Shown here piece after piece: positions 1 through 41,306 of a DNA stretch of 41,306 nt. Origin of the DNA: a virus. The stretch spans positions 1 through 41,306 of the IMG/VR virus record IMGVR_UViG_3300044568_003994; one strand, 5' to 3'. The notes below the pieces were generated by a model. It ran no database searches and was not told the DNA's origin. It saw only the letters and a program-made list of their open reading frames with translations. How positions within the stretch are numbered: position 1 is the first letter of the stretch; the number at the start of each line of letters is the position of its first letter. Both the position numbers and the translations under genes were made by a program.

Positions 1-260
1 CGATCACGAGATTTCCAAAGATAACCCCACAAAATACCTGCCGTCGATACTTCTAAAACGAACTCAATATAAAGAAAGTTCATCCAATATGTTTCGAATT
101 CAGGTGCGAATGAATCTAGACCAGCTGACCAGCCATAAACTCCTTCATACCAACGAACCCAAGCATAAAACACAACATAAAGTGCTGCGCCTAGGAACAA
201 ATTTCTTTTATTAAACAGCGGTGATTCGACTGTTGTTAAAGCTTCTGTTGTTGCTGCCAT
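1..260 (-). CDS. pmoC: Particulate methane monooxygenase subunit C, N-terminal part (cut by window edge)
   Basis: The reverse strand from the ATG at 258-260 encodes 86 residues before the window ends. It starts MAATTEALTT, has a first membrane helix at about residues 18-38, and carries the PmoC signature WVRWYEGVYGWSAGLDSFAP followed by EFETYWMNFLYIE and ILWGYLWKSRD. PmoC is an integral membrane subunit of the PmoCAB complex that oxidises methane to methanol; AmoC is the ammonia homologue. A clear ribosome binding site (taggag) lies 7 nt before the ATG. pmoA and pmoB are not in the visible part. From memory the sequence resembles gammaproteobacterial methanotroph PmoC. Subunit identity is very likely; methane versus ammonia specificity is inferred. 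Confidence 0.95.
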   Translation of the reverse strand, partial: MAATTEALTTVESPLFNKRNLFLGAALYVVFYAWVRWYEGVYGWSAGLDSFAPEFETYWMNFLYIEFVLEVSTAGILWGYLWKSRD

Positions 261-291
261 TTTAATTCTCCTAAAAGGATTTTAATTAATT

Positions 292-313
292 AAGTTTAAC
301 ACCCGTTAAACTT
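292..313. promoter_or_regulatory. Perfect inverted repeat between ligase gene and pmoC
   Basis: AAGTTTAAC (292-300) and GTTAAACTT (305-313) form a perfect 9-bp inverted repeat with a 4-nt loop. It sits 27 nt after the ligase stop and 32 nt before the pmoC start. On the minus strand the following bases are A/T mixed, not a clean T-run, so it could be a weak terminator, an operator for pmoC, or an mRNA 5' stem. Confidence 0.55.
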
Positions 314-339
314 TTCCCAGGTTTAGACCCATGATAGGT

Positions 340-2196
340 CTATTTTAATAATGCTAAGTAGTCATCTTCCGACAATACCTTAACACCATTTTTTTCAGCC
401 GATTTAGTTTTTGCTTCACCTACATTGTTTCCACAAACCAAATAATCGGTTTTACTAGATACGGAAGAACTAACTTTCGCACCTAGTGATTTTGCTTGTT
501 TTTCCATATCATCACGCTTTCCATGTATCATACTACCAGTAAATACAATTGTCAAGCCAGAAATAGGTGTCAACTTAGCAGAATCTGTTATCAAAGGGGT
601 TTCAATTAAATTAAAACCTAATCCCATTAATAAATCGAAATCTATTTTAATTTTTGCTAATGATTTTACTAAATTAGTAGCTGTTATATCAGCAAATCCA
701 TCAATGTCAATTATATCAGCGATTGATAAATTGAATACATCCACCAATCTATGATGTTGAAGCAATTTTTCACAACCGCCTTTTCCAACATTATGGATAC
801 TAAATGCTGCAAGAAACCGCCAATCTTCAATTGGTCTTTTACGACTTGCATCTAATTCATCCAAAAGGTTATCAGCTGTTTTCTCACCAAATCCCATATC
901 AATGAAATCTAATCTACATAATGATAGATAGATGCTTGTAATTGTTTTACTACCATAATTACAAATCTTTTCAACAACTTTTGGACCAAATCCATCACAA
1001 TTACCAAGTGTCTTGAAGAAGAATTCAATCCGTCCTTCAATTTGAGCTGGACAAGTTTCTGTATTTGTACAAATAAGATTATCACCATCAATTTCAGTAG
1101 GCGAATTACAACTAGGGCATACCCCTGGTGTGTGAAATTCAATAGCAGGTTCAACTACACTTTCTATATAGGGTATAACTAATCCACTACGACACACTTT
1201 AACAACCGCGCCCTCATCAATCATACCTGCTTTGACATTTCCATAATGATGACCAGTTGCTTTACTGATAGTAACGCCAGATACCTTTGTTGGTGCTAGT
1301 TGAACAACTGGAGTTAACCGCCCATTCTTACTAGTTTGCCATATCAATCCAGTAACTGCTATTTCGTGATATTCAGTATTTTTCTTAAATGCAATTTGCC
1401 ATTTATGATGGTGATTGGTGCTACCCATTTGTCTCTTGATATCTTTACTAGTTGCCTCGATCACCAACCCATCGGTATCATAATCATAATCATTGAATAA
1501 TTCCCATAACTCTTCAAGTTTTAGCATTAGATCACTACGATTGCCAATCCACGCTGTTAATTGACTAAATGGATAGAAAACGACCATTCCATCATCGATT
1601 GTTTCCTTAATGGTGTCATCTAATTCGCCTTCTTTAATAACACTAGCGATGATATTTCTAGAATTTTCATAATAGTTCGAAAGATGATTTATGAAATATT
1701 GTTTATTAACAACAATTTCACCCGGTCCTCGTGCAGCTCTATCAAATTTCAAAACACTTTGTAATCCTCTTGAAAAAGCTCTACTTATATCAGTGCCATT
1801 TCTTCCATCACCCCGTGTATATAATTTATCATTATCCAGATACGAGGCATACCCATCTAATTTTGGTGTTACTTTAAATAATATTTCTGGAGCATATTGC
1901 CCTAATGATTTACCAACATTAACAACATCATCAGCCCACTTTTCAATTTCTTTATGGGTATATGCCTTATTTGTTGATAACATTCTTTCAGGCAACGCAA
2001 CGGATTTACCCTCGAGTACATCTGGTTCAACCATCAATTGATTGAACCATTCATTATCAGGATATAAGTTAGCAGCTTCTGTCATATATTGATCATATTC
2101 AATATCAGAAATCATTGGAATACCAGAACGGTATTCTTCGTTCTTTTCTCTTAAGTATTGCTCCAATGATTGTTCATCAAAATCGTATATGTTCAT
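340..2196 (-). CDS. ligA: NAD-dependent DNA ligase
   Basis: 618 residues, a little shorter than the usual ~670 of bacterial LigA. It has an Ia-like N-terminal region with SDIEYDQYM (30-38), the adenylation motif KLDG with catalytic Lys112, RGDGRNGTD (128-136), DGLVIE (242-247), an OB region, a four-cysteine zinc finger (Cys360, 363, 377, 382), helix-hairpin-helix repeats and a C-terminal BRCT domain from about 545. It seals nicks in duplex DNA using NAD+, as in phage replication and repair. All expected domains are present in order. A consensus promoter lies 32 nt upstream of the start. T4-like phages use ATP ligases, so a full LigA is a useful lineage marker. Confidence 0.95.
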   Translation of the reverse strand: MNIYDFDEQSLEQYLREKNEEYRSGIPMISDIEYDQYMTEAANLYPDNEWFNQLMVEPDVLEGKSVALPERMLSTNKAYTHKEIEKWADDVVNVGKSLGQYAPEILFKVTPKLDGYASYLDNDKLYTRGDGRNGTDISRAFSRGLQSVLKFDRAARGPGEIVVNKQYFINHLSNYYENSRNIIASVIKEGELDDTIKETIDDGMVVFYPFSQLTAWIGNRSDLMLKLEELWELFNDYDYDTDGLVIEATSKDIKRQMGSTNHHHKWQIAFKKNTEYHEIAVTGLIWQTSKNGRLTPVVQLAPTKVSGVTISKATGHHYGNVKAGMIDEGAVVKVCRSGLVIPYIESVVEPAIEFHTPGVCPSCNSPTEIDGDNLICTNTETCPAQIEGRIEFFFKTLGNCDGFGPKVVEKICNYGSKTITSIYLSLCRLDFIDMGFGEKTADNLLDELDASRKRPIEDWRFLAAFSIHNVGKGGCEKLLQHHRLVDVFNLSIADIIDIDGFADITATNLVKSLAKIKIDFDLLMGLGFNLIETPLITDSAKLTPISGLTIVFTGSMIHGKRDDMEKQAKSLGAKVSSSVSSKTDYLVCGNNVGEAKTKSAEKNGVKVLSEDDYLALLK

Positions 2197-2227
2197 TTAT
2201 AATTCCCAAGTATTCTACTGTGTATTT

Positions 2228-2256
2228 ATTATATCGGCATAATTGATATCTGTCAA
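2228..2256 (-). promoter_or_regulatory. Consensus sigma70-type promoter for ligA
   Basis: Read leftward: TTGACA (2251-2256), 17-bp spacer, TATAAT (2228-2233), an exact match to both consensus boxes. It points at ligA in the 72-bp gap after clpP. ATAAATAC overlaps the downstream edge. Confidence 0.85.
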
Positions 2257-2268
2257 ATGATTTTTTAA

Positions 2269-2856
2269 TTATCTCTTTGTAATAATTTCGTCAATTAAAC
2301 CCCAGCCTAATGCTTCTTGCGCCGACATGAATGTGTCACGCTCCATCATGGCTGAAAATTCTTCAAACGTTTTGCCTTCACTGTTGTGATCAACATAAAT
2401 CTGTGTTAACGATTTTTTCATCTTTAAGATTTCTTCAACCTGAATTAACATGTCGGTGGCTTGACCACGTGCACCTCCCGACGGCTGGTGGCACATATGT
2501 CTCGCATTAGGAAGCATTCTACGTTTGCCTGGTGCCCCAGCATTAGCTAATAAACTACCCATACTACAGGCTTGTCCTAGCACAATGGTGGCAACATCTG
2601 GCTTGATAAACTGCATGGTATCATAGATGGCCATACCAGCAGTAACTACACCGCCTGGACTATTAATGAAAAAATTAATATCTTCGTTACCTTGGCTTTC
2701 CAAAAAAAGCAATTGAGCAACTAAGATGCTTGCTGAATGTTCATTCACATCAGTATCAAGCATTATGATTCGATCTTTCATTAATCGACTGTAAAGATCG
2801 TAACTTCGTTCGCCACGAGCTTCTTGTTCTACTACCATTGGTATTAAACTTGGCAT
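2269..2856 (-). CDS. clpP: ClpP serine protease subunit
   Basis: 195 residues, typical ClpP length. The catalytic triad is visible: Ser98 in [10 protein letters not shown], His123 in MCHQPSGG, and Asp174 in [17 protein letters not shown] (65-69) forms the oxyanion strand. ClpP forms a 14-mer peptidase chamber fed by an unfoldase such as ClpX or ClpA. No unfoldase is in this window, so it probably works with host ClpA/ClpX. ClpS, the ClpA adaptor, is encoded at 32137-32439. The start overlaps the upstream 85-aa gene by 13 nt, indicating translational coupling. Confidence 0.95.
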
Positions 2857-3101
2857 TCTTCTTCCTCTTCGGTTAATGTAGCTTCTAACAATCTAATTAA
2901 TTGACGTGTGCCAAACTCATTCATTGTTAATGTTACAGTAGTGTAATTAGTTGTCATTTTTAGTACAGTTGAGCCATCATTGTTTACACCAACCGTGTAT
3001 CCATCCTCACTGGCTTTTGCAAATTTAACCTCTGGCATTGGCATAGGTTTAACCTCTGGCAGACCAAAATCAGATATTTTTTTCCCAAACCATGTGGACA
3101 T
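2844..3101 (-). CDS. Hypothetical protein upstream of clpP
   Basis: 85 residues, not recognised. It has a proline-rich N-terminal stretch with the repeated phrase [13 protein letters not shown], a predicted beta-rich middle ([20 protein letters not shown]) and an acidic tail ([10 protein letters not shown]). It overlaps clpP by 13 nt and shares one base with the stop of the upstream gene, so it belongs to the same transcript. A regulatory or partner role for ClpP is possible from position only. Confidence 0.75.
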
Positions 3102-3397
3102 TAGATAACTGACTCCACATTAATGACACTAACCCAACGAAAACTCTTCCAAGCATTATTTTCCAAATCGTAAACAGCCATAGCATCATCGCTTTGTTTA
3201 CGTTCTTTCTTCTCAACACCTTCAACGATAGGTTTACTTTCATGAATGACTAATGATGGTTCTAATGTGCATTTCATCACTCGTTCACTACCATCCTTCT
3301 TAGTAAATGTCACAATTGCTGGACCAACTTGTAATGTTTCCTTAACAGAAACTTTAAAGGTTGATAAGTCTTCTACTTTTACTTTATTTAAGATCAT
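3101..3397 (-). CDS. DUF2693-like small beta-barrel protein
   Basis: 98 residues from the ATG at 3397, preferred over the upstream ATG at 3409 because GGAGAG lies 6 nt before it. The pattern AIVTFTKKDGSERVMKCTLEP followed by AVYDLENNAWKSFRWVSV resembles a widespread small phage protein family (DUF2693, SH3-like fold). No biochemical function is established for the family as far as I know. The start overlaps the 60-aa coiled-coil gene upstream. Confidence 0.75.
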   Translation of the reverse strand: MILNKVKVEDLSTFKVSVKETLQVGPAIVTFTKKDGSERVMKCTLEPSLVIHESKPIVEGVEKKERKQSDDAMAVYDLENNAWKSFRWVSVINVESVI

Positions 3398-3566
3398 CGA
3401 TCTCTCCATTTGATAGTTTAGTTAATTCTTCAATACGACCAGTTAACATTTCAATTTTAAACTCTAAGTTGTCAATGTGTTCTGCAATTTGCATATAAAA
3501 GTGGTGTGAGTTGTCTACGGTTTGCCTTACCATATCACTTACTTTAATTGGTGCTTTTTCTTCCAT
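3384..3566 (-). CDS. Small coiled-coil protein
   Basis: 60 residues; the C-terminal half (HIDNLEFKIEMLTGRIEELTKLSN) has heptad spacing typical of a short coiled coil. It is the first gene after the consensus promoter at 3596-3623 and has a good ribosome binding site (aaggagaaataa). Function unknown. Confidence 0.7.
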   Translation of the reverse strand: MEEKAPIKVSDMVRQTVDNSHHFYMQIAEHIDNLEFKIEMLTGRIEELTKLSNGEIDDLK

Positions 3567-3595
3567 TTATTTCTCCTTAATTAAGTTATGTTTAT

Positions 3596-3623
3596 ATTAT
3601 ACTGGTATTTTTTCATATGTCAA
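3596..3623 (-). promoter_or_regulatory. Consensus promoter for the 3566-2269 gene group
   Basis: TTGACA (3618-3623), 16-bp spacer, TATAAT (3596-3601), read leftward. It drives the 60-aa gene, the DUF2693-like gene, the 85-aa gene and clpP. Its -35 box overlaps the stop of the upstream gene. Confidence 0.85.
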
Positions 3624-4129
3624 ATTAAATTATCTGGATTTGGTAATACCATCCACCCTAATTTAAGCAAGTCGCTACGAATTTCATCAGTGACGATTGT
3701 TTCAGAAACTTGTCCGGGAATATTGCTACCCATACCAGAACAATACCAATCCATATAATCACCCGTTTCACGCATATCAGCAATAATCCCACCAGCACTT
3801 CTCCAAGATGCGTGCCAGTAGTTTTCCTTTAATATATTCCAAGTATCATCACATTGAATGAACTCATTATTACACATAGCGGCATATAGGTTTTGTGCGT
3901 ATCTGTCACATTCACGTACCTTTGTCAACATCCACTCACAGGTGCGCAAATCATGTTCCATATTATTTTTCCAACGTTCAGGATCGTCATCGTTGTATAG
4001 GTCAATCGCGTTCATTTTTCGTATGGACCAAACAAGTGGATCTAACTCTGGATCTTGCTCGGTTGATCTATTGATAAATGAATTTATTAAAGCTTTATTT
4101 TTATCAGGACTTGTACTTTTTTTAGTCAT
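3620..4129 (-). CDS. Conserved phage hypothetical protein
   Basis: 169 residues from the ATG at 4129, whose first base is shared with the upstream stop (TAATG); an in-frame ATG 51 nt upstream exists but lies inside the neighbouring gene. Acidic, with a Trp-rich motif YWHASWRSAGG and DYMDWYCSGMGSN, then VTDEIRSDLLKLGW near the end. No function is recognised. The DWYCSGxG and VTDEI phrases look conserved rather than random. Confidence 0.75.
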   Translation of the reverse strand: MTKKSTSPDKNKALINSFINRSTEQDPELDPLVWSIRKMNAIDLYNDDDPERWKNNMEHDLRTCEWMLTKVRECDRYAQNLYAAMCNNEFIQCDDTWNILKENYWHASWRSAGGIIADMRETGDYMDWYCSGMGSNIPGQVSETIVTDEIRSDLLKLGWMVLPNPDNLI

Positions 4130-4452
4130 TAGTGAAAATTTCCCTGAAAGCAATGTCGAATTTCGTGTCCAATAGTCCACATACTGACATTCTTTTCTGT
4201 AATTATATGACAGACGTGTTGTTGAAATATATTAACGCTCCATGCTGAACACGCATCCACTTTATAAGTGTATACTTTTTCACCGGAGTTTATTCGTTGT
4301 TCATTACATGCTTTTTGTATATCGTCCACTTGTTCCCATTCTATTTTACTACTTTGAGTAAAATTCTTCTCCGTAGAGAATTTAGTAAATGGGGATTCCT
4401 CCGCAAATGTTAAGGACGGAATTAATAGAAACAATACAGTGATATTCTTCAT
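4129..4452 (-). CDS. Secreted HExxH (putative zinc metalloprotease-like) protein
   Basis: 107 residues with a signal peptide (MKNITVLFLLIPSLTFA, cleavage near 17). The mature part has four cysteines (49, 68, 81, 101) and ends with GHEIRHCFQGNFH: the HExxH zinc motif at 96-100 and a further His107. The domain is far too short for a classical metalloprotease but resembles small envelope proteins with a C-terminal HExxH. It probably acts in the periplasm or at the host surface. Its stop is coupled to the next gene by TAATG. Proteolytic activity is an inference. Confidence 0.75.
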   Translation of the reverse strand: MKNITVLFLLIPSLTFAEESPFTKFSTEKNFTQSSKIEWEQVDDIQKACNEQRINSGEKVYTYKVDACSAWSVNIFQQHVCHIITEKNVSMWTIGHEIRHCFQGNFH

Positions 4453-4481
4453 AGCTCGGTAGTGTGATTAATAAAAGTTGT

Positions 4482-4510
4482 ATTATATTACAAGAAAGGT
4501 CAAATGTCAA
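4482..4510 (-). promoter_or_regulatory. Consensus promoter for the HExxH gene
   Basis: TTGACA (4505-4510), 17-bp spacer, TATAAT (4482-4487), read leftward, 30 nt upstream of the secreted protein gene. Confidence 0.85.
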
Positions 4511-4592
4511 GATATGTTTTATTAAATATGATATGAATATACCATACACATAAGAGATAAATTAGTTAGATGTTTTTACAATGGATATTTGA

Positions 4593-4619
4593 AATAACCT
4601 GCGCATATCGCAGGTTATT
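4593..4619 (-). terminator. Stem-loop terminator after the Mtd-like fibre gene
   Basis: AATAACCTGCG and CGCAGGTTATT form an 11-bp perfect stem with a 5-nt loop 12 nt past the fibre gene stop. The 3' T-run on the minus strand is short (ATTTC), so efficiency is uncertain. Confidence 0.7.
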
Positions 4620-4631
4620 GTCATTAATTTA

Positions 4632-5882
4632 TTAGTATAATTTGTTGTATGTCGAACCATCATAAAATACAGGGTACGGCAAAGATCCAGCTATAGAGGC
4701 TGGGTCCCATGAAACACCATCGGCAACATACGTTGCAGCTGTTTTAGGGCTTGTGGGCGCTGCTGTCAGAACCGGCATGGTAAATCCACCATAAAAATCA
4801 AAATCGTAATATTTGACAGTTGTTGGAGACGACACGAAGTTACCAACCCCTAATCGCAAATTACCTGGCATGACTCCGCTAGACACGGACCCATCTATGG
4901 TTGTAGTTATAGAAGCTACTGTATCATAAATAGTTCCATCAAACCCATTTACAACTATACCTGTTAAAATGTTGCCATCTTCAATTGCAGTTGGAGTTTC
5001 GGTAGTACCTCGGCACACATTAATATGAATACCAGGTTCATTGGCATCAATTGTATCTAACGCTGTATAGGATTCCATTATCCTATAATGTGAAGTCATT
5101 ACTATAGTAGCTGGGATACTGTCGGTCCCAATTGGTACTATAGTATCTAGATATGCGGGACCAGTAAGCACAGAAGTTATAGCACCAGCCACTGTTAAAT
5201 CACTAGCAGTAATTTTACCATCAACATTAATATTTCCAGTTCCGGTAATATCATAACTATTTAACCCTAAATCACCACCTAAGTCGGCAGTTATACTAGT
5301 AGCTGTTATATCACCTGTTATGTTAATATTTCCAGTTCCGGTAATATCATAACTATTTAACCCTAAATCACCACCTAAGTCGGCAGATATACTAGTAGCT
5401 GTTATATTACCAGTGAGGTCAATACCACCAGTGCCAGTTATGGAATGTGAATTCAACACCAAATCACCCCCTAAATGAGGATCTGTGTCGGCTTGCACAT
5501 TTGCTATACCCACTCCATCAAGAGAAACCGTTGCTGTAATTTTACCAGCACTATCATCGTAGATAAATGAAATAGCAGTATGACCAGCATGAGTAAATAA
5601 TGCAGCAGCTTGATCCTGCGCTCTATCTGGAGTGAAATATAAATTAGTACCTTCAGTTATATTAGATGTCGTTAATCCAGTCCCATCTACATCCATTTGC
5701 TCTGTTCCAGCATTCCATGATAACCCAATGCCAGCAGTAGCTTCTAGTACGTTATTTCCACCTGGAGATACGCCATCCCCTACATATAATTTTTTTGTAT
5801 CAGTCGTATATGCTATTTCACCAAGATCAAATGTAATTCCTTGTCGTTGGCCGTCTGTACCGCGTCTAATTCTTAGCGACAT
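4632..5882 (-). CDS. Phage fibre/structural protein with Mtd-like N-terminal domain
   Basis: 416 residues. The N-terminus (MSLRIRRGTDGQRQ, GEIAYTTDTKKLYVGDGVSPGG) is the short virion-attachment motif seen in Mtd-type and other phage fibres. It is followed by a Gly/Thr/Asn-rich repeat region (about 140-230) with 32-residue units of the form DITGTGNINITGDITATSI. The C-terminal part is a beta-rich domain of unknown specificity. It is probably a trimeric fibre or decoration protein on the virion surface. The 5' leader contains a hairpin that could hide the ribosome binding site. Confidence 0.85.
   Translation of the reverse strand: MSLRIRRGTDGQRQGITFDLGEIAYTTDTKKLYVGDGVSPGGNNVLEATAGIGLSWNAGTEQMDVDGTGLTTSNITEGTNLYFTPDRAQDQAAALFTHAGHTAISFIYDDSAGKITATVSLDGVGIANVQADTDPHLGGDLVLNSHSITGTGGIDLTGNITATSISADLGGDLGLNSYDITGTGNINITGDITATSITADLGGDLGLNSYDITGTGNINVDGKITASDLTVAGAITSVLTGPAYLDTIVPIGTDSIPATIVMTSHYRIMESYTALDTIDANEPGIHINVCRGTTETPTAIEDGNILTGIVVNGFDGTIYDTVASITTTIDGSVSSGVMPGNLRLGVGNFVSSPTTVKYYDFDFYGGFTMPVLTAAPTSPKTAATYVADGVSWDPASIAGSLPYPVFYDGSTYNKLY
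5227..5418 (-). repeat. Two tandem 96-bp repeats in the fibre gene
   Basis: A 96-bp unit begins at 5227 and again at 5323 with near-identical sequence, encoding two 32-residue beta-repeat units. In-frame repeats of this kind let fibres lengthen or shorten by recombination. Confidence 0.85.
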
Positions 5883-5889
5883 GCTATTT

Positions 5890-5924
5890 CTCCATTATGT
5901 GATCATTTTATGATCGTTATGGAG
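5890..5924 (-). promoter_or_regulatory. Leader hairpin that can pair with the ribosome binding site
   Basis: On the minus-strand mRNA ACTCCAT pairs with ATGGAG, the Shine-Dalgarno region of the fibre gene, with an inner stem GATCA/TGATC. The start codon lies 7 nt after the paired GGAG. This would reduce translation until the hairpin opens. Confidence 0.55.
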
Positions 5925-5959
5925 TATTTATCAATGTTACATAGATATTTTATTAATAC

Positions 5960-6853
5960 TCAGCCGTGTAGGTAATCTCTAACATATTGTAATCGGGCTT
6001 GTTCAGTCAACAAAGTAAACTCGCTTATATTATGTTGGATATGTTCAATCAATGGATAATATTCTTCGTCGACAAATTCTTTAACATTAGAACGCATCAA
6101 TTTTTCAGTATTGGGATTTCTAGCTACAAATTTCTTAACAAGATAATATGGACTTTTAATCTTAAATGAAACACCATCTTTGCAATAAGCAACAAATCCC
6201 TCATGTTCAACAGTCTTGATTTGCTTTAATAATTGGCCAACAGTGGTTTCTTCACAATCAACAAATTCACAATCAAAATATTGAACAAGTAATGCTGCTA
6301 CCAGCTGTTCATATTCAACACAACTATCCCAATTGTTTTTCCGCCATCCAAGTAAATACATACCAGGAGTTTCTACAATTATATGAGGATCATTTGGATG
6401 AACACATTCAAACATAAATGTATACCCAATCCAATCCCTACATACTTTTCCGTATTTTTTACGATCAATCAACTCTAATGCCATTTTTACATAATCTGAA
6501 TCAGTAGAGCCAGTAGTAGATACCAATATATCATCATTGTACCAAGTTACGGCTATCATAAAACCATTAACTTTTCTACAAGTAGTTATTTTAGTATCAT
6601 CAGCCAATATAGGCGATCTTTTTTCAATACCATAATTGTATATCTTGGTAAATGGTCGACTTACAATATTGAAATTGCTATCCACTAATGTCCCACGACA
6701 TTCTTCAAGATAATCATCCCATAATCCATCATAAAATACCTTTTTCTTGTATTTTAACACATATACGCCCTGATACGAAGTTTCCCTCATGGTAACTAAA
6801 TGGGGATTAGCCATTACGTATTGTTGCATATCATAATTTATAAAAGAGGTCAT
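5960..6853 (-). CDS. RNA ligase, Rnl1-like nucleotidyltransferase
   Basis: 297 residues from the ATG at 6853 (a GTG at 6862 would add three). Covalent nucleotidyltransferase motifs are in order: ECRGTLVD and RPFTKIYNYG as in T4 RNA ligase 1, the nucleotidyl motif KVNG (Lys at about 94), FMFECVHP (motif III), EGFVAY (motif IV) and FKIKSPYY (motif V). The usual KxDG is KxNG here. It should join 3'-OH and 5'-phosphate RNA ends using ATP. It lies directly after a phosphoesterase gene, with the ATG just past that gene's stop. The RNA ligase family call is good; the substrate is unknown. Confidence 0.85.
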   Translation of the reverse strand: MTSFINYDMQQYVMANPHLVTMRETSYQGVYVLKYKKKVFYDGLWDDYLEECRGTLVDSNFNIVSRPFTKIYNYGIEKRSPILADDTKITTCRKVNGFMIAVTWYNDDILVSTTGSTDSDYVKMALELIDRKKYGKVCRDWIGYTFMFECVHPNDPHIIVETPGMYLLGWRKNNWDSCVEYEQLVAALLVQYFDCEFVDCEETTVGQLLKQIKTVEHEGFVAYCKDGVSFKIKSPYYLVKKFVARNPNTEKLMRSNVKEFVDEEYYPLIEHIQHNISEFTLLTEQARLQYVRDYLHG

Positions 6854-6858
6854 ATATA

Positions 6859-7395
6859 TCACTTATGGTTACTAAAAAATGGTTGGAGCAATGCTTGATC
6901 GATCATATCATCTAAACTAGATACTATTTTTCCAGTAGCATCAACTCCTACATCCAATGATCTACATCCAGAAATATATTCACCATGTGTGTGTCCAAAA
7001 AAATGAACACTACCATAATGAGATTTATTCCATCGGGTCATTGGGTAATGACACATCACTACCGTATTATCCCGATATGTTATTTCTAATAATTGATGTG
7101 TTGATTCAAAACAATTTATAAATGCCGAAGTATCAAGCAATGAACTATCATGATTGCCAATAATCAGTATCTTTCTACCATTTAATTGTGAGATTATGTC
7201 AGCGGCAATGTTTCCATTACAAAACGCACAATCACCCAAAATATAAACTAAATCATCAGGCATGACAGTATTGTTCCACTCAGTAATCATTGATTCATTC
7301 ATAGAAGCTACATCGGTATATGGCCTAGTAGTTGGACAATACCTAAGAATTGATTTATGGTAGAAATGAAGGTCAGATGTAATCCAAGTATTCAT
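6859..7395 (-). CDS. Calcineurin-like metallophosphoesterase
   Basis: 178 residues with all metal-binding motifs: DLHFYH (8-13), GDCAF (54-58), GNHD (80-83), CHYP (115-118) and GHTHG (134-138). This is a small stand-alone phosphatase or phosphodiesterase. It lies next to the RNA ligase gene, so a role in healing RNA ends (removing 2',3'-cyclic or 3' phosphates) is plausible but inferred. A promoter with TTGACA and TACAAT lies 34 nt upstream. Confidence 0.9.
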   Translation of the reverse strand: MNTWITSDLHFYHKSILRYCPTTRPYTDVASMNESMITEWNNTVMPDDLVYILGDCAFCNGNIAADIISQLNGRKILIIGNHDSSLLDTSAFINCFESTHQLLEITYRDNTVVMCHYPMTRWNKSHYGSVHFFGHTHGEYISGCRSLDVGVDATGKIVSSLDDMIDQALLQPFFSNHK

Positions 7396-7428
7396 AGTTA
7401 TATTCCGGTTGGTAAATAAGATAGGGAT

Positions 7429-7457
7429 ATTGTAATATTATCCCTATTTATTGTCAA
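7429..7457 (-). promoter_or_regulatory. Promoter for phosphoesterase-RNA ligase pair
   Basis: TTGACA (7452-7457), 17-bp spacer, TACAAT (7429-7434), read leftward. The -35 box overlaps the end of the methyltransferase gene. Confidence 0.75.
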
Positions 7458-8392
7458 GATTTTTTTGGTTTCTTTGGTTTTGCTATAGGTGCTAGTCTAA
7501 AAATTTCTTCATATTCAGGTTCATCTGGTCTATTTACATAATGATCTTGAATACGCTTTTCAGCAATGTCAATATAATGTTGATCTAAATCAATACCAAC
7601 AAATGAATTACCTTGCAGTAATGCGCCAATACCGGTACTACCACTACCAACAAATGGATCTATTATAATACCACCAGGTGGTGCGTATACTTTACAAAGA
7701 TAACTCATTAGATCCAATGGCTTTGGTGTTGGATGATCATTGTATTCATTACGCTCTTTACGAGTTGCTCGCGGAGCATAAAAATATTTTTGATGTTCAT
7801 ATTCATCAAACAATCCTATTATATTAGGAGGATATCTACCATCTGGATTTGCATCTTCGGTTTCTTTCACCTTAGCATCTTTAGCTTTAGCGACATCACC
7901 GCCGAATGCCCTACGTCCAACACCACCTTTAATCCAATTTTTTGGTGGTAGCCCATCCCATGGAATTCTGGTATCTTTGGTATTAATCATACCACACCCC
8001 CATTTTTCCATGTTATCTTTAATACCACCAGTAAATGGTTTTTGAGCTACAAAGATGGCTTCGTGTGTCGGTTTCAACCTATTAACTTTTGCCATCTTTG
8101 TAGTGATCATCCAAACAACCATATCCATCGGTCGAAAGCCAGCATCTTCTACATTAACTGCCATTCTATGATAGTATTCAGGATTACAGAAACTAAGAAC
8201 AAACGCCCCTGGTTTAAGTATTCGCAAAACTTCCTGCCAAGTAGCAACTGGTGGGACATTATGGTCCCATTTCACACCAGCTATATCCATACCATATGGT
8301 GGATCCGTAATACACGCATCAAAATGATTTTCTGGTAGAGTTTTCATGTATTCCAGATTATCACTACATATTAACTCATATGTGTTACTCAC
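7454..8392 (-). CDS. DNA methyltransferase, DPPY type
   Basis: 312 residues starting with GTG inside an 8-nt overlap (GTGAGTAA) with the nuclease gene upstream. Motif IV DPPYG is at 30-34 and motif I DPFVGSGST at 245-253, preceded by HPTPKP (220-225). This circular order marks the beta-type amino-methyltransferases (N6-adenine or N4-cytosine). The middle (about 120-200) is the likely target-recognition region. The coupling with a PD-ExK protein suggests a restriction-modification pair; it could also simply protect phage DNA. Confidence 0.9.
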   Translation of the reverse strand: MSNTYELICSDNLEYMKTLPENHFDACITDPPYGMDIAGVKWDHNVPPVATWQEVLRILKPGAFVLSFCNPEYYHRMAVNVEDAGFRPMDMVVWMITTKMAKVNRLKPTHEAIFVAQKPFTGGIKDNMEKWGCGMINTKDTRIPWDGLPPKNWIKGGVGRRAFGGDVAKAKDAKVKETEDANPDGRYPPNIIGLFDEYEHQKYFYAPRATRKERNEYNDHPTPKPLDLMSYLCKVYAPPGGIIIDPFVGSGSTGIGALLQGNSFVGIDLDQHYIDIAEKRIQDHYVNRPDEPEYEEIFRLAPIAKPKKPKKS

Positions 8393-9095
8393 TTAAAAAT
8401 GCCATAACGTTAGCTTCACGCTGTCCCCTTTCAGGGCTACCAATCACCACATCTAATTGAAAATTCTGTACACGATATGTCATATTAAACGTGCTAGGTA
8501 TGCCTTTAGCATTCATAATGTCACGCTCTTCTTCTACGCATTTTGTCAATTTAACATTAAGTGCTTCTCTATGTGCATAACAGGCTGGATCTATAACATC
8601 TCTACCTAAAAAAACAGTAGTTTGCTTGTCAGGACCTGTTATTTTAGAGGAGAATACATATATGACTGTTGGCTCTGCTAATGAATCATTAAACATAGTT
8701 TTATCGCCTTTACTACTAGATTTCCCTTCAATTGCGTAAAAAACACCATTAAAATCTCTAACGAGAAAGTCCGGAGGACTATGTGACCCACATGGCTGAT
8801 GAATATAACTGCCATATGTCATATCTTCTAAAAATTCAAGAAGTCGAGTAGGGTCATTAGTCCTAGCAAAATTTTTCATTACTGCTTTTGGAATAGAATC
8901 TAGTTTTTTTGGTGGCGCTTTTCGAGGTCTTTTTGTTTTTTTAACATACACAAATTTAGAAAAGCCCTGATCAGTAAATCTACAAATAATAGCATGTTCA
9001 TGCCCATGTTTGCCTTTATAGGTATTTGCGGTATCATTTGTATGATATGGCATCTTTATGATTTCAGCTATTGCTTTTGATAATTGTAAACACAT
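8385..9095 (-). CDS. PD-(D/E)xK nuclease, putative restriction endonuclease
   Basis: 236 residues. The nuclease core reads SPPDFLVRDFNGVFYAIEGKSSSKG: Asp109 then Glu123-x-Lys125, the PD...ExK arrangement of type II restriction enzymes, followed by FNDSL and TVIYVFSS. The basic stretch at 51-64 could bind DNA. It is translationally coupled to the methyltransferase gene downstream. Start chosen at 9095 with aaggat upstream. The nuclease fold is likely; specificity and whether it is active in the phage are unknown. Confidence 0.75.
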   Translation of the reverse strand: MCLQLSKAIAEIIKMPYHTNDTANTYKGKHGHEHAIICRFTDQGFSKFVYVKKTKRPRKAPPKKLDSIPKAVMKNFARTNDPTRLLEFLEDMTYGSYIHQPCGSHSPPDFLVRDFNGVFYAIEGKSSSKGDKTMFNDSLAEPTVIYVFSSKITGPDKQTTVFLGRDVIDPACYAHREALNVKLTKCVEEERDIMNAKGIPSTFNMTYRVQNFQLDVVIGSPERGQREANVMAFLSE

Positions 9096-9122
9096 TGTTG
9101 TTAAATCCTTTTAACTTATTAA

Positions 9123-9698
9123 TTAAATCCATTCGATATCTACCGCCAAAACAAAACGATAGTCCTTACTTTGAATTATACCTGGTCTATGCCATTGATT
9201 ACTTGGATAAATCAACCAGTTATATTCAGTTGGTCTTACAAAAAACTTACCTGGATTAGTAGGACCATTAGGAGCCATCTCCGTGCCACTAATGTCAATG
9301 TCAACTTCTTCAGGTATATGTAAGTAAAAAATACCACTTAACATATTGGCATCCGGATTTTCAGGATGCCAATGATTATGCCAATAGGTATCACGATCTT
9401 CAACTGTATCCAGATTAGTCATAAAACTCCATGCCATCATATTAGATACACGGACTTCACGACCTAGATACATAAAGACACTAAAGAGAAAACTCATTCG
9501 GTATTTCAACCAAACCTCTTCTGGTCTGCTAAAGATATTTTCTTGGGTTTGATATTTGGGACTATTTTTAAAATAGTTACCAGAATCAATTACCCGTTTC
9601 ACAATAGTAATAGCTGCTTGATTATCTTCCTTCGTTATGATTGAACTAAAATCATACTTCTTAAAAACATCATTGGTGTCTATTACTGTATAGGTCAC
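9123..9698 (-). CDS. 2-oxoglutarate/Fe(II)-dependent oxygenase-like protein
   Basis: 191 residues, GTG start overlapping the parvulin stop by 4 nt (GTGA). The fold signature is HNHWHPENPDANMLSGIFYLHIP (His107/109/111) and, later, WLIYPSNQWHRP with His170 and RFVLAVDIEW with Arg181. This matches the jelly-roll oxygenases frequent in aquatic phages. Such enzymes hydroxylate proteins or small molecules; the substrate here is unknown. Its coupling to a prolyl isomerase suggests, weakly, a proline-containing target. Confidence 0.8.
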   Translation of the reverse strand: MTYTVIDTNDVFKKYDFSSIITKEDNQAAITIVKRVIDSGNYFKNSPKYQTQENIFSRPEEVWLKYRMSFLFSVFMYLGREVRVSNMMAWSFMTNLDTVEDRDTYWHNHWHPENPDANMLSGIFYLHIPEEVDIDISGTEMAPNGPTNPGKFFVRPTEYNWLIYPSNQWHRPGIIQSKDYRFVLAVDIEWI

Positions 9699-9964
9699 GC
9701 AGTTCGCTTAATTAAATGATATCCAAATTGTGTTTGGACAGCTTCACTAATACCACCAACTGGTAGGTCAAATGAAACATTTTCAAATGGCTGAACCATC
9801 TGACCACGACCAAATAACCCTAAATCACCACCGTTTTGCCCACTTGGACATTTTGAATGACGTTTTGCCAATTCGGCAAAATCTGCACCAGAATTAAGTT
9901 GTTCAGTCAGTTGAGTAACTTCTTCTAATGTTTGTACTAAAATGTGACTTGCTTGTACTTTCAT
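9695..9964 (-). CDS. Parvulin-type peptidyl-prolyl cis-trans isomerase
   Basis: 89 residues, a single parvulin domain without signal peptide: ASHILV (5-10), FAELAKRHSKCPSGQNGGDLG, and the end FGYHLIKRTA. It catalyses proline isomerisation and may help fold virion or host proteins in the cytoplasm. Coupled by a 4-nt overlap to the oxygenase gene. Confidence 0.95.
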   Translation of the reverse strand: MKVQASHILVQTLEEVTQLTEQLNSGADFAELAKRHSKCPSGQNGGDLGLFGRGQMVQPFENVSFDLPVGGISEAVQTQFGYHLIKRTA

Positions 9965-9973
9965 CCACCCTCC

Positions 9974-10186
9974 TTACGTTGATTGTTTGGTTGCTTTTTT
10001 AGCACGTTTCGCTAAAACATTTAACCGACTACGAATTTTATCCTTAGCTTTTTTAGAAGGAGTTTTCTCCATCATTTCAGTTAATTTAGCTTCACTAATG
10101 GTACCTAATCTTGGTCTACCATTCCTAGTTAATGTTGAACCTTTTCTAGGTTTATTTGCTTTTGATATTTGCTGTACTCCAGCCAT
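9974..10186 (-). CDS. Small basic protein
   Basis: 70 residues, very basic (KANKPRKG, KKAKDKIRSR, KRAKKATK), suggesting nucleic-acid binding. Not recognised. A consensus promoter at 10219-10247 directly precedes it; it likely shares a transcript with the parvulin and oxygenase genes. Confidence 0.7.
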   Translation of the reverse strand: MAGVQQISKANKPRKGSTLTRNGRPRLGTISEAKLTEMMEKTPSKKAKDKIRSRLNVLAKRAKKATKQST

Positions 10187-10218
10187 GATCTTTCCTTATT
10201 TGTTAAATTAAAAAATGT

Positions 10219-10247
10219 ATTATATCAGGTTTAACAACCAGTGTCAA
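10219..10247 (-). promoter_or_regulatory. Consensus promoter for basic protein, parvulin and oxygenase
   Basis: TTGACA (10242-10247), 17-bp spacer, TATAAT (10219-10224), read leftward. The -35 box lies inside the end of the 55-aa gene. Confidence 0.85.
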
Positions 10248-10398
10248 CTGATTTATCTTGTTGAGTATCTTCTTCAGTAATTATTTTATTCTCTTTTACT
10301 GCTACATCTTCTTTTTTTGCAAAAATAGCATCCCAATTATCTGAGAATTTATCTTTGCTTACGCTCATTGGGCGTGGCTTAGAACCTTTTCCTGCCAT
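10231..10398 (-). CDS. Small hypothetical protein (55 aa)
   Basis: A short gene starting MAGKGSKPRPMSVSKDKF and continuing with an acidic, Lys-containing tail ending in DTGC. The ATG at 10398 has a strong ribosome binding site (gaaggaaaataa). The N-terminal phrase with FSDNWDAIF is reminiscent of small proteins near phage tRNA or structural genes, but no function is known. Confidence 0.65.
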   Translation of the reverse strand: MAGKGSKPRPMSVSKDKFSDNWDAIFAKKEDVAVKENKIITEEDTQQDKSVDTGC

Positions 10399-10437
10399 AA
10401 TTTATTTTCCTTCTTCGTCGTATGACAGAGCAATTAT

Positions 10438-10512
10438 TGGGCCCGTTCGGGCATGATCCGAAAGTCTCAACCGTTATGAGCGGTGTGTTTTATCCAATTA
10501 AACTACAGGCCC
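10438..10512 (-). tRNA. tRNA-Met (CAT)
   Basis: Cloverleaf on the minus strand: acceptor GGGCCTG/CGGGCCC, D-arm with TTGG, anticodon loop CTCATAA, T-stem TTCGG/CCGAA. One mismatch at the top of the anticodon stem. CCA is not encoded. It lacks the GGG/CCC anticodon stem of initiators, so it is an elongator Met or an Ile tRNA with modified CAT. Flanking bases extend the acceptor stem into a 17-bp perfect inverted repeat (10427-10443 with 10508-10524). Confidence 0.85.
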
Positions 10513-10543
10513 AATAATTGCTCTATTAATTTATATTAAAATT

Positions 10544-10618
10544 TGGAGCGGGTGACAAGGTTCGAACTTGCGACGAACGGCTTGGAAGGCCGACACTCTA
10601 CCACTGAGTTACACCCGC
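10544..10618 (-). tRNA. tRNA-Gly (TCC)
   Basis: Acceptor GCGGGTG/CACCCGC, D-arm ACTC/GAGT, anticodon loop CTTCCAA, T-arm GCAAG TTCGAAC CTTGT, discriminator T and encoded CCA. Confidence 0.95.
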
Positions 10619-10643
10619 ATAATTGTGTTGAATGATTTAAAGA

Positions 10644-10664
10644 TGGTACCCATAATGGGTACCA
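10644..10664 (-). terminator. Stem-loop terminator after the NPPF methyltransferase
   Basis: TGGTACCC/GGGTACCA, 8-bp perfect stem, 5-nt loop, followed on the minus strand by TCTTT. It lies 19 nt past the methyltransferase stop and before tRNA-Gly. Confidence 0.65.
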
Positions 10665-10682
10665 CCTAATTAACTGCTATTT

Positions 10683-11606
10683 CTATTTATTAGCCTCATC
10701 TATTTCGCTATTAATTTTAGCAAGCGCGTCACTATAGGCACGAATTATTATTGATTTACCACCAACATTTGGTGCGCCCATATTTGTAACATATTTACTC
10801 CAATCTATACCTTCAAGAATTCCTCTAACATAAGGTTGCTTTGGAGAAAATACATAATGGGTTGTTGTTTCCACTGATACCTTATCGATATCACATACAT
10901 GTATCTTACCCCAGTATTTTAATCCAAATTCCCAATATTCTTTTTTTCTAAGTTGTTCCCTAACTAATGGACGTCTAGCAACATTGTCACAGGTGAGAAA
11001 GAAATCAAAATCTGGATGAGAAGTAGGTGGAATGGTAGTTATCCTAAGATTTTCACCAAGGTTCTCCTTTGACCATATTTGCATACAACAATTAACATTA
11101 TGTGGATTACCATCCTTAACAAAACTATTGATAGGTAATATTTCACTAAAATATAATCCAAAATCAGGATTCAATTGTTTCTGTACTTTCCACGAGGAAT
11201 GATATTTTGCAGGTACTATAAATGCAATAGTATTAGCAAATGTCGCAGCATGATTAAAGAATCCTTTTGCTAAAGGATTCATATAACCAGTTCCAAATGG
11301 GGGGTTACCAATAACTATGATCTTTATGTTATTAGTTTCTGGATGATATGGCGACACATACGTAAAGAAATCCTGTTGAATAATACCCGGTCCTTCTGGG
11401 GCAATATCTAACGCAACAGTATCAGTAGGTAAGTATCGCAATATGTTTCCAGAACCAGCACTTGGTTCAATTACCATATCATAGTTAGTTAATGGACAAA
11501 ATTGATTAATTTTGTCCACAAACATTTTCGCTATACTAAGTTCCGTATAGAACTTATCCAGATTAACCGGGTTAACCGGTTTAACTGTCTTAGCTGTCTT
11601 AGCCAT
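10683..11606 (-). CDS. N6-adenine DNA methyltransferase (NPPF type)
   Basis: 307 residues with motif I EPSAGSGN (47-54) and motif IV NPPFG (101-105), typical of amino-methyltransferases acting on adenine. DKFYT at 17-21 is a common N-terminal phrase of phage members. The C-terminal half probably recognises the target. The start ATGGCTAA overlaps the GIY-YIG gene stop by 8 nt, so the two are made together. Confidence 0.88.
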   Translation of the reverse strand: MAKTAKTVKPVNPVNLDKFYTELSIAKMFVDKINQFCPLTNYDMVIEPSAGSGNILRYLPTDTVALDIAPEGPGIIQQDFFTYVSPYHPETNNIKIIVIGNPPFGTGYMNPLAKGFFNHAATFANTIAFIVPAKYHSSWKVQKQLNPDFGLYFSEILPINSFVKDGNPHNVNCCMQIWSKENLGENLRITTIPPTSHPDFDFFLTCDNVARRPLVREQLRKKEYWEFGLKYWGKIHVCDIDKVSVETTTHYVFSPKQPYVRGILEGIDWSKYVTNMGAPNVGGKSIIIRAYSDALAKINSEIDEANK

Positions 11607-12258
11607 TATTTGACAACCAAGGATATGAACCAGTAATTTCTTTATATTTTCTCAATATAGATTTTTCAAAAAACTTAGCCACCTCAGGAACTTCTACCGA
11701 TTCGGTATCTCCCCATATTGAAATTGGTACTACTGGATTTATAACAGGATAGGAATATATTTCTACCTTTATATTATTAAGTATAGCACCATAAATGCTT
11801 TCTACAATATGATAATTAGTTGTAGAACATGTACCTTTGTTTCTTGCAGCTCGTGTTCCACAATTATAAGAACCTATTCTACCTTGAATGGTATCTGCTG
11901 TCATTCCAAGCTTGACAATTTTGCCATCGAAGGAAATAGCATATACATGACCTTTGTGTTTTTTAAAATCGTATTCTCTCCCAGCAACTGGAATGAAATC
12001 AACTAACTTCTTGTCAAAAGAAGGGCCATTGATAAATTCCCGTTTGCTTATTGGGAAATTCTCTTCTATATTAAGAACACCGTCCGCAATTTTTTCAAAA
12101 CCATGCGGTACAGCAAACTCATCAAGACTAAGTTCGTTGGAAAAATCAAAAGACCAATTTTCGTTAGTCGGTGGGTAATCAAATACTGCGTTTGAAGTTA
12201 TCTTCATTTGTAAATCTTCCATGATAATTTTATTATTAAAGCAAGAACGATATTCCAT
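11599..12258 (-). CDS. GIY-YIG-like nuclease
   Basis: 219 residues. The core HVYAISFDGKIVKLGMTADTIQ fits GIY...(Y)IG spacing (Val105-Tyr106-Ala107, then KLG at 116-118), followed by GRIGSYNCG with Arg127, and a conserved CSTTNYH segment. The N-terminal ~95 residues are unassigned. Start chosen at 12258 with aggat upstream. Coupled to a DNA methyltransferase by an 8-nt overlap, so it may be a restriction partner (GIY-YIG restriction enzymes exist) or a homing-type nuclease. Confidence 0.7.
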   Translation of the reverse strand: MEYRSCFNNKIIMEDLQMKITSNAVFDYPPTNENWSFDFSNELSLDEFAVPHGFEKIADGVLNIEENFPISKREFINGPSFDKKLVDFIPVAGREYDFKKHKGHVYAISFDGKIVKLGMTADTIQGRIGSYNCGTRAARNKGTCSTTNYHIVESIYGAILNNIKVEIYSYPVINPVVPISIWGDTESVEVPEVAKFFEKSILRKYKEITGSYPWLSNNG

Positions 12259-12261
12259 ATC

Positions 12262-12333
12262 AATCCTGCCGGTTTATACTACGGGTACTACTAAGATGGT
12301 GTTCCTTATGGACTTTCACCATAATAAGGTTAT
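12262..12333 (-). promoter_or_regulatory. Structured 5' leader of the GIY-YIG gene
   Basis: Between the promoter and the start the minus-strand RNA can pair ATGGTG with CACCAT around a loop containing AAGTCCATAAGGAA. It is GC-richer than its surroundings and about 70 nt long. A regulatory leader is possible; no known riboswitch is recognised. Confidence 0.35.
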
Positions 12334-12362
12334 ATTATATATCAATATATAACGGTTGTCAA
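12334..12362 (-). promoter_or_regulatory. Consensus promoter for the GIY-YIG/methyltransferase pair
   Basis: TTGACA (12357-12362), 17-bp spacer, TATAAT (12334-12339), read leftward, just past tRNA-Glu. Confidence 0.85.
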
Positions 12363-12371
12363 ATTTAAAAA

Positions 12372-12447
12372 TGGCGTTCCCAAGGGGGTTTGAACCCCTG
12401 TTACTCCCGTGAAAGGGGAGTGTCCTAGACCACTAGACGATGGGAAC
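12372..12447 (-). tRNA. tRNA-Glu (TTC)
   Basis: Acceptor GTTCCCA/TGGGAAC, D-loop with GTGG, anticodon loop CTTTCAC, T-arm AGGGG TTCAAAC CCCCT, discriminator G, encoded CCA. Confidence 0.95.
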
Positions 12448-12450
12448 TAT

Positions 12451-12645
12451 TTAATTGTCAATACGTGCGTCGCAAGAATGTTTCCAAAGTACAAATGAAC
12501 CTTCTCTACATTCTATCATATTGTTTTTTGCGGCAATGTCCATTTTAAGTGTATCTTCATGGTTTACCGTATAGATGGAAAAACCAATAAATATCGCAAA
12601 TATAGCTACTGTTCCTAAAATTAATGCTACGTGTTTTTCTGTCAT
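12451..12645 (-). CDS. Small single-pass membrane protein
   Basis: 64 residues with one transmembrane helix (VALILGTVAIFAIFIGFSIY, about 6-25) and a C-terminal part with two Cys (46 and 58). It sits between tRNA-Thr and tRNA-Glu, 3 nt from the latter. Ribosome binding site aaaggaaacatc. Function unknown. Confidence 0.65.
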   Translation of the reverse strand: MTEKHVALILGTVAIFAIFIGFSIYTVNHEDTLKMDIAAKNNMIECREGSFVLWKHSCDARIDN

Positions 12646-12670
12646 GATGTTTCCTTTGTTGTTATAAATT

Positions 12671-12746
12671 TGGAGCCACTGAGAGGAATCGAACCCCCAA
12701 CCTTCTGATTACAAATCAGACGCACTACCGATTGTGCTACAGTGGC
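12671..12746 (-). tRNA. tRNA-Thr (TGT)
   Basis: Acceptor GCCACTG/CAGTGGC, anticodon stem TCTGA/TCAGA with loop TTTGTAA, T-arm with GGTTCGATTCC, discriminator T, encoded CCA. Confidence 0.95.
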
Positions 12747-12769
12747 AAAAAAACTTTTGTTAAAATGGA

Positions 12770-12838
12770 AGCGGGTGACAGAGTTGAACTATCATCACTG
12801 GCTTATGAGACCAGTATTCTACCATTAAAATAACCCGC
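12770..12838 (-). tRNA. tRNA with CAT anticodon, short and divergent
   Basis: Acceptor GCGGGTT/CACCCGC (last pair mismatched), a short A/T-rich D-arm, anticodon stem CTGGT/GCCAG with loop CTCATAA, T-stem GATAG/CTGTC with loop TTCAACT. About 69 nt. It may be Met or Ile (modified CAT). The weak D-arm and missing pair suggest either decay or an unusual phage tRNA. Confidence 0.7.
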
Positions 12839-12841
12839 GAT

Positions 12842-12946
12842 AATTTAATAAAACACACTCTGTATCGGAATCGAACCGCATCATCTGTTGCGACAGATAG
12901 AGAACCAACTCAACCTTGATCAAGGGCGAATGTGTTTTATTAAATT
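12842..12946 (-). ncRNA. Inverted-repeat-closed RNA element A (tRNA-like)
   Basis: AATTTAATAAAACACA (12842-12857) is perfectly complementary to 12931-12946, a 16-bp closing stem. Inside, on the minus strand, there is a T-arm-like CGG TTCGATT CCG, a D-arm-like GAG TTGGTT CTC, and a stem ATCTG/CAGAT with a 6-nt loop where the anticodon should be. An extra palindromic hairpin (CCTTGATCAAGG) sits between the closing stem and the D-arm. It looks like a tRNA-derived RNA, not a functional tRNA. Confidence 0.6.
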
Positions 12947-13072
12947 TTAAAAAACATACTTAATATTCATTTATTCTGACAAATAAACTTTTCGCAGTGT
13001 GTCAGCACCACCGATTGCCCCCATGCCATTTGTTTGCACTAGAACAACCGTCAAATATGTTTTTCTAAAATT
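12943..13072 (-). ncRNA. Inverted-repeat-closed RNA element B
   Basis: AATTTTAAAAAACATA (12943-12958) pairs with 13056-13072 with a single bulge. The ~97-nt interior is GC-richer than its surroundings and not recognised. The left arm shares bases with the right arm of element A. Confidence 0.5.
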
Positions 13073-13155
13073 AAAAGTATTTCAACACACATCGTCCACT
13101 GTGACCTTAGAGTGTGTAATAGTTAATTGATACAATCAACCCAAATACTTTTAAT
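13070..13155 (-). ncRNA. Inverted-repeat-closed RNA element C
   Basis: ATTAAAAGTATTT (13070-13082) is the perfect reverse complement of 13143-13155. The 60-nt interior has CACAC/GTGTG and TTGAT/ATCAA pairing options. Confidence 0.5.
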
Positions 13156-13241
13156 AAAACACACTATAGAATAGTTTTAGTCGCCTCTATTCTTAACGAG
13201 TAAGCGAATTTATATAAACTCGATTAATGTGTTTTATTAAA
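13150..13241 (-). ncRNA. Inverted-repeat-closed RNA element D
   Basis: TTTAATAAAACACA (13150-13163) pairs perfectly with 13228-13241. These arms are identical to those of element A. The interior (64 nt) contains GAATAG/CTATTC. Confidence 0.5.
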
Positions 13242-13242
13242 T

Positions 13243-13340
13243 ACTTTTAAGAATATACTGATTCGCATTAACACTGCGATTCGACACATTTTACCTTGCC
13301 CTTGCGGTCATGCTCCGCAGCTCAATATATTCTTAAAAGT
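13243..13340 (-). ncRNA. Inverted-repeat-closed RNA element E
   Basis: ACTTTTAAGAATATA (13243-13257) pairs perfectly with 13326-13340 (15 bp). The 68-nt interior is GC-rich, with GCGGAGCATGACCGC pairing (GCGG/CCGC). Confidence 0.5.
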
Positions 13341-13391
13341 GCCGTCTTGTAATATGCGTCCATACTACTATGCTAGTTTAGGCATTCTAGC

Positions 13392-13429
13392 TACCACAGC
13401 TTTGAGCATTGTTAAGAGGCTGTGTGGTA
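13392..13429 (-). ncRNA. Hairpin F between element E and tRNA-Asn
   Basis: TACCAC plus AGC pairs with GCT plus GTGGTA (2-nt bulge) around an 18-nt loop. The flanking bases 13341-13391 hold no gene that I can see. Confidence 0.35.
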
Positions 13430-13433
13430 TATT

Positions 13434-13510
13434 TGGCTCCCAGAGTAAGAATCGAACTTACCTGATAAACAGATTAACAGTCTGCTGACACACCTTGCGT
13501 CCGTCCGGGA
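13434..13510 (-). tRNA. tRNA-Asn (GTT)
   Basis: Acceptor TCCCGGA/TCTGGGA, D-arm with AAGG, anticodon loop CTGTTAA, T-arm GTAAG TTCGATT CTTAC, discriminator G, encoded CCA. Confidence 0.93.
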
Positions 13511-13532
13511 ATAAACTTTTTATTAAGTATAT

Positions 13533-13561
13533 ATTATAAACTATATTGTTTATAATGTCAA
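13533..13561 (-). promoter_or_regulatory. Consensus promoter inside the tRNA/RNA array
   Basis: TTGACA (13556-13561), 17-bp spacer, TATAAT (13533-13538), read leftward. It would start transcription just before tRNA-Asn and the A-F elements. Confidence 0.85.
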
Positions 13562-13578
13562 CTACTATTTTAAATATT

Positions 13579-13665
13579 TGGCGGAAGGTATAGGACTCGA
13601 ACCTATGCGACCCGTAAAGGTCGATGGATTAGCAATCCACTCCATTACCGCTCTGGCAACCTTCC
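13579..13665 (-). tRNA. tRNA-Ser (GCT)
   Basis: 87-nt class II tRNA: acceptor GGAAGGT/ACCTTCC, anticodon loop TTGCTAA, long variable arm (CGACC/GGTCG), T-arm ATAGG TTCGAGT CCTAT, encoded CCA. Confidence 0.95.
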
Positions 13666-13666
13666 T

Positions 13667-13736
13667 AAAATAATTTAGTAGTTTCTATTCAACTACCAAG
13701 TCACCGATAATCATCGCATCAATACTAAATTATTTT
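13667..13736 (-). ncRNA. Inverted-repeat-closed RNA element H
   Basis: AAAATAATTTAGTA (13667-13680) pairs perfectly with 13723-13736 (14 bp). The 42-nt interior includes TCGGTGACTTGGTAG on the minus strand. Confidence 0.5.
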
Positions 13737-13738
13737 TA

Positions 13739-13840
13739 TAAAATAACTAATTCCGCTATATCGCTGGCAGGAGTTATCCCGTCACAAATGTTTAAGCCAG
13801 TCCTTCAAACACCGCCCATGCAGGTAATTTATTTATCTTA
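13739..13840 (-). ncRNA. Inverted-repeat-closed RNA element I (imperfect)
   Basis: 13739-13752 pairs imperfectly with 13826-13840. An internal stem CTGGC/GCCAG (13764-13768 with 13796-13800) is perfect. Weaker support than A-E. Confidence 0.35.
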
Positions 13841-13864
13841 TAGTCAATTACACTAATAAAAAAA

Positions 13865-13901
13865 TACAGTCCCTAACTTCTGCGGTATAAACGCCACTGT
13901 A
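13865..13901 (-). ncRNA. Hairpin element J at the start of the array transcript
   Basis: TACAGT/ACTGTA closes an interior with GCG/CGC pairing. It lies just downstream of the promoter at 13929-13956. Confidence 0.35.
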
Positions 13902-13928
13902 CTCTTTCGGATAAATTCATTAAGGTAT

Positions 13929-13956
13929 ATTATACCTAATTATTTTTTAATGTCAA
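13929..13956 (-). promoter_or_regulatory. Consensus promoter for the tRNA/RNA array
   Basis: TTGACA (13951-13956), 16-bp spacer, TATAAT (13929-13934), read leftward, overlapping the end of the 66-aa gene. First promoter ahead of elements J, I, H and tRNA-Ser. Confidence 0.85.
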
Positions 13957-14136
13957 GCTTTTTTTATGATTAAAAAACCCTTCATACCATGCTCTTACGA
14001 TATTATTGCCATCATCATATTCCAAATGATAAACATAGTCATCGTCACATTCTAACCGGATATAATTACCTTTTTCATCATATTCTTTAATAAACCATTT
14101 TCCGTTACCATATTCAGTTAATTCACGACGGTTCAT
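13936..14136 (-). CDS. Small hypothetical protein (66 aa)
   Basis: Contains WFIKEYDEKGNYIRLECDDDYVYHLEYDDGNN-like phrases (shown in part), a short beta-hairpin pattern resembling a single YD-type repeat. ATGA overlap with the upstream gene. Function unknown. Confidence 0.65.
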   Translation of the reverse strand: MNRRELTEYGNGKWFIKEYDEKGNYIRLECDDDYVYHLEYDDGNNIVRAWYEGFFNHKKSLTLKNN

Positions 14137-14387
14137 TTATATTTCCACTCTTTAATTGATACGGTTAGAAAGTTAGTTGGATGCCACCTATTCATTATGA
14201 AATGTAATCTAGTTTCATAACATTCCCGCATTATTGGATCTTTCATCTTTGTAAATGCTTCTTTCAATTCAATCAGTGTTCTGTTGGTGATATTAATTCC
14301 GGGAAACGGATATGATTGAATTACTTTTGATTCATTATCTGTATTTGAATCTCTTACCAATACTTCTACCCAAGGTATTTGTTTCAT
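14133..14387 (-). CDS. Hypothetical protein (84 aa)
   Basis: Mixed charged protein with a Trp-containing end (NRWHPTNFLTVSIKEWKYK). No recognised motif. Coupled by a 4-nt ATGA overlap to the next gene and 15 nt after the upstream one, so it is part of the kinase operon. Confidence 0.65.
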   Translation of the reverse strand: MKQIPWVEVLVRDSNTDNESKVIQSYPFPGINITNRTLIELKEAFTKMKDPIMRECYETRLHFIMNRWHPTNFLTVSIKEWKYK

Positions 14388-14402
14388 ATTATCTCATTTA
14401 AT

Positions 14403-14633
14403 TTATAGTGTGTCAATTTTTTTAAATTTTTCATATGATCTTTTCAATGGCCCTATTATAAAGACCTGTAGGGCTGCAATTAACATTGAAGTAATGATAT
14501 AATAGGCAATATACTTATCATAGGGTATTGGTAGAAACAATACGGACATACATATACTGAAATGAATTATAAATCCCACCGATACCCAGTCGATATTACT
14601 TAAAAGATATTTCAAAAACCTAATTATGTTCAT
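14403..14633 (-). CDS. Small two-helix membrane protein
   Basis: 76 residues with hydrophobic segments at about 16-36 and 42-61 and a basic C-terminus (KRSYEKFKK). ATGA overlap with the kinase gene. Function unknown. Confidence 0.65.
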   Translation of the reverse strand: MNIIRFLKYLLSNIDWVSVGFIIHFSICMSVLFLPIPYDKYIAYYIITSMLIAALQVFIIGPLKRSYEKFKKIDTL

Positions 14634-15115
14634 TGTGGTTCCCCTGCATTAATAATTCTTATATCATCAAACCCTTCATCCTTCGTTGGGATTTGAAAAT
14701 CATCTAACATTTGTAACACCACTCTCTGTGGTATAGATTTACCAGGTCTATTTTTAAGTCTTTGGTAAAGTTCAGCTATGTCTGGTGGTAGAAATACAAT
14801 AGCGATCTTCTCATAATTAGCTGGAATCATTGCTATTTTACGTTTGCGACTGTTTACTGTAACGTTAGTTTGATCCCAGATAATATCTAAATTACTATCA
14901 ATGGCATCATTCACAGTATTGGTTAAGTGTTTGCCAGCATCCTTAATAGTATCACTAAACACATCATTATATGTTCTACCTTGTGAACTAGCATGTCTCT
15001 CAATATAGTTATCGGTACTTGCAATTACTGTTTTATTCCAATCAAATGGTTGTTTAGCCACCCATGATGATTTTCCCACTCCTGGTACACCTATTAAGAA
15101 GTATACTTTTGGCAT
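14630..15115 (-). CDS. Polynucleotide kinase-like P-loop kinase
   Basis: 161 residues. Walker A GVPGVGKSS (9-17), Asp35 in STDNYIE where T4 Pnkp has its catalytic Asp, and WDQTNVTVNSRKRK (80-93) corresponding to the DTNLNPERR region of T4 Pnkp. The T4 phosphatase domain is absent. It likely phosphorylates 5'-OH ends of RNA or DNA. With the RNA ligase and phosphoesterase at 5960-7395 it would complete an RNA-repair set. Ribosome binding site aggaga. Confidence 0.82.
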   Translation of the reverse strand: MPKVYFLIGVPGVGKSSWVAKQPFDWNKTVIASTDNYIERHASSQGRTYNDVFSDTIKDAGKHLTNTVNDAIDSNLDIIWDQTNVTVNSRKRKIAMIPANYEKIAIVFLPPDIAELYQRLKNRPGKSIPQRVVLQMLDDFQIPTKDEGFDDIRIINAGEPQ

Positions 15116-15145
15116 GTTTTATCTCCTGTTATATGTTATTATTCA

Positions 15146-15322
15146 TTAATTATTATAAAGGGAACTGTAGTTCCCTTGTGTCTCGCTGTCGCTCACCACA
15201 ATATTTTTCTTTTTAATATTAATTATAATTCTTTTATAATTGCTTTTGATTATAATATATTCATCTAGATTACGAGCAATACTTTGCCTTATGCAAGACA
15301 AAGTATTTAATTTTTGTTTCAT
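15146..15322 (-). CDS. Doubtful small ORF
   Basis: 58 residues from the ATG at 15322 (an upstream ATG at 15376 lies in a palindrome). Composition is Ile/Lys/Asn-rich like AT-rich noncoding DNA, there is no good ribosome binding site, and a terminator-like hairpin lies inside its 3' end. Listed because no other gene occupies the gap. Confidence 0.25.
   Translation of the reverse strand: MKQKLNTLSCIRQSIARNLDEYIIIKSNYKRIIINIKKKNIVVSDSETQGNYSSLYNN
15158..15177 (-). terminator. Stem-loop terminator before the kinase gene
   Basis: AAGGGAAC/GTTCCCTT, 8-bp perfect stem with 4-nt loop, followed on the minus strand by TTTATAATAATT. Probably ends the transcript from the 15729 promoter. Confidence 0.6.
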
Positions 15323-15355
15323 CTGAGTTGACTTCACAATTAGCGTTGGGACTAC

Positions 15356-15408
15356 AATGTCTATTATACTATACATTAGATGCTATAATGTATAGTATAA
15401 TAGACATT
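15356..15408. repeat. Long perfect hairpin (23-bp stem)
   Basis: 15356-15378 is the exact reverse complement of 15386-15408 with a 7-nt loop. TATAAT-like boxes occur on both strands. It separates the structured region 15410-15728 from the small ORF. Confidence 0.85.
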
Positions 15409-15409
15409 T

Positions 15410-15728
15410 CACAGGCGGTCATCCGGTACCTGCTCATCCCGTCTTTATATGACGGCGATTATTATGCAAACGCTAACTTGTATAATAACCTAGGGTTTTT
15501 CTCCCTTCTTTTAGCCTTAAAATTCTATTCAAACAGCGAAACTGGTTTTATGAAGGCATATCCAATCGTCATCCTTTCGGGTAGTCGCTGAGTTCCGCGC
15601 TGTTGTGCGCGTAGGTGTTCTTCTACTCATCCATGAGTGAAGTTTTACCGCTCAAAATAATTCCCTGAGCTGGGTTAATCAACAGTGTTGTTGCCTAAAT
15701 TTGTGCCTAAGATTTGCCTATGTGTGGT
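15410..15728 (-). ncRNA. Candidate structured non-coding RNA (~320 nt)
   Basis: A GC-richer stretch directly downstream of a consensus promoter with no good ORF on the minus strand. Visible stems on the minus strand: CGCGC/GCGCG, CTCAT/ATGAG, CCGTC/GACGG, CAGG/CCTG and GCCTT/AAGGC. It begins with three spaced TAGGCA repeats (about 15695-15725). Not tmRNA, RNase P RNA or any family that I recognise. Strand is inferred from the promoter. Confidence 0.5.
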
Positions 15729-15757
15729 ATTATACGCAAATCTTAGGACGATGTCAA
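15729..15757 (-). promoter_or_regulatory. Consensus promoter for the structured RNA region
   Basis: TTGACA (15752-15757), 17-bp spacer, TATAAT (15729-15734), read leftward; lies between the amidoligase stop and the structured region. Confidence 0.85.
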
Positions 15758-15766
15758 GGATTAATT

Positions 15767-17641
15767 TTAATAATCGCCTGGTAGAGTTTGTTGTGCTTGT
15801 AGTTCTTGTGCTCTTGCTATTCTTTCTTTTGCGGATGGTTCTTTATATTTCTCTTGTGGTGTTGGAGGTGCGACCGCAGTTGATAGATTATCGGAACCAA
15901 GCTGGTAGAATAGATCAGCTTGTGCTATTGGTTGTACTTGAAATGAGTTATTAGGATATTGAATACTATTCAATCGTAATTGAGATCTTGCGGCATTAAC
16001 GGCAGCCATTGCTGAATCTGCTTGAACTACGGTACGTTGCCCATTAGAGGCAGTAACTTCCCACGAATTATCATATGGTTTTATTTGAAATGGGATGTTT
16101 GGTTTGGTTGTTTTAGATTTTGATATTAGTTCTTGTCTTAATGATTCTTTATTAATAATTCCTGCATTATATTTTGAAAATGCATCTGCTGATTTACTTA
16201 TTGTATCACCTGGATTTATTAATTTGTACATTTTTGTTGCGTATTCTTCTTTATTTTTTGCTGGATCACAAGCGATATCTAATGCTACGATAAAACGATA
16301 TACCATATTTTCCAATTTAGAAATATCCTCATTCATCCAGTCACCGCCTGGGCTTCTTACTTCTAATCTTCCTTTTTGCGCATTAAGACTTACCATTTTT
16401 TCAGTAGTACCTGTATGGATGAGTTTTCCAGCTACACTCGCTAAATTTTGTTGTAAAGTTTCTAACACTTCGTAAGCGAGATTTGGTGCTTGATTGATTT
16501 TTGTTTGAAGTTGTTTGAAAGCACTTTTGGCATAGGTGCTTGATTGACGTTTAAATTGTTTTAGGACATATTCGTCGCCAACAAATAACGCCATTTTTAC
16601 ATAATCAAGTTGTTGCATGGGGATATCTTCAATGCTAATATTGACATGCAAACCGCAATGATAATCGGTATAGCACCCATAATTTTTAGCCCATGCAATA
16701 ACTTCCTTGATTTCATCGACCATTTCGATCAGTGGTAAAGTAGGTGATACGATTTCTACACCGCTGAAACCTGATTTGGCGTCTGAAAGTGAAGAATCGG
16801 TTTCGATGACGTAGCTGTCACCGCCTTTGAGATCATCACACCCATGATACCCTCGTTCGCATCCTACTGCTGGTCTTCCAATGGTATTCTCAAAATCATC
16901 AGCTAATTCATTAAGATCAGAAGAACCGCCGCCTGTTTGAAACGGCCAATACAAACCATAATCAACCTCGGCATCTGCCATTCTACGTATGCCATTATAA
17001 TTTAGAAAATCTTGCTCATCTGGCCATTCCATATCTTGTTCCCACTCTTCTTTTGCAGATTGGTAATTGTCATCGTAGTTTTCTATGCTTTCTTCGACAT
17101 TTTCGTCAAGTATTGAATCAACTATTCCTTTAGCTTCAATATAATTAGCATAGGAATTTGATTCCTTACTATAATCTTCATCGGATTGTTTATCAGTCCT
17201 CCATCTTTCGGCGGCTTCTATTTCATCGTCACCGAGATTCAGTGCATCATATGCTTCTTGATATTGATCAGCTTCATTCCAATCATTTTCTATGATGTAA
17301 TCACGAACTAATTTATCTGCTTCATTGCGAAATTGGTCATCCATTATTTCGGATGCGTATTCGTAGTACCTTTCTCTTAATTCTTCTTCAAGGGATCTCA
17401 AATTAGATCTATCATTTACATCATTTTCACTATAAAAATTAACGAGGTCATCTATTGAATAACAGTATGGATTATTGTCATAATCATTTTCTGCTTCCTC
17501 GCCGGTATCTATATCTGGAACATATAATTCAAACTCTATGCCACACAAACCTTTTATAGCCGCTGCCATCTTTTTAAGATTACTAGGAGCCATCTTTAAT
17601 TCATTTAAAGTAACTACATTTGAAAATTCTTTGAAACGCAT
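15767..17641 (-). CDS. Amidoligase-like protein
   Basis: 624 residues. Signature phrases of the putative amidoligase (glutamate-cysteine-ligase-like) family are present: GIEFELYVP (34-42), VIETDSSLS (278-286), GVEIVSP (294-300), HCGLHVNIS (328-336) and LEVRSPGG (426-433). A very acidic insertion (about 45-225) splits the core, and the C-terminal ~180 residues are low-complexity. Family members are predicted to form amide bonds between amino acids or peptides. Target unknown; cell-wall or peptide tagging is possible. Confidence 0.75.
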   Translation of the reverse strand: MRFKEFSNVVTLNELKMAPSNLKKMAAAIKGLCGIEFELYVPDIDTGEEAENDYDNNPYCYSIDDLVNFYSENDVNDRSNLRSLEEELRERYYEYASEIMDDQFRNEADKLVRDYIIENDWNEADQYQEAYDALNLGDDEIEAAERWRTDKQSDEDYSKESNSYANYIEAKGIVDSILDENVEESIENYDDNYQSAKEEWEQDMEWPDEQDFLNYNGIRRMADAEVDYGLYWPFQTGGGSSDLNELADDFENTIGRPAVGCERGYHGCDDLKGGDSYVIETDSSLSDAKSGFSGVEIVSPTLPLIEMVDEIKEVIAWAKNYGCYTDYHCGLHVNISIEDIPMQQLDYVKMALFVGDEYVLKQFKRQSSTYAKSAFKQLQTKINQAPNLAYEVLETLQQNLASVAGKLIHTGTTEKMVSLNAQKGRLEVRSPGGDWMNEDISKLENMVYRFIVALDIACDPAKNKEEYATKMYKLINPGDTISKSADAFSKYNAGIINKESLRQELISKSKTTKPNIPFQIKPYDNSWEVTASNGQRTVVQADSAMAAVNAARSQLRLNSIQYPNNSFQVQPIAQADLFYQLGSDNLSTAVAPPTPQEKYKEPSAKERIARAQELQAQQTLPGDY

Positions 17642-17673
17642 GAAATATCCTTTTTTATATATTTAGCAATGAG

Positions 17674-18054
17674 CTATTCATTATCAGAATCTTCATTAAC
17701 GCCTGGGAATTCTTTTTCCAGTGATTTAGAAAATGTTTTTTGAAGTCTCGGGTTAGCATCCTTCTTGCTAGTTCCTGATTCTTTATGGGAGAAAAATCCA
17801 TACAAATAGATAATTGATGGAGTTCCTCTAATTTTATAAATTAAACTGATATCATGCGAAAAATGAGCATGCATTAGTTTTAATTTACCAAATGGTCCAT
17901 CGGCATTAAAACCGGCATCTGAGGAGCCAAAACGTTGTGATGGATTGGCGGTTTTTATATTTACGAAATCATCAAGTTTATGTATTACTTCTGGGTGTTT
18001 TTGTGCCGATTCAATATATAAACTAGAATACTTAAGGTCTAAGTGTTTAGCCAT
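17674..18054 (-). CDS. RelE/YafQ-like protein
   Basis: 126 residues. LKLMHAHFSHDISLIYKIRG followed by SIIYLYGFFSHKESGT has the rhythm of the RelE/ParE fold (HaHLs.D..LIY.. and LygvfsH). If true it could act as an mRNA interferase; catalytic residues cannot be confirmed by eye. The start ATGGCTAA overlaps the stop of the 54-aa gene by 8 nt, a typical toxin-antitoxin layout. Confidence 0.5.
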   Translation of the reverse strand: MAKHLDLKYSSLYIESAQKHPEVIHKLDDFVNIKTANPSQRFGSSDAGFNADGPFGKLKLMHAHFSHDISLIYKIRGTPSIIYLYGFFSHKESGTSKKDANPRLQKTFSKSLEKEFPGVNEDSDNE

Positions 18055-18211
18055 GTGGCGTGATTCCTAATATTTTATAATTAAATGCCATAAATTCTTC
18101 GGCGGTCATTGCTTCACTCCAAGAACCATTTACTTCTTGATTGATAATTGCTTTGACATCTTCATCGCTAAATAAGTCTTCTTGTGGCATTTGTAATTCA
18201 TTTATCTTCAT
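18047..18211 (-). CDS. Small acidic protein upstream of RelE-like gene
   Basis: 54 residues starting MKINELQMPQEDLFSDEDVK, acidic, ending ILGITPHG. Coupled by 8-nt overlap to the RelE-like gene, so it is a candidate antitoxin or partner. Alternatively the N-terminal pattern is shared with phage structural peptides (compare MRFKEFSNVVTLNEL downstream). Confidence 0.6.
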   Translation of the reverse strand: MKINELQMPQEDLFSDEDVKAIINQEVNGSWSEAMTAEEFMAFNYKILGITPHG

Positions 18212-18237
18212 ATTAAATTCCTAATAGTTAAGTATTT

Positions 18238-18265
18238 ATTATAAACCAAATTAAAATAATAGCAA
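18238..18265 (-). promoter_or_regulatory. Promoter for the RelE-like pair
   Basis: TTGCTA (18260-18265), 16-bp spacer, TATAAT (18238-18243), read leftward, 27 nt upstream of the 54-aa gene. ATAAATAC overlaps its -10. Confidence 0.6.
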
Positions 18266-18273
18266 GCAAAAAA

Positions 18274-18294
18274 ATAGGGGCATATAGCCCCTAT
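18274..18294 (-). terminator. Strong rho-independent terminator after the GHKL gene
   Basis: ATAGGGG/CCCCTAT with a 7-nt loop, followed on the minus strand by seven T. It lies 6 nt past the GHKL gene stop. Confidence 0.9.
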
Positions 18295-18299
18295 CATTC

Positions 18300-20255
18300 T
18301 TATTCGTAAGCTTGGTTTTCCAACTTAAGTTTAATGGCTTTTAATTGTTTTCGATACTCATTGGAAATTTCTCGATCAGCGGCACCTATGGTTAACGCAC
18401 CAGGATTCCATGCTGCATTAATATCGTCTAGTTCCCATCCAGTTGCAGACCGCTTTGCTAATCCGTATAATACTTGTTCACAAATTCTTTCTTCCATTGC
18501 AGCTCTAGAAATTCTTCTTATTTCGTCGTCAAACGATGCAATATCAGATTGAAACTCATCCATAAATAGTTGAGAATGGACATCGATAATTTGATATAGC
18601 CCATTAATGTATAATAGTTCATTATCAGTATCGTACCAAGCTGCTCTTCCAGTGAGGTCAGAACCACCGGTTTCAGACCAAGATTTTTCATCCACGATAG
18701 TTTTAATAGTTGGAAATCTTAAACCGACATGCATATATCCATTCTGTGATGCTTTAACTGATTTAGAAATTGGATTAGTACCACCAGTTGGATTAGTGCC
18801 TTGATTTATCCTTGGGCCATACTTACCGCCTTGTGGAGGATTTGGCCCAGTGCCGGTAGCGGGCGTTGTGCCAGCGTTGGCTAATTGCGTTTTGAGTAAA
18901 TTATCCAATCTTTGTTGCATTAAATCCTGGATATTAGAAGCATCACTTATGCTTGTATCTAGTTCTTTTTGTTTATCTTTAACCCATTGTGGCATCAATC
19001 GTTTGCTCATATCACAAATTTTTTCACCAGATGGTAACGTATAATTGAAATCAATTGGTTGTAATTCTGGGTCATGTTTATAGGCAATGTCTTTACGCCA
19101 AGGAGTTGGGATGATATCGTCACTTGTTGGTATTTTAACCAGTATCTTAAAATTATCATTACATACGGTTATACCACAGGTATGAGCAATGCTTTTCCAT
19201 AGTTTATGCCCGCCAGTATTCGCGCCGTGGGTGCTATAGCATTCATTTTCGTAAATGATAGCAGAATAAGATAAAATACTATGACCAGTCGACAATGCTC
19301 TTCTTCCTGGAGTAGTCGACGCAGGTTCGTACATGTAACCTATTTTAATCCCACTCTCGTCATCTGTGATCCATTCGAACTTAAACTCTGGATACTTATT
19401 GTGTCCATTTATTATATCTTGTTCATACGATGTAAAAGTATAAAATGCATTTTTTAATCTTGATTGTCCTGCTCCTGGTGCTATCCTAATGGATACGCCA
19501 GTTGGTAGGCTAAAAAATCTATTATACAATTCAACATGTAACCACATACCTTGTCCAGTGGTATTTCTAGATACGGTTGAAAATGGGGTAACGCCTGTAT
19601 CTTGATCCATAGAATCGCCCATCGCTATCGCAAGAGTCCAATCAGTTGTAGGCTGAAACAGACCGGGATATCCGTGTTGTAATTTAATTATGTCAAAACA
19701 CTGGGTGATATCTACCACATCGGAAAATTTTGTATTTGTCTCCAATAGGGAATAAAAATTATGCCTTACCGGTTTAGAATATCCATCTTCTTTCAACACT
19801 CGTAGCCATAACATACTAACCAGTCCTTTATGACAACTTACGTATATTACCCCTAGTCCTTTATTTGATGCCAATCCTGTAATGGTAGCACCTTCGCCAT
19901 GGTTCTTATTAGTAGCCATACTCTTTTCTTCGCCACTGCTAGCACCATTTTGAGTTTTTCTTAGTTTCGCGGCATTCATTCCGGTGCCAAAATTATGATA
20001 TGCTAATTTTGGCACCAACTTACCTGTAATGCCTTCCGAATTTAAAATTACACTAAAATCATAGAAATCATCTGGATCTACTTTTATAACAGATACGGAT
20101 TTATTAGGTATATGGGTATTTGGATCGGAATATTGGTATGCCTCTATTCCATTTTGAATAGCTTCTCGTGGGAATTTGTTGCCGGGTGCTTGTGCTAATT
20201 TTTTGGAAAATTCTGCTATTTTGTTGATTAAATCAAGATCGGTATGCGATTTCAT
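18300..20255 (-). CDS. GHKL-type ATPase (Hsp90/MutL/histidine-kinase fold)
   Basis: 651 residues. N-box REAIQNGIEA (30-39, Asn35), G1-like HNFGTGM (87-93) with Asn in place of the usual Asp, and a G2-like lid NHGEGATI (118-125). These place residues 20-150 in the GHKL ATP-binding fold. The remainder has a Gly/Pro/Thr-rich linker (about 470-510) and no recognised effector domain. MORC- and Hsp90-like defence ATPases share this layout, but the role here is unknown. It is expressed alone between a consensus promoter and a strong terminator. Confidence 0.7.
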   Translation of the reverse strand: MKSHTDLDLINKIAEFSKKLAQAPGNKFPREAIQNGIEAYQYSDPNTHIPNKSVSVIKVDPDDFYDFSVILNSEGITGKLVPKLAYHNFGTGMNAAKLRKTQNGASSGEEKSMATNKNHGEGATITGLASNKGLGVIYVSCHKGLVSMLWLRVLKEDGYSKPVRHNFYSLLETNTKFSDVVDITQCFDIIKLQHGYPGLFQPTTDWTLAIAMGDSMDQDTGVTPFSTVSRNTTGQGMWLHVELYNRFFSLPTGVSIRIAPGAGQSRLKNAFYTFTSYEQDIINGHNKYPEFKFEWITDDESGIKIGYMYEPASTTPGRRALSTGHSILSYSAIIYENECYSTHGANTGGHKLWKSIAHTCGITVCNDNFKILVKIPTSDDIIPTPWRKDIAYKHDPELQPIDFNYTLPSGEKICDMSKRLMPQWVKDKQKELDTSISDASNIQDLMQQRLDNLLKTQLANAGTTPATGTGPNPPQGGKYGPRINQGTNPTGGTNPISKSVKASQNGYMHVGLRFPTIKTIVDEKSWSETGGSDLTGRAAWYDTDNELLYINGLYQIIDVHSQLFMDEFQSDIASFDDEIRRISRAAMEERICEQVLYGLAKRSATGWELDDINAAWNPGALTIGAADREISNEYRKQLKAIKLKLENQAYE

Positions 20256-20296
20256 TATGTTTCCTATGGTGATATAAAATATTAATAATTTGAAGT

Positions 20297-20324
20297 ATTA
20301 TACATTTAACAATAACGTTGTCAA
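20297..20324 (-). promoter_or_regulatory. Consensus promoter for the GHKL gene
   Basis: TTGACA (20319-20324), 16-bp spacer, TATAAT (20297-20302), read leftward, 41 nt upstream of the start. Confidence 0.85.
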
Positions 20325-20361
20325 CATTTATTTTTAATATTTACGAGTGGTTAACAAAATA

Positions 20362-20381
20362 TTAGGGACCGAAGTCCCTAA
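20362..20381 (-). terminator. Strong terminator with UUCG loop
   Basis: TTAGGGAC/GTCCCTAA, 8-bp perfect stem with a TTCG loop on the minus strand closed by C-G, followed by TATTTTGTT. Ends the transcript of the 35-aa ORF and lipoprotein. Confidence 0.85.
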
Positions 20382-20428
20382 CAAGTATTTTTGGTTATAA
20401 GGCATACTTGCCCCAGAGTTGCTGTTTA

Positions 20429-20536
20429 TTAAGCAGCCATTGCCCAATCGTCATTAGCAGCGATGCTGAATGGCATTGTGAAATACTCAAATTTAGATGC
20501 TTTTGCGTCTATAAGTTTTGCTTGATTTAAGGTCAT
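20429..20536 (-). CDS. Tiny ORF (35 aa)
   Basis: Starts MTLNQAKLIDAKASKFEYF and ends in an Ala-rich tail (WAMAA). A possible ribosome binding site (ggtaggcg) and a strong terminator 48 nt downstream support expression. No homologue recognised. Confidence 0.45.
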   Translation of the reverse strand: MTLNQAKLIDAKASKFEYFTMPFSIAANDDWAMAA

Positions 20537-20698
20537 CGCCTACCTATTCCTAATCTAACACTATTATACCCAATCGAAAGGATTATACACCCCCAATGAT
20601 AAGCATACTGTTTCAAATATGCTTATGGTGGAGGTGGCGGACACCACGCCGCGTCTTGAATACCGTCATGCAGACGTCAAACAGAATTCTTTACGATC
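20537..20698 (-). other. Structured intergenic region without a gene
   Basis: Contains a perfect 9-bp hairpin ATAAGCATA/TATGCTTAT (20599-20626) and a GC-rich self-complementary stretch with GGTG/CACC and GGCG/CGCC (20633-20652). Two TATAAT boxes (20573-20578, 20582-20587, leftward) lack good -35 partners. Confidence 0.5.
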
Positions 20699-20959
20699 TT
20701 ACTTAGTCATTGACTTTTTGAACATATTGTCCAATTTTGTATTGATATCTGCATGTTCAGCAGCTAATTTTGCTTGCTCAGAAGCTAGTTTAGCTTGTTC
20801 AGCAGCCATTGCTGCCATATCAGAATCTACATGATCGTGTAATACCTTCATATCAGAATCTACATGAGCATGTAATTCATCAACATCACCAGTACTAGCG
20901 CAGCCTACCATGATAAGACCCATGATTGCAACCATGGTTAATTTTGTTAATTGTTTCAT
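20699..20959 (-). CDS. Small lipoprotein with coiled coil (Lpp-like)
   Basis: 86 residues. Signal peptide with lipobox LMVGC (Cys20), then repeats HVDSDM and EQAKLA forming an Ala-rich coiled coil, ending in Lys. It resembles murein lipoprotein in layout, so it should anchor in the outer membrane and span toward peptidoglycan. Good ribosome binding site (aaaggaaattaa). Confidence 0.85.
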   Translation of the reverse strand: MKQLTKLTMVAIMGLIMVGCASTGDVDELHAHVDSDMKVLHDHVDSDMAAMAAEQAKLASEQAKLAAEHADINTKLDNMFKKSMTK

Positions 20960-20987
20960 ATTTAATTTCCTTTGTTATTGAATGCTT

Positions 20988-21016
20988 ATTATATATCAAA
21001 TTACAAAGGTTGTCAA
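20988..21016 (-). promoter_or_regulatory. Consensus promoter for the lipoprotein
   Basis: TTGACA (21011-21016), 17-bp spacer, TATAAT (20988-20993), read leftward. Confidence 0.85.
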
Positions 21017-21084
21017 CATTTATTTTTTCTTTTTACTCTTGGCTTACCGGTAAATTTATTTGTGTTTATTTTTCTCTTAGGCAT
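21013..21084 (-). CDS. Tiny basic ORF (23 aa)
   Basis: MPKRKINTNKFTGKPRVKRK plus three residues. Ribosome binding site ggag 10 nt upstream and a consensus promoter at 21113. The high Lys/Arg content may reflect a nucleic-acid-binding peptide, or chance in AT-rich DNA. Confidence 0.4.
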   Translation of the reverse strand: MPKRKINTNKFTGKPRVKRKNKC

Positions 21085-21112
21085 GATTAGTCTCCAGTTA
21101 ATTTGAAAATCA

Positions 21113-21141
21113 ATTATATTGTATTTAGACGGGAGTGTCAA
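21113..21141 (-). promoter_or_regulatory. Leftward consensus promoter of a divergent pair
   Basis: TTGACA (21136-21141), 17-bp spacer, TATAAT (21113-21118). It overlaps the rightward promoter at 21125-21153. Confidence 0.8.
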
Positions 21142-21153
21142 TAGTTATATAAA
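21125..21153 (+). promoter_or_regulatory. Rightward promoter of the membrane cassette
   Basis: TTAGAC (21125-21130), 17-bp spacer, TATAAA (21148-21153), 31 nt before the first plus-strand gene. Overlap with the leftward promoter means only one can be occupied at a time. Confidence 0.65.
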
Positions 21154-21183
21154 ACCAATAAATACAGTATCAGGGGAGCAACC

Positions 21184-21618
21184 ATGGATGCGTTTTTTAA
21201 TTTAGTACAGCAATGTGGATTTCCAATAGCACTTGCTGTGGTATGTGGATGGTTCATTATGCAGGCAATAGCATTGGTACTTGGATCAGTAGTTAAATCG
21301 ATTAAAAAAATTATAGGTCTCATCAAATCGATGGATGGGCGAGTACGACAAATGAATACTGATGTGTTAGATTTGGATAAATTGGTATCTGACTCACTTG
21401 ATGTGGATGCACTTCCATTAAAAGTCCATCATGAAGTGGCAGCAGTGATGAACAGTAATGGAGAAAAACCACCTGTATCATCTCCGCCGGCTCCTCCAAA
21501 GAAATCATCTATGATTCGAAAACTTGCTGATGCGGTAGATGATGTAGTTGATAAGGTAACTGATGTCGTGGATGACGCAACTAAGGTAATTGAAAAAGTG
21601 GAGAAACTTAAAAAATGA
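21184..21618 (+). CDS. Membrane protein with C-terminal coiled coil (paralogue 1)
   Basis: 144 residues. The N-terminal helix contains QCGFPIALAVVCGWF, then an amphipathic stretch, a Pro-rich linker (EKPPVSSPPAPPKK) and a C-terminal helix with DVVDKVTDVVDDATKV repeats. The GFPI helix start recurs in the gene at 21899. Ribosome binding site ggggag. Coupled by ATGA to the next gene. Confidence 0.75.
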   Translation: MDAFFNLVQQCGFPIALAVVCGWFIMQAIALVLGSVVKSIKKIIGLIKSMDGRVRQMNTDVLDLDKLVSDSLDVDALPLKVHHEVAAVMNSNGEKPPVSSPPAPPKKSSMIRKLADAVDDVVDKVTDVVDDATKVIEKVEKLKK

Positions 21619-21899
21619 ATCCAGAATATGTTAAATTCTTTTCAGATACATTGACTCCAATACTTGGTAGTTGTGTACTTGGAACATTTATATTCACCGC
21701 ATTGAAATTTGTATTAGGTGATGTTATTAATTCAGTTAAAACATTAGCGGGTATTGTGATGGCATTGGAGAATCGAGTTAAAACTTGTTCTCATGAGCTT
21801 ATTAAAATTGATGTTACTATATCTTCAACCTTAGGTTTACGACCTGATTTGGATAGGATATCCAGAATGGATGGAAAAAATGATGCGAGGCGCGACTAA
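21615..21899 (+). CDS. Small membrane protein (paralogue 2)
   Basis: 94 residues with one hydrophobic helix (ILGSCVLGTFIFTALKFVLG) followed by an amphipathic region ending IDVTISSTLGLRPDLDR. Same layout and size class as its neighbours: short N-terminus, one helix, coiled region. TAATG coupling to the next gene. Confidence 0.7.
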   Translation: MNPEYVKFFSDTLTPILGSCVLGTFIFTALKFVLGDVINSVKTLAGIVMALENRVKTCSHELIKIDVTISSTLGLRPDLDRISRMDGKNDARRD

Positions 21900-22162
21900 T
21901 GGATATAACACAAATAGCTGAACTTATAAACAAATATGGATTTCCCATCATAGCAGCTGGGTATATGCTACGCATGGTAAAGTATGTTTGGACATTTACC
22001 ATTGAGGAAATTAATCCAGTATTGGGAGAAGCATCAAAGGAGCTGATAGTACTTATTGATAGAATAAGATTATTAGATAATGACCTTTTACGACTTACCG
22101 CGAAATTAAATACGGTACTGCAGTTAAGGGAAAATGCTCAAAAGCAACAGGAACTAGAATGA
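21899..22162 (+). CDS. Small membrane protein (paralogue 3)
   Basis: 87 residues: INKYGFPIIAAGYMLRMVKYVW helix, then a helical cytoplasmic part (IDRIRLLDNDLLRLTAKL). The YGFPI start parallels paralogue 1 and the YvrJ-type small proteins. ATGA coupling to the next gene. Confidence 0.7.
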   Translation: MDITQIAELINKYGFPIIAAGYMLRMVKYVWTFTIEEINPVLGEASKELIVLIDRIRLLDNDLLRLTAKLNTVLQLRENAQKQQELE

Positions 22163-22383
22163 AATTTTTATGGAAAGATTCAACGACTGGTAAAGCCAGT
22201 TCGTCTAAGATTTGGACACATATTGCCTATGGGGTAGCCACCTATATAGTAATAAAAACTGCCGATAATGGTAGTTGGGAAATGCTATTAGTTTATATGG
22301 CGGTTGTTGGAGGTAGTGAAATAGCCAAGAAGATATTAACATCAAGAGAACATATGGGCAAGGATGAGAAAGATGAAAAGTAA
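22159..22383 (+). CDS. Small membrane protein, holin-like
   Basis: 74 residues: a polar N-terminus (WKDSTTGKASSSKIWTH), two weak hydrophobic segments (IAYGVATYIVIKTA, MLLVYMAVVGGSEIAKKIL) and a charged tail. The N-terminal pattern resembles phage proteins of the holin neighbourhood, but no lysin gene is nearby. Confidence 0.6.
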   Translation: MKFLWKDSTTGKASSSKIWTHIAYGVATYIVIKTADNGSWEMLLVYMAVVGGSEIAKKILTSREHMGKDEKDEK

Positions 22384-22409
22384 ATTTAATGGCATAAATG
22401 GAGAAAATA

Positions 22410-22961
22410 ATGGCGATTGAAGATATAGCATTAAAATCAATGAGAAAGATTGAAGAAAAACAAACCCAAGGTGACAAAATTAAAAGCAAGGCTGGTCTTG
22501 TTATAAATATATTTGCAGCATTATTGGCTGCTAACACTTATATTGGTAGTAGTCTTAATAGTACTATTATGAACAATACCATAAAGGCTAATGATTTATG
22601 GAATTTTTATCAGGCTAAGAGTATTAAACAGACTAGTTATGAATTAGCAGCTCAACAAGTAGCTGATAAATCATTAGCTGCTGAGTTTATGGCTAAGGCT
22701 CATAGTTATGAGAGTGATCCAAAGACCGGAGAGGGGAAAAAAGAATTATTTGCCTCCGCTAAGGCATTGGAAGCTGAACGCGATGTTGCTAAAACTAAAA
22801 CTCCTTGGATATCGTATGCCAGCACGGCATTTCAATTATCTATTGTGTTATTATCTACTAGTATATTATCGGCAAATATAATGTTATTTTTTGGTAGTTT
22901 TATAATGGCAGCAGCCGGCGTTGTATTAATGACACAAGGTATATGGCTCTGGATGTTATAA
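22410..22961 (+). CDS. DUF4337-like membrane protein
   Basis: 183 residues from ATG 22410, preferred because GGAG precedes it by 7 nt; an upstream ATG at 22398 is part of that site. One helix near the N-terminus (GLVINIFAALLAANTYIG), the phrase NDLWNFYQAKSIKQTSYE typical of DUF4337, and two C-terminal helices. Such proteins are found in bacteria and phages; function is unknown. Confidence 0.75.
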   Translation: MAIEDIALKSMRKIEEKQTQGDKIKSKAGLVINIFAALLAANTYIGSSLNSTIMNNTIKANDLWNFYQAKSIKQTSYELAAQQVADKSLAAEFMAKAHSYESDPKTGEGKKELFASAKALEAERDVAKTKTPWISYASTAFQLSIVLLSTSILSANIMLFFGSFIMAAAGVVLMTQGIWLWML

Positions 22962-23064
22962 AAAGAATTCACCTAGGACCGTGGTAGTTACCACGCACGT
23001 GATAGGCGACTACTGCCTTTCGTTAGTACCAATTCGCTACTGGGAATCGATAAAAGTAGTAACT
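22962..23064. other. Structured intergenic region between convergent genes
   Basis: GC-rich island in AT-rich DNA: CGTGG/CCACG hairpin (22980-22995), and outer arms AGAATTCA (22964-22971) and TGAATTTCT (23071-23079) that almost match. It may be a bidirectional terminator or a structured RNA like those of the tRNA array. Confidence 0.4.
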
Positions 23065-23268
23065 CTATAATGAATTTCTATTATAAAATTTATGTTTATG
23101 CCAAAAAGAACGTGGACCCATTAACCTTTTTGGGGCATGTAGGATCGTTAATGTAACTGCTCCTATACTTATAAATAAGAGACTTACTATCGCCCATACT
23201 GATAAAAATATTAGTACTGGTATGGTCATTAATCCAAATGACGAAATTGGTCTACTTATTGATTTCAT
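23065..23268 (-). CDS. Small two-helix membrane protein
   Basis: 67 residues with a hydrophobic stretch LMTIPVLIFLSVWAIVSLLF continuing to about residue 45 and a basic, His-containing tail. Starts inside the upstream 48-aa gene (17-nt overlap). Function unknown. Confidence 0.65.
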   Translation of the reverse strand: MKSISRPISSFGLMTIPVLIFLSVWAIVSLLFISIGAVTLTILHAPKRLMGPRSFWHKHKFYNRNSL

Positions 23269-23398
23269 TTTGTTCTCCTATGTTATATATCCAATCTTTA
23301 AATTCAGCGAATGTCATATCACTTGGCATGATGTATGAAAGGCATTCGATAGATTCTTTCATTCTTTCTAAATCAAAATTAACAGTGGTGTCTGTCAT
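23252..23398 (-). CDS. Small hypothetical protein (48 aa)
   Basis: Starts MTDTTVNFDLERMKESIECL; acidic, with FAEFKDWIYNIGE near its end. It begins 7 nt from the cyclase stop and overlaps the next gene, so it is in the cyclase transcript. Confidence 0.6.
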   Translation of the reverse strand: MTDTTVNFDLERMKESIECLSYIMPSDMTFAEFKDWIYNIGEQNEINK

Positions 23399-23404
23399 AA
23401 TTTT

Positions 23405-25453
23405 CTACTTGCTCGTTGCTACAAAGGTACCTTGCCATTCTTTCGGGAAAGATTTATCACTCATATATCCTGCAATTCTTTTACGCATCATCTCATAATA
23501 GTAATCTAATTCACCATTAAAAGATCCCGTTAGATCCATACACATAGTACTGGCATATGCCCATTCTTGTTTACAATAATGCTTAAACATCTTATTATGA
23601 ACAGTTCTAGCATTTGCAAATTCCAATTTAGTATATCTATCTGGTTGTAATACTGTATAGATATCTAATCCAACAGTTTTACCTTTAACAGCAATATTAT
23701 CTAACTTAATAACAAAATAATCATTTTTAACCAGTTTAGCAGTTTCTGGACCAATAATCAACAATACTCCGTAAGATTTAGTCTGTCCTTCTAAACGTGC
23801 TGCAGTACTGACACTATCACCCAATACATCATAACCAAATCTATCTTTGGAACCAATGTTGCCAATTAATGTTTGTCCAGTATTGACACCTGCGCCCATA
23901 CCAATAATTGGTTTACCTTTTGCTACCAGAGATTCATTGAACCCAGTAACTGCTTCAATCATTTCTAAAGCAGTTTTAACAGCATTTTTAGCATGAAATT
24001 CGTCATCCAATGGAGCACCATGAACGTGTAAACTTGCGTCGCCGATAAACTTAATGATACAGCCATCATTTTTTAATACTGGTACTGATATAGCTGTCAT
24101 ATAATCATTCATGATAGAAGTGAGTCCTTCTACATCATCACCATATGATTCACCCAATGTAGTAAATCCACGTAAGTCTGTCATAACAATTGAAAGTTCT
24201 TTTCTCTCACCACCAAGTTTAATCAGTTCAGGGTTCTTTTGTAAACGTTCTACCATAACTGGAGAAACATATGAGCCAAATTGTTTTTTAATTTGTAATT
24301 TTTGATTTAGTTCAGTTAGGAACTTTACCGTAAATGCATGCCCATAAACGCCAACTATGGCAATAACGACAAATGTACTATCAAGTAAAAACCAATAGGT
24401 ATTAAACAAATAACTTACTATTGGGTGAATGCTTCCAATAATTCCCAGTACAATAATGAAACCATATTTCCATCTAATTAGAATGATTGACGATATACAT
24501 AAAAGTATAACAGTTAATGCTTCTGCCATCAAGCTCCATTCTGGTCTTGATATGTTAGTGCCTTTAACAACTGTATCTAAAATTGCTGCTTGAACATAAT
24601 GTGGAAAGACTGATCCAGCAGAAGTTGCAACGGGGTTGTTGAGCCCTTTTGCAGTGAGTCCAACAACGACGATGCTGGAACCAAAGGACTCTGGGAGTTT
24701 AACTGATGAATGTTCACTAAAGGTTGTTGGTTTAAGCCAAATGCGACCGATGTCGTCTGTTTGTATTTTTCCAAATTTTGGTATTCTAACTGCTTGGATT
24801 GATCCATTGAAAACTTTAACTTGGAATGATGGGTCGCCTGATGCAACACGCAAGGTTTCGAGACTGATACTCGGATACAATAATCCTTTGGAAGAGACCA
24901 CCATTGGGATTCGTCTGGTAACGCCATCGATTTCCGGGATGGTATTAACAACACCAATACCAGCAGCACTGTTGTTAAATTCTTCAATATTGGGTTCGAT
25001 ATTTTCATAAGATATTCCTGGATTGCCATCACCGATTACGGATACTCCTGGACGAAACGGCAGAAAAGTTTGTGTTATTGGTTCATCCGTTGCTGTTTGA
25101 GGTAAAACAACTGGGTATTCTGCTAATGTGTTAGCTAATATATCATCCTTACCAAACCTATCATTTTCCGGCATGTATATATTAAATACCACCAACCCAG
25201 CACCGTGTTCATATAACTCTTTAATAAGATTAGCATATTGATCACGTGGAAATGGAAACTGTCCTTTTTGTCGAAGAGTTTCATCATCTATGTTTACAAT
25301 TTGAATATCTGATTTTGTAATATTTTGAGTTAATAAAGTATCAAAATAACGTAACCTTATACTTTCTACAAACGACGGGTCTATAAACCTAATAGAGATT
25401 ACTAGGGATAATGTTAATAATGCTAGCCATGGTGATAATAATATTTTCTTCAT
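23405..25453 (-). CDS. CHASE2-domain class III adenylate cyclase
   Basis: 682 residues: one N-terminal helix (about 8-22), an extracytoplasmic CHASE2 sensor (about 35-300), three helices (308-327, 331-350, 355-375) and a class III cyclase domain (about 415-600). Metal ligands Asp426 (MTDLRGFT) and Asp472 (FIGDAS) are present; Lys468 and Asp542 match the ATP-selecting pair, and Arg553 is kept. The transition-state Asn is Ser549 (GDSVST). It should make cAMP in response to an envelope signal; the Asn to Ser change may lower activity. Downstream of pqqA and rimK in the same direction. Confidence 0.92.
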   Translation of the reverse strand: MKKILLSPWLALLTLSLVISIRFIDPSFVESIRLRYFDTLLTQNITKSDIQIVNIDDETLRQKGQFPFPRDQYANLIKELYEHGAGLVVFNIYMPENDRFGKDDILANTLAEYPVVLPQTATDEPITQTFLPFRPGVSVIGDGNPGISYENIEPNIEEFNNSAAGIGVVNTIPEIDGVTRRIPMVVSSKGLLYPSISLETLRVASGDPSFQVKVFNGSIQAVRIPKFGKIQTDDIGRIWLKPTTFSEHSSVKLPESFGSSIVVVGLTAKGLNNPVATSAGSVFPHYVQAAILDTVVKGTNISRPEWSLMAEALTVILLCISSIILIRWKYGFIIVLGIIGSIHPIVSYLFNTYWFLLDSTFVVIAIVGVYGHAFTVKFLTELNQKLQIKKQFGSYVSPVMVERLQKNPELIKLGGERKELSIVMTDLRGFTTLGESYGDDVEGLTSIMNDYMTAISVPVLKNDGCIIKFIGDASLHVHGAPLDDEFHAKNAVKTALEMIEAVTGFNESLVAKGKPIIGMGAGVNTGQTLIGNIGSKDRFGYDVLGDSVSTAARLEGQTKSYGVLLIIGPETAKLVKNDYFVIKLDNIAVKGKTVGLDIYTVLQPDRYTKLEFANARTVHNKMFKHYCKQEWAYASTMCMDLTGSFNGELDYYYEMMRKRIAGYMSDKSFPKEWQGTFVATSK

Positions 25454-25461
25454 ATGAGTAT

Positions 25462-26334
25462 TTATTTTAGTTTGTCTACTATGAAATCAGCTATTGAATC
25501 AGCTACCTTTACGTGACAGTATTGATCAAAGCCAATAAACCCTGGATTTGAATTAGCCTCGCAAACTCTAAAACCACGAGGATCAAATAATAGGTCAATT
25601 CCGGCAATATCTAGTCCTAGCATGTTGGCAGTTTTCAACGCGATTTCTTCTATTTCTGGGGTGACTGGATATACCTCACCAACCCCGCCTTTTGTTATGT
25701 TTGCTCGAAAATCACCCGATGGGGCGGATCTCTTCATGGCGCCTAACACCTTCCCTCCAACTACAAATACTCGTAAATCTTCGCCTGGTCTGTGGCCGAG
25801 GTATTCTTGCACTATTAATGATTTATCATTTCCTAAATCATCGATAAATTCAATTATACGTTTGTATTCTTTGGCAGATTCACATAAGTATACGCCTTCA
25901 CCAAAACTACCAACCACTACTTTTACCACACAGGGAAACTTTATTATATCAGTTACTAGGGTATTTGTCAATGGAGATTTTACCAACATAGTAGTTGGTA
26001 CGGGGATTCCAGCTGCACTGAGCATTTCTCCAGTTTGAAATTTATCACGTACGATATCTACACTATTACTGCTATTAACACAAGCAATACCAGCTAGTTC
26101 AAAATATCTAATGACTGCTAGTTCGGCTCTAGTTATACCAGCTCCCAATCTTGGAAGTACAATCTTGGGCAATTCAAATGGTTCACCATTGTAATAAATT
26201 TTATCATTAATCACAAGATCTAAAGAATTGAACTGACATACCCGTGCTTTAATATTTCTGTTTTTGAAGCTGTTTAATAAGTTAATTGTTTCGTATTCGT
26301 CTTTTTTTGATTTTGTTAATATTAAAACAGTCAT
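25462..26334 (-). CDS. RimK-like ATP-grasp ligase
   Basis: 290 residues. PRLGAGITRAELAVIRYFE near 65-83, the DKFQTGEML lid region, FPCVVKVVVGSFGEGV (ATP-binding), VQEYLG, DLRVFVVGGKVLGAMKR and the metal-binding end CEANSNPGF. RimK-type enzymes add glutamate to proteins such as ribosomal protein S6 or make gamma-glutamyl peptides. Ribosome binding site aaggaaaac. The substrate in the phage context is unknown; bS21 or PqqA-linked peptides cannot be judged. Confidence 0.9.
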   Translation of the reverse strand: MTVLILTKSKKDEYETINLLNSFKNRNIKARVCQFNSLDLVINDKIYYNGEPFELPKIVLPRLGAGITRAELAVIRYFELAGIACVNSSNSVDIVRDKFQTGEMLSAAGIPVPTTMLVKSPLTNTLVTDIIKFPCVVKVVVGSFGEGVYLCESAKEYKRIIEFIDDLGNDKSLIVQEYLGHRPGEDLRVFVVGGKVLGAMKRSAPSGDFRANITKGGVGEVYPVTPEIEEIALKTANMLGLDIAGIDLLFDPRGFRVCEANSNPGFIGFDQYCHVKVADSIADFIVDKLK

Positions 26335-26350
26335 TGTTTTCCTTTATGAA

Positions 26351-26369
26351 ATGGGTGCCATACACCCAT
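26351..26369 (-). terminator. Stem-loop after pqqA
   Basis: ATGGGTG/CACCCAT, 7-bp perfect stem with 5-nt loop, 7 nt past the pqqA stop. The following T-run is only three bases, so it may attenuate or protect the mRNA end rather than terminate. Confidence 0.5.
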
Positions 26370-26375
26370 CCAAAA

Positions 26376-26450
26376 TTATCTATTGGCTATATAAAGGGTT
26401 ACTTCAAAGCCTAGTCTAATATCATTGTATGTTGGGGTTGACCAAATCAT
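26376..26450 (-). CDS. pqqA: PQQ precursor peptide PqqA
   Basis: A 24-residue gene in the gap between the curlin-like gene and rimK. It reads [20 protein letters not shown] and ends IANR. It matches the PqqA pattern MW.KP...D.R.G.EVT.Y..NR, with the crosslinked pair Glu16 and Tyr20 in exact register (ExxxY). PqqA is the ribosomal substrate that PqqD/PqqE and others convert to pyrroloquinoline quinone, the cofactor of methanol dehydrogenases. Ribosome binding site ggag 7 nt before the ATG; ATAAATAC motif 30 nt upstream. No pqqBCDE in the window, so host enzymes would process it. Confidence 0.93.
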
Positions 26451-26491
26451 AGTATTTCTCCATAAGTTGTTTAGCACTTGTATTTATTTTA

Positions 26492-27619
26492 TTATTGCTG
26501 TTGTACTGAAATCTTAGGACATCCACCAGCGGTGGCACAATTGAACTGAATTGAATATGATTGGGAAGTTGAGCCTGCTTGTGATAGACTTAAATCAGTT
26601 GGTTGACCGGACAATTCAACATTGGCCATATGATTTCCACTACCTTGCTGATTTATATCAACATTTTTATTACCACCTGTTAGTGATACTTCAATGGATT
26701 GATTTCCAGAACCAGATTGACTGGTAATTAATGAATTGTTATTTCCATTTATTGCACCAAATATTTGCTTGGTCCCTCCGGTATTCTGTTGGGATAGGTT
26801 TGCCGTATTATTATTTCCCGATATGGTCAACTCGGTAAAGTTTGTCATATTATTACCCGTTGCTGTTTCATTAATGTTTACGGTATTATTTGACCCATTG
26901 CCGGAATAATTTACATAGTTGTTCTTACTACCAGTTTGATTTACCGTGATGGTGTTGGCATTTCCTATTTGGTTTATATAAACTTGTGTATCGCTTGATG
27001 TTCTATTGACAAAAGTTTGTACTTGGGCGACATTAGCAGGACTCGCGCTAAAACTGGCACTACTTCCACCGCAGCATAAACTTGGTGCTGATGTATATGT
27101 TTGACCAGCTGCTAATGGAGTAGTTGACCAAGTTGCAGCAGCGGCATCAACTTGTTCTACTGTGGGATTTAATGTTCCTGTCCATGATACTCCTGCTGTA
27201 TTACTCATGCCCGTCGTAGTGCTGAATAACTGCCCTGTATTATTATCATATCCAACAAAGAAGAAATATCCAGTGCCCATATTAATAATATGACCAATCC
27301 CCATTATAGCTTTTTGAGTTCCGCTAGCATCGTATTGAATAGCCTTCCAGGGATTTGTAGAATTTTGAACACCATTCACCATGTTAGGAACGAATGATAT
27401 ATAATCACCAGTCGCCCATGATAATCTTCCAGTCGTCCATGGTATTTTATATGCCGTTCCTGGATTTTTGCTATAAATTTGACAAGTTGACGTATACATA
27501 CACGCACTAACATTCCATTGACTGTCCGCAACTTGAAATTTACTATATTTTGTATCAGAAAATGTTGTCGCTTCAGCAACACTAGAAAGTAAAAGTATTA
27601 ACAATAATAACCAATTCAT
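26492..27619 (-). CDS. Curlin-repeat protein with N-terminal extension
   Basis: 375 residues. Signal peptide (MNWLLLLILLLSSVAEA), a ~180-residue N-terminal domain of unknown type, then curlin-like repeats from about 200: TQVYINQIGNANTITVNQTG, NNTVNINETATGNN, NQSIEVSLTGGNKNVDINQQG, each with the Gln/Asn...Gly..Asn spacing of amyloid curlins. Two Cys near the C-terminus. It is probably a secreted amyloid or adhesin exported through CsgG. ATGA overlap with the FecR-domain gene. Confidence 0.85.
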   Translation of the reverse strand: MNWLLLLILLLSSVAEATTFSDTKYSKFQVADSQWNVSACMYTSTCQIYSKNPGTAYKIPWTTGRLSWATGDYISFVPNMVNGVQNSTNPWKAIQYDASGTQKAIMGIGHIINMGTGYFFFVGYDNNTGQLFSTTTGMSNTAGVSWTGTLNPTVEQVDAAAATWSTTPLAAGQTYTSAPSLCCGGSSASFSASPANVAQVQTFVNRTSSDTQVYINQIGNANTITVNQTGSKNNYVNYSGNGSNNTVNINETATGNNMTNFTELTISGNNNTANLSQQNTGGTKQIFGAINGNNNSLITSQSGSGNQSIEVSLTGGNKNVDINQQGSGNHMANVELSGQPTDLSLSQAGSTSQSYSIQFNCATAGGCPKISVQQQ

Positions 27620-28713
27620 GGGGCTTTTATCACTCCTGTATTTTGTTTAATGTTAACAATATTTCCACCTGGGCTACCATCTCCTAGTATAATACTTGCT
27701 GGAGTGTCGTCCTGTATAATAGAAACATATGTATTGGAATTATACCCGCTGGTCTTGACTTCTGTATAATGTTGATTTTCTGTATAGCGGAACGCTATAC
27801 CTTTTCCCTTGCTGGCATCAGTAGATTCGCCTGGTTTATCCCATATAACGCATATACTGGTAGCTGGGTTACATCCATTCAATCCAGCTAGTTCCATCAT
27901 CCGGAGTATCCTAGCATTTTCCATATCTTCCTCTGTTTTAGCAACCATGTTTGCTAATCTCCTTGCCGCCTCTGCTTCCATTTCTTCTTTTTCTTTATCT
28001 TGCGGAGATTTGCTTGATTCCTTTATGGCATTTTGAACTTCTATCGGTTTTACGATAATGAGATTATTAGAAATCTTAGCCTCGACTGTATTTACTATAA
28101 TGGGAGGAGTTGGGCTCATGGTGGCGCTTTGTACATAGGTCGCTTGAAACGCCATATCGAGTGAGACTTTTCCAGACATAGTTTCAACCTCTATTTTACC
28201 AACTTTACACTTATTTTCTTCTAACTCATACTTCTTGACATCTTTGTCATCTTTACAGCTTGGTACAAGCATTATCAAAGATTGTCCGGCCTCATCTACT
28301 GTCATGGAGAAGTCTGTACCACGAACTGCTATAGTTGCCGTTGGTGTTTTAATTCCAACGCGTTGTGGGTTGTTTTTTGCTATTTGCCCAGAGGTATAAC
28401 GGACGGTCCCCATGCCAACCTTCAGTGCTAATTTACCAGCATCTGATTGATTTGGATCAAAGACAAAATCGTCAATTACCAGTCTACTATTTTCAGTTAT
28501 TTTAACTTTAGTGTCGTCCTTGAATGTGATATTACTCACACAGTCTCCAGTGATGTAGGTATCCATACTTTCTATTACTGAGCCTTTCTCACCAGTGACT
28601 TTTTCTTTATTTCTTTCTACGTGACAGGCGGTTCCTTTCGTATCTACCACTGAGCCTATTCCGGCCCAGCTTAATGTAGAAACGAACATGAGAACCAACC
28701 CGTAGTGATACAT
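27616..28713 (-). CDS. FecR-domain secreted protein
   Basis: 365 residues. Signal peptide (to about 17), FecR-type beta domain with GTVRYTSGQ and IKTPTATIAVRGTDFSM (121-137), a charged coiled-coil (about 235-275) and a C-terminal segment with curlin-like spacing (TYVSIIQDD, GGNIVNIKQN). Such proteins accompany secreted-fibre systems. It sits between two curlin-like genes and is probably a fibre partner or anchor. Confidence 0.85.
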   Translation of the reverse strand: MYHYGLVLMFVSTLSWAGIGSVVDTKGTACHVERNKEKVTGEKGSVIESMDTYITGDCVSNITFKDDTKVKITENSRLVIDDFVFDPNQSDAGKLALKVGMGTVRYTSGQIAKNNPQRVGIKTPTATIAVRGTDFSMTVDEAGQSLIMLVPSCKDDKDVKKYELEENKCKVGKIEVETMSGKVSLDMAFQATYVQSATMSPTPPIIVNTVEAKISNNLIIVKPIEVQNAIKESSKSPQDKEKEEMEAEAARRLANMVAKTEEDMENARILRMMELAGLNGCNPATSICVIWDKPGESTDASKGKGIAFRYTENQHYTEVKTSGYNSNTYVSIIQDDTPASIILGDGSPGGNIVNIKQNTGVIKAP

Positions 28714-28719
28714 GAAATG

Positions 28720-29514
28720 CTATCTTACTATTGCGGTTTGTGGATCGACGATACTGGACGAACTTGAACGAACGGTTATTGTGTTATGGTCGCCGGTATT
28801 GGCTATATTGATAGTGGTATCATTTGACCCTTGTTGCTGTGTTGATATTGAGTTATAATCGCCGGTGATGGATTCTTCCAAAACGTGACCAATGGCTCCA
28901 GCCACATCAGTTTGTTCAACGTTGACAACGTTAGTATTACCAGTTATGTCTATGGTGCTAGACCCATTTGTACTAAATAAATTTTGTGTAATTTGGTTGT
29001 CATCACCAGTTACAGAGAGTTGGCTGGTTATATAATTACCAATAACAGTTTCGAGTGATAAATTACCATTTCCCACAAAGGATTCAGAAAATGAATTATG
29101 GTGATTATTTGTAAAAGTTGCATCTCCTACTACTAACTCAGTTGTATTATCGTCGCCGGTGACTGTGCTGAAATATGAGTTATTATTACCTTTTATATTA
29201 TATTGGGCCCAGTTATTATCACCGTGTTGAGTTATAACTAAACTATCGGAACTTCCCGTTACAGTTGCATAATTAAGTTCGCTTGCAGCTCCTGGGGTGT
29301 GTGTGGTAACGCCATCTGTACCAACGGTTGTTGACCCATTAATTCCCGCTACTGTATTTGTTCCGCCTACTTGTTCTATTGTTATTACATTGGTATTCCC
29401 TAATTGTTCAATATATACTTTATTGGGACCTGTTGCTGTTCCAACTGCTCCACTTATATTTGAAAAAAGTGCCACTAATGATACAACTAGAAATTTCGAT
29501 ATTATTCTTTTCAT
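28720..29514 (-). CDS. Curlin-repeat (CsgA/B-like) protein
   Basis: 264 residues. Signal peptide (MKRIISKFLVVSLVALFSNISG) and repeats with curlin spacing: KVYIEQLGNTNVITIEQVG, DSLVITQHGDNNWAQ, STIDITGNTNVVNVEQT, NSISTQQQGSNDTTI. Rich in Asn, Gln, Gly, Thr and without Cys. Probably the main or nucleating amyloid subunit. Lies directly after csgG. Confidence 0.88.
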   Translation of the reverse strand: MKRIISKFLVVSLVALFSNISGAVGTATGPNKVYIEQLGNTNVITIEQVGGTNTVAGINGSTTVGTDGVTTHTPGAASELNYATVTGSSDSLVITQHGDNNWAQYNIKGNNNSYFSTVTGDDNTTELVVGDATFTNNHHNSFSESFVGNGNLSLETVIGNYITSQLSVTGDDNQITQNLFSTNGSSTIDITGNTNVVNVEQTDVAGAIGHVLEESITGDYNSISTQQQGSNDTTINIANTGDHNTITVRSSSSSIVDPQTAIVR

Positions 29515-29559
29515 TGTACTTACATTATCTGAGTTTCCTCATATACGCTCCGTTTAATT

Positions 29560-30363
29560 TTATTCTTTGAAAGACCAATGACCTTTTCGAACACCCTCTT
29601 TTATAGTTTCTAATACAGCTGCCTGTATTGCTTTGTTAGTTGCTCGATTTATACTTTCATTGATACTTCCACCAAGTTCCGCTTCAATGGCTGTTGTGCC
29701 AGAATCCACGAATTTCAATACACTAAGTTTATCTACATAACTCAGTACAGTCTTTGTAATAGTAACACTGGTTAAAACTTCGCCAGTAGTTACCGACACT
29801 GTTCTTAAACTAATAGTCACTGTATCACTTTGGTATTGTGTCTCCCCTCCTATCCCAAATATTCTTACACCTGCTCCTCCAGTAATAGTATTTGAGTCGT
29901 ACCCGACGATTGCGCCTTCTGCTAAAATACCAGCAAAAGTTAATGCTGGCAATTGCACCGCTGCCTGACCTTGAAATTGTTCCCTAGCCTGACGGATCAT
30001 CTGTCTTTCTTTTATTAAATCTTCTAATCCAACCCGTTCTAATACTACGAACCACCTTGAACCACCTACGTCCTGAAGTGCTTTTATTAAATATGTTTCC
30101 GCTCCTTGTGTAACAGCCGAGCTTAAACTTGCTATGTTGGCTAACGATTTTCTTTGACCCGTTTTATCAGAAAATCCATACACTCCAATTGGAATTAATC
30201 CATTGGCCGGAGCAGCAATTATATTCTCATCCTTGATGAGATATTTACTTGCTTCAACGACTGGGTCATCAAATTGCTCGCCAGTGATCAAATTACGTAA
30301 AGCACTACCTGCCGCACATCCCTGAAGTAATAATATTATTGATAACAATATGATATTTTTCAT
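29560..30363 (-). CDS. csgG: Curli export channel CsgG
   Basis: 267 residues, full CsgG length. Lipobox LLQGC (Cys16), then IPIGVYGFSDKTGQRK, the ERVGLEDLIKERQMIR segment, ALTFAGILAEGAIVGYDSNT and GGETQYQSDTVTISLRTVSVTTGEV, matching CsgG block by block. CsgG forms a nonameric outer-membrane pore for unfolded curlins. Located 2 nt after csgF. CsgE is not visible. Confidence 0.95.
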   Translation of the reverse strand: MKNIILLSIILLLQGCAAGSALRNLITGEQFDDPVVEASKYLIKDENIIAAPANGLIPIGVYGFSDKTGQRKSLANIASLSSAVTQGAETYLIKALQDVGGSRWFVVLERVGLEDLIKERQMIRQAREQFQGQAAVQLPALTFAGILAEGAIVGYDSNTITGGAGVRIFGIGGETQYQSDTVTISLRTVSVTTGEVLTSVTITKTVLSYVDKLSVLKFVDSGTTAIEAELGGSINESINRATNKAIQAAVLETIKEGVRKGHWSFKE

Positions 30364-30365
30364 AA

Positions 30366-30848
30366 TTAGAAATAAAAAGTTCCTGATGGTACTTTTATTA
30401 TTGTTGTTTGGCTTGGGTTACTGTTATTGGTTATGTGTAGGATGATCATCCCAGAATCTGAACCATCGCCTAGTGACCAAGAAACCGTGTTGCCACCCAA
30501 ATCAGGTATGGTTCCACACACTGCTCCGGGTGTAGTACATGGGGCTGCTCCTTCCCCAAACATACTGTTTGTTAATTGTTGAGCGAGTTGTGAATAAATT
30601 CTTGATTCTAAGTTGGCTAGGAATTTTGCCTGTGGGGTATTTTCAGCTGCTGCTTTCTGCTCTGCCTTTTGAGCATCTTCTGCCGCTTTCTTTTTCTCAG
30701 CTGCTTGGGTCTCTAATTGGTTTATTGTTAGCACATGTTGGCTATAGCCAGAACCATTAAATGATGGGCTATTAAATTGGTACGATAATTCAGCAGAATA
30801 TATGTTTGTACTTAACAGTAGTATAATTATACCTAGTAGTTTATTCAT
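30366..30848 (-). CDS. csgF: Curli assembly factor CsgF
   Basis: 160 residues from the ATG at 30848, chosen because ggggag lies 9 nt upstream; an in-frame upstream ATG adds 12 residues with no site. Signal peptide ending IYSA, then ELSYQFNSPSFNGSGY (compare ELVYQPVNPSFGG), an Ala/Lys-rich coiled coil, FLANLESRIYSQLAQQLTNSMFG, and a C-terminal beta domain. CsgF couples nucleation to the CsgG pore. Confidence 0.9.
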   Translation of the reverse strand: MNKLLGIIILLLSTNIYSAELSYQFNSPSFNGSGYSQHVLTINQLETQAAEKKKAAEDAQKAEQKAAAENTPQAKFLANLESRIYSQLAQQLTNSMFGEGAAPCTTPGAVCGTIPDLGGNTVSWSLGDGSDSGMIILHITNNSNPSQTTIIKVPSGTFYF

Positions 30849-30899
30849 AGTGGTTGCTCCCCTTATATATTTACAGGGAAACAACCGTTAATAATACTG

Positions 30900-31589
30900 C
30901 TAGTTAATTAGTGGTATTTCTGGAAACATAAATTCATTAACGAATATATCTATATTATCAATATCCATTCCCAAATTAAGCATCACATTTACATTATGTG
31001 GATTTTGTTTTTGATTTTGCGCATAATAATTTTGATTAAAGGTAGTATCGACTGCAGTATTATTTGTATCAGCTACTGTGTTTAAGTATTGTTCAATAGT
31101 CTTGGATACAATATCAACAATCTGTATAACTTCTTCTTGCTTTTGAACATTACTGGCAGCAATCATCGATGTAGTAAAAATACGTTCAGCCCATTCTGGT
31201 AATTTACGTTGTTTGCTCCAGGACAACTCACTAACTTCGTGGGCGAACCACTCAATTAATGGATGGTTATCATCGCCTGCTGGACTAAAATCATGAAAAC
31301 ATCCAGTGATTTTATTTTTTCCGGCTATGACATCCAATCCAAAAATAGGTGCTGGGTTATGGGTATGCGGAAATATACAACAGTGCATCATCCATAATCC
31401 TTTTGTTGTTCTAGCATCAACAACATACATGTGCGCACGTCTATATTGATCACTAGTCCATCCTTTATTAGTCCAACCTGGTTTTGTTATTCGATCAAAC
31501 CCATGATCTGGAACTGGTATTCCACTACTATTAAATTTTTCTTCTAAGAATGATTGAATTTTAATTAATTCATTCCAAATATTACTCAT
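30900..31589 (-). CDS. Ferredoxin-dependent bilin reductase (PcyA/PebS/PcyX type)
   Basis: 229 residues. The core YRRAHMYVVDARTTKGLWMM, HCCIFPHTHNPAPIFGLDVIAG and GCFHDFSPAG is typical of the family; His69 and Asp86 match PcyA His88 and Asp105. It reduces biliverdin to a phycobilin with electrons from ferredoxin. The start ATGAGTAA overlaps the heme oxygenase stop by 8 nt. From memory the sequence is closer to PcyX-like proteins of non-cyanobacterial phages than to PcyA; the product (phycoerythrobilin or phycocyanobilin) cannot be decided here. Confidence 0.88.
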   Translation of the reverse strand: MSNIWNELIKIQSFLEEKFNSSGIPVPDHGFDRITKPGWTNKGWTSDQYRRAHMYVVDARTTKGLWMMHCCIFPHTHNPAPIFGLDVIAGKNKITGCFHDFSPAGDDNHPLIEWFAHEVSELSWSKQRKLPEWAERIFTTSMIAASNVQKQEEVIQIVDIVSKTIEQYLNTVADTNNTAVDTTFNQNYYAQNQKQNPHNVNVMLNLGMDIDNIDIFVNEFMFPEIPLIN

Positions 31590-32121
31590 TACTAAGTTCG
31601 CGCATTATCTTAATAGCCCACGAAAAAGCTACTCTTGCCTCGTCGCCGAGGTCATCAGTTAACATATTTCTAATCGCAGCACGCAACTCTTCGACATTGT
31701 CAAATTCATAAAACTTGCCACTACCTGGAATTTTCTTTGCGATATATTGACCACCAAACAGATCACCCATATGACGAACATACAAATGTGCTTTTAGTAA
31801 ATGACATCTCTCAGGATCATTTATCAACTCAATTACATATTGGTTATATGCTAAGGTAGCTGGTAACCAAACATAGTGATGATTTTTATCAGCTAATTCT
31901 TGAAAATCTTGTGCTATTTTATGAAGTCTTTCTACTCCTTGGAGAGTTTCAAATATTCCTTGAATTTTACAACCAAATTCAACTGGTCCATATACTGCAA
32001 TCATTTGATATAAGTAATCAGTATACTTCTCTTTTGAAATATTTCCAGATAACAGTAGTTTTGCAAATTCTGTTTTTTCTGCTTCTGTGTGTAAATCTTT
32101 TGTAATTTCTTTTAAACTCAT
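31582..32121 (-). CDS. Heme oxygenase
   Basis: 179 residues, slightly shorter than HO-1. Proximal His11 (LHTEAEKTEF), the distal helix YVRHMGDLFGGQYIAKK (114-130), and a typical all-helical layout. It opens heme to biliverdin, CO and iron. Directly coupled to the bilin reductase gene, forming a two-step heme to bilin pathway. Gammaproteobacterial methanotrophs are not known bilin producers, so the chromophore user is unclear. Confidence 0.93.
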   Translation of the reverse strand: MSLKEITKDLHTEAEKTEFAKLLLSGNISKEKYTDYLYQMIAVYGPVEFGCKIQGIFETLQGVERLHKIAQDFQELADKNHHYVWLPATLAYNQYVIELINDPERCHLLKAHLYVRHMGDLFGGQYIAKKIPGSGKFYEFDNVEELRAAIRNMLTDDLGDEARVAFSWAIKIMRELSNE

Positions 32122-32136
32122 ATATTCCTCTGTATA

Positions 32137-32439
32137 TTATTCGTCTGTTTCTATCTTAATCTGTAATGGAAATCCATTTTCCCGTGCCAGTTTAGTAGCA
32201 TCTACCGCTTTTACTTCAGCAATCTCAAAATCATATACGCCGGCAATACCTGACCCTGATTCATGAACTTGGTTGGTTATGTGTGATGCGCTATCAAGCT
32301 CGTGTCTAAAAATTTCTATCAACATGGATATTACGAAGTCCATTGGTGTGTGGTCATCATTAATAATAATAACTTTCCAGCGTTTTGGATTTTCTACTCT
32401 GATTTTGGTTTTTTCAATTGGGGCAATTTCTGTAGACAT
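32137..32439 (-). CDS. clpS: ClpS adaptor protein
   Basis: 100 residues. Core RWKVIIINDDHTPMDFV (21-37) with the N-degron-binding Asn/Asp, then VHESGSGIAGVYDFEIAEVKA, and a basic-acidic end. ClpS brings N-end-rule substrates to ClpA(P). With ClpP in the same window the phage may redirect host proteolysis. Confidence 0.95.
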   Translation of the reverse strand: MSTEIAPIEKTKIRVENPKRWKVIIINDDHTPMDFVISMLIEIFRHELDSASHITNQVHESGSGIAGVYDFEIAEVKAVDATKLARENGFPLQIKIETDE

Positions 32440-32464
32440 GTTTTATTCCTATTAAGTTATGATA

Positions 32465-32893
32465 TTATTTAATTGTTATGTTATGTGGTTTACGCCATTC
32501 TGGAATAATCCGCAAGAAGGTGATTTTTAATAATCCATCATTTATAACCGCCTCATCAACTGTAAGGTATTCGGTTAACGCAAATGCCTGTTCGAAGTTC
32601 CGAGCCGCTAGTCCACGATGTAAATATTCAACTTCACTATTGTCTATATTAACATGATTGCCTATAACAATCAATTGATTTTCTTTAATCTGTACAGAAA
32701 TTTCATCTTTTGAAAAGCCAGCAATTGCAATCTCTATAGCATAATGGGTATCATCGTATTTAATGATATTATATGGTGGATAATTAGTATGTTGGACAGA
32801 TGCCAATCTTGAGTTAACTATTAAATCAAAACCTATTAGGGCTCTATTTAAATTTGTCAACACTTGGGCGTCTATTGTTTTTAACGGTGTCAT
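32465..32893 (-). CDS. Small heat shock protein (IbpA-like Hsp20)
   Basis: 142 residues; alpha-crystallin domain from about 38 with YPPYNIIKYDDTHYAIEIAIAGF, ENQLIVIGNH, YLHRGLAARNFEQAFAL and a C-terminal tail RIIPEWRKPHNITIK. Binds unfolding proteins and hands them to DnaK, encoded upstream. Ribosome binding site aaggagaagcac. Confidence 0.95.
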   Translation of the reverse strand: MTPLKTIDAQVLTNLNRALIGFDLIVNSRLASVQHTNYPPYNIIKYDDTHYAIEIAIAGFSKDEISVQIKENQLIVIGNHVNIDNSEVEYLHRGLAARNFEQAFALTEYLTVDEAVINDGLLKITFLRIIPEWRKPHNITIK

Positions 32894-32916
32894 GTGCTTC
32901 TCCTTTATTAAGCAAG

Positions 32917-32952
32917 AACTCCTATGAGACCCAATGGCATCTCACAGGAGTT
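32917..32952 (-). promoter_or_regulatory. 13-bp hairpin between dnaK and hsp20
   Basis: On minus-strand RNA, 13 bp pair continuously; the one mismatch on the plus strand becomes a G-U pair on the minus strand. It lies 24 nt upstream of the hsp20 start and may serve as processing site, attenuator or stability element. Confidence 0.55.
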
Positions 32953-32972
32953 ATTATACTATCTATATATTA

Positions 32973-34850
32973 TCAAACTTCTGTAAATTCTCCATCTACA
33001 GTTTGATCATTATTATCAGCTTGAACTGGTTGTTCGGCTTCTTGTTTTTTAGATACCAATGGCGCTGATGTCTCGAATAATTTTTGAACTAGTTCATTAA
33101 TTTTTTCGGCATCGTCCCCATTAGTAGCTTCTTTAAGATCCGTTAATGCTGATTCAATAGCTGATTTATCTTCATCAGTTAACTGATCTTTCAACTCATC
33201 AAAATCTTTTTGAATACTATTCATTTGTGATTCAGCACCATTGCGTGCTTCAATCAATGTCTTAGCCTTCATATCAGATTCTGCGTTTTCTTCAGCATCA
33301 CGTATCATTCGTTTAATTTCTTCTTCACTGACACCAGAATCAGATTTGATAGTAATATTGTTTTTCTTACCAGTTGCCTTATCTGTTGCTGAAATATGCA
33401 TAATTCCATTAGCATCAATGTCAAATGTTACTTCAACCTGTGGTACTCCACGTGGTGCTGGTGCAATTCCTTCTAGATTGAATTCGCCTAGTTGTTTATT
33501 ATATTGATATAATTCACGTTCGCCTTGTCCAACTTTAATAGTTACCGCTGGTTGGTTGTCTTCTGCTGTTGAAAAAGATTGGCTTGCTTTAGTTGGGATT
33601 GTAGTATTTTTTTGAATAATCTTAGTGAATACTCCACCCATTGTTTCAATGCCTAAACTCAATGGTGTTACATCAAGTAATAATACATCTGTTTTATCAC
33701 CAGAAAGTACCGCGCCTTGAATTGCCGCACCTGCCGCAACAGCTTCGTCTGGGTTAACATCTTTACGTGGTGCTTTACCGAACAATTTTTCAACTGCTTC
33801 TTGAACTTTAGGCATGCGTGATTGACCACCAACTAAAATGATATCATCGATATCACTGATTTTTACTTTGGCGTCCTTCATAGCAATTTTACAAGGTTCA
33901 ATACTTCGTTGAATCAAATCTTCCACTAATGATTCAAACTTAGATCTCGAAATGGTAATATTAAGATGTTTGGGGCCATTAGCATCGGCTGAAATATATG
34001 GTAGATTAATAGTTGTTTGTGTGGTACTTGATAATTCAACTTTGGCTTTTTCTGCTGCTTCTTTCAAACGTTGAAGTGCCATCATATCACTTTTTAGATC
34101 AAATCCAGAATCCTTTTTAAATTCATCAATGATATAATCCATTAATCGTTGATCAAAATCTTCACCGCCCAAGAATGTATCACCATTGGTAGATAGTACT
34201 TCGATTTGTTTTTCGCCATCGATACTTGCGATTTCAATAATGGAAATATCAAAAGTTCCACCACCCAAATCATAGACTGCTACTTTGCTATCTTTGCTAT
34301 CCGCTTTATCAACACCGTATGCCAATGCTGCTGCGGTTGGTTCATTTATGATACGTAATACTTCCAATCCAGCAATACGACCAGCATCTTTTGTTGCTTG
34401 ACGTTGTGAATCATTGAAATATGCAGGTACGGTAATTACTGCTTGCGTCACTGCTTCGCCCAGATAATCCTCAGCGGTTGTTTTCATTTTTCGTAATACT
34501 TCTGCTGAAATTTGCGGTGGGGCTAATTTCTCACCATTTGCTTCAACCCACGCATCACCATTTTCTGCTTTGATGATTGAATATGGCATAAGATCGATAT
34601 CTTTCTGAACAGCATCTTCGTCAAAAGACCGACCGATTAATCGTTTAACCGCATATAGGGTATTTTTTGGATTTGTAACAGATTGTCTTTTTGCTGCCGC
34701 ACCGACTAATATTTCATTGTCGGTATATGCGATGATTGACGGAGTAGTACGAGTACCTTCCGCATTTTCTATAATTTTAGCAGATCCATTTTCCAGGATT
34801 GCCACACATGAATTGGTTGTACCTAAGTCGATACCTATAATTTTGCTCAT
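32973..34850 (-). CDS. dnaK: Molecular chaperone DnaK (Hsp70)
   Basis: 625 residues, near full length (E. coli 638). ATPase motifs [46 protein letters not shown]; interdomain linker [19 protein letters not shown]; substrate domain and a tail ending [14 protein letters not shown] close to bacterial DnaK. ATP-driven folding of nascent or virion proteins. Neither DnaJ nor GrpE is visible, so host cochaperones are needed. Host-derived acquisition is likely from the near-canonical sequence. Confidence 0.98.
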
Positions 34851-34888
34851 TTTATTTCTCCTTATAATAAGCGAGTATTTTTGGCACT

Positions 34889-34922
34889 ATGCCATGTATT
34901 AAACCCAGATGGCATTTAATAC
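34889..34922 (-). promoter_or_regulatory. Interleaved stems in the dnaK leader (possible pseudoknot)
   Basis: ATGCCAT (34889-34895) pairs with ATGGCAT (34909-34915), and GTATTAAA (34896-34903) pairs with TTTAATAC (34915-34922). The order A-B-A'-B' gives either a pseudoknot or two competing hairpins, 39 nt upstream of dnaK. A temperature- or ligand-sensitive switch is possible. Confidence 0.45.
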
Positions 34923-34926
34923 GATA

Positions 34927-35205
34927 TTATTTATCATTTGTAAATGTTATGTTAGACCATTTTGCAAGTTTTAATAATTTTTTATCAGCAGCTTTACAAA
35001 TTTTAGCTTCGTCGACTATTCCATTCTTTGTCATAAGAAATATCATAGCAACTAAATCTCCGAGTTCTTCTTCCAGATGTTCACGATTTTTTTCACCATT
35101 CCAACTGGTATCGATGCCAAATCTAAAAATTTTTGAGATTGCTTGAATTACTTCAGCACATTCTTCTTGTGAAATACTCAATATTTCATTTATTTGATTA
35201 TTCAT
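34927..35205 (-). CDS. MazG-like nucleotide pyrophosphohydrolase
   Basis: 92 residues from ATG 35205; an ATG at 35217 would be almost leaderless given the promoter at 35229-35257. Motif EECAEVIQAISKIFRFG and REHLEEELGDLVAMIF match the MazG/all-alpha NTP-PPase metal site (ExxE..ExxD). May hydrolyse house-cleaning nucleotides or ppGpp during infection. Confidence 0.9.
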   Translation of the reverse strand: MNNQINEILSISQEECAEVIQAISKIFRFGIDTSWNGEKNREHLEEELGDLVAMIFLMTKNGIVDEAKICKAADKKLLKLAKWSNITFTNDK

Positions 35206-35228
35206 CTTTTTTCTCATATAAAAATGAC

Positions 35229-35257
35229 ATTATACCACCATTAGTCTACAATGTCAA
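35229..35257 (-). promoter_or_regulatory. Consensus promoter for mazG-dnaK-hsp20-clpS group
   Basis: TTGACA (35252-35257), 17-bp spacer, TATAAT (35229-35234), read leftward. Confidence 0.85.
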
Positions 35258-35304
35258 TTACTTTTGACAAATTATGTTAAATTAATATTATATGAAAAGT
35301 GAAT

Positions 35305-35325
35305 GAAGACGAAATTATCGTCTTC
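35305..35325 (-). terminator. Stem-loop at the end of the bS21 gene
   Basis: GAAGACGA/TCGTCTTC, 8-bp perfect stem with 5-nt loop, overlapping the stop codon and followed by ATTCACTTTT on the minus strand. Confidence 0.5.
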
Positions 35326-35548
35326 TTGTAGGAAGTGCTTCTTTCTCTAGTTTTTTTCTCAATCTAGCTTTGGCCGCACCTTTAGCACGTTTTCGTGCAG
35401 TAGTGGGTTTTTCATAAAATTCTTTTTTACGTAGAGTTTCTAACTTTCCGCTTTCCTCTACTTTCTTTTTAAAACGTCGTAAAGATTGGCTGATATTCTC
35501 GCCTTCTTTAATATACACGCTAATTCTACTCTTCTGGTTCATCGCCAT
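35315..35548 (-). CDS. rpsU: Ribosomal protein bS21
   Basis: 77 residues: ISVYIKEGENISQSLRRFKKKVEESGKLETLRKKEFYEKPT and a Lys/Arg-rich tail with ARKRAKGAAKARLRKKL, the bS21 pattern. bS21 sits near the anti-Shine-Dalgarno end of 16S rRNA; phage copies, known from large phages, may bias ribosomes to phage mRNAs. Overlaps the upstream gene by 23 nt. Confidence 0.95.
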   Translation of the reverse strand: MAMNQKSRISVYIKEGENISQSLRRFKKKVEESGKLETLRKKEFYEKPTTARKRAKGAAKARLRKKLEKEALPTRRR

Positions 35549-35945
35549 ATTCGTCTTCGTCCTCTGGGTTTTGAAGTTGTTCTGCTATCCAATCTAAATT
35601 AAAAATTCTATTTTTTGAAATTAAATTGTATGGGGTTATTTCATCATTTGTAATGTAATGGACATTTGGTTGTGCTAATAGAAAGGTAACAAATGAACTG
35701 GCAATTGGACTGCAATTGTCAATATCGATTATCACTACATCAACCATAAAAGATACACTCAGCAACCAATCGATATCATTCTCATCATTTTCATAAATGA
35801 ATACATTTAAATTGTCGATACTTTTGCTTAAAATTGTTTGGAATTGTTGTTTAACAGTCAATGATGGGCATACTAACAAGTAGCTTACATTTAAATTAAA
35901 TATTTTATCTGGTGGTGTTACTACGGTAATTTTCCCGAAATTCAT
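35526..35945 (-). CDS. Hypothetical protein (139 aa)
   Basis: Alternating hydrophobic strands (VSYLLVCPSL, LNVFIYEN, VDVVIIDIDNC, VHYITNDEI) suggest a small Rossmann- or receiver-like fold; the acidic tail is EDEDEYGDEPEE. No catalytic motif seen. Translationally coupled to bS21. Confidence 0.65.
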   Translation of the reverse strand: MNFGKITVVTPPDKIFNLNVSYLLVCPSLTVKQQFQTILSKSIDNLNVFIYENDENDIDWLLSVSFMVDVVIIDIDNCSPIASSFVTFLLAQPNVHYITNDEITPYNLISKNRIFNLDWIAEQLQNPEDEDEYGDEPEE

Positions 35946-35954
35946 GTACCCTTC

Positions 35955-37043
35955 TTAAGTTTGTTGTGTTTCAGCATTAATCCATTGTACTCCATCAAAT
36001 GAAAAGGTTCTTGGTGGATCATAATCCAATCTTGTAAATCGCTGTCCTTTTTCTGGGGTATTTGGAAAAAATAAACCTTCCATGTTATCATTCTGGAAGT
36101 TACTTACTTCTGTTATATTATTTACCATTTCTTGCTCAATGTCGACAATTATATTTTCTTCATTGGGTATAATATCTGCTATTGGTTCTATAATATCTTC
36201 TATTGAATATATATATTCTTCATTGATATCATCAAGTAATTCCATATATTCTTCATTTTTTACATTTTTAATTTCACGAAATGTATGTTGACATCCTAGT
36301 AGTAATATTATTGCCAATGGATCAAATACCGATACAATCAATATTATCATCCATCTTACAGCACGTTCGAGTAAATTATCATCTAATTTATCTCCATAAA
36401 TTAACGCAGCAATATATTTAATTGGACCAACTTCTGCCTCAACTTTTCTCAGTTCCCTAGCAATTGGGGTACGTTCTTCCTTCAGTTTGGTTATTTCTTT
36501 CTGTGAAGTAGAAATTTCTCCTTGAAGCAGGGTGCGTTCTTTTGTTTGTGTTCTTCTAATTTGTACAGCACGACTTGCACCTTGTTCCGATGTAGAACGA
36601 GCCATGGTTTGATCAAATGCAGATTCCATTTGGGTTAATGCTTTGCGTGATGCTTCTATATTTTCTTTCTGTACGTTGATTTTCCCATCAAGTAATGCGA
36701 CTTTATCAATAATATCCCCTGAAGGAATAGCTTGGTCTAAATGAGCTTTGCTTAAATATCCATATATCCCCATAGAGGTTATTAGCATCAGTATCAATAC
36801 TGCTGCGGTTAAATATGATAATATTAAAAATGACGCATCTTTCCAATGTCTTTTGAGCCAGACGGTTGCCACTAACTTACTTAACTCTAATACAACTCCC
36901 ATAATCATTATAGGAGTTGCTGCTGCTGAAAATATACTAATGAGGCCAATGACCGAATAGTAGACAGCAACTGTGGATATCGATAATCCACTCAATAGGG
37001 TTAAGTATGCGATTATATAATCGCCCGTTAGTGATTTATTCAT
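35955..37043 (-). CDS. Inner-membrane protein with coiled-coil
   Basis: 362 residues. Four hydrophobic segments (two within 10-60, one at ~74-95, one at ~230-255), a coiled coil (about 110-205, QKENIEASRKALTQME and LQGEISTSQKEITKLKEERTP), and an acidic C-terminal tail. The phrase ELSKLVATVWLKRHWKD is shared, from memory, with membrane proteins of aquatic phages. Function unknown. Confidence 0.75.
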   Translation of the reverse strand: MNKSLTGDYIIAYLTLLSGLSISTVAVYYSVIGLISIFSAAATPIMIMGVVLELSKLVATVWLKRHWKDASFLILSYLTAAVLILMLITSMGIYGYLSKAHLDQAIPSGDIIDKVALLDGKINVQKENIEASRKALTQMESAFDQTMARSTSEQGASRAVQIRRTQTKERTLLQGEISTSQKEITKLKEERTPIARELRKVEAEVGPIKYIAALIYGDKLDDNLLERAVRWMIILIVSVFDPLAIILLLGCQHTFREIKNVKNEEYMELLDDINEEYIYSIEDIIEPIADIIPNEENIIVDIEQEMVNNITEVSNFQNDNMEGLFFPNTPEKGQRFTRLDYDPPRTFSFDGVQWINAETQQT

Positions 37044-37055
37044 AGTAGATAGTAT

Positions 37056-37565
37056 TTAGGAACTTACTAGTGCTAATGATACTCGTTGAAGTCCATCCAT
37101 TCCAATGGCCTTCGCGGCCGCTTTTGACAAATCAATTATACGTGGACGAACATATGGTCCACGATCATTAATAATAACAACTACCGATCTACTATTTTTT
37201 AGATTGGTTACTTTAACCTTAGTTCCAAACGGCAAACTTCTATGAGCTGCTGTTAGCTTATGAGGACTGAAGACTTCCCCACTGGCAGTTTTTGGTTTAC
37301 GACGATATCTGTTTCCAGATTCGTAGCCATACCAACTTGCTACCCCTACTAAAGAATTGTTTTTCTTAGCTATTATATGATGACGTTTTTTGACGTTGTG
37401 CTTTTTAATATGATGTTTCTTTATACTCTTTTTGACATGATTTTTTTCATGCGAGTGGTTAACTTTCTTAATAGAGGCATGATGAACTTTATGTTCTTTT
37501 GCTTCTACATTGTTCGATACTGCAAGACTAATCGCAATGATTAGTAAAATAAGTGAATTATTCAA
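37056..37565 (-). CDS. RlpA-like lipoprotein-type lytic transglycosylase domain protein
   Basis: 169 residues. Signal peptide (to about 22), a Lys/His-rich stretch (about 25-70), then the double-psi beta-barrel: GVASWYGYESGNRYRRKPKT, ASGEVFSPHKLTAAHRSLPFG, VVVIINDRGPYVRPRIIDLSKAAAKAIGM. RlpA cleaves denuded peptidoglycan at the septum; a phage copy could help lysis or local wall opening. No SPOR domain. Confidence 0.9.
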   Translation of the reverse strand: MNNSLILLIIAISLAVSNNVEAKEHKVHHASIKKVNHSHEKNHVKKSIKKHHIKKHNVKKRHHIIAKKNNSLVGVASWYGYESGNRYRRKPKTASGEVFSPHKLTAAHRSLPFGTKVKVTNLKNSRSVVVIINDRGPYVRPRIIDLSKAAAKAIGMDGLQRVSLALVSS

Positions 37566-37586
37566 TTTTTTTCTCCTTTCACTTGG

Positions 37587-37850
37587 TGTGTTTTAGTTTC
37601 AAAACACATTACATTAAGGGAGATAACTGCCTTAGGTGTGCTAATCCGTTTGTTGCTGGCGTTTTCTCCATCAGTCATAACTCCTGTCACTTGTTATGCT
37701 TTTGGCGAGTATGGCTTCCCGACATTCGGGTTTCTTCATTGGCCAAGACTCGCGGGGTTGATACTAAGTACAATTCAACCCAACTATCTTAGTTTCTTTA
37801 CGAAACGGTACTACAATAATATTTATCATTGTTTAGAACGAATATTGGTT
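37587..37850 (-). ncRNA. Candidate structured RNA upstream of rlpA (~260 nt)
   Basis: A chain of stems in a region with no convincing gene: TGTGTTTT/AAAACACA (37587-37608), TAAGG/CCTTA (about 37615-37634), CATAAC/GTTATG, a nested set GCGAGT/ACTCGC enclosing TGGC/GCCA and CCCGA/TCGGG (37705-37753), GGGTTGA/TCAACCC (37755-37782), and GTTTC/GAAAC. Could be a long 5' leader of rlpA or an independent RNA. Not a recognised riboswitch class. Confidence 0.5.
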
Positions 37851-37861
37851 AAAAATGAAAA

Positions 37862-38017
37862 TTAACCAACATATGATTCTCTAATAACTCCTAGGTAATT
37901 ACCTTTACCAAACTGAGATTCCGCAATTTGGATAGCAAAACCTAGGCTAATTGCTCTAAATGGCATTTCAGTAAAAGAACCATTTTGTAATCTAACTCTT
38001 AAGATATATTCATACAT
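37862..38017 (-). CDS. Small hypothetical protein (51 aa)
   Basis: Starts MYEYILRVRLQNGSFTEMPF and ends GVIRESYVG. Predicted beta-alpha-beta. Ribosome binding site aaggaataacacc. It fills the gap between the structured RNA region and the 118-aa gene, under the promoter at 38094-38121. Confidence 0.65.
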   Translation of the reverse strand: MYEYILRVRLQNGSFTEMPFRAISLGFAIQIAESQFGKGNYLGVIRESYVG

Positions 38018-38093
38018 GGTGTTATTCCTTATAGTGGTAAAATGTTAATCTCCTAGGAGATGATTGGTATACTTAATTTCTTAAGTATGAGTT

Positions 38094-38121
38094 ATTATAC
38101 CATGGCATTTTATAATGTCAA
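38094..38121 (-). promoter_or_regulatory. Consensus promoter for the 51-aa gene
   Basis: TTGACA (38116-38121), 16-bp spacer, TATAAT (38094-38099), read leftward. Confidence 0.85.
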
Positions 38122-38122
38122 G

Positions 38123-38479
38123 CTATTTTTTACAAAATTTTAATACCAGGGAATAATTTTCAAATGCCTTTTTGACAGCTGGAAATTCTTCCCGTAATCT
38201 TTTTTCTTCTTCCCGTTGTTCCATTATTGCTTGAAACATATTGAAATGTCCATGTTCTTTCATATTATTGAATACATGATCTTCAAATTCTTGAATATTT
38301 TGTAATTGACTTTCCGGAATTTGAATGGTATACAGTGGTTCGGTATCATAATGAACTGCTTCTTCAATCAAACTAGCATCGTCTGATTGTGTGAAGTAGT
38401 TATACATTGGTCGAAACTTTCTCCACTGTTTTTGCGTGTCTAAAATTGTAATATTATGTCTTTTTAAAAATTCTTTCAT
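38123..38479 (-). CDS. Conserved phage hypothetical protein (118 aa)
   Basis: Phrases WRKFRPMYNYFTQ, EPLYTIQIPESQLQNIQEFEDHVFN and FPAVKKAFENYSLVLKF look like a conserved phage family of unknown role. Helical, no signal peptide. Preceded by a consensus promoter. Confidence 0.7.
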   Translation of the reverse strand: MKEFLKRHNITILDTQKQWRKFRPMYNYFTQSDDASLIEEAVHYDTEPLYTIQIPESQLQNIQEFEDHVFNNMKEHGHFNMFQAIMEQREEEKRLREEFPAVKKAFENYSLVLKFCKK

Positions 38480-38485
38480 GCTGGT

Positions 38486-38513
38486 ATTATACCAGAATTT
38501 TATATAATGTCAA
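38486..38513 (-). promoter_or_regulatory. Consensus promoter for the 118-aa gene
   Basis: TTGACA (38508-38513), 16-bp spacer, TATAAT (38486-38491), read leftward; overlaps the PAAR gene stop. Confidence 0.85.
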
Positions 38514-38803
38514 GTATTTACAAATACATTTGGTGAACCAGAAATTGCCTTGCTGGGTTGCCAGTTTCCATGACCAGATGTAGCGTCGCCATTTCTATGA
38601 AGTGCTATGCCATTGGCAAACACATTACTGGAAGCACCAACGGCGGCATCTCCGCATAATGTCTTATCACCTTTTCTTACTACCTTTTCATTATTTGCAA
38701 ATACATTTGGACTACCGGTATTATAATATGTTTTATGATATGGGGCATTGGGACCATCGTGCCCTTCGTGTGTATCTACGTTATCTCTAACTATTCCTGT
38801 CAT
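38510..38803 (-). CDS. PAAR-repeat tail-tip protein
   Basis: 97 residues with three PAAR-like units: GSPNVFANNEKVVRKGD, ASSNVFANGIALHRNGD and GSPNVFVN, plus HEGHDGP and SGHGNW His motifs. PAAR proteins fold into a metal-binding cone that sharpens the phage tail spike or T6SS tip. Position beside fibre genes supports the tail-tip role. Confidence 0.92.
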   Translation of the reverse strand: MTGIVRDNVDTHEGHDGPNAPYHKTYYNTGSPNVFANNEKVVRKGDKTLCGDAAVGASSNVFANGIALHRNGDATSGHGNWQPSKAISGSPNVFVNT

Positions 38804-38814
38804 TTTCCTTTCCT

Positions 38815-39159
38815 TTAATTAAATCCACTAGATGTTGACCCATATGGATTATTATCTCCGCTGTATATATCAGTTACATCACCATCTAAATCCCTTAGCG
38901 CAAATACACAATACCAAAGAGTATTATCTTCTAATGCTGTAAATTTATGTTCATGTTCTTTTTTTATGATGATGAAAGTAGCTGCTGTAAATTCTTTTGG
39001 TTCACAACCTTCAACTTCTACCAATACTTTACCTGAGGCTAATAAAGATACATGGTCAAATTTATGAGTGTGTCCTTCGACAAAATCACCTTTCTTCTCA
39101 AGGTAATTTTGTCTTACCCATATATTACCAAAATAACCCAACTCATGTATTTTTATCAT
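38815..39159 (-). CDS. Cupin-fold protein
   Basis: 114 residues. FVEGHTHKFDHVSLLASGKVLVEVEG (His30, His32) and EHEHKF give the cupin metal site. Usually a small-molecule or structural barrel; here in the fibre gene cluster, coupled by ATGA to the upstream chaperone gene. Role unknown. Confidence 0.85.
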   Translation of the reverse strand: MIKIHELGYFGNIWVRQNYLEKKGDFVEGHTHKFDHVSLLASGKVLVEVEGCEPKEFTAATFIIIKKEHEHKFTALEDNTLWYCVFALRDLDGDVTDIYSGDNNPYGSTSSGFN

Positions 39160-39629
39160 CCTATTGTTACCACTGGTGTAATTGGTGCGGATGAAATGAC
39201 AGGTTCGTTAGGCCAAATGATTTTAGTAGGAAAGTTCGGTTGTTGAGGAATATCTCGTAATAGCTGTCTGTAACTAGCAAATGCTTCCTTTTGATCTTCT
39301 CTGAGAGTGGAGTCACCAAGTTGTGTATAATCGCTTATGATTAAAAGTCTATTTCTTCTTAATAATGCTTCTTGTTTAATTGTTTCACTATCAACTTCTT
39401 CCAATTCAACCAAAATATCTATTTCTTCTTGATTGGAAACATCTTTAAGAAGTTGTTGTCTTGAAACATCCACAAAAGGTCTGAATGATTCTATATAGGT
39501 TTCTAAATGTTCACCAACTAAATATCTACCATCTTCAATTGGTAATGTAATTGCCATTGGGGAATAACCATCAAATCTTATAATAGCCTGTCCTGTATCT
39601 TTATTAAAGTTTATTATTTTAAAATTCAT
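39156..39629 (-). CDS. Tail fibre assembly chaperone-like protein
   Basis: 157 residues. The C-terminal half (RRNRLLIISDYTQLGDSTL, FASYRQLLRDIPQQPNFP, IIWPNEP) matches the phage tail-assembly chaperone pattern (R..LL..sDwTql.D...YR..LRDi..q..FP...WP). It lies directly after the glycine-rich fibre gene, the usual place for the fibre chaperone. Confidence 0.82.
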   Translation of the reverse strand: MNFKIINFNKDTGQAIIRFDGYSPMAITLPIEDGRYLVGEHLETYIESFRPFVDVSRQQLLKDVSNQEEIDILVELEEVDSETIKQEALLRRNRLLIISDYTQLGDSTLREDQKEAFASYRQLLRDIPQQPNFPTKIIWPNEPVISSAPITPVVTIG

Positions 39630-39640
39630 ATTTTTCTCTT

Positions 39641-40528
39641 TTAAGTATTAGCACCATTCACGGTACCGCCTGTTATAGTTGACCCCGTTGATGCTCTTGT
39701 ATTTGTTGCTATTCCTGCTGCACCTCCACCACCTGGAGGATTAAGATAGGCCATAGAAGCAGTAGAACTGCTGTATACATAATTTGCTCCTCCACCAGAA
39801 GCACCAGCAGCACCATACGAACCACCGGTGCCGCCAGTACCACCAATGGCAGTACAAACCCCATCATTGCCGCCTGTACCTGCACTACCACCGGCCGCAG
39901 CGGTAAGCGAACCACTACCACCACTTCCTAAACCACCTCCGCCCGCGCCGCCAATACCTTCATTATAACCGACGTTATAATTACCATAAAATTCACTTAG
40001 CCCTACGGATCCGCCTCCACCTCCACCACCGCCTCCGCCGGCGATTCTTCCATTGTTGGTAACTGTAGTGGCATATTGAAATAATATAGCTGGACCACCT
40101 GCTGCCCCAACAGCTTCGGTATCTCCCCCAGCACCACCATAACCAACTATAGTTCCATTATTAACTACTGATAAAGTAGTTCCGGTAGGAAATGTTACGC
40201 CTGTCGCAAATGCATAATTTCCAGATGTTGCATATACATAAACACCCGCATTAATGGTGATAGTTGCGGTCAACTTGAGCACTTGGTTCCATCCAGCTGC
40301 GATTGCCGATGACTTCAAATTATAATTTGAAGTATTTCCAGAAATAGTCTGATTAAATACGAAAGCATTTGCCTTTCCATAAAAACTACTTAACGAAATT
40401 GCGCCGGAGGCAACGCCTGCTAAAGTTCTGCTAGTAGCATCATTTAAACTACGAGTAGATGTGGCAGATAATCCCAATTCAACACTGATATTAGATATTG
40501 AAATTGCCCCAGATGCTTGTAATGTCAT
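39641..40528 (-). CDS. Glycine-rich tail-fibre adhesin
   Basis: 295 residues. N-terminus MTLQASGAISISNISVELGL with RTLAGVASGAISLSSFYGKA is a common phage fibre attachment module. The C-terminal half has many poly-Gly runs (GGGGGGGGGS, GGAGGGGLGSGG, PGGGGAAG), like the polyglycine helix bundle of T2-type gp38 adhesins. Likely the receptor-binding tip. Start shares one base with the stop of the upstream fibre gene (TAATG). Confidence 0.85.
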   Translation of the reverse strand: MTLQASGAISISNISVELGLSATSTRSLNDATSRTLAGVASGAISLSSFYGKANAFVFNQTISGNTSNYNLKSSAIAAGWNQVLKLTATITINAGVYVYATSGNYAFATGVTFPTGTTLSVVNNGTIVGYGGAGGDTEAVGAAGGPAILFQYATTVTNNGRIAGGGGGGGGGGSVGLSEFYGNYNVGYNEGIGGAGGGGLGSGGSGSLTAAAGGSAGTGGNDGVCTAIGGTGGTGGSYGAAGASGGGANYVYSSSTASMAYLNPPGGGGAAGIATNTRASTGSTITGGTVNGANT

Positions 40529-41306
40529 TATTTACCATCCACCAATTTCTTCAGTTCATCGATTTGCCCCTGTTGTTCCTTGATGGCCTCGATAAGTAAT
40601 GGCACGAGCAATTCATATCTGACTGCCAGATAACCACTTTCTCTTGTGGCAACTGCCTCGGGTAATACCTTTTCTATTTCTTGTGCGATTACTCCAACAT
40701 CACTTTTACGTACAAAATAGCCGTCGATACCACCTCGCCTTTCTATCTCTTCATCCGTCCAATCAAATTTAACTCCGTTGATTTGTTTAACTTTTGCAAG
40801 TGCATTACTAATTGGAATTACGTTTTCTTTTAATCTTTTATCGGAAGTATAATAAGCAGTAATATTAGCAGTTGCCCTTATATCACCAGCTGTAGCTGCG
40901 GCAGCAGTTCCCACCCCTATCGAATTAAATTGGAAGTTTGACGCGGTTCCTAATGCGGATTGCTTGCCATTAAAAGTAGTCCAATCAGTAGAAGTCAGGT
41001 ATCCAGAAACAGAAGTAGTGGCGGCTGCCATGGATATAGCAGGTGTTGTACCACCGGATGAGACAACTGGTGCTGTACCGGTAACACTAGTGACTGTTCC
41101 GGTATTTGCGGTTGCTCCAGTGGCGATGCCATCCAATTTACTAGCATAGGCGGAAGTCATATAACCACTTACAGAAGCGGTGGCGGCTGCTAAAGTGGCT
41201 TGTTTATTATTAAAAGTATTCCAATCAGTAGAAGTCAGGTATCCAGAAACAGAAGTAGTGGCGGCTGCTAAAGTGGCTTGTTTATTATTAAAAGTATTCC
41301 AATCAG
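40528..41306 (-). CDS. Tail fibre with S74 intramolecular chaperone domain (5' end outside window)
   Basis: The reading frame is open to the right edge, so an internal ATG at 41160 is not the true start. It begins with 26-residue repeats (SVSGYLTSTDWNTFNNKQAT) and ends with the S74 peptidase/chaperone domain: TSDKRLKENVIPISNALAKV, INGVKFDW, VGVIAQEIEKVLPEAV, YELLVPLLIEAIKEQQ. The domain trimerises the fibre and then cuts itself off. A classic side-fibre layout. Confidence 0.92.
   Translation of the reverse strand, partial: DWNTFNNKQATLAAATTSVSGYLTSTDWNTFNNKQATLAAATASVSGYMTSAYASKLDGIATGATANTGTVTSVTGTAPVVSSGGTTPAISMAAATTSVSGYLTSTDWTTFNGKQSALGTASNFQFNSIGVGTAAAATAGDIRATANITAYYTSDKRLKENVIPISNALAKVKQINGVKFDWTDEEIERRGGIDGYFVRKSDVGVIAQEIEKVLPEAVATRESGYLAVRYELLVPLLIEAIKEQQGQIDELKKLVDGK
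41191..41306 (-). repeat. 78-bp tandem repeats in the fibre gene
   Basis: The sequence at 41191 recurs at 41269 (period 78 bp, 26 codons) almost identically up to the window end; a diverged copy is at about 40970-41030. Encodes fibre shaft repeats. Confidence 0.8.

What the first reader, a model, noticed from the sequence alone, without database searches (positions are those of the whole stretch)
26376..26450. A 24-residue PqqA gene in a phage that also carries pmoC
The peptide contains GFEVTLY with Glu16 and Tyr20 in the exact spacing used to build PQQ, plus the conserved N-terminal W/P/D/R/G positions and the NR end. It has its own ribosome binding site. PQQ is the cofactor of methanol dehydrogenase, the step right after methane oxidation, so the phage would supply parts for two consecutive steps of C1 metabolism. 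The gene is below usual ORF length cut-offs and is easily missed.
Basis: partly seen in the sequence, partly recalled or inferred. Interest (0 to 1): 0.95.

Follow-up and report, generated by a model that had tools for sequence, protein, structure and literature searches.

The report
Methanotroph phage carries a pqqA gene
A virus of methane-eating bacteria carries, besides a piece of the methane-oxidising enzyme, a tiny 24-residue gene for the raw material of the cofactor that the next enzyme in the pathway needs, and a search shows that the same overlooked gene occurs in hundreds of viral contigs and in cultured viruses of methylotrophs.

Summary
[24 protein letters not shown] is a PqqA by NCBIfam TIGR02107 (43.8 bits, cut-off 20) and Pfam PF08042, with Glu16/Tyr20, a GGAG ribosome site, a downstream hairpin and a T4-late-promoter-like ATAAATA upstream. 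pmoC is truncated at the contig end (3-251, minus). Five related contigs carry pqqA at the same place (curlin gene - pqqA - RimK); one is a 188-kb contig with full pmoC. About fifteen close relatives have a 32-44-nt empty site there. Substitutions are mostly silent (dN about 0.17, dS above 1.3). Thirteen pmoC-bearing viral records besides the window carry pqqA. In freshwater and marine T4-like phages it lies directly downstream of pmoC, which ties it to C1 oxidation. More than 200 IMG/VR contigs carry stand-alone pqqA, essentially none with pqqB. In about 50,700 phage records pqqA occurs only in Methylophilales phages, one unassigned podovirus and a bacterial contaminant; the phage genes are not annotated as pqqA. 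Most likely the phage supplies extra precursor peptide to host PqqBCDE, sustaining PQQ for methanol dehydrogenase. Function is inferred, not tested. Viral pqqA was reported before (Baikal VP_266); the coupling to pmoC and the breadth appear new.

The parts
26376..26450 (-). pqqA, 24-residue PQQ precursor peptide [24 protein letters not shown] (ATG at 26450, TAA)
   Evidence: TIGR02107 43.8 bits, PF08042 34.9 bits; conserved in synteny and under purifying selection
26458..26461 (-). GGAG ribosome binding site, 7 nt before the ATG
   Evidence: read from sequence; GGAG or a close variant precedes nearly all aligned phage copies
26481..26487 (-). ATAAATA, candidate T4-type late promoter (NATAAATA), 37 nt upstream of pqqA
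   Evidence: same motif right after the curlin gene in L111, L203, L204 (with pqqA) and L109, L110, L112, L202 (without); 7 of 10 minus-strand copies lie 12-84 nt before gene starts. Promoter function not tested
26349..26371 (-). hairpin directly after pqqA, before rimK
   Evidence: -12.5 kcal/mol, z -2.5; hairpins also follow pqqA in G055, G021, G074 and in the host gene; no U-run here, so termination unproven
25462..26334 (-). RimK-family ATP-grasp ligase, gene downstream of pqqA
   Evidence: TIGR00768 225 bits; flank that defines the site; mostly present without pqqA in relatives
26492..27619 (-). curlin-repeat protein, gene upstream of pqqA (other flank)
   Evidence: weak PF07012 repeats in a block with CsgG, CsgF and FecR
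3..251 (-). pmoC N-terminal part, cut by the contig end
   Evidence: PF04896 98 bits; 87-88% identical to Methylobacter/Methylococcaceae PmoC

Best explanation
A lytic T4-like phage of gammaproteobacterial methanotrophs (Methylobacter and relatives) carries pqqA as an auxiliary metabolic gene, stand-alone. Late in infection (inferred from the ATAAATA motif) the 24-mer is made in quantity. Host PqqD and PqqE take it up, Glu16 and Tyr20 are cross-linked, and host PqqB and PqqC finish PQQ. PqqA is a substrate, used one peptide per cofactor, so phage-made peptide alone can keep PQQ synthesis running on host enzymes after host transcription falls. The PQQ keeps methanol dehydrogenase charged while phage PmoC supports methane monooxygenase, so the phage props up methane to methanol to formaldehyde for energy and carbon. 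Shown here: gene identity, conserved residues, selection, location, recurrence next to pmoC, absence of the other pqq genes. Inferred: expression, cross-linking, PQQ gain, benefit to the phage.
For: Profiles over cut-off. Same site in L111, L203, L204, L255, L256; empty 32-44-nt site in close relatives. dN/dS about 0.1. pqqA in 6 of 46 pmoC viral records, 4 of the 10 longer than 120 kb, plus others in which pmoC is followed at once by pqqA: freshwater L392, L438, L467; marine T4-like L415, L425, L453, L459, L494. Stand-alone: one pqqB among 227 viral pqqA loci, against 29 of 30 host loci. The hosts have their own pqqA in 29 of 30 genomes, 24 aa, 16 of 24 residues the same as the window's. In 50,697 phage records the only bona fide hits with a stated host are phages of methylotrophs. 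Glu16, Tyr20 and leader roles from PMC10906245. Extra stand-alone pqqA copies in a methylotroph, and cell-free conversion of added PqqA to PQQ at 70-80%, from PMC9851590.
Against: No expression, mass spectrometry or PQQ data. The window phage differs from the near-invariant host peptide at 8 of 24 positions, so its fit to host PqqD/PqqE is untested. pmoC and pqqA are 26 kb apart in this window. Many pmoC viral records, most of them fragments, lack pqqA. The hairpin lacks a U-run.
Confidence: 0.8

Rival explanations
1. Decoy or brake: the phage peptide occupies PqqD/PqqE and lowers or redirects host PQQ synthesis.
For: It differs from the host peptide at 8 of 24 positions; phages do use small inhibitory peptides (general knowledge).
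Against: Cross-linked Glu and Tyr and the leader W/P/D/R residues are kept in the copies found by profile or synteny; placement with pmoC argues for boosting C1 oxidation.
Confidence: 0.07
2. Neutral passenger or recent accidental capture from the host without function.
For: Patchy presence at the site.
Against: dN/dS about 0.1, phage-specific sequences, many separate genomic sites, its own ribosome site each time.
Confidence: 0.05
3. PqqA and the adjacent RimK-type ligase form a new RiPP system in which RimK adds amino acids to the peptide.
For: Adjacent, same strand, in the window and five other contigs.
Against: About 50 phage RimK relatives lack pqqA beside them, and most phage pqqA genes do not have RimK as neighbour.
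Confidence: 0.03
4. Artefact: host contig or chimeric assembly classified as viral.
For: It is a 41-kb metagenome record that is not complete.
Against: Phage RNA ligase/tail genes and tRNAs in the window, same arrangement in independent contigs up to 188 kb, no pqqB beside it, and pqqA in phages deposited as complete genomes.
Confidence: 0.01

Closest known systems
PqqA, PQQ precursor peptide (TIGR02107 / PF08042), Methylococcaceae type MKWETPSYTDLRFGFEVTMYIYNR
   Same: 24 aa, W3, P6, D10, R12, G14, F15, E16, V17, T18, Y20, N23, R24; short gene with ribosome site and downstream hairpin
   Different: stand-alone in a phage, not followed by pqqBCDE; 8 of 24 residues differ from the host peptide
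pmoC-phages (Chen et al. 2020, PMC7674155)
   Same: stand-alone pmoC close to that of methanotrophs, HSP20, cyanophage-like T4 relatives
   Different: that paper's main text does not mention PQQ or pqqA; here pqqA is in the same genome, and elsewhere directly next to pmoC
Baikal methylophage population VP_266 (PMC7678222)
   Same: viral PqqA reported with the same proposed role
   Different: that virus carries methanol dehydrogenase and is linked to Methylophilaceae; no pmoC coupling reported
Isolated methylophages P19250A, Venkman, Melnitz, MEP301, MEP401, MEP402
   Same: each encodes a stand-alone PqqA found here
   Different: no gene annotated as pqqA there; hosts are Methylophilales; peptide of the TEMRFGFEVTMYVMNK type

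Membership tests
PqqA (TIGR02107/PF08042) | score above curated profile cut-off | tested here: met
   43.8 bits against 20; 34.9 against 21.1
PqqA (TIGR02107/PF08042) | Glu-x-x-x-Tyr pair near the C-terminus, Glu16/Tyr20 in a peptide of about 24 aa | tested here: met
   E16, Y20 in 24 aa; same residues named for PqqE chemistry in PMC10906245
PqqA (TIGR02107/PF08042) | pqqBCDE next to it (usual, not required: stand-alone copies are known) | tested here: not met
   no PqqE over cut-off in the records; no pqqB beside it; hosts carry pqqB beside their own pqqA
PqqA (TIGR02107/PF08042) | cross-linked by PqqE/PqqD and converted to PQQ | not testable with these tools
   needs biochemistry
auxiliary metabolic gene of a phage | lies in a viral genome among viral genes | tested here: met
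   RNA ligase/tail-fibre attachment and tail-fibre PHROGs in the window, tRNAs, synteny with contigs up to 188 kb
auxiliary metabolic gene of a phage | host homologue present and gene kept by selection | tested here: met
   29 of 30 Methylococcales genomes; dN/dS about 0.1
auxiliary metabolic gene of a phage | changes host metabolism in infection | not testable with these tools
   no expression or infection data
pmoC-phage | stand-alone pmoC without pmoA/pmoB | tested here: inconclusive
   pmoC truncated at the contig end; no PF02461 match, but that search rang in no control genome; fragment only

The most novel reading that the evidence does not exclude
pmoC and pqqA form a recurrent phage C1-oxidation module, put together more than once (freshwater methanotroph phages and marine T4-like phages with a distant pmoC), and stand-alone pqqA is a common but almost unannotated gene of phages that infect methylotrophs, overlooked because it is 24 codons long.
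Probability: 0.65. Interest if true: 0.82.

Novelty: new variant of a known kind. Interest (0 to 1): 0.75.

Why it matters
Phage pmoC has been a puzzle because one pMMO subunit alone is hard to read as a metabolic boost. A cofactor-precursor gene for the next enzyme, in the same genomes and sometimes the very next gene, makes a two-step boost of methane and methanol oxidation the simplest reading. It also shows an auxiliary gene of an unusual sort: a consumed peptide substrate, not an enzyme. The gene is below gene-caller cut-offs, and this window's peptide matches no PHROG family, so its effect on methane and methanol turnover by infected cells has gone uncounted. Cultured phages that carry it (Venkman, Melnitz, P19250A, MEP301) make the question testable now.

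Tried and rejected
A link between pqqA and RimK: rejected, most RimK relatives lack pqqA beside them. PqqE in the pqqA records: only weak radical-SAM matches below cut-off. PQQ alcohol dehydrogenase: none. 'Acinetobacter phage MD-2021a' hits: a bacterial pqqABCDE operon in the record, discarded. Pattern hits L077 and L098: chance. Close DNA relatives of the window in the phage collection: none. The PF02461 search rang in no control, so absence of pmoA is weakly tested.

Full report
What is there. The finding gave no strand. The gene is on the minus strand: ATG at 26450, stop at 26376, peptide [24 protein letters not shown]. NCBIfam TIGR02107 scores it 43.8 bits (cut-off 20, E 1.5e-11) and Pfam PF08042 34.9 bits (cut-off 21.1). 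A six-frame scan of the whole record finds this as the only PqqA match. Glu16 and Tyr20 are the residues that PqqE joins (PMC10906245). GGAG lies 7 nt before the ATG. pmoC is present but cut by the contig end at 3-251; its 83 residues are 87-88% identical to Methylobacter/Methylococcaceae PmoC. RNA ligase/tail-fibre attachment and tail-fibre families and seven tRNAs show a T4-like phage fragment.

Same place in relatives. The flanks are a curlin-repeat gene and a RimK-family gene. With the RimK protein and then an alignment of six, 63 phage loci were found. pqqA sits between the two flanks in L111, L203 (same record as L034), L204, L255 and L256 (the last three identical in pqqA), with 155-158 nt between flanks; about fifteen close relatives, including the pmoC-bearing record of L110, have 32-44 nt and no pqqA. 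This is a clean presence/absence site. The record of L034/L203 is 188 kb long and holds a complete pmoC. After the curlin stop, with or without pqqA, lies (N)ATAAATA, the form of T4-type late promoters (own knowledge); in the window it is 37 nt before pqqA. So pqqA appears to have entered just behind a late promoter. A hairpin follows pqqA (-12.5 kcal/mol, z -2.5), as in G055, G021, G074 and the host gene.

Selection. Against L204, G049, G021 and G055 the window gene differs at 18-23 nucleotides but 3-6 residues. None of 20,000 random mutation sets gave so few residue changes with an open frame. Nei-Gojobori dN is 0.16-0.21, with dS 1.35-1.78 where it could be computed.

Link to pmoC. A scan found 117 pmoC viral contigs. 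Of 46 records searched, 6 carry pqqA, including 4 of the 10 longer than 120 kb (188, 172, 259 and 372 kb). A pattern scan added more, and pmoC is the gene directly before pqqA, same strand, in L392, L438 and L467 (L199), and in five marine contigs (L415, L425, L453, L459, L494) whose PmoC is 47% identical to the freshwater one. L425 also has a T4-type major head protein, helicase, recombination nuclease and tail tube; the PmoC proteins of L425, L392 and L438 score 409-418 bits to AmoC. Two distant phage groups thus carry the same gene pair. Some records are near-identical (G054/G055; the marine five), so these are not all independent events.

How common. Two degenerate patterns hit 106 and at least 119 stretches, nearly all short PqqA frames. 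pqqB lies beside one of 227 viral pqqA loci (a few of them duplicates or chance hits), against 29 of 30 host loci. In 50,697 phage records, four PqqA queries found only Methylophilales phages (P19250A, Venkman, four Melnitz, MEP301, MEP401, MEP402), a podovirus of unstated host, one chance hit in a microvirus and a bacterial contaminant; the six phage peptides tested score 34-41 bits to TIGR02107. In those records the gene is unannotated or overlapped by a hypothetical protein. I could not list methylophages without it, so no share is claimed.

What it most likely does. Hosts have their own pqqA (29 of 30 genomes, near-invariant 24-mer) and pqqB, so enzymes are supplied by the host. None of the 38 records searched has PqqE over cut-off or a PQQ alcohol dehydrogenase. 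PqqA is consumed one per PQQ; a methylotroph carries five pqqA genes, three of them stand-alone, and cell-free extract turned added PqqA into PQQ at 70-80% (PMC9851590). Supplying only the peptide is therefore a sensible way to keep PQQ, and methanol dehydrogenase, going in infection. Expression and effect are inferred.

What is known. Viral PqqA was reported for Baikal VP_266 with methanol dehydrogenase (PMC7678222) and appears in a list of viral phosphorus-cycle genes (PMC13188868). A search for pqqA with viral and AMGs gave only these two papers in the held library. The pmoC-phage paper does not mention PQQ in its main text. Subscription papers, supplements and preprints were not searched, so earlier notice cannot be excluded.

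Noticed in passing
26492-30884 (-): A curli-type block: CsgF, CsgG, FecR and two curlin-repeat proteins, kept in order across several related phage contigs. Curli genes in Methyloglobulus phages are mentioned in PMC7678222.
   Followed up: partly
30900-32121 (-): Ferredoxin-dependent bilin reductase and heme oxygenase in a phage of non-photosynthetic methanotrophs.
   Followed up: no
23405-25453 (-): CHASE2 plus adenylate/guanylate cyclase protein, also downstream of RimK in relatives; in L034 it is split by an insert that looks like a homing-endonuclease gene.
   Followed up: no
32137-34850 (-): ClpS adaptor, IbpA-like Hsp20 and DnaK next to each other; ClpP at 2269-2856.
   Followed up: no
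L381 2501-2572: In a Melnitz phage the pqqA stretch is annotated as a hypothetical protein on the opposite strand.
   Followed up: yes
L438 4230-4320; L392 2640-2740: A strong GC-rich hairpin between pmoC and pqqA, with TATAAT just before it; may end pmoC mRNA or cap the 5' end of pqqA mRNA.
   Followed up: no
L199, about 1495-1620: PqqA with a longer C-terminus (CYIAINPFNIRGENKLSSFSYYIL); in L392 the same peptide stops after CYIAIN.
   Followed up: no
G026 and G042 (records of L041 and L087): pqqA-bearing viral contigs with three or four radical-SAM proteins weakly like PqqE, below cut-off.
   Followed up: no
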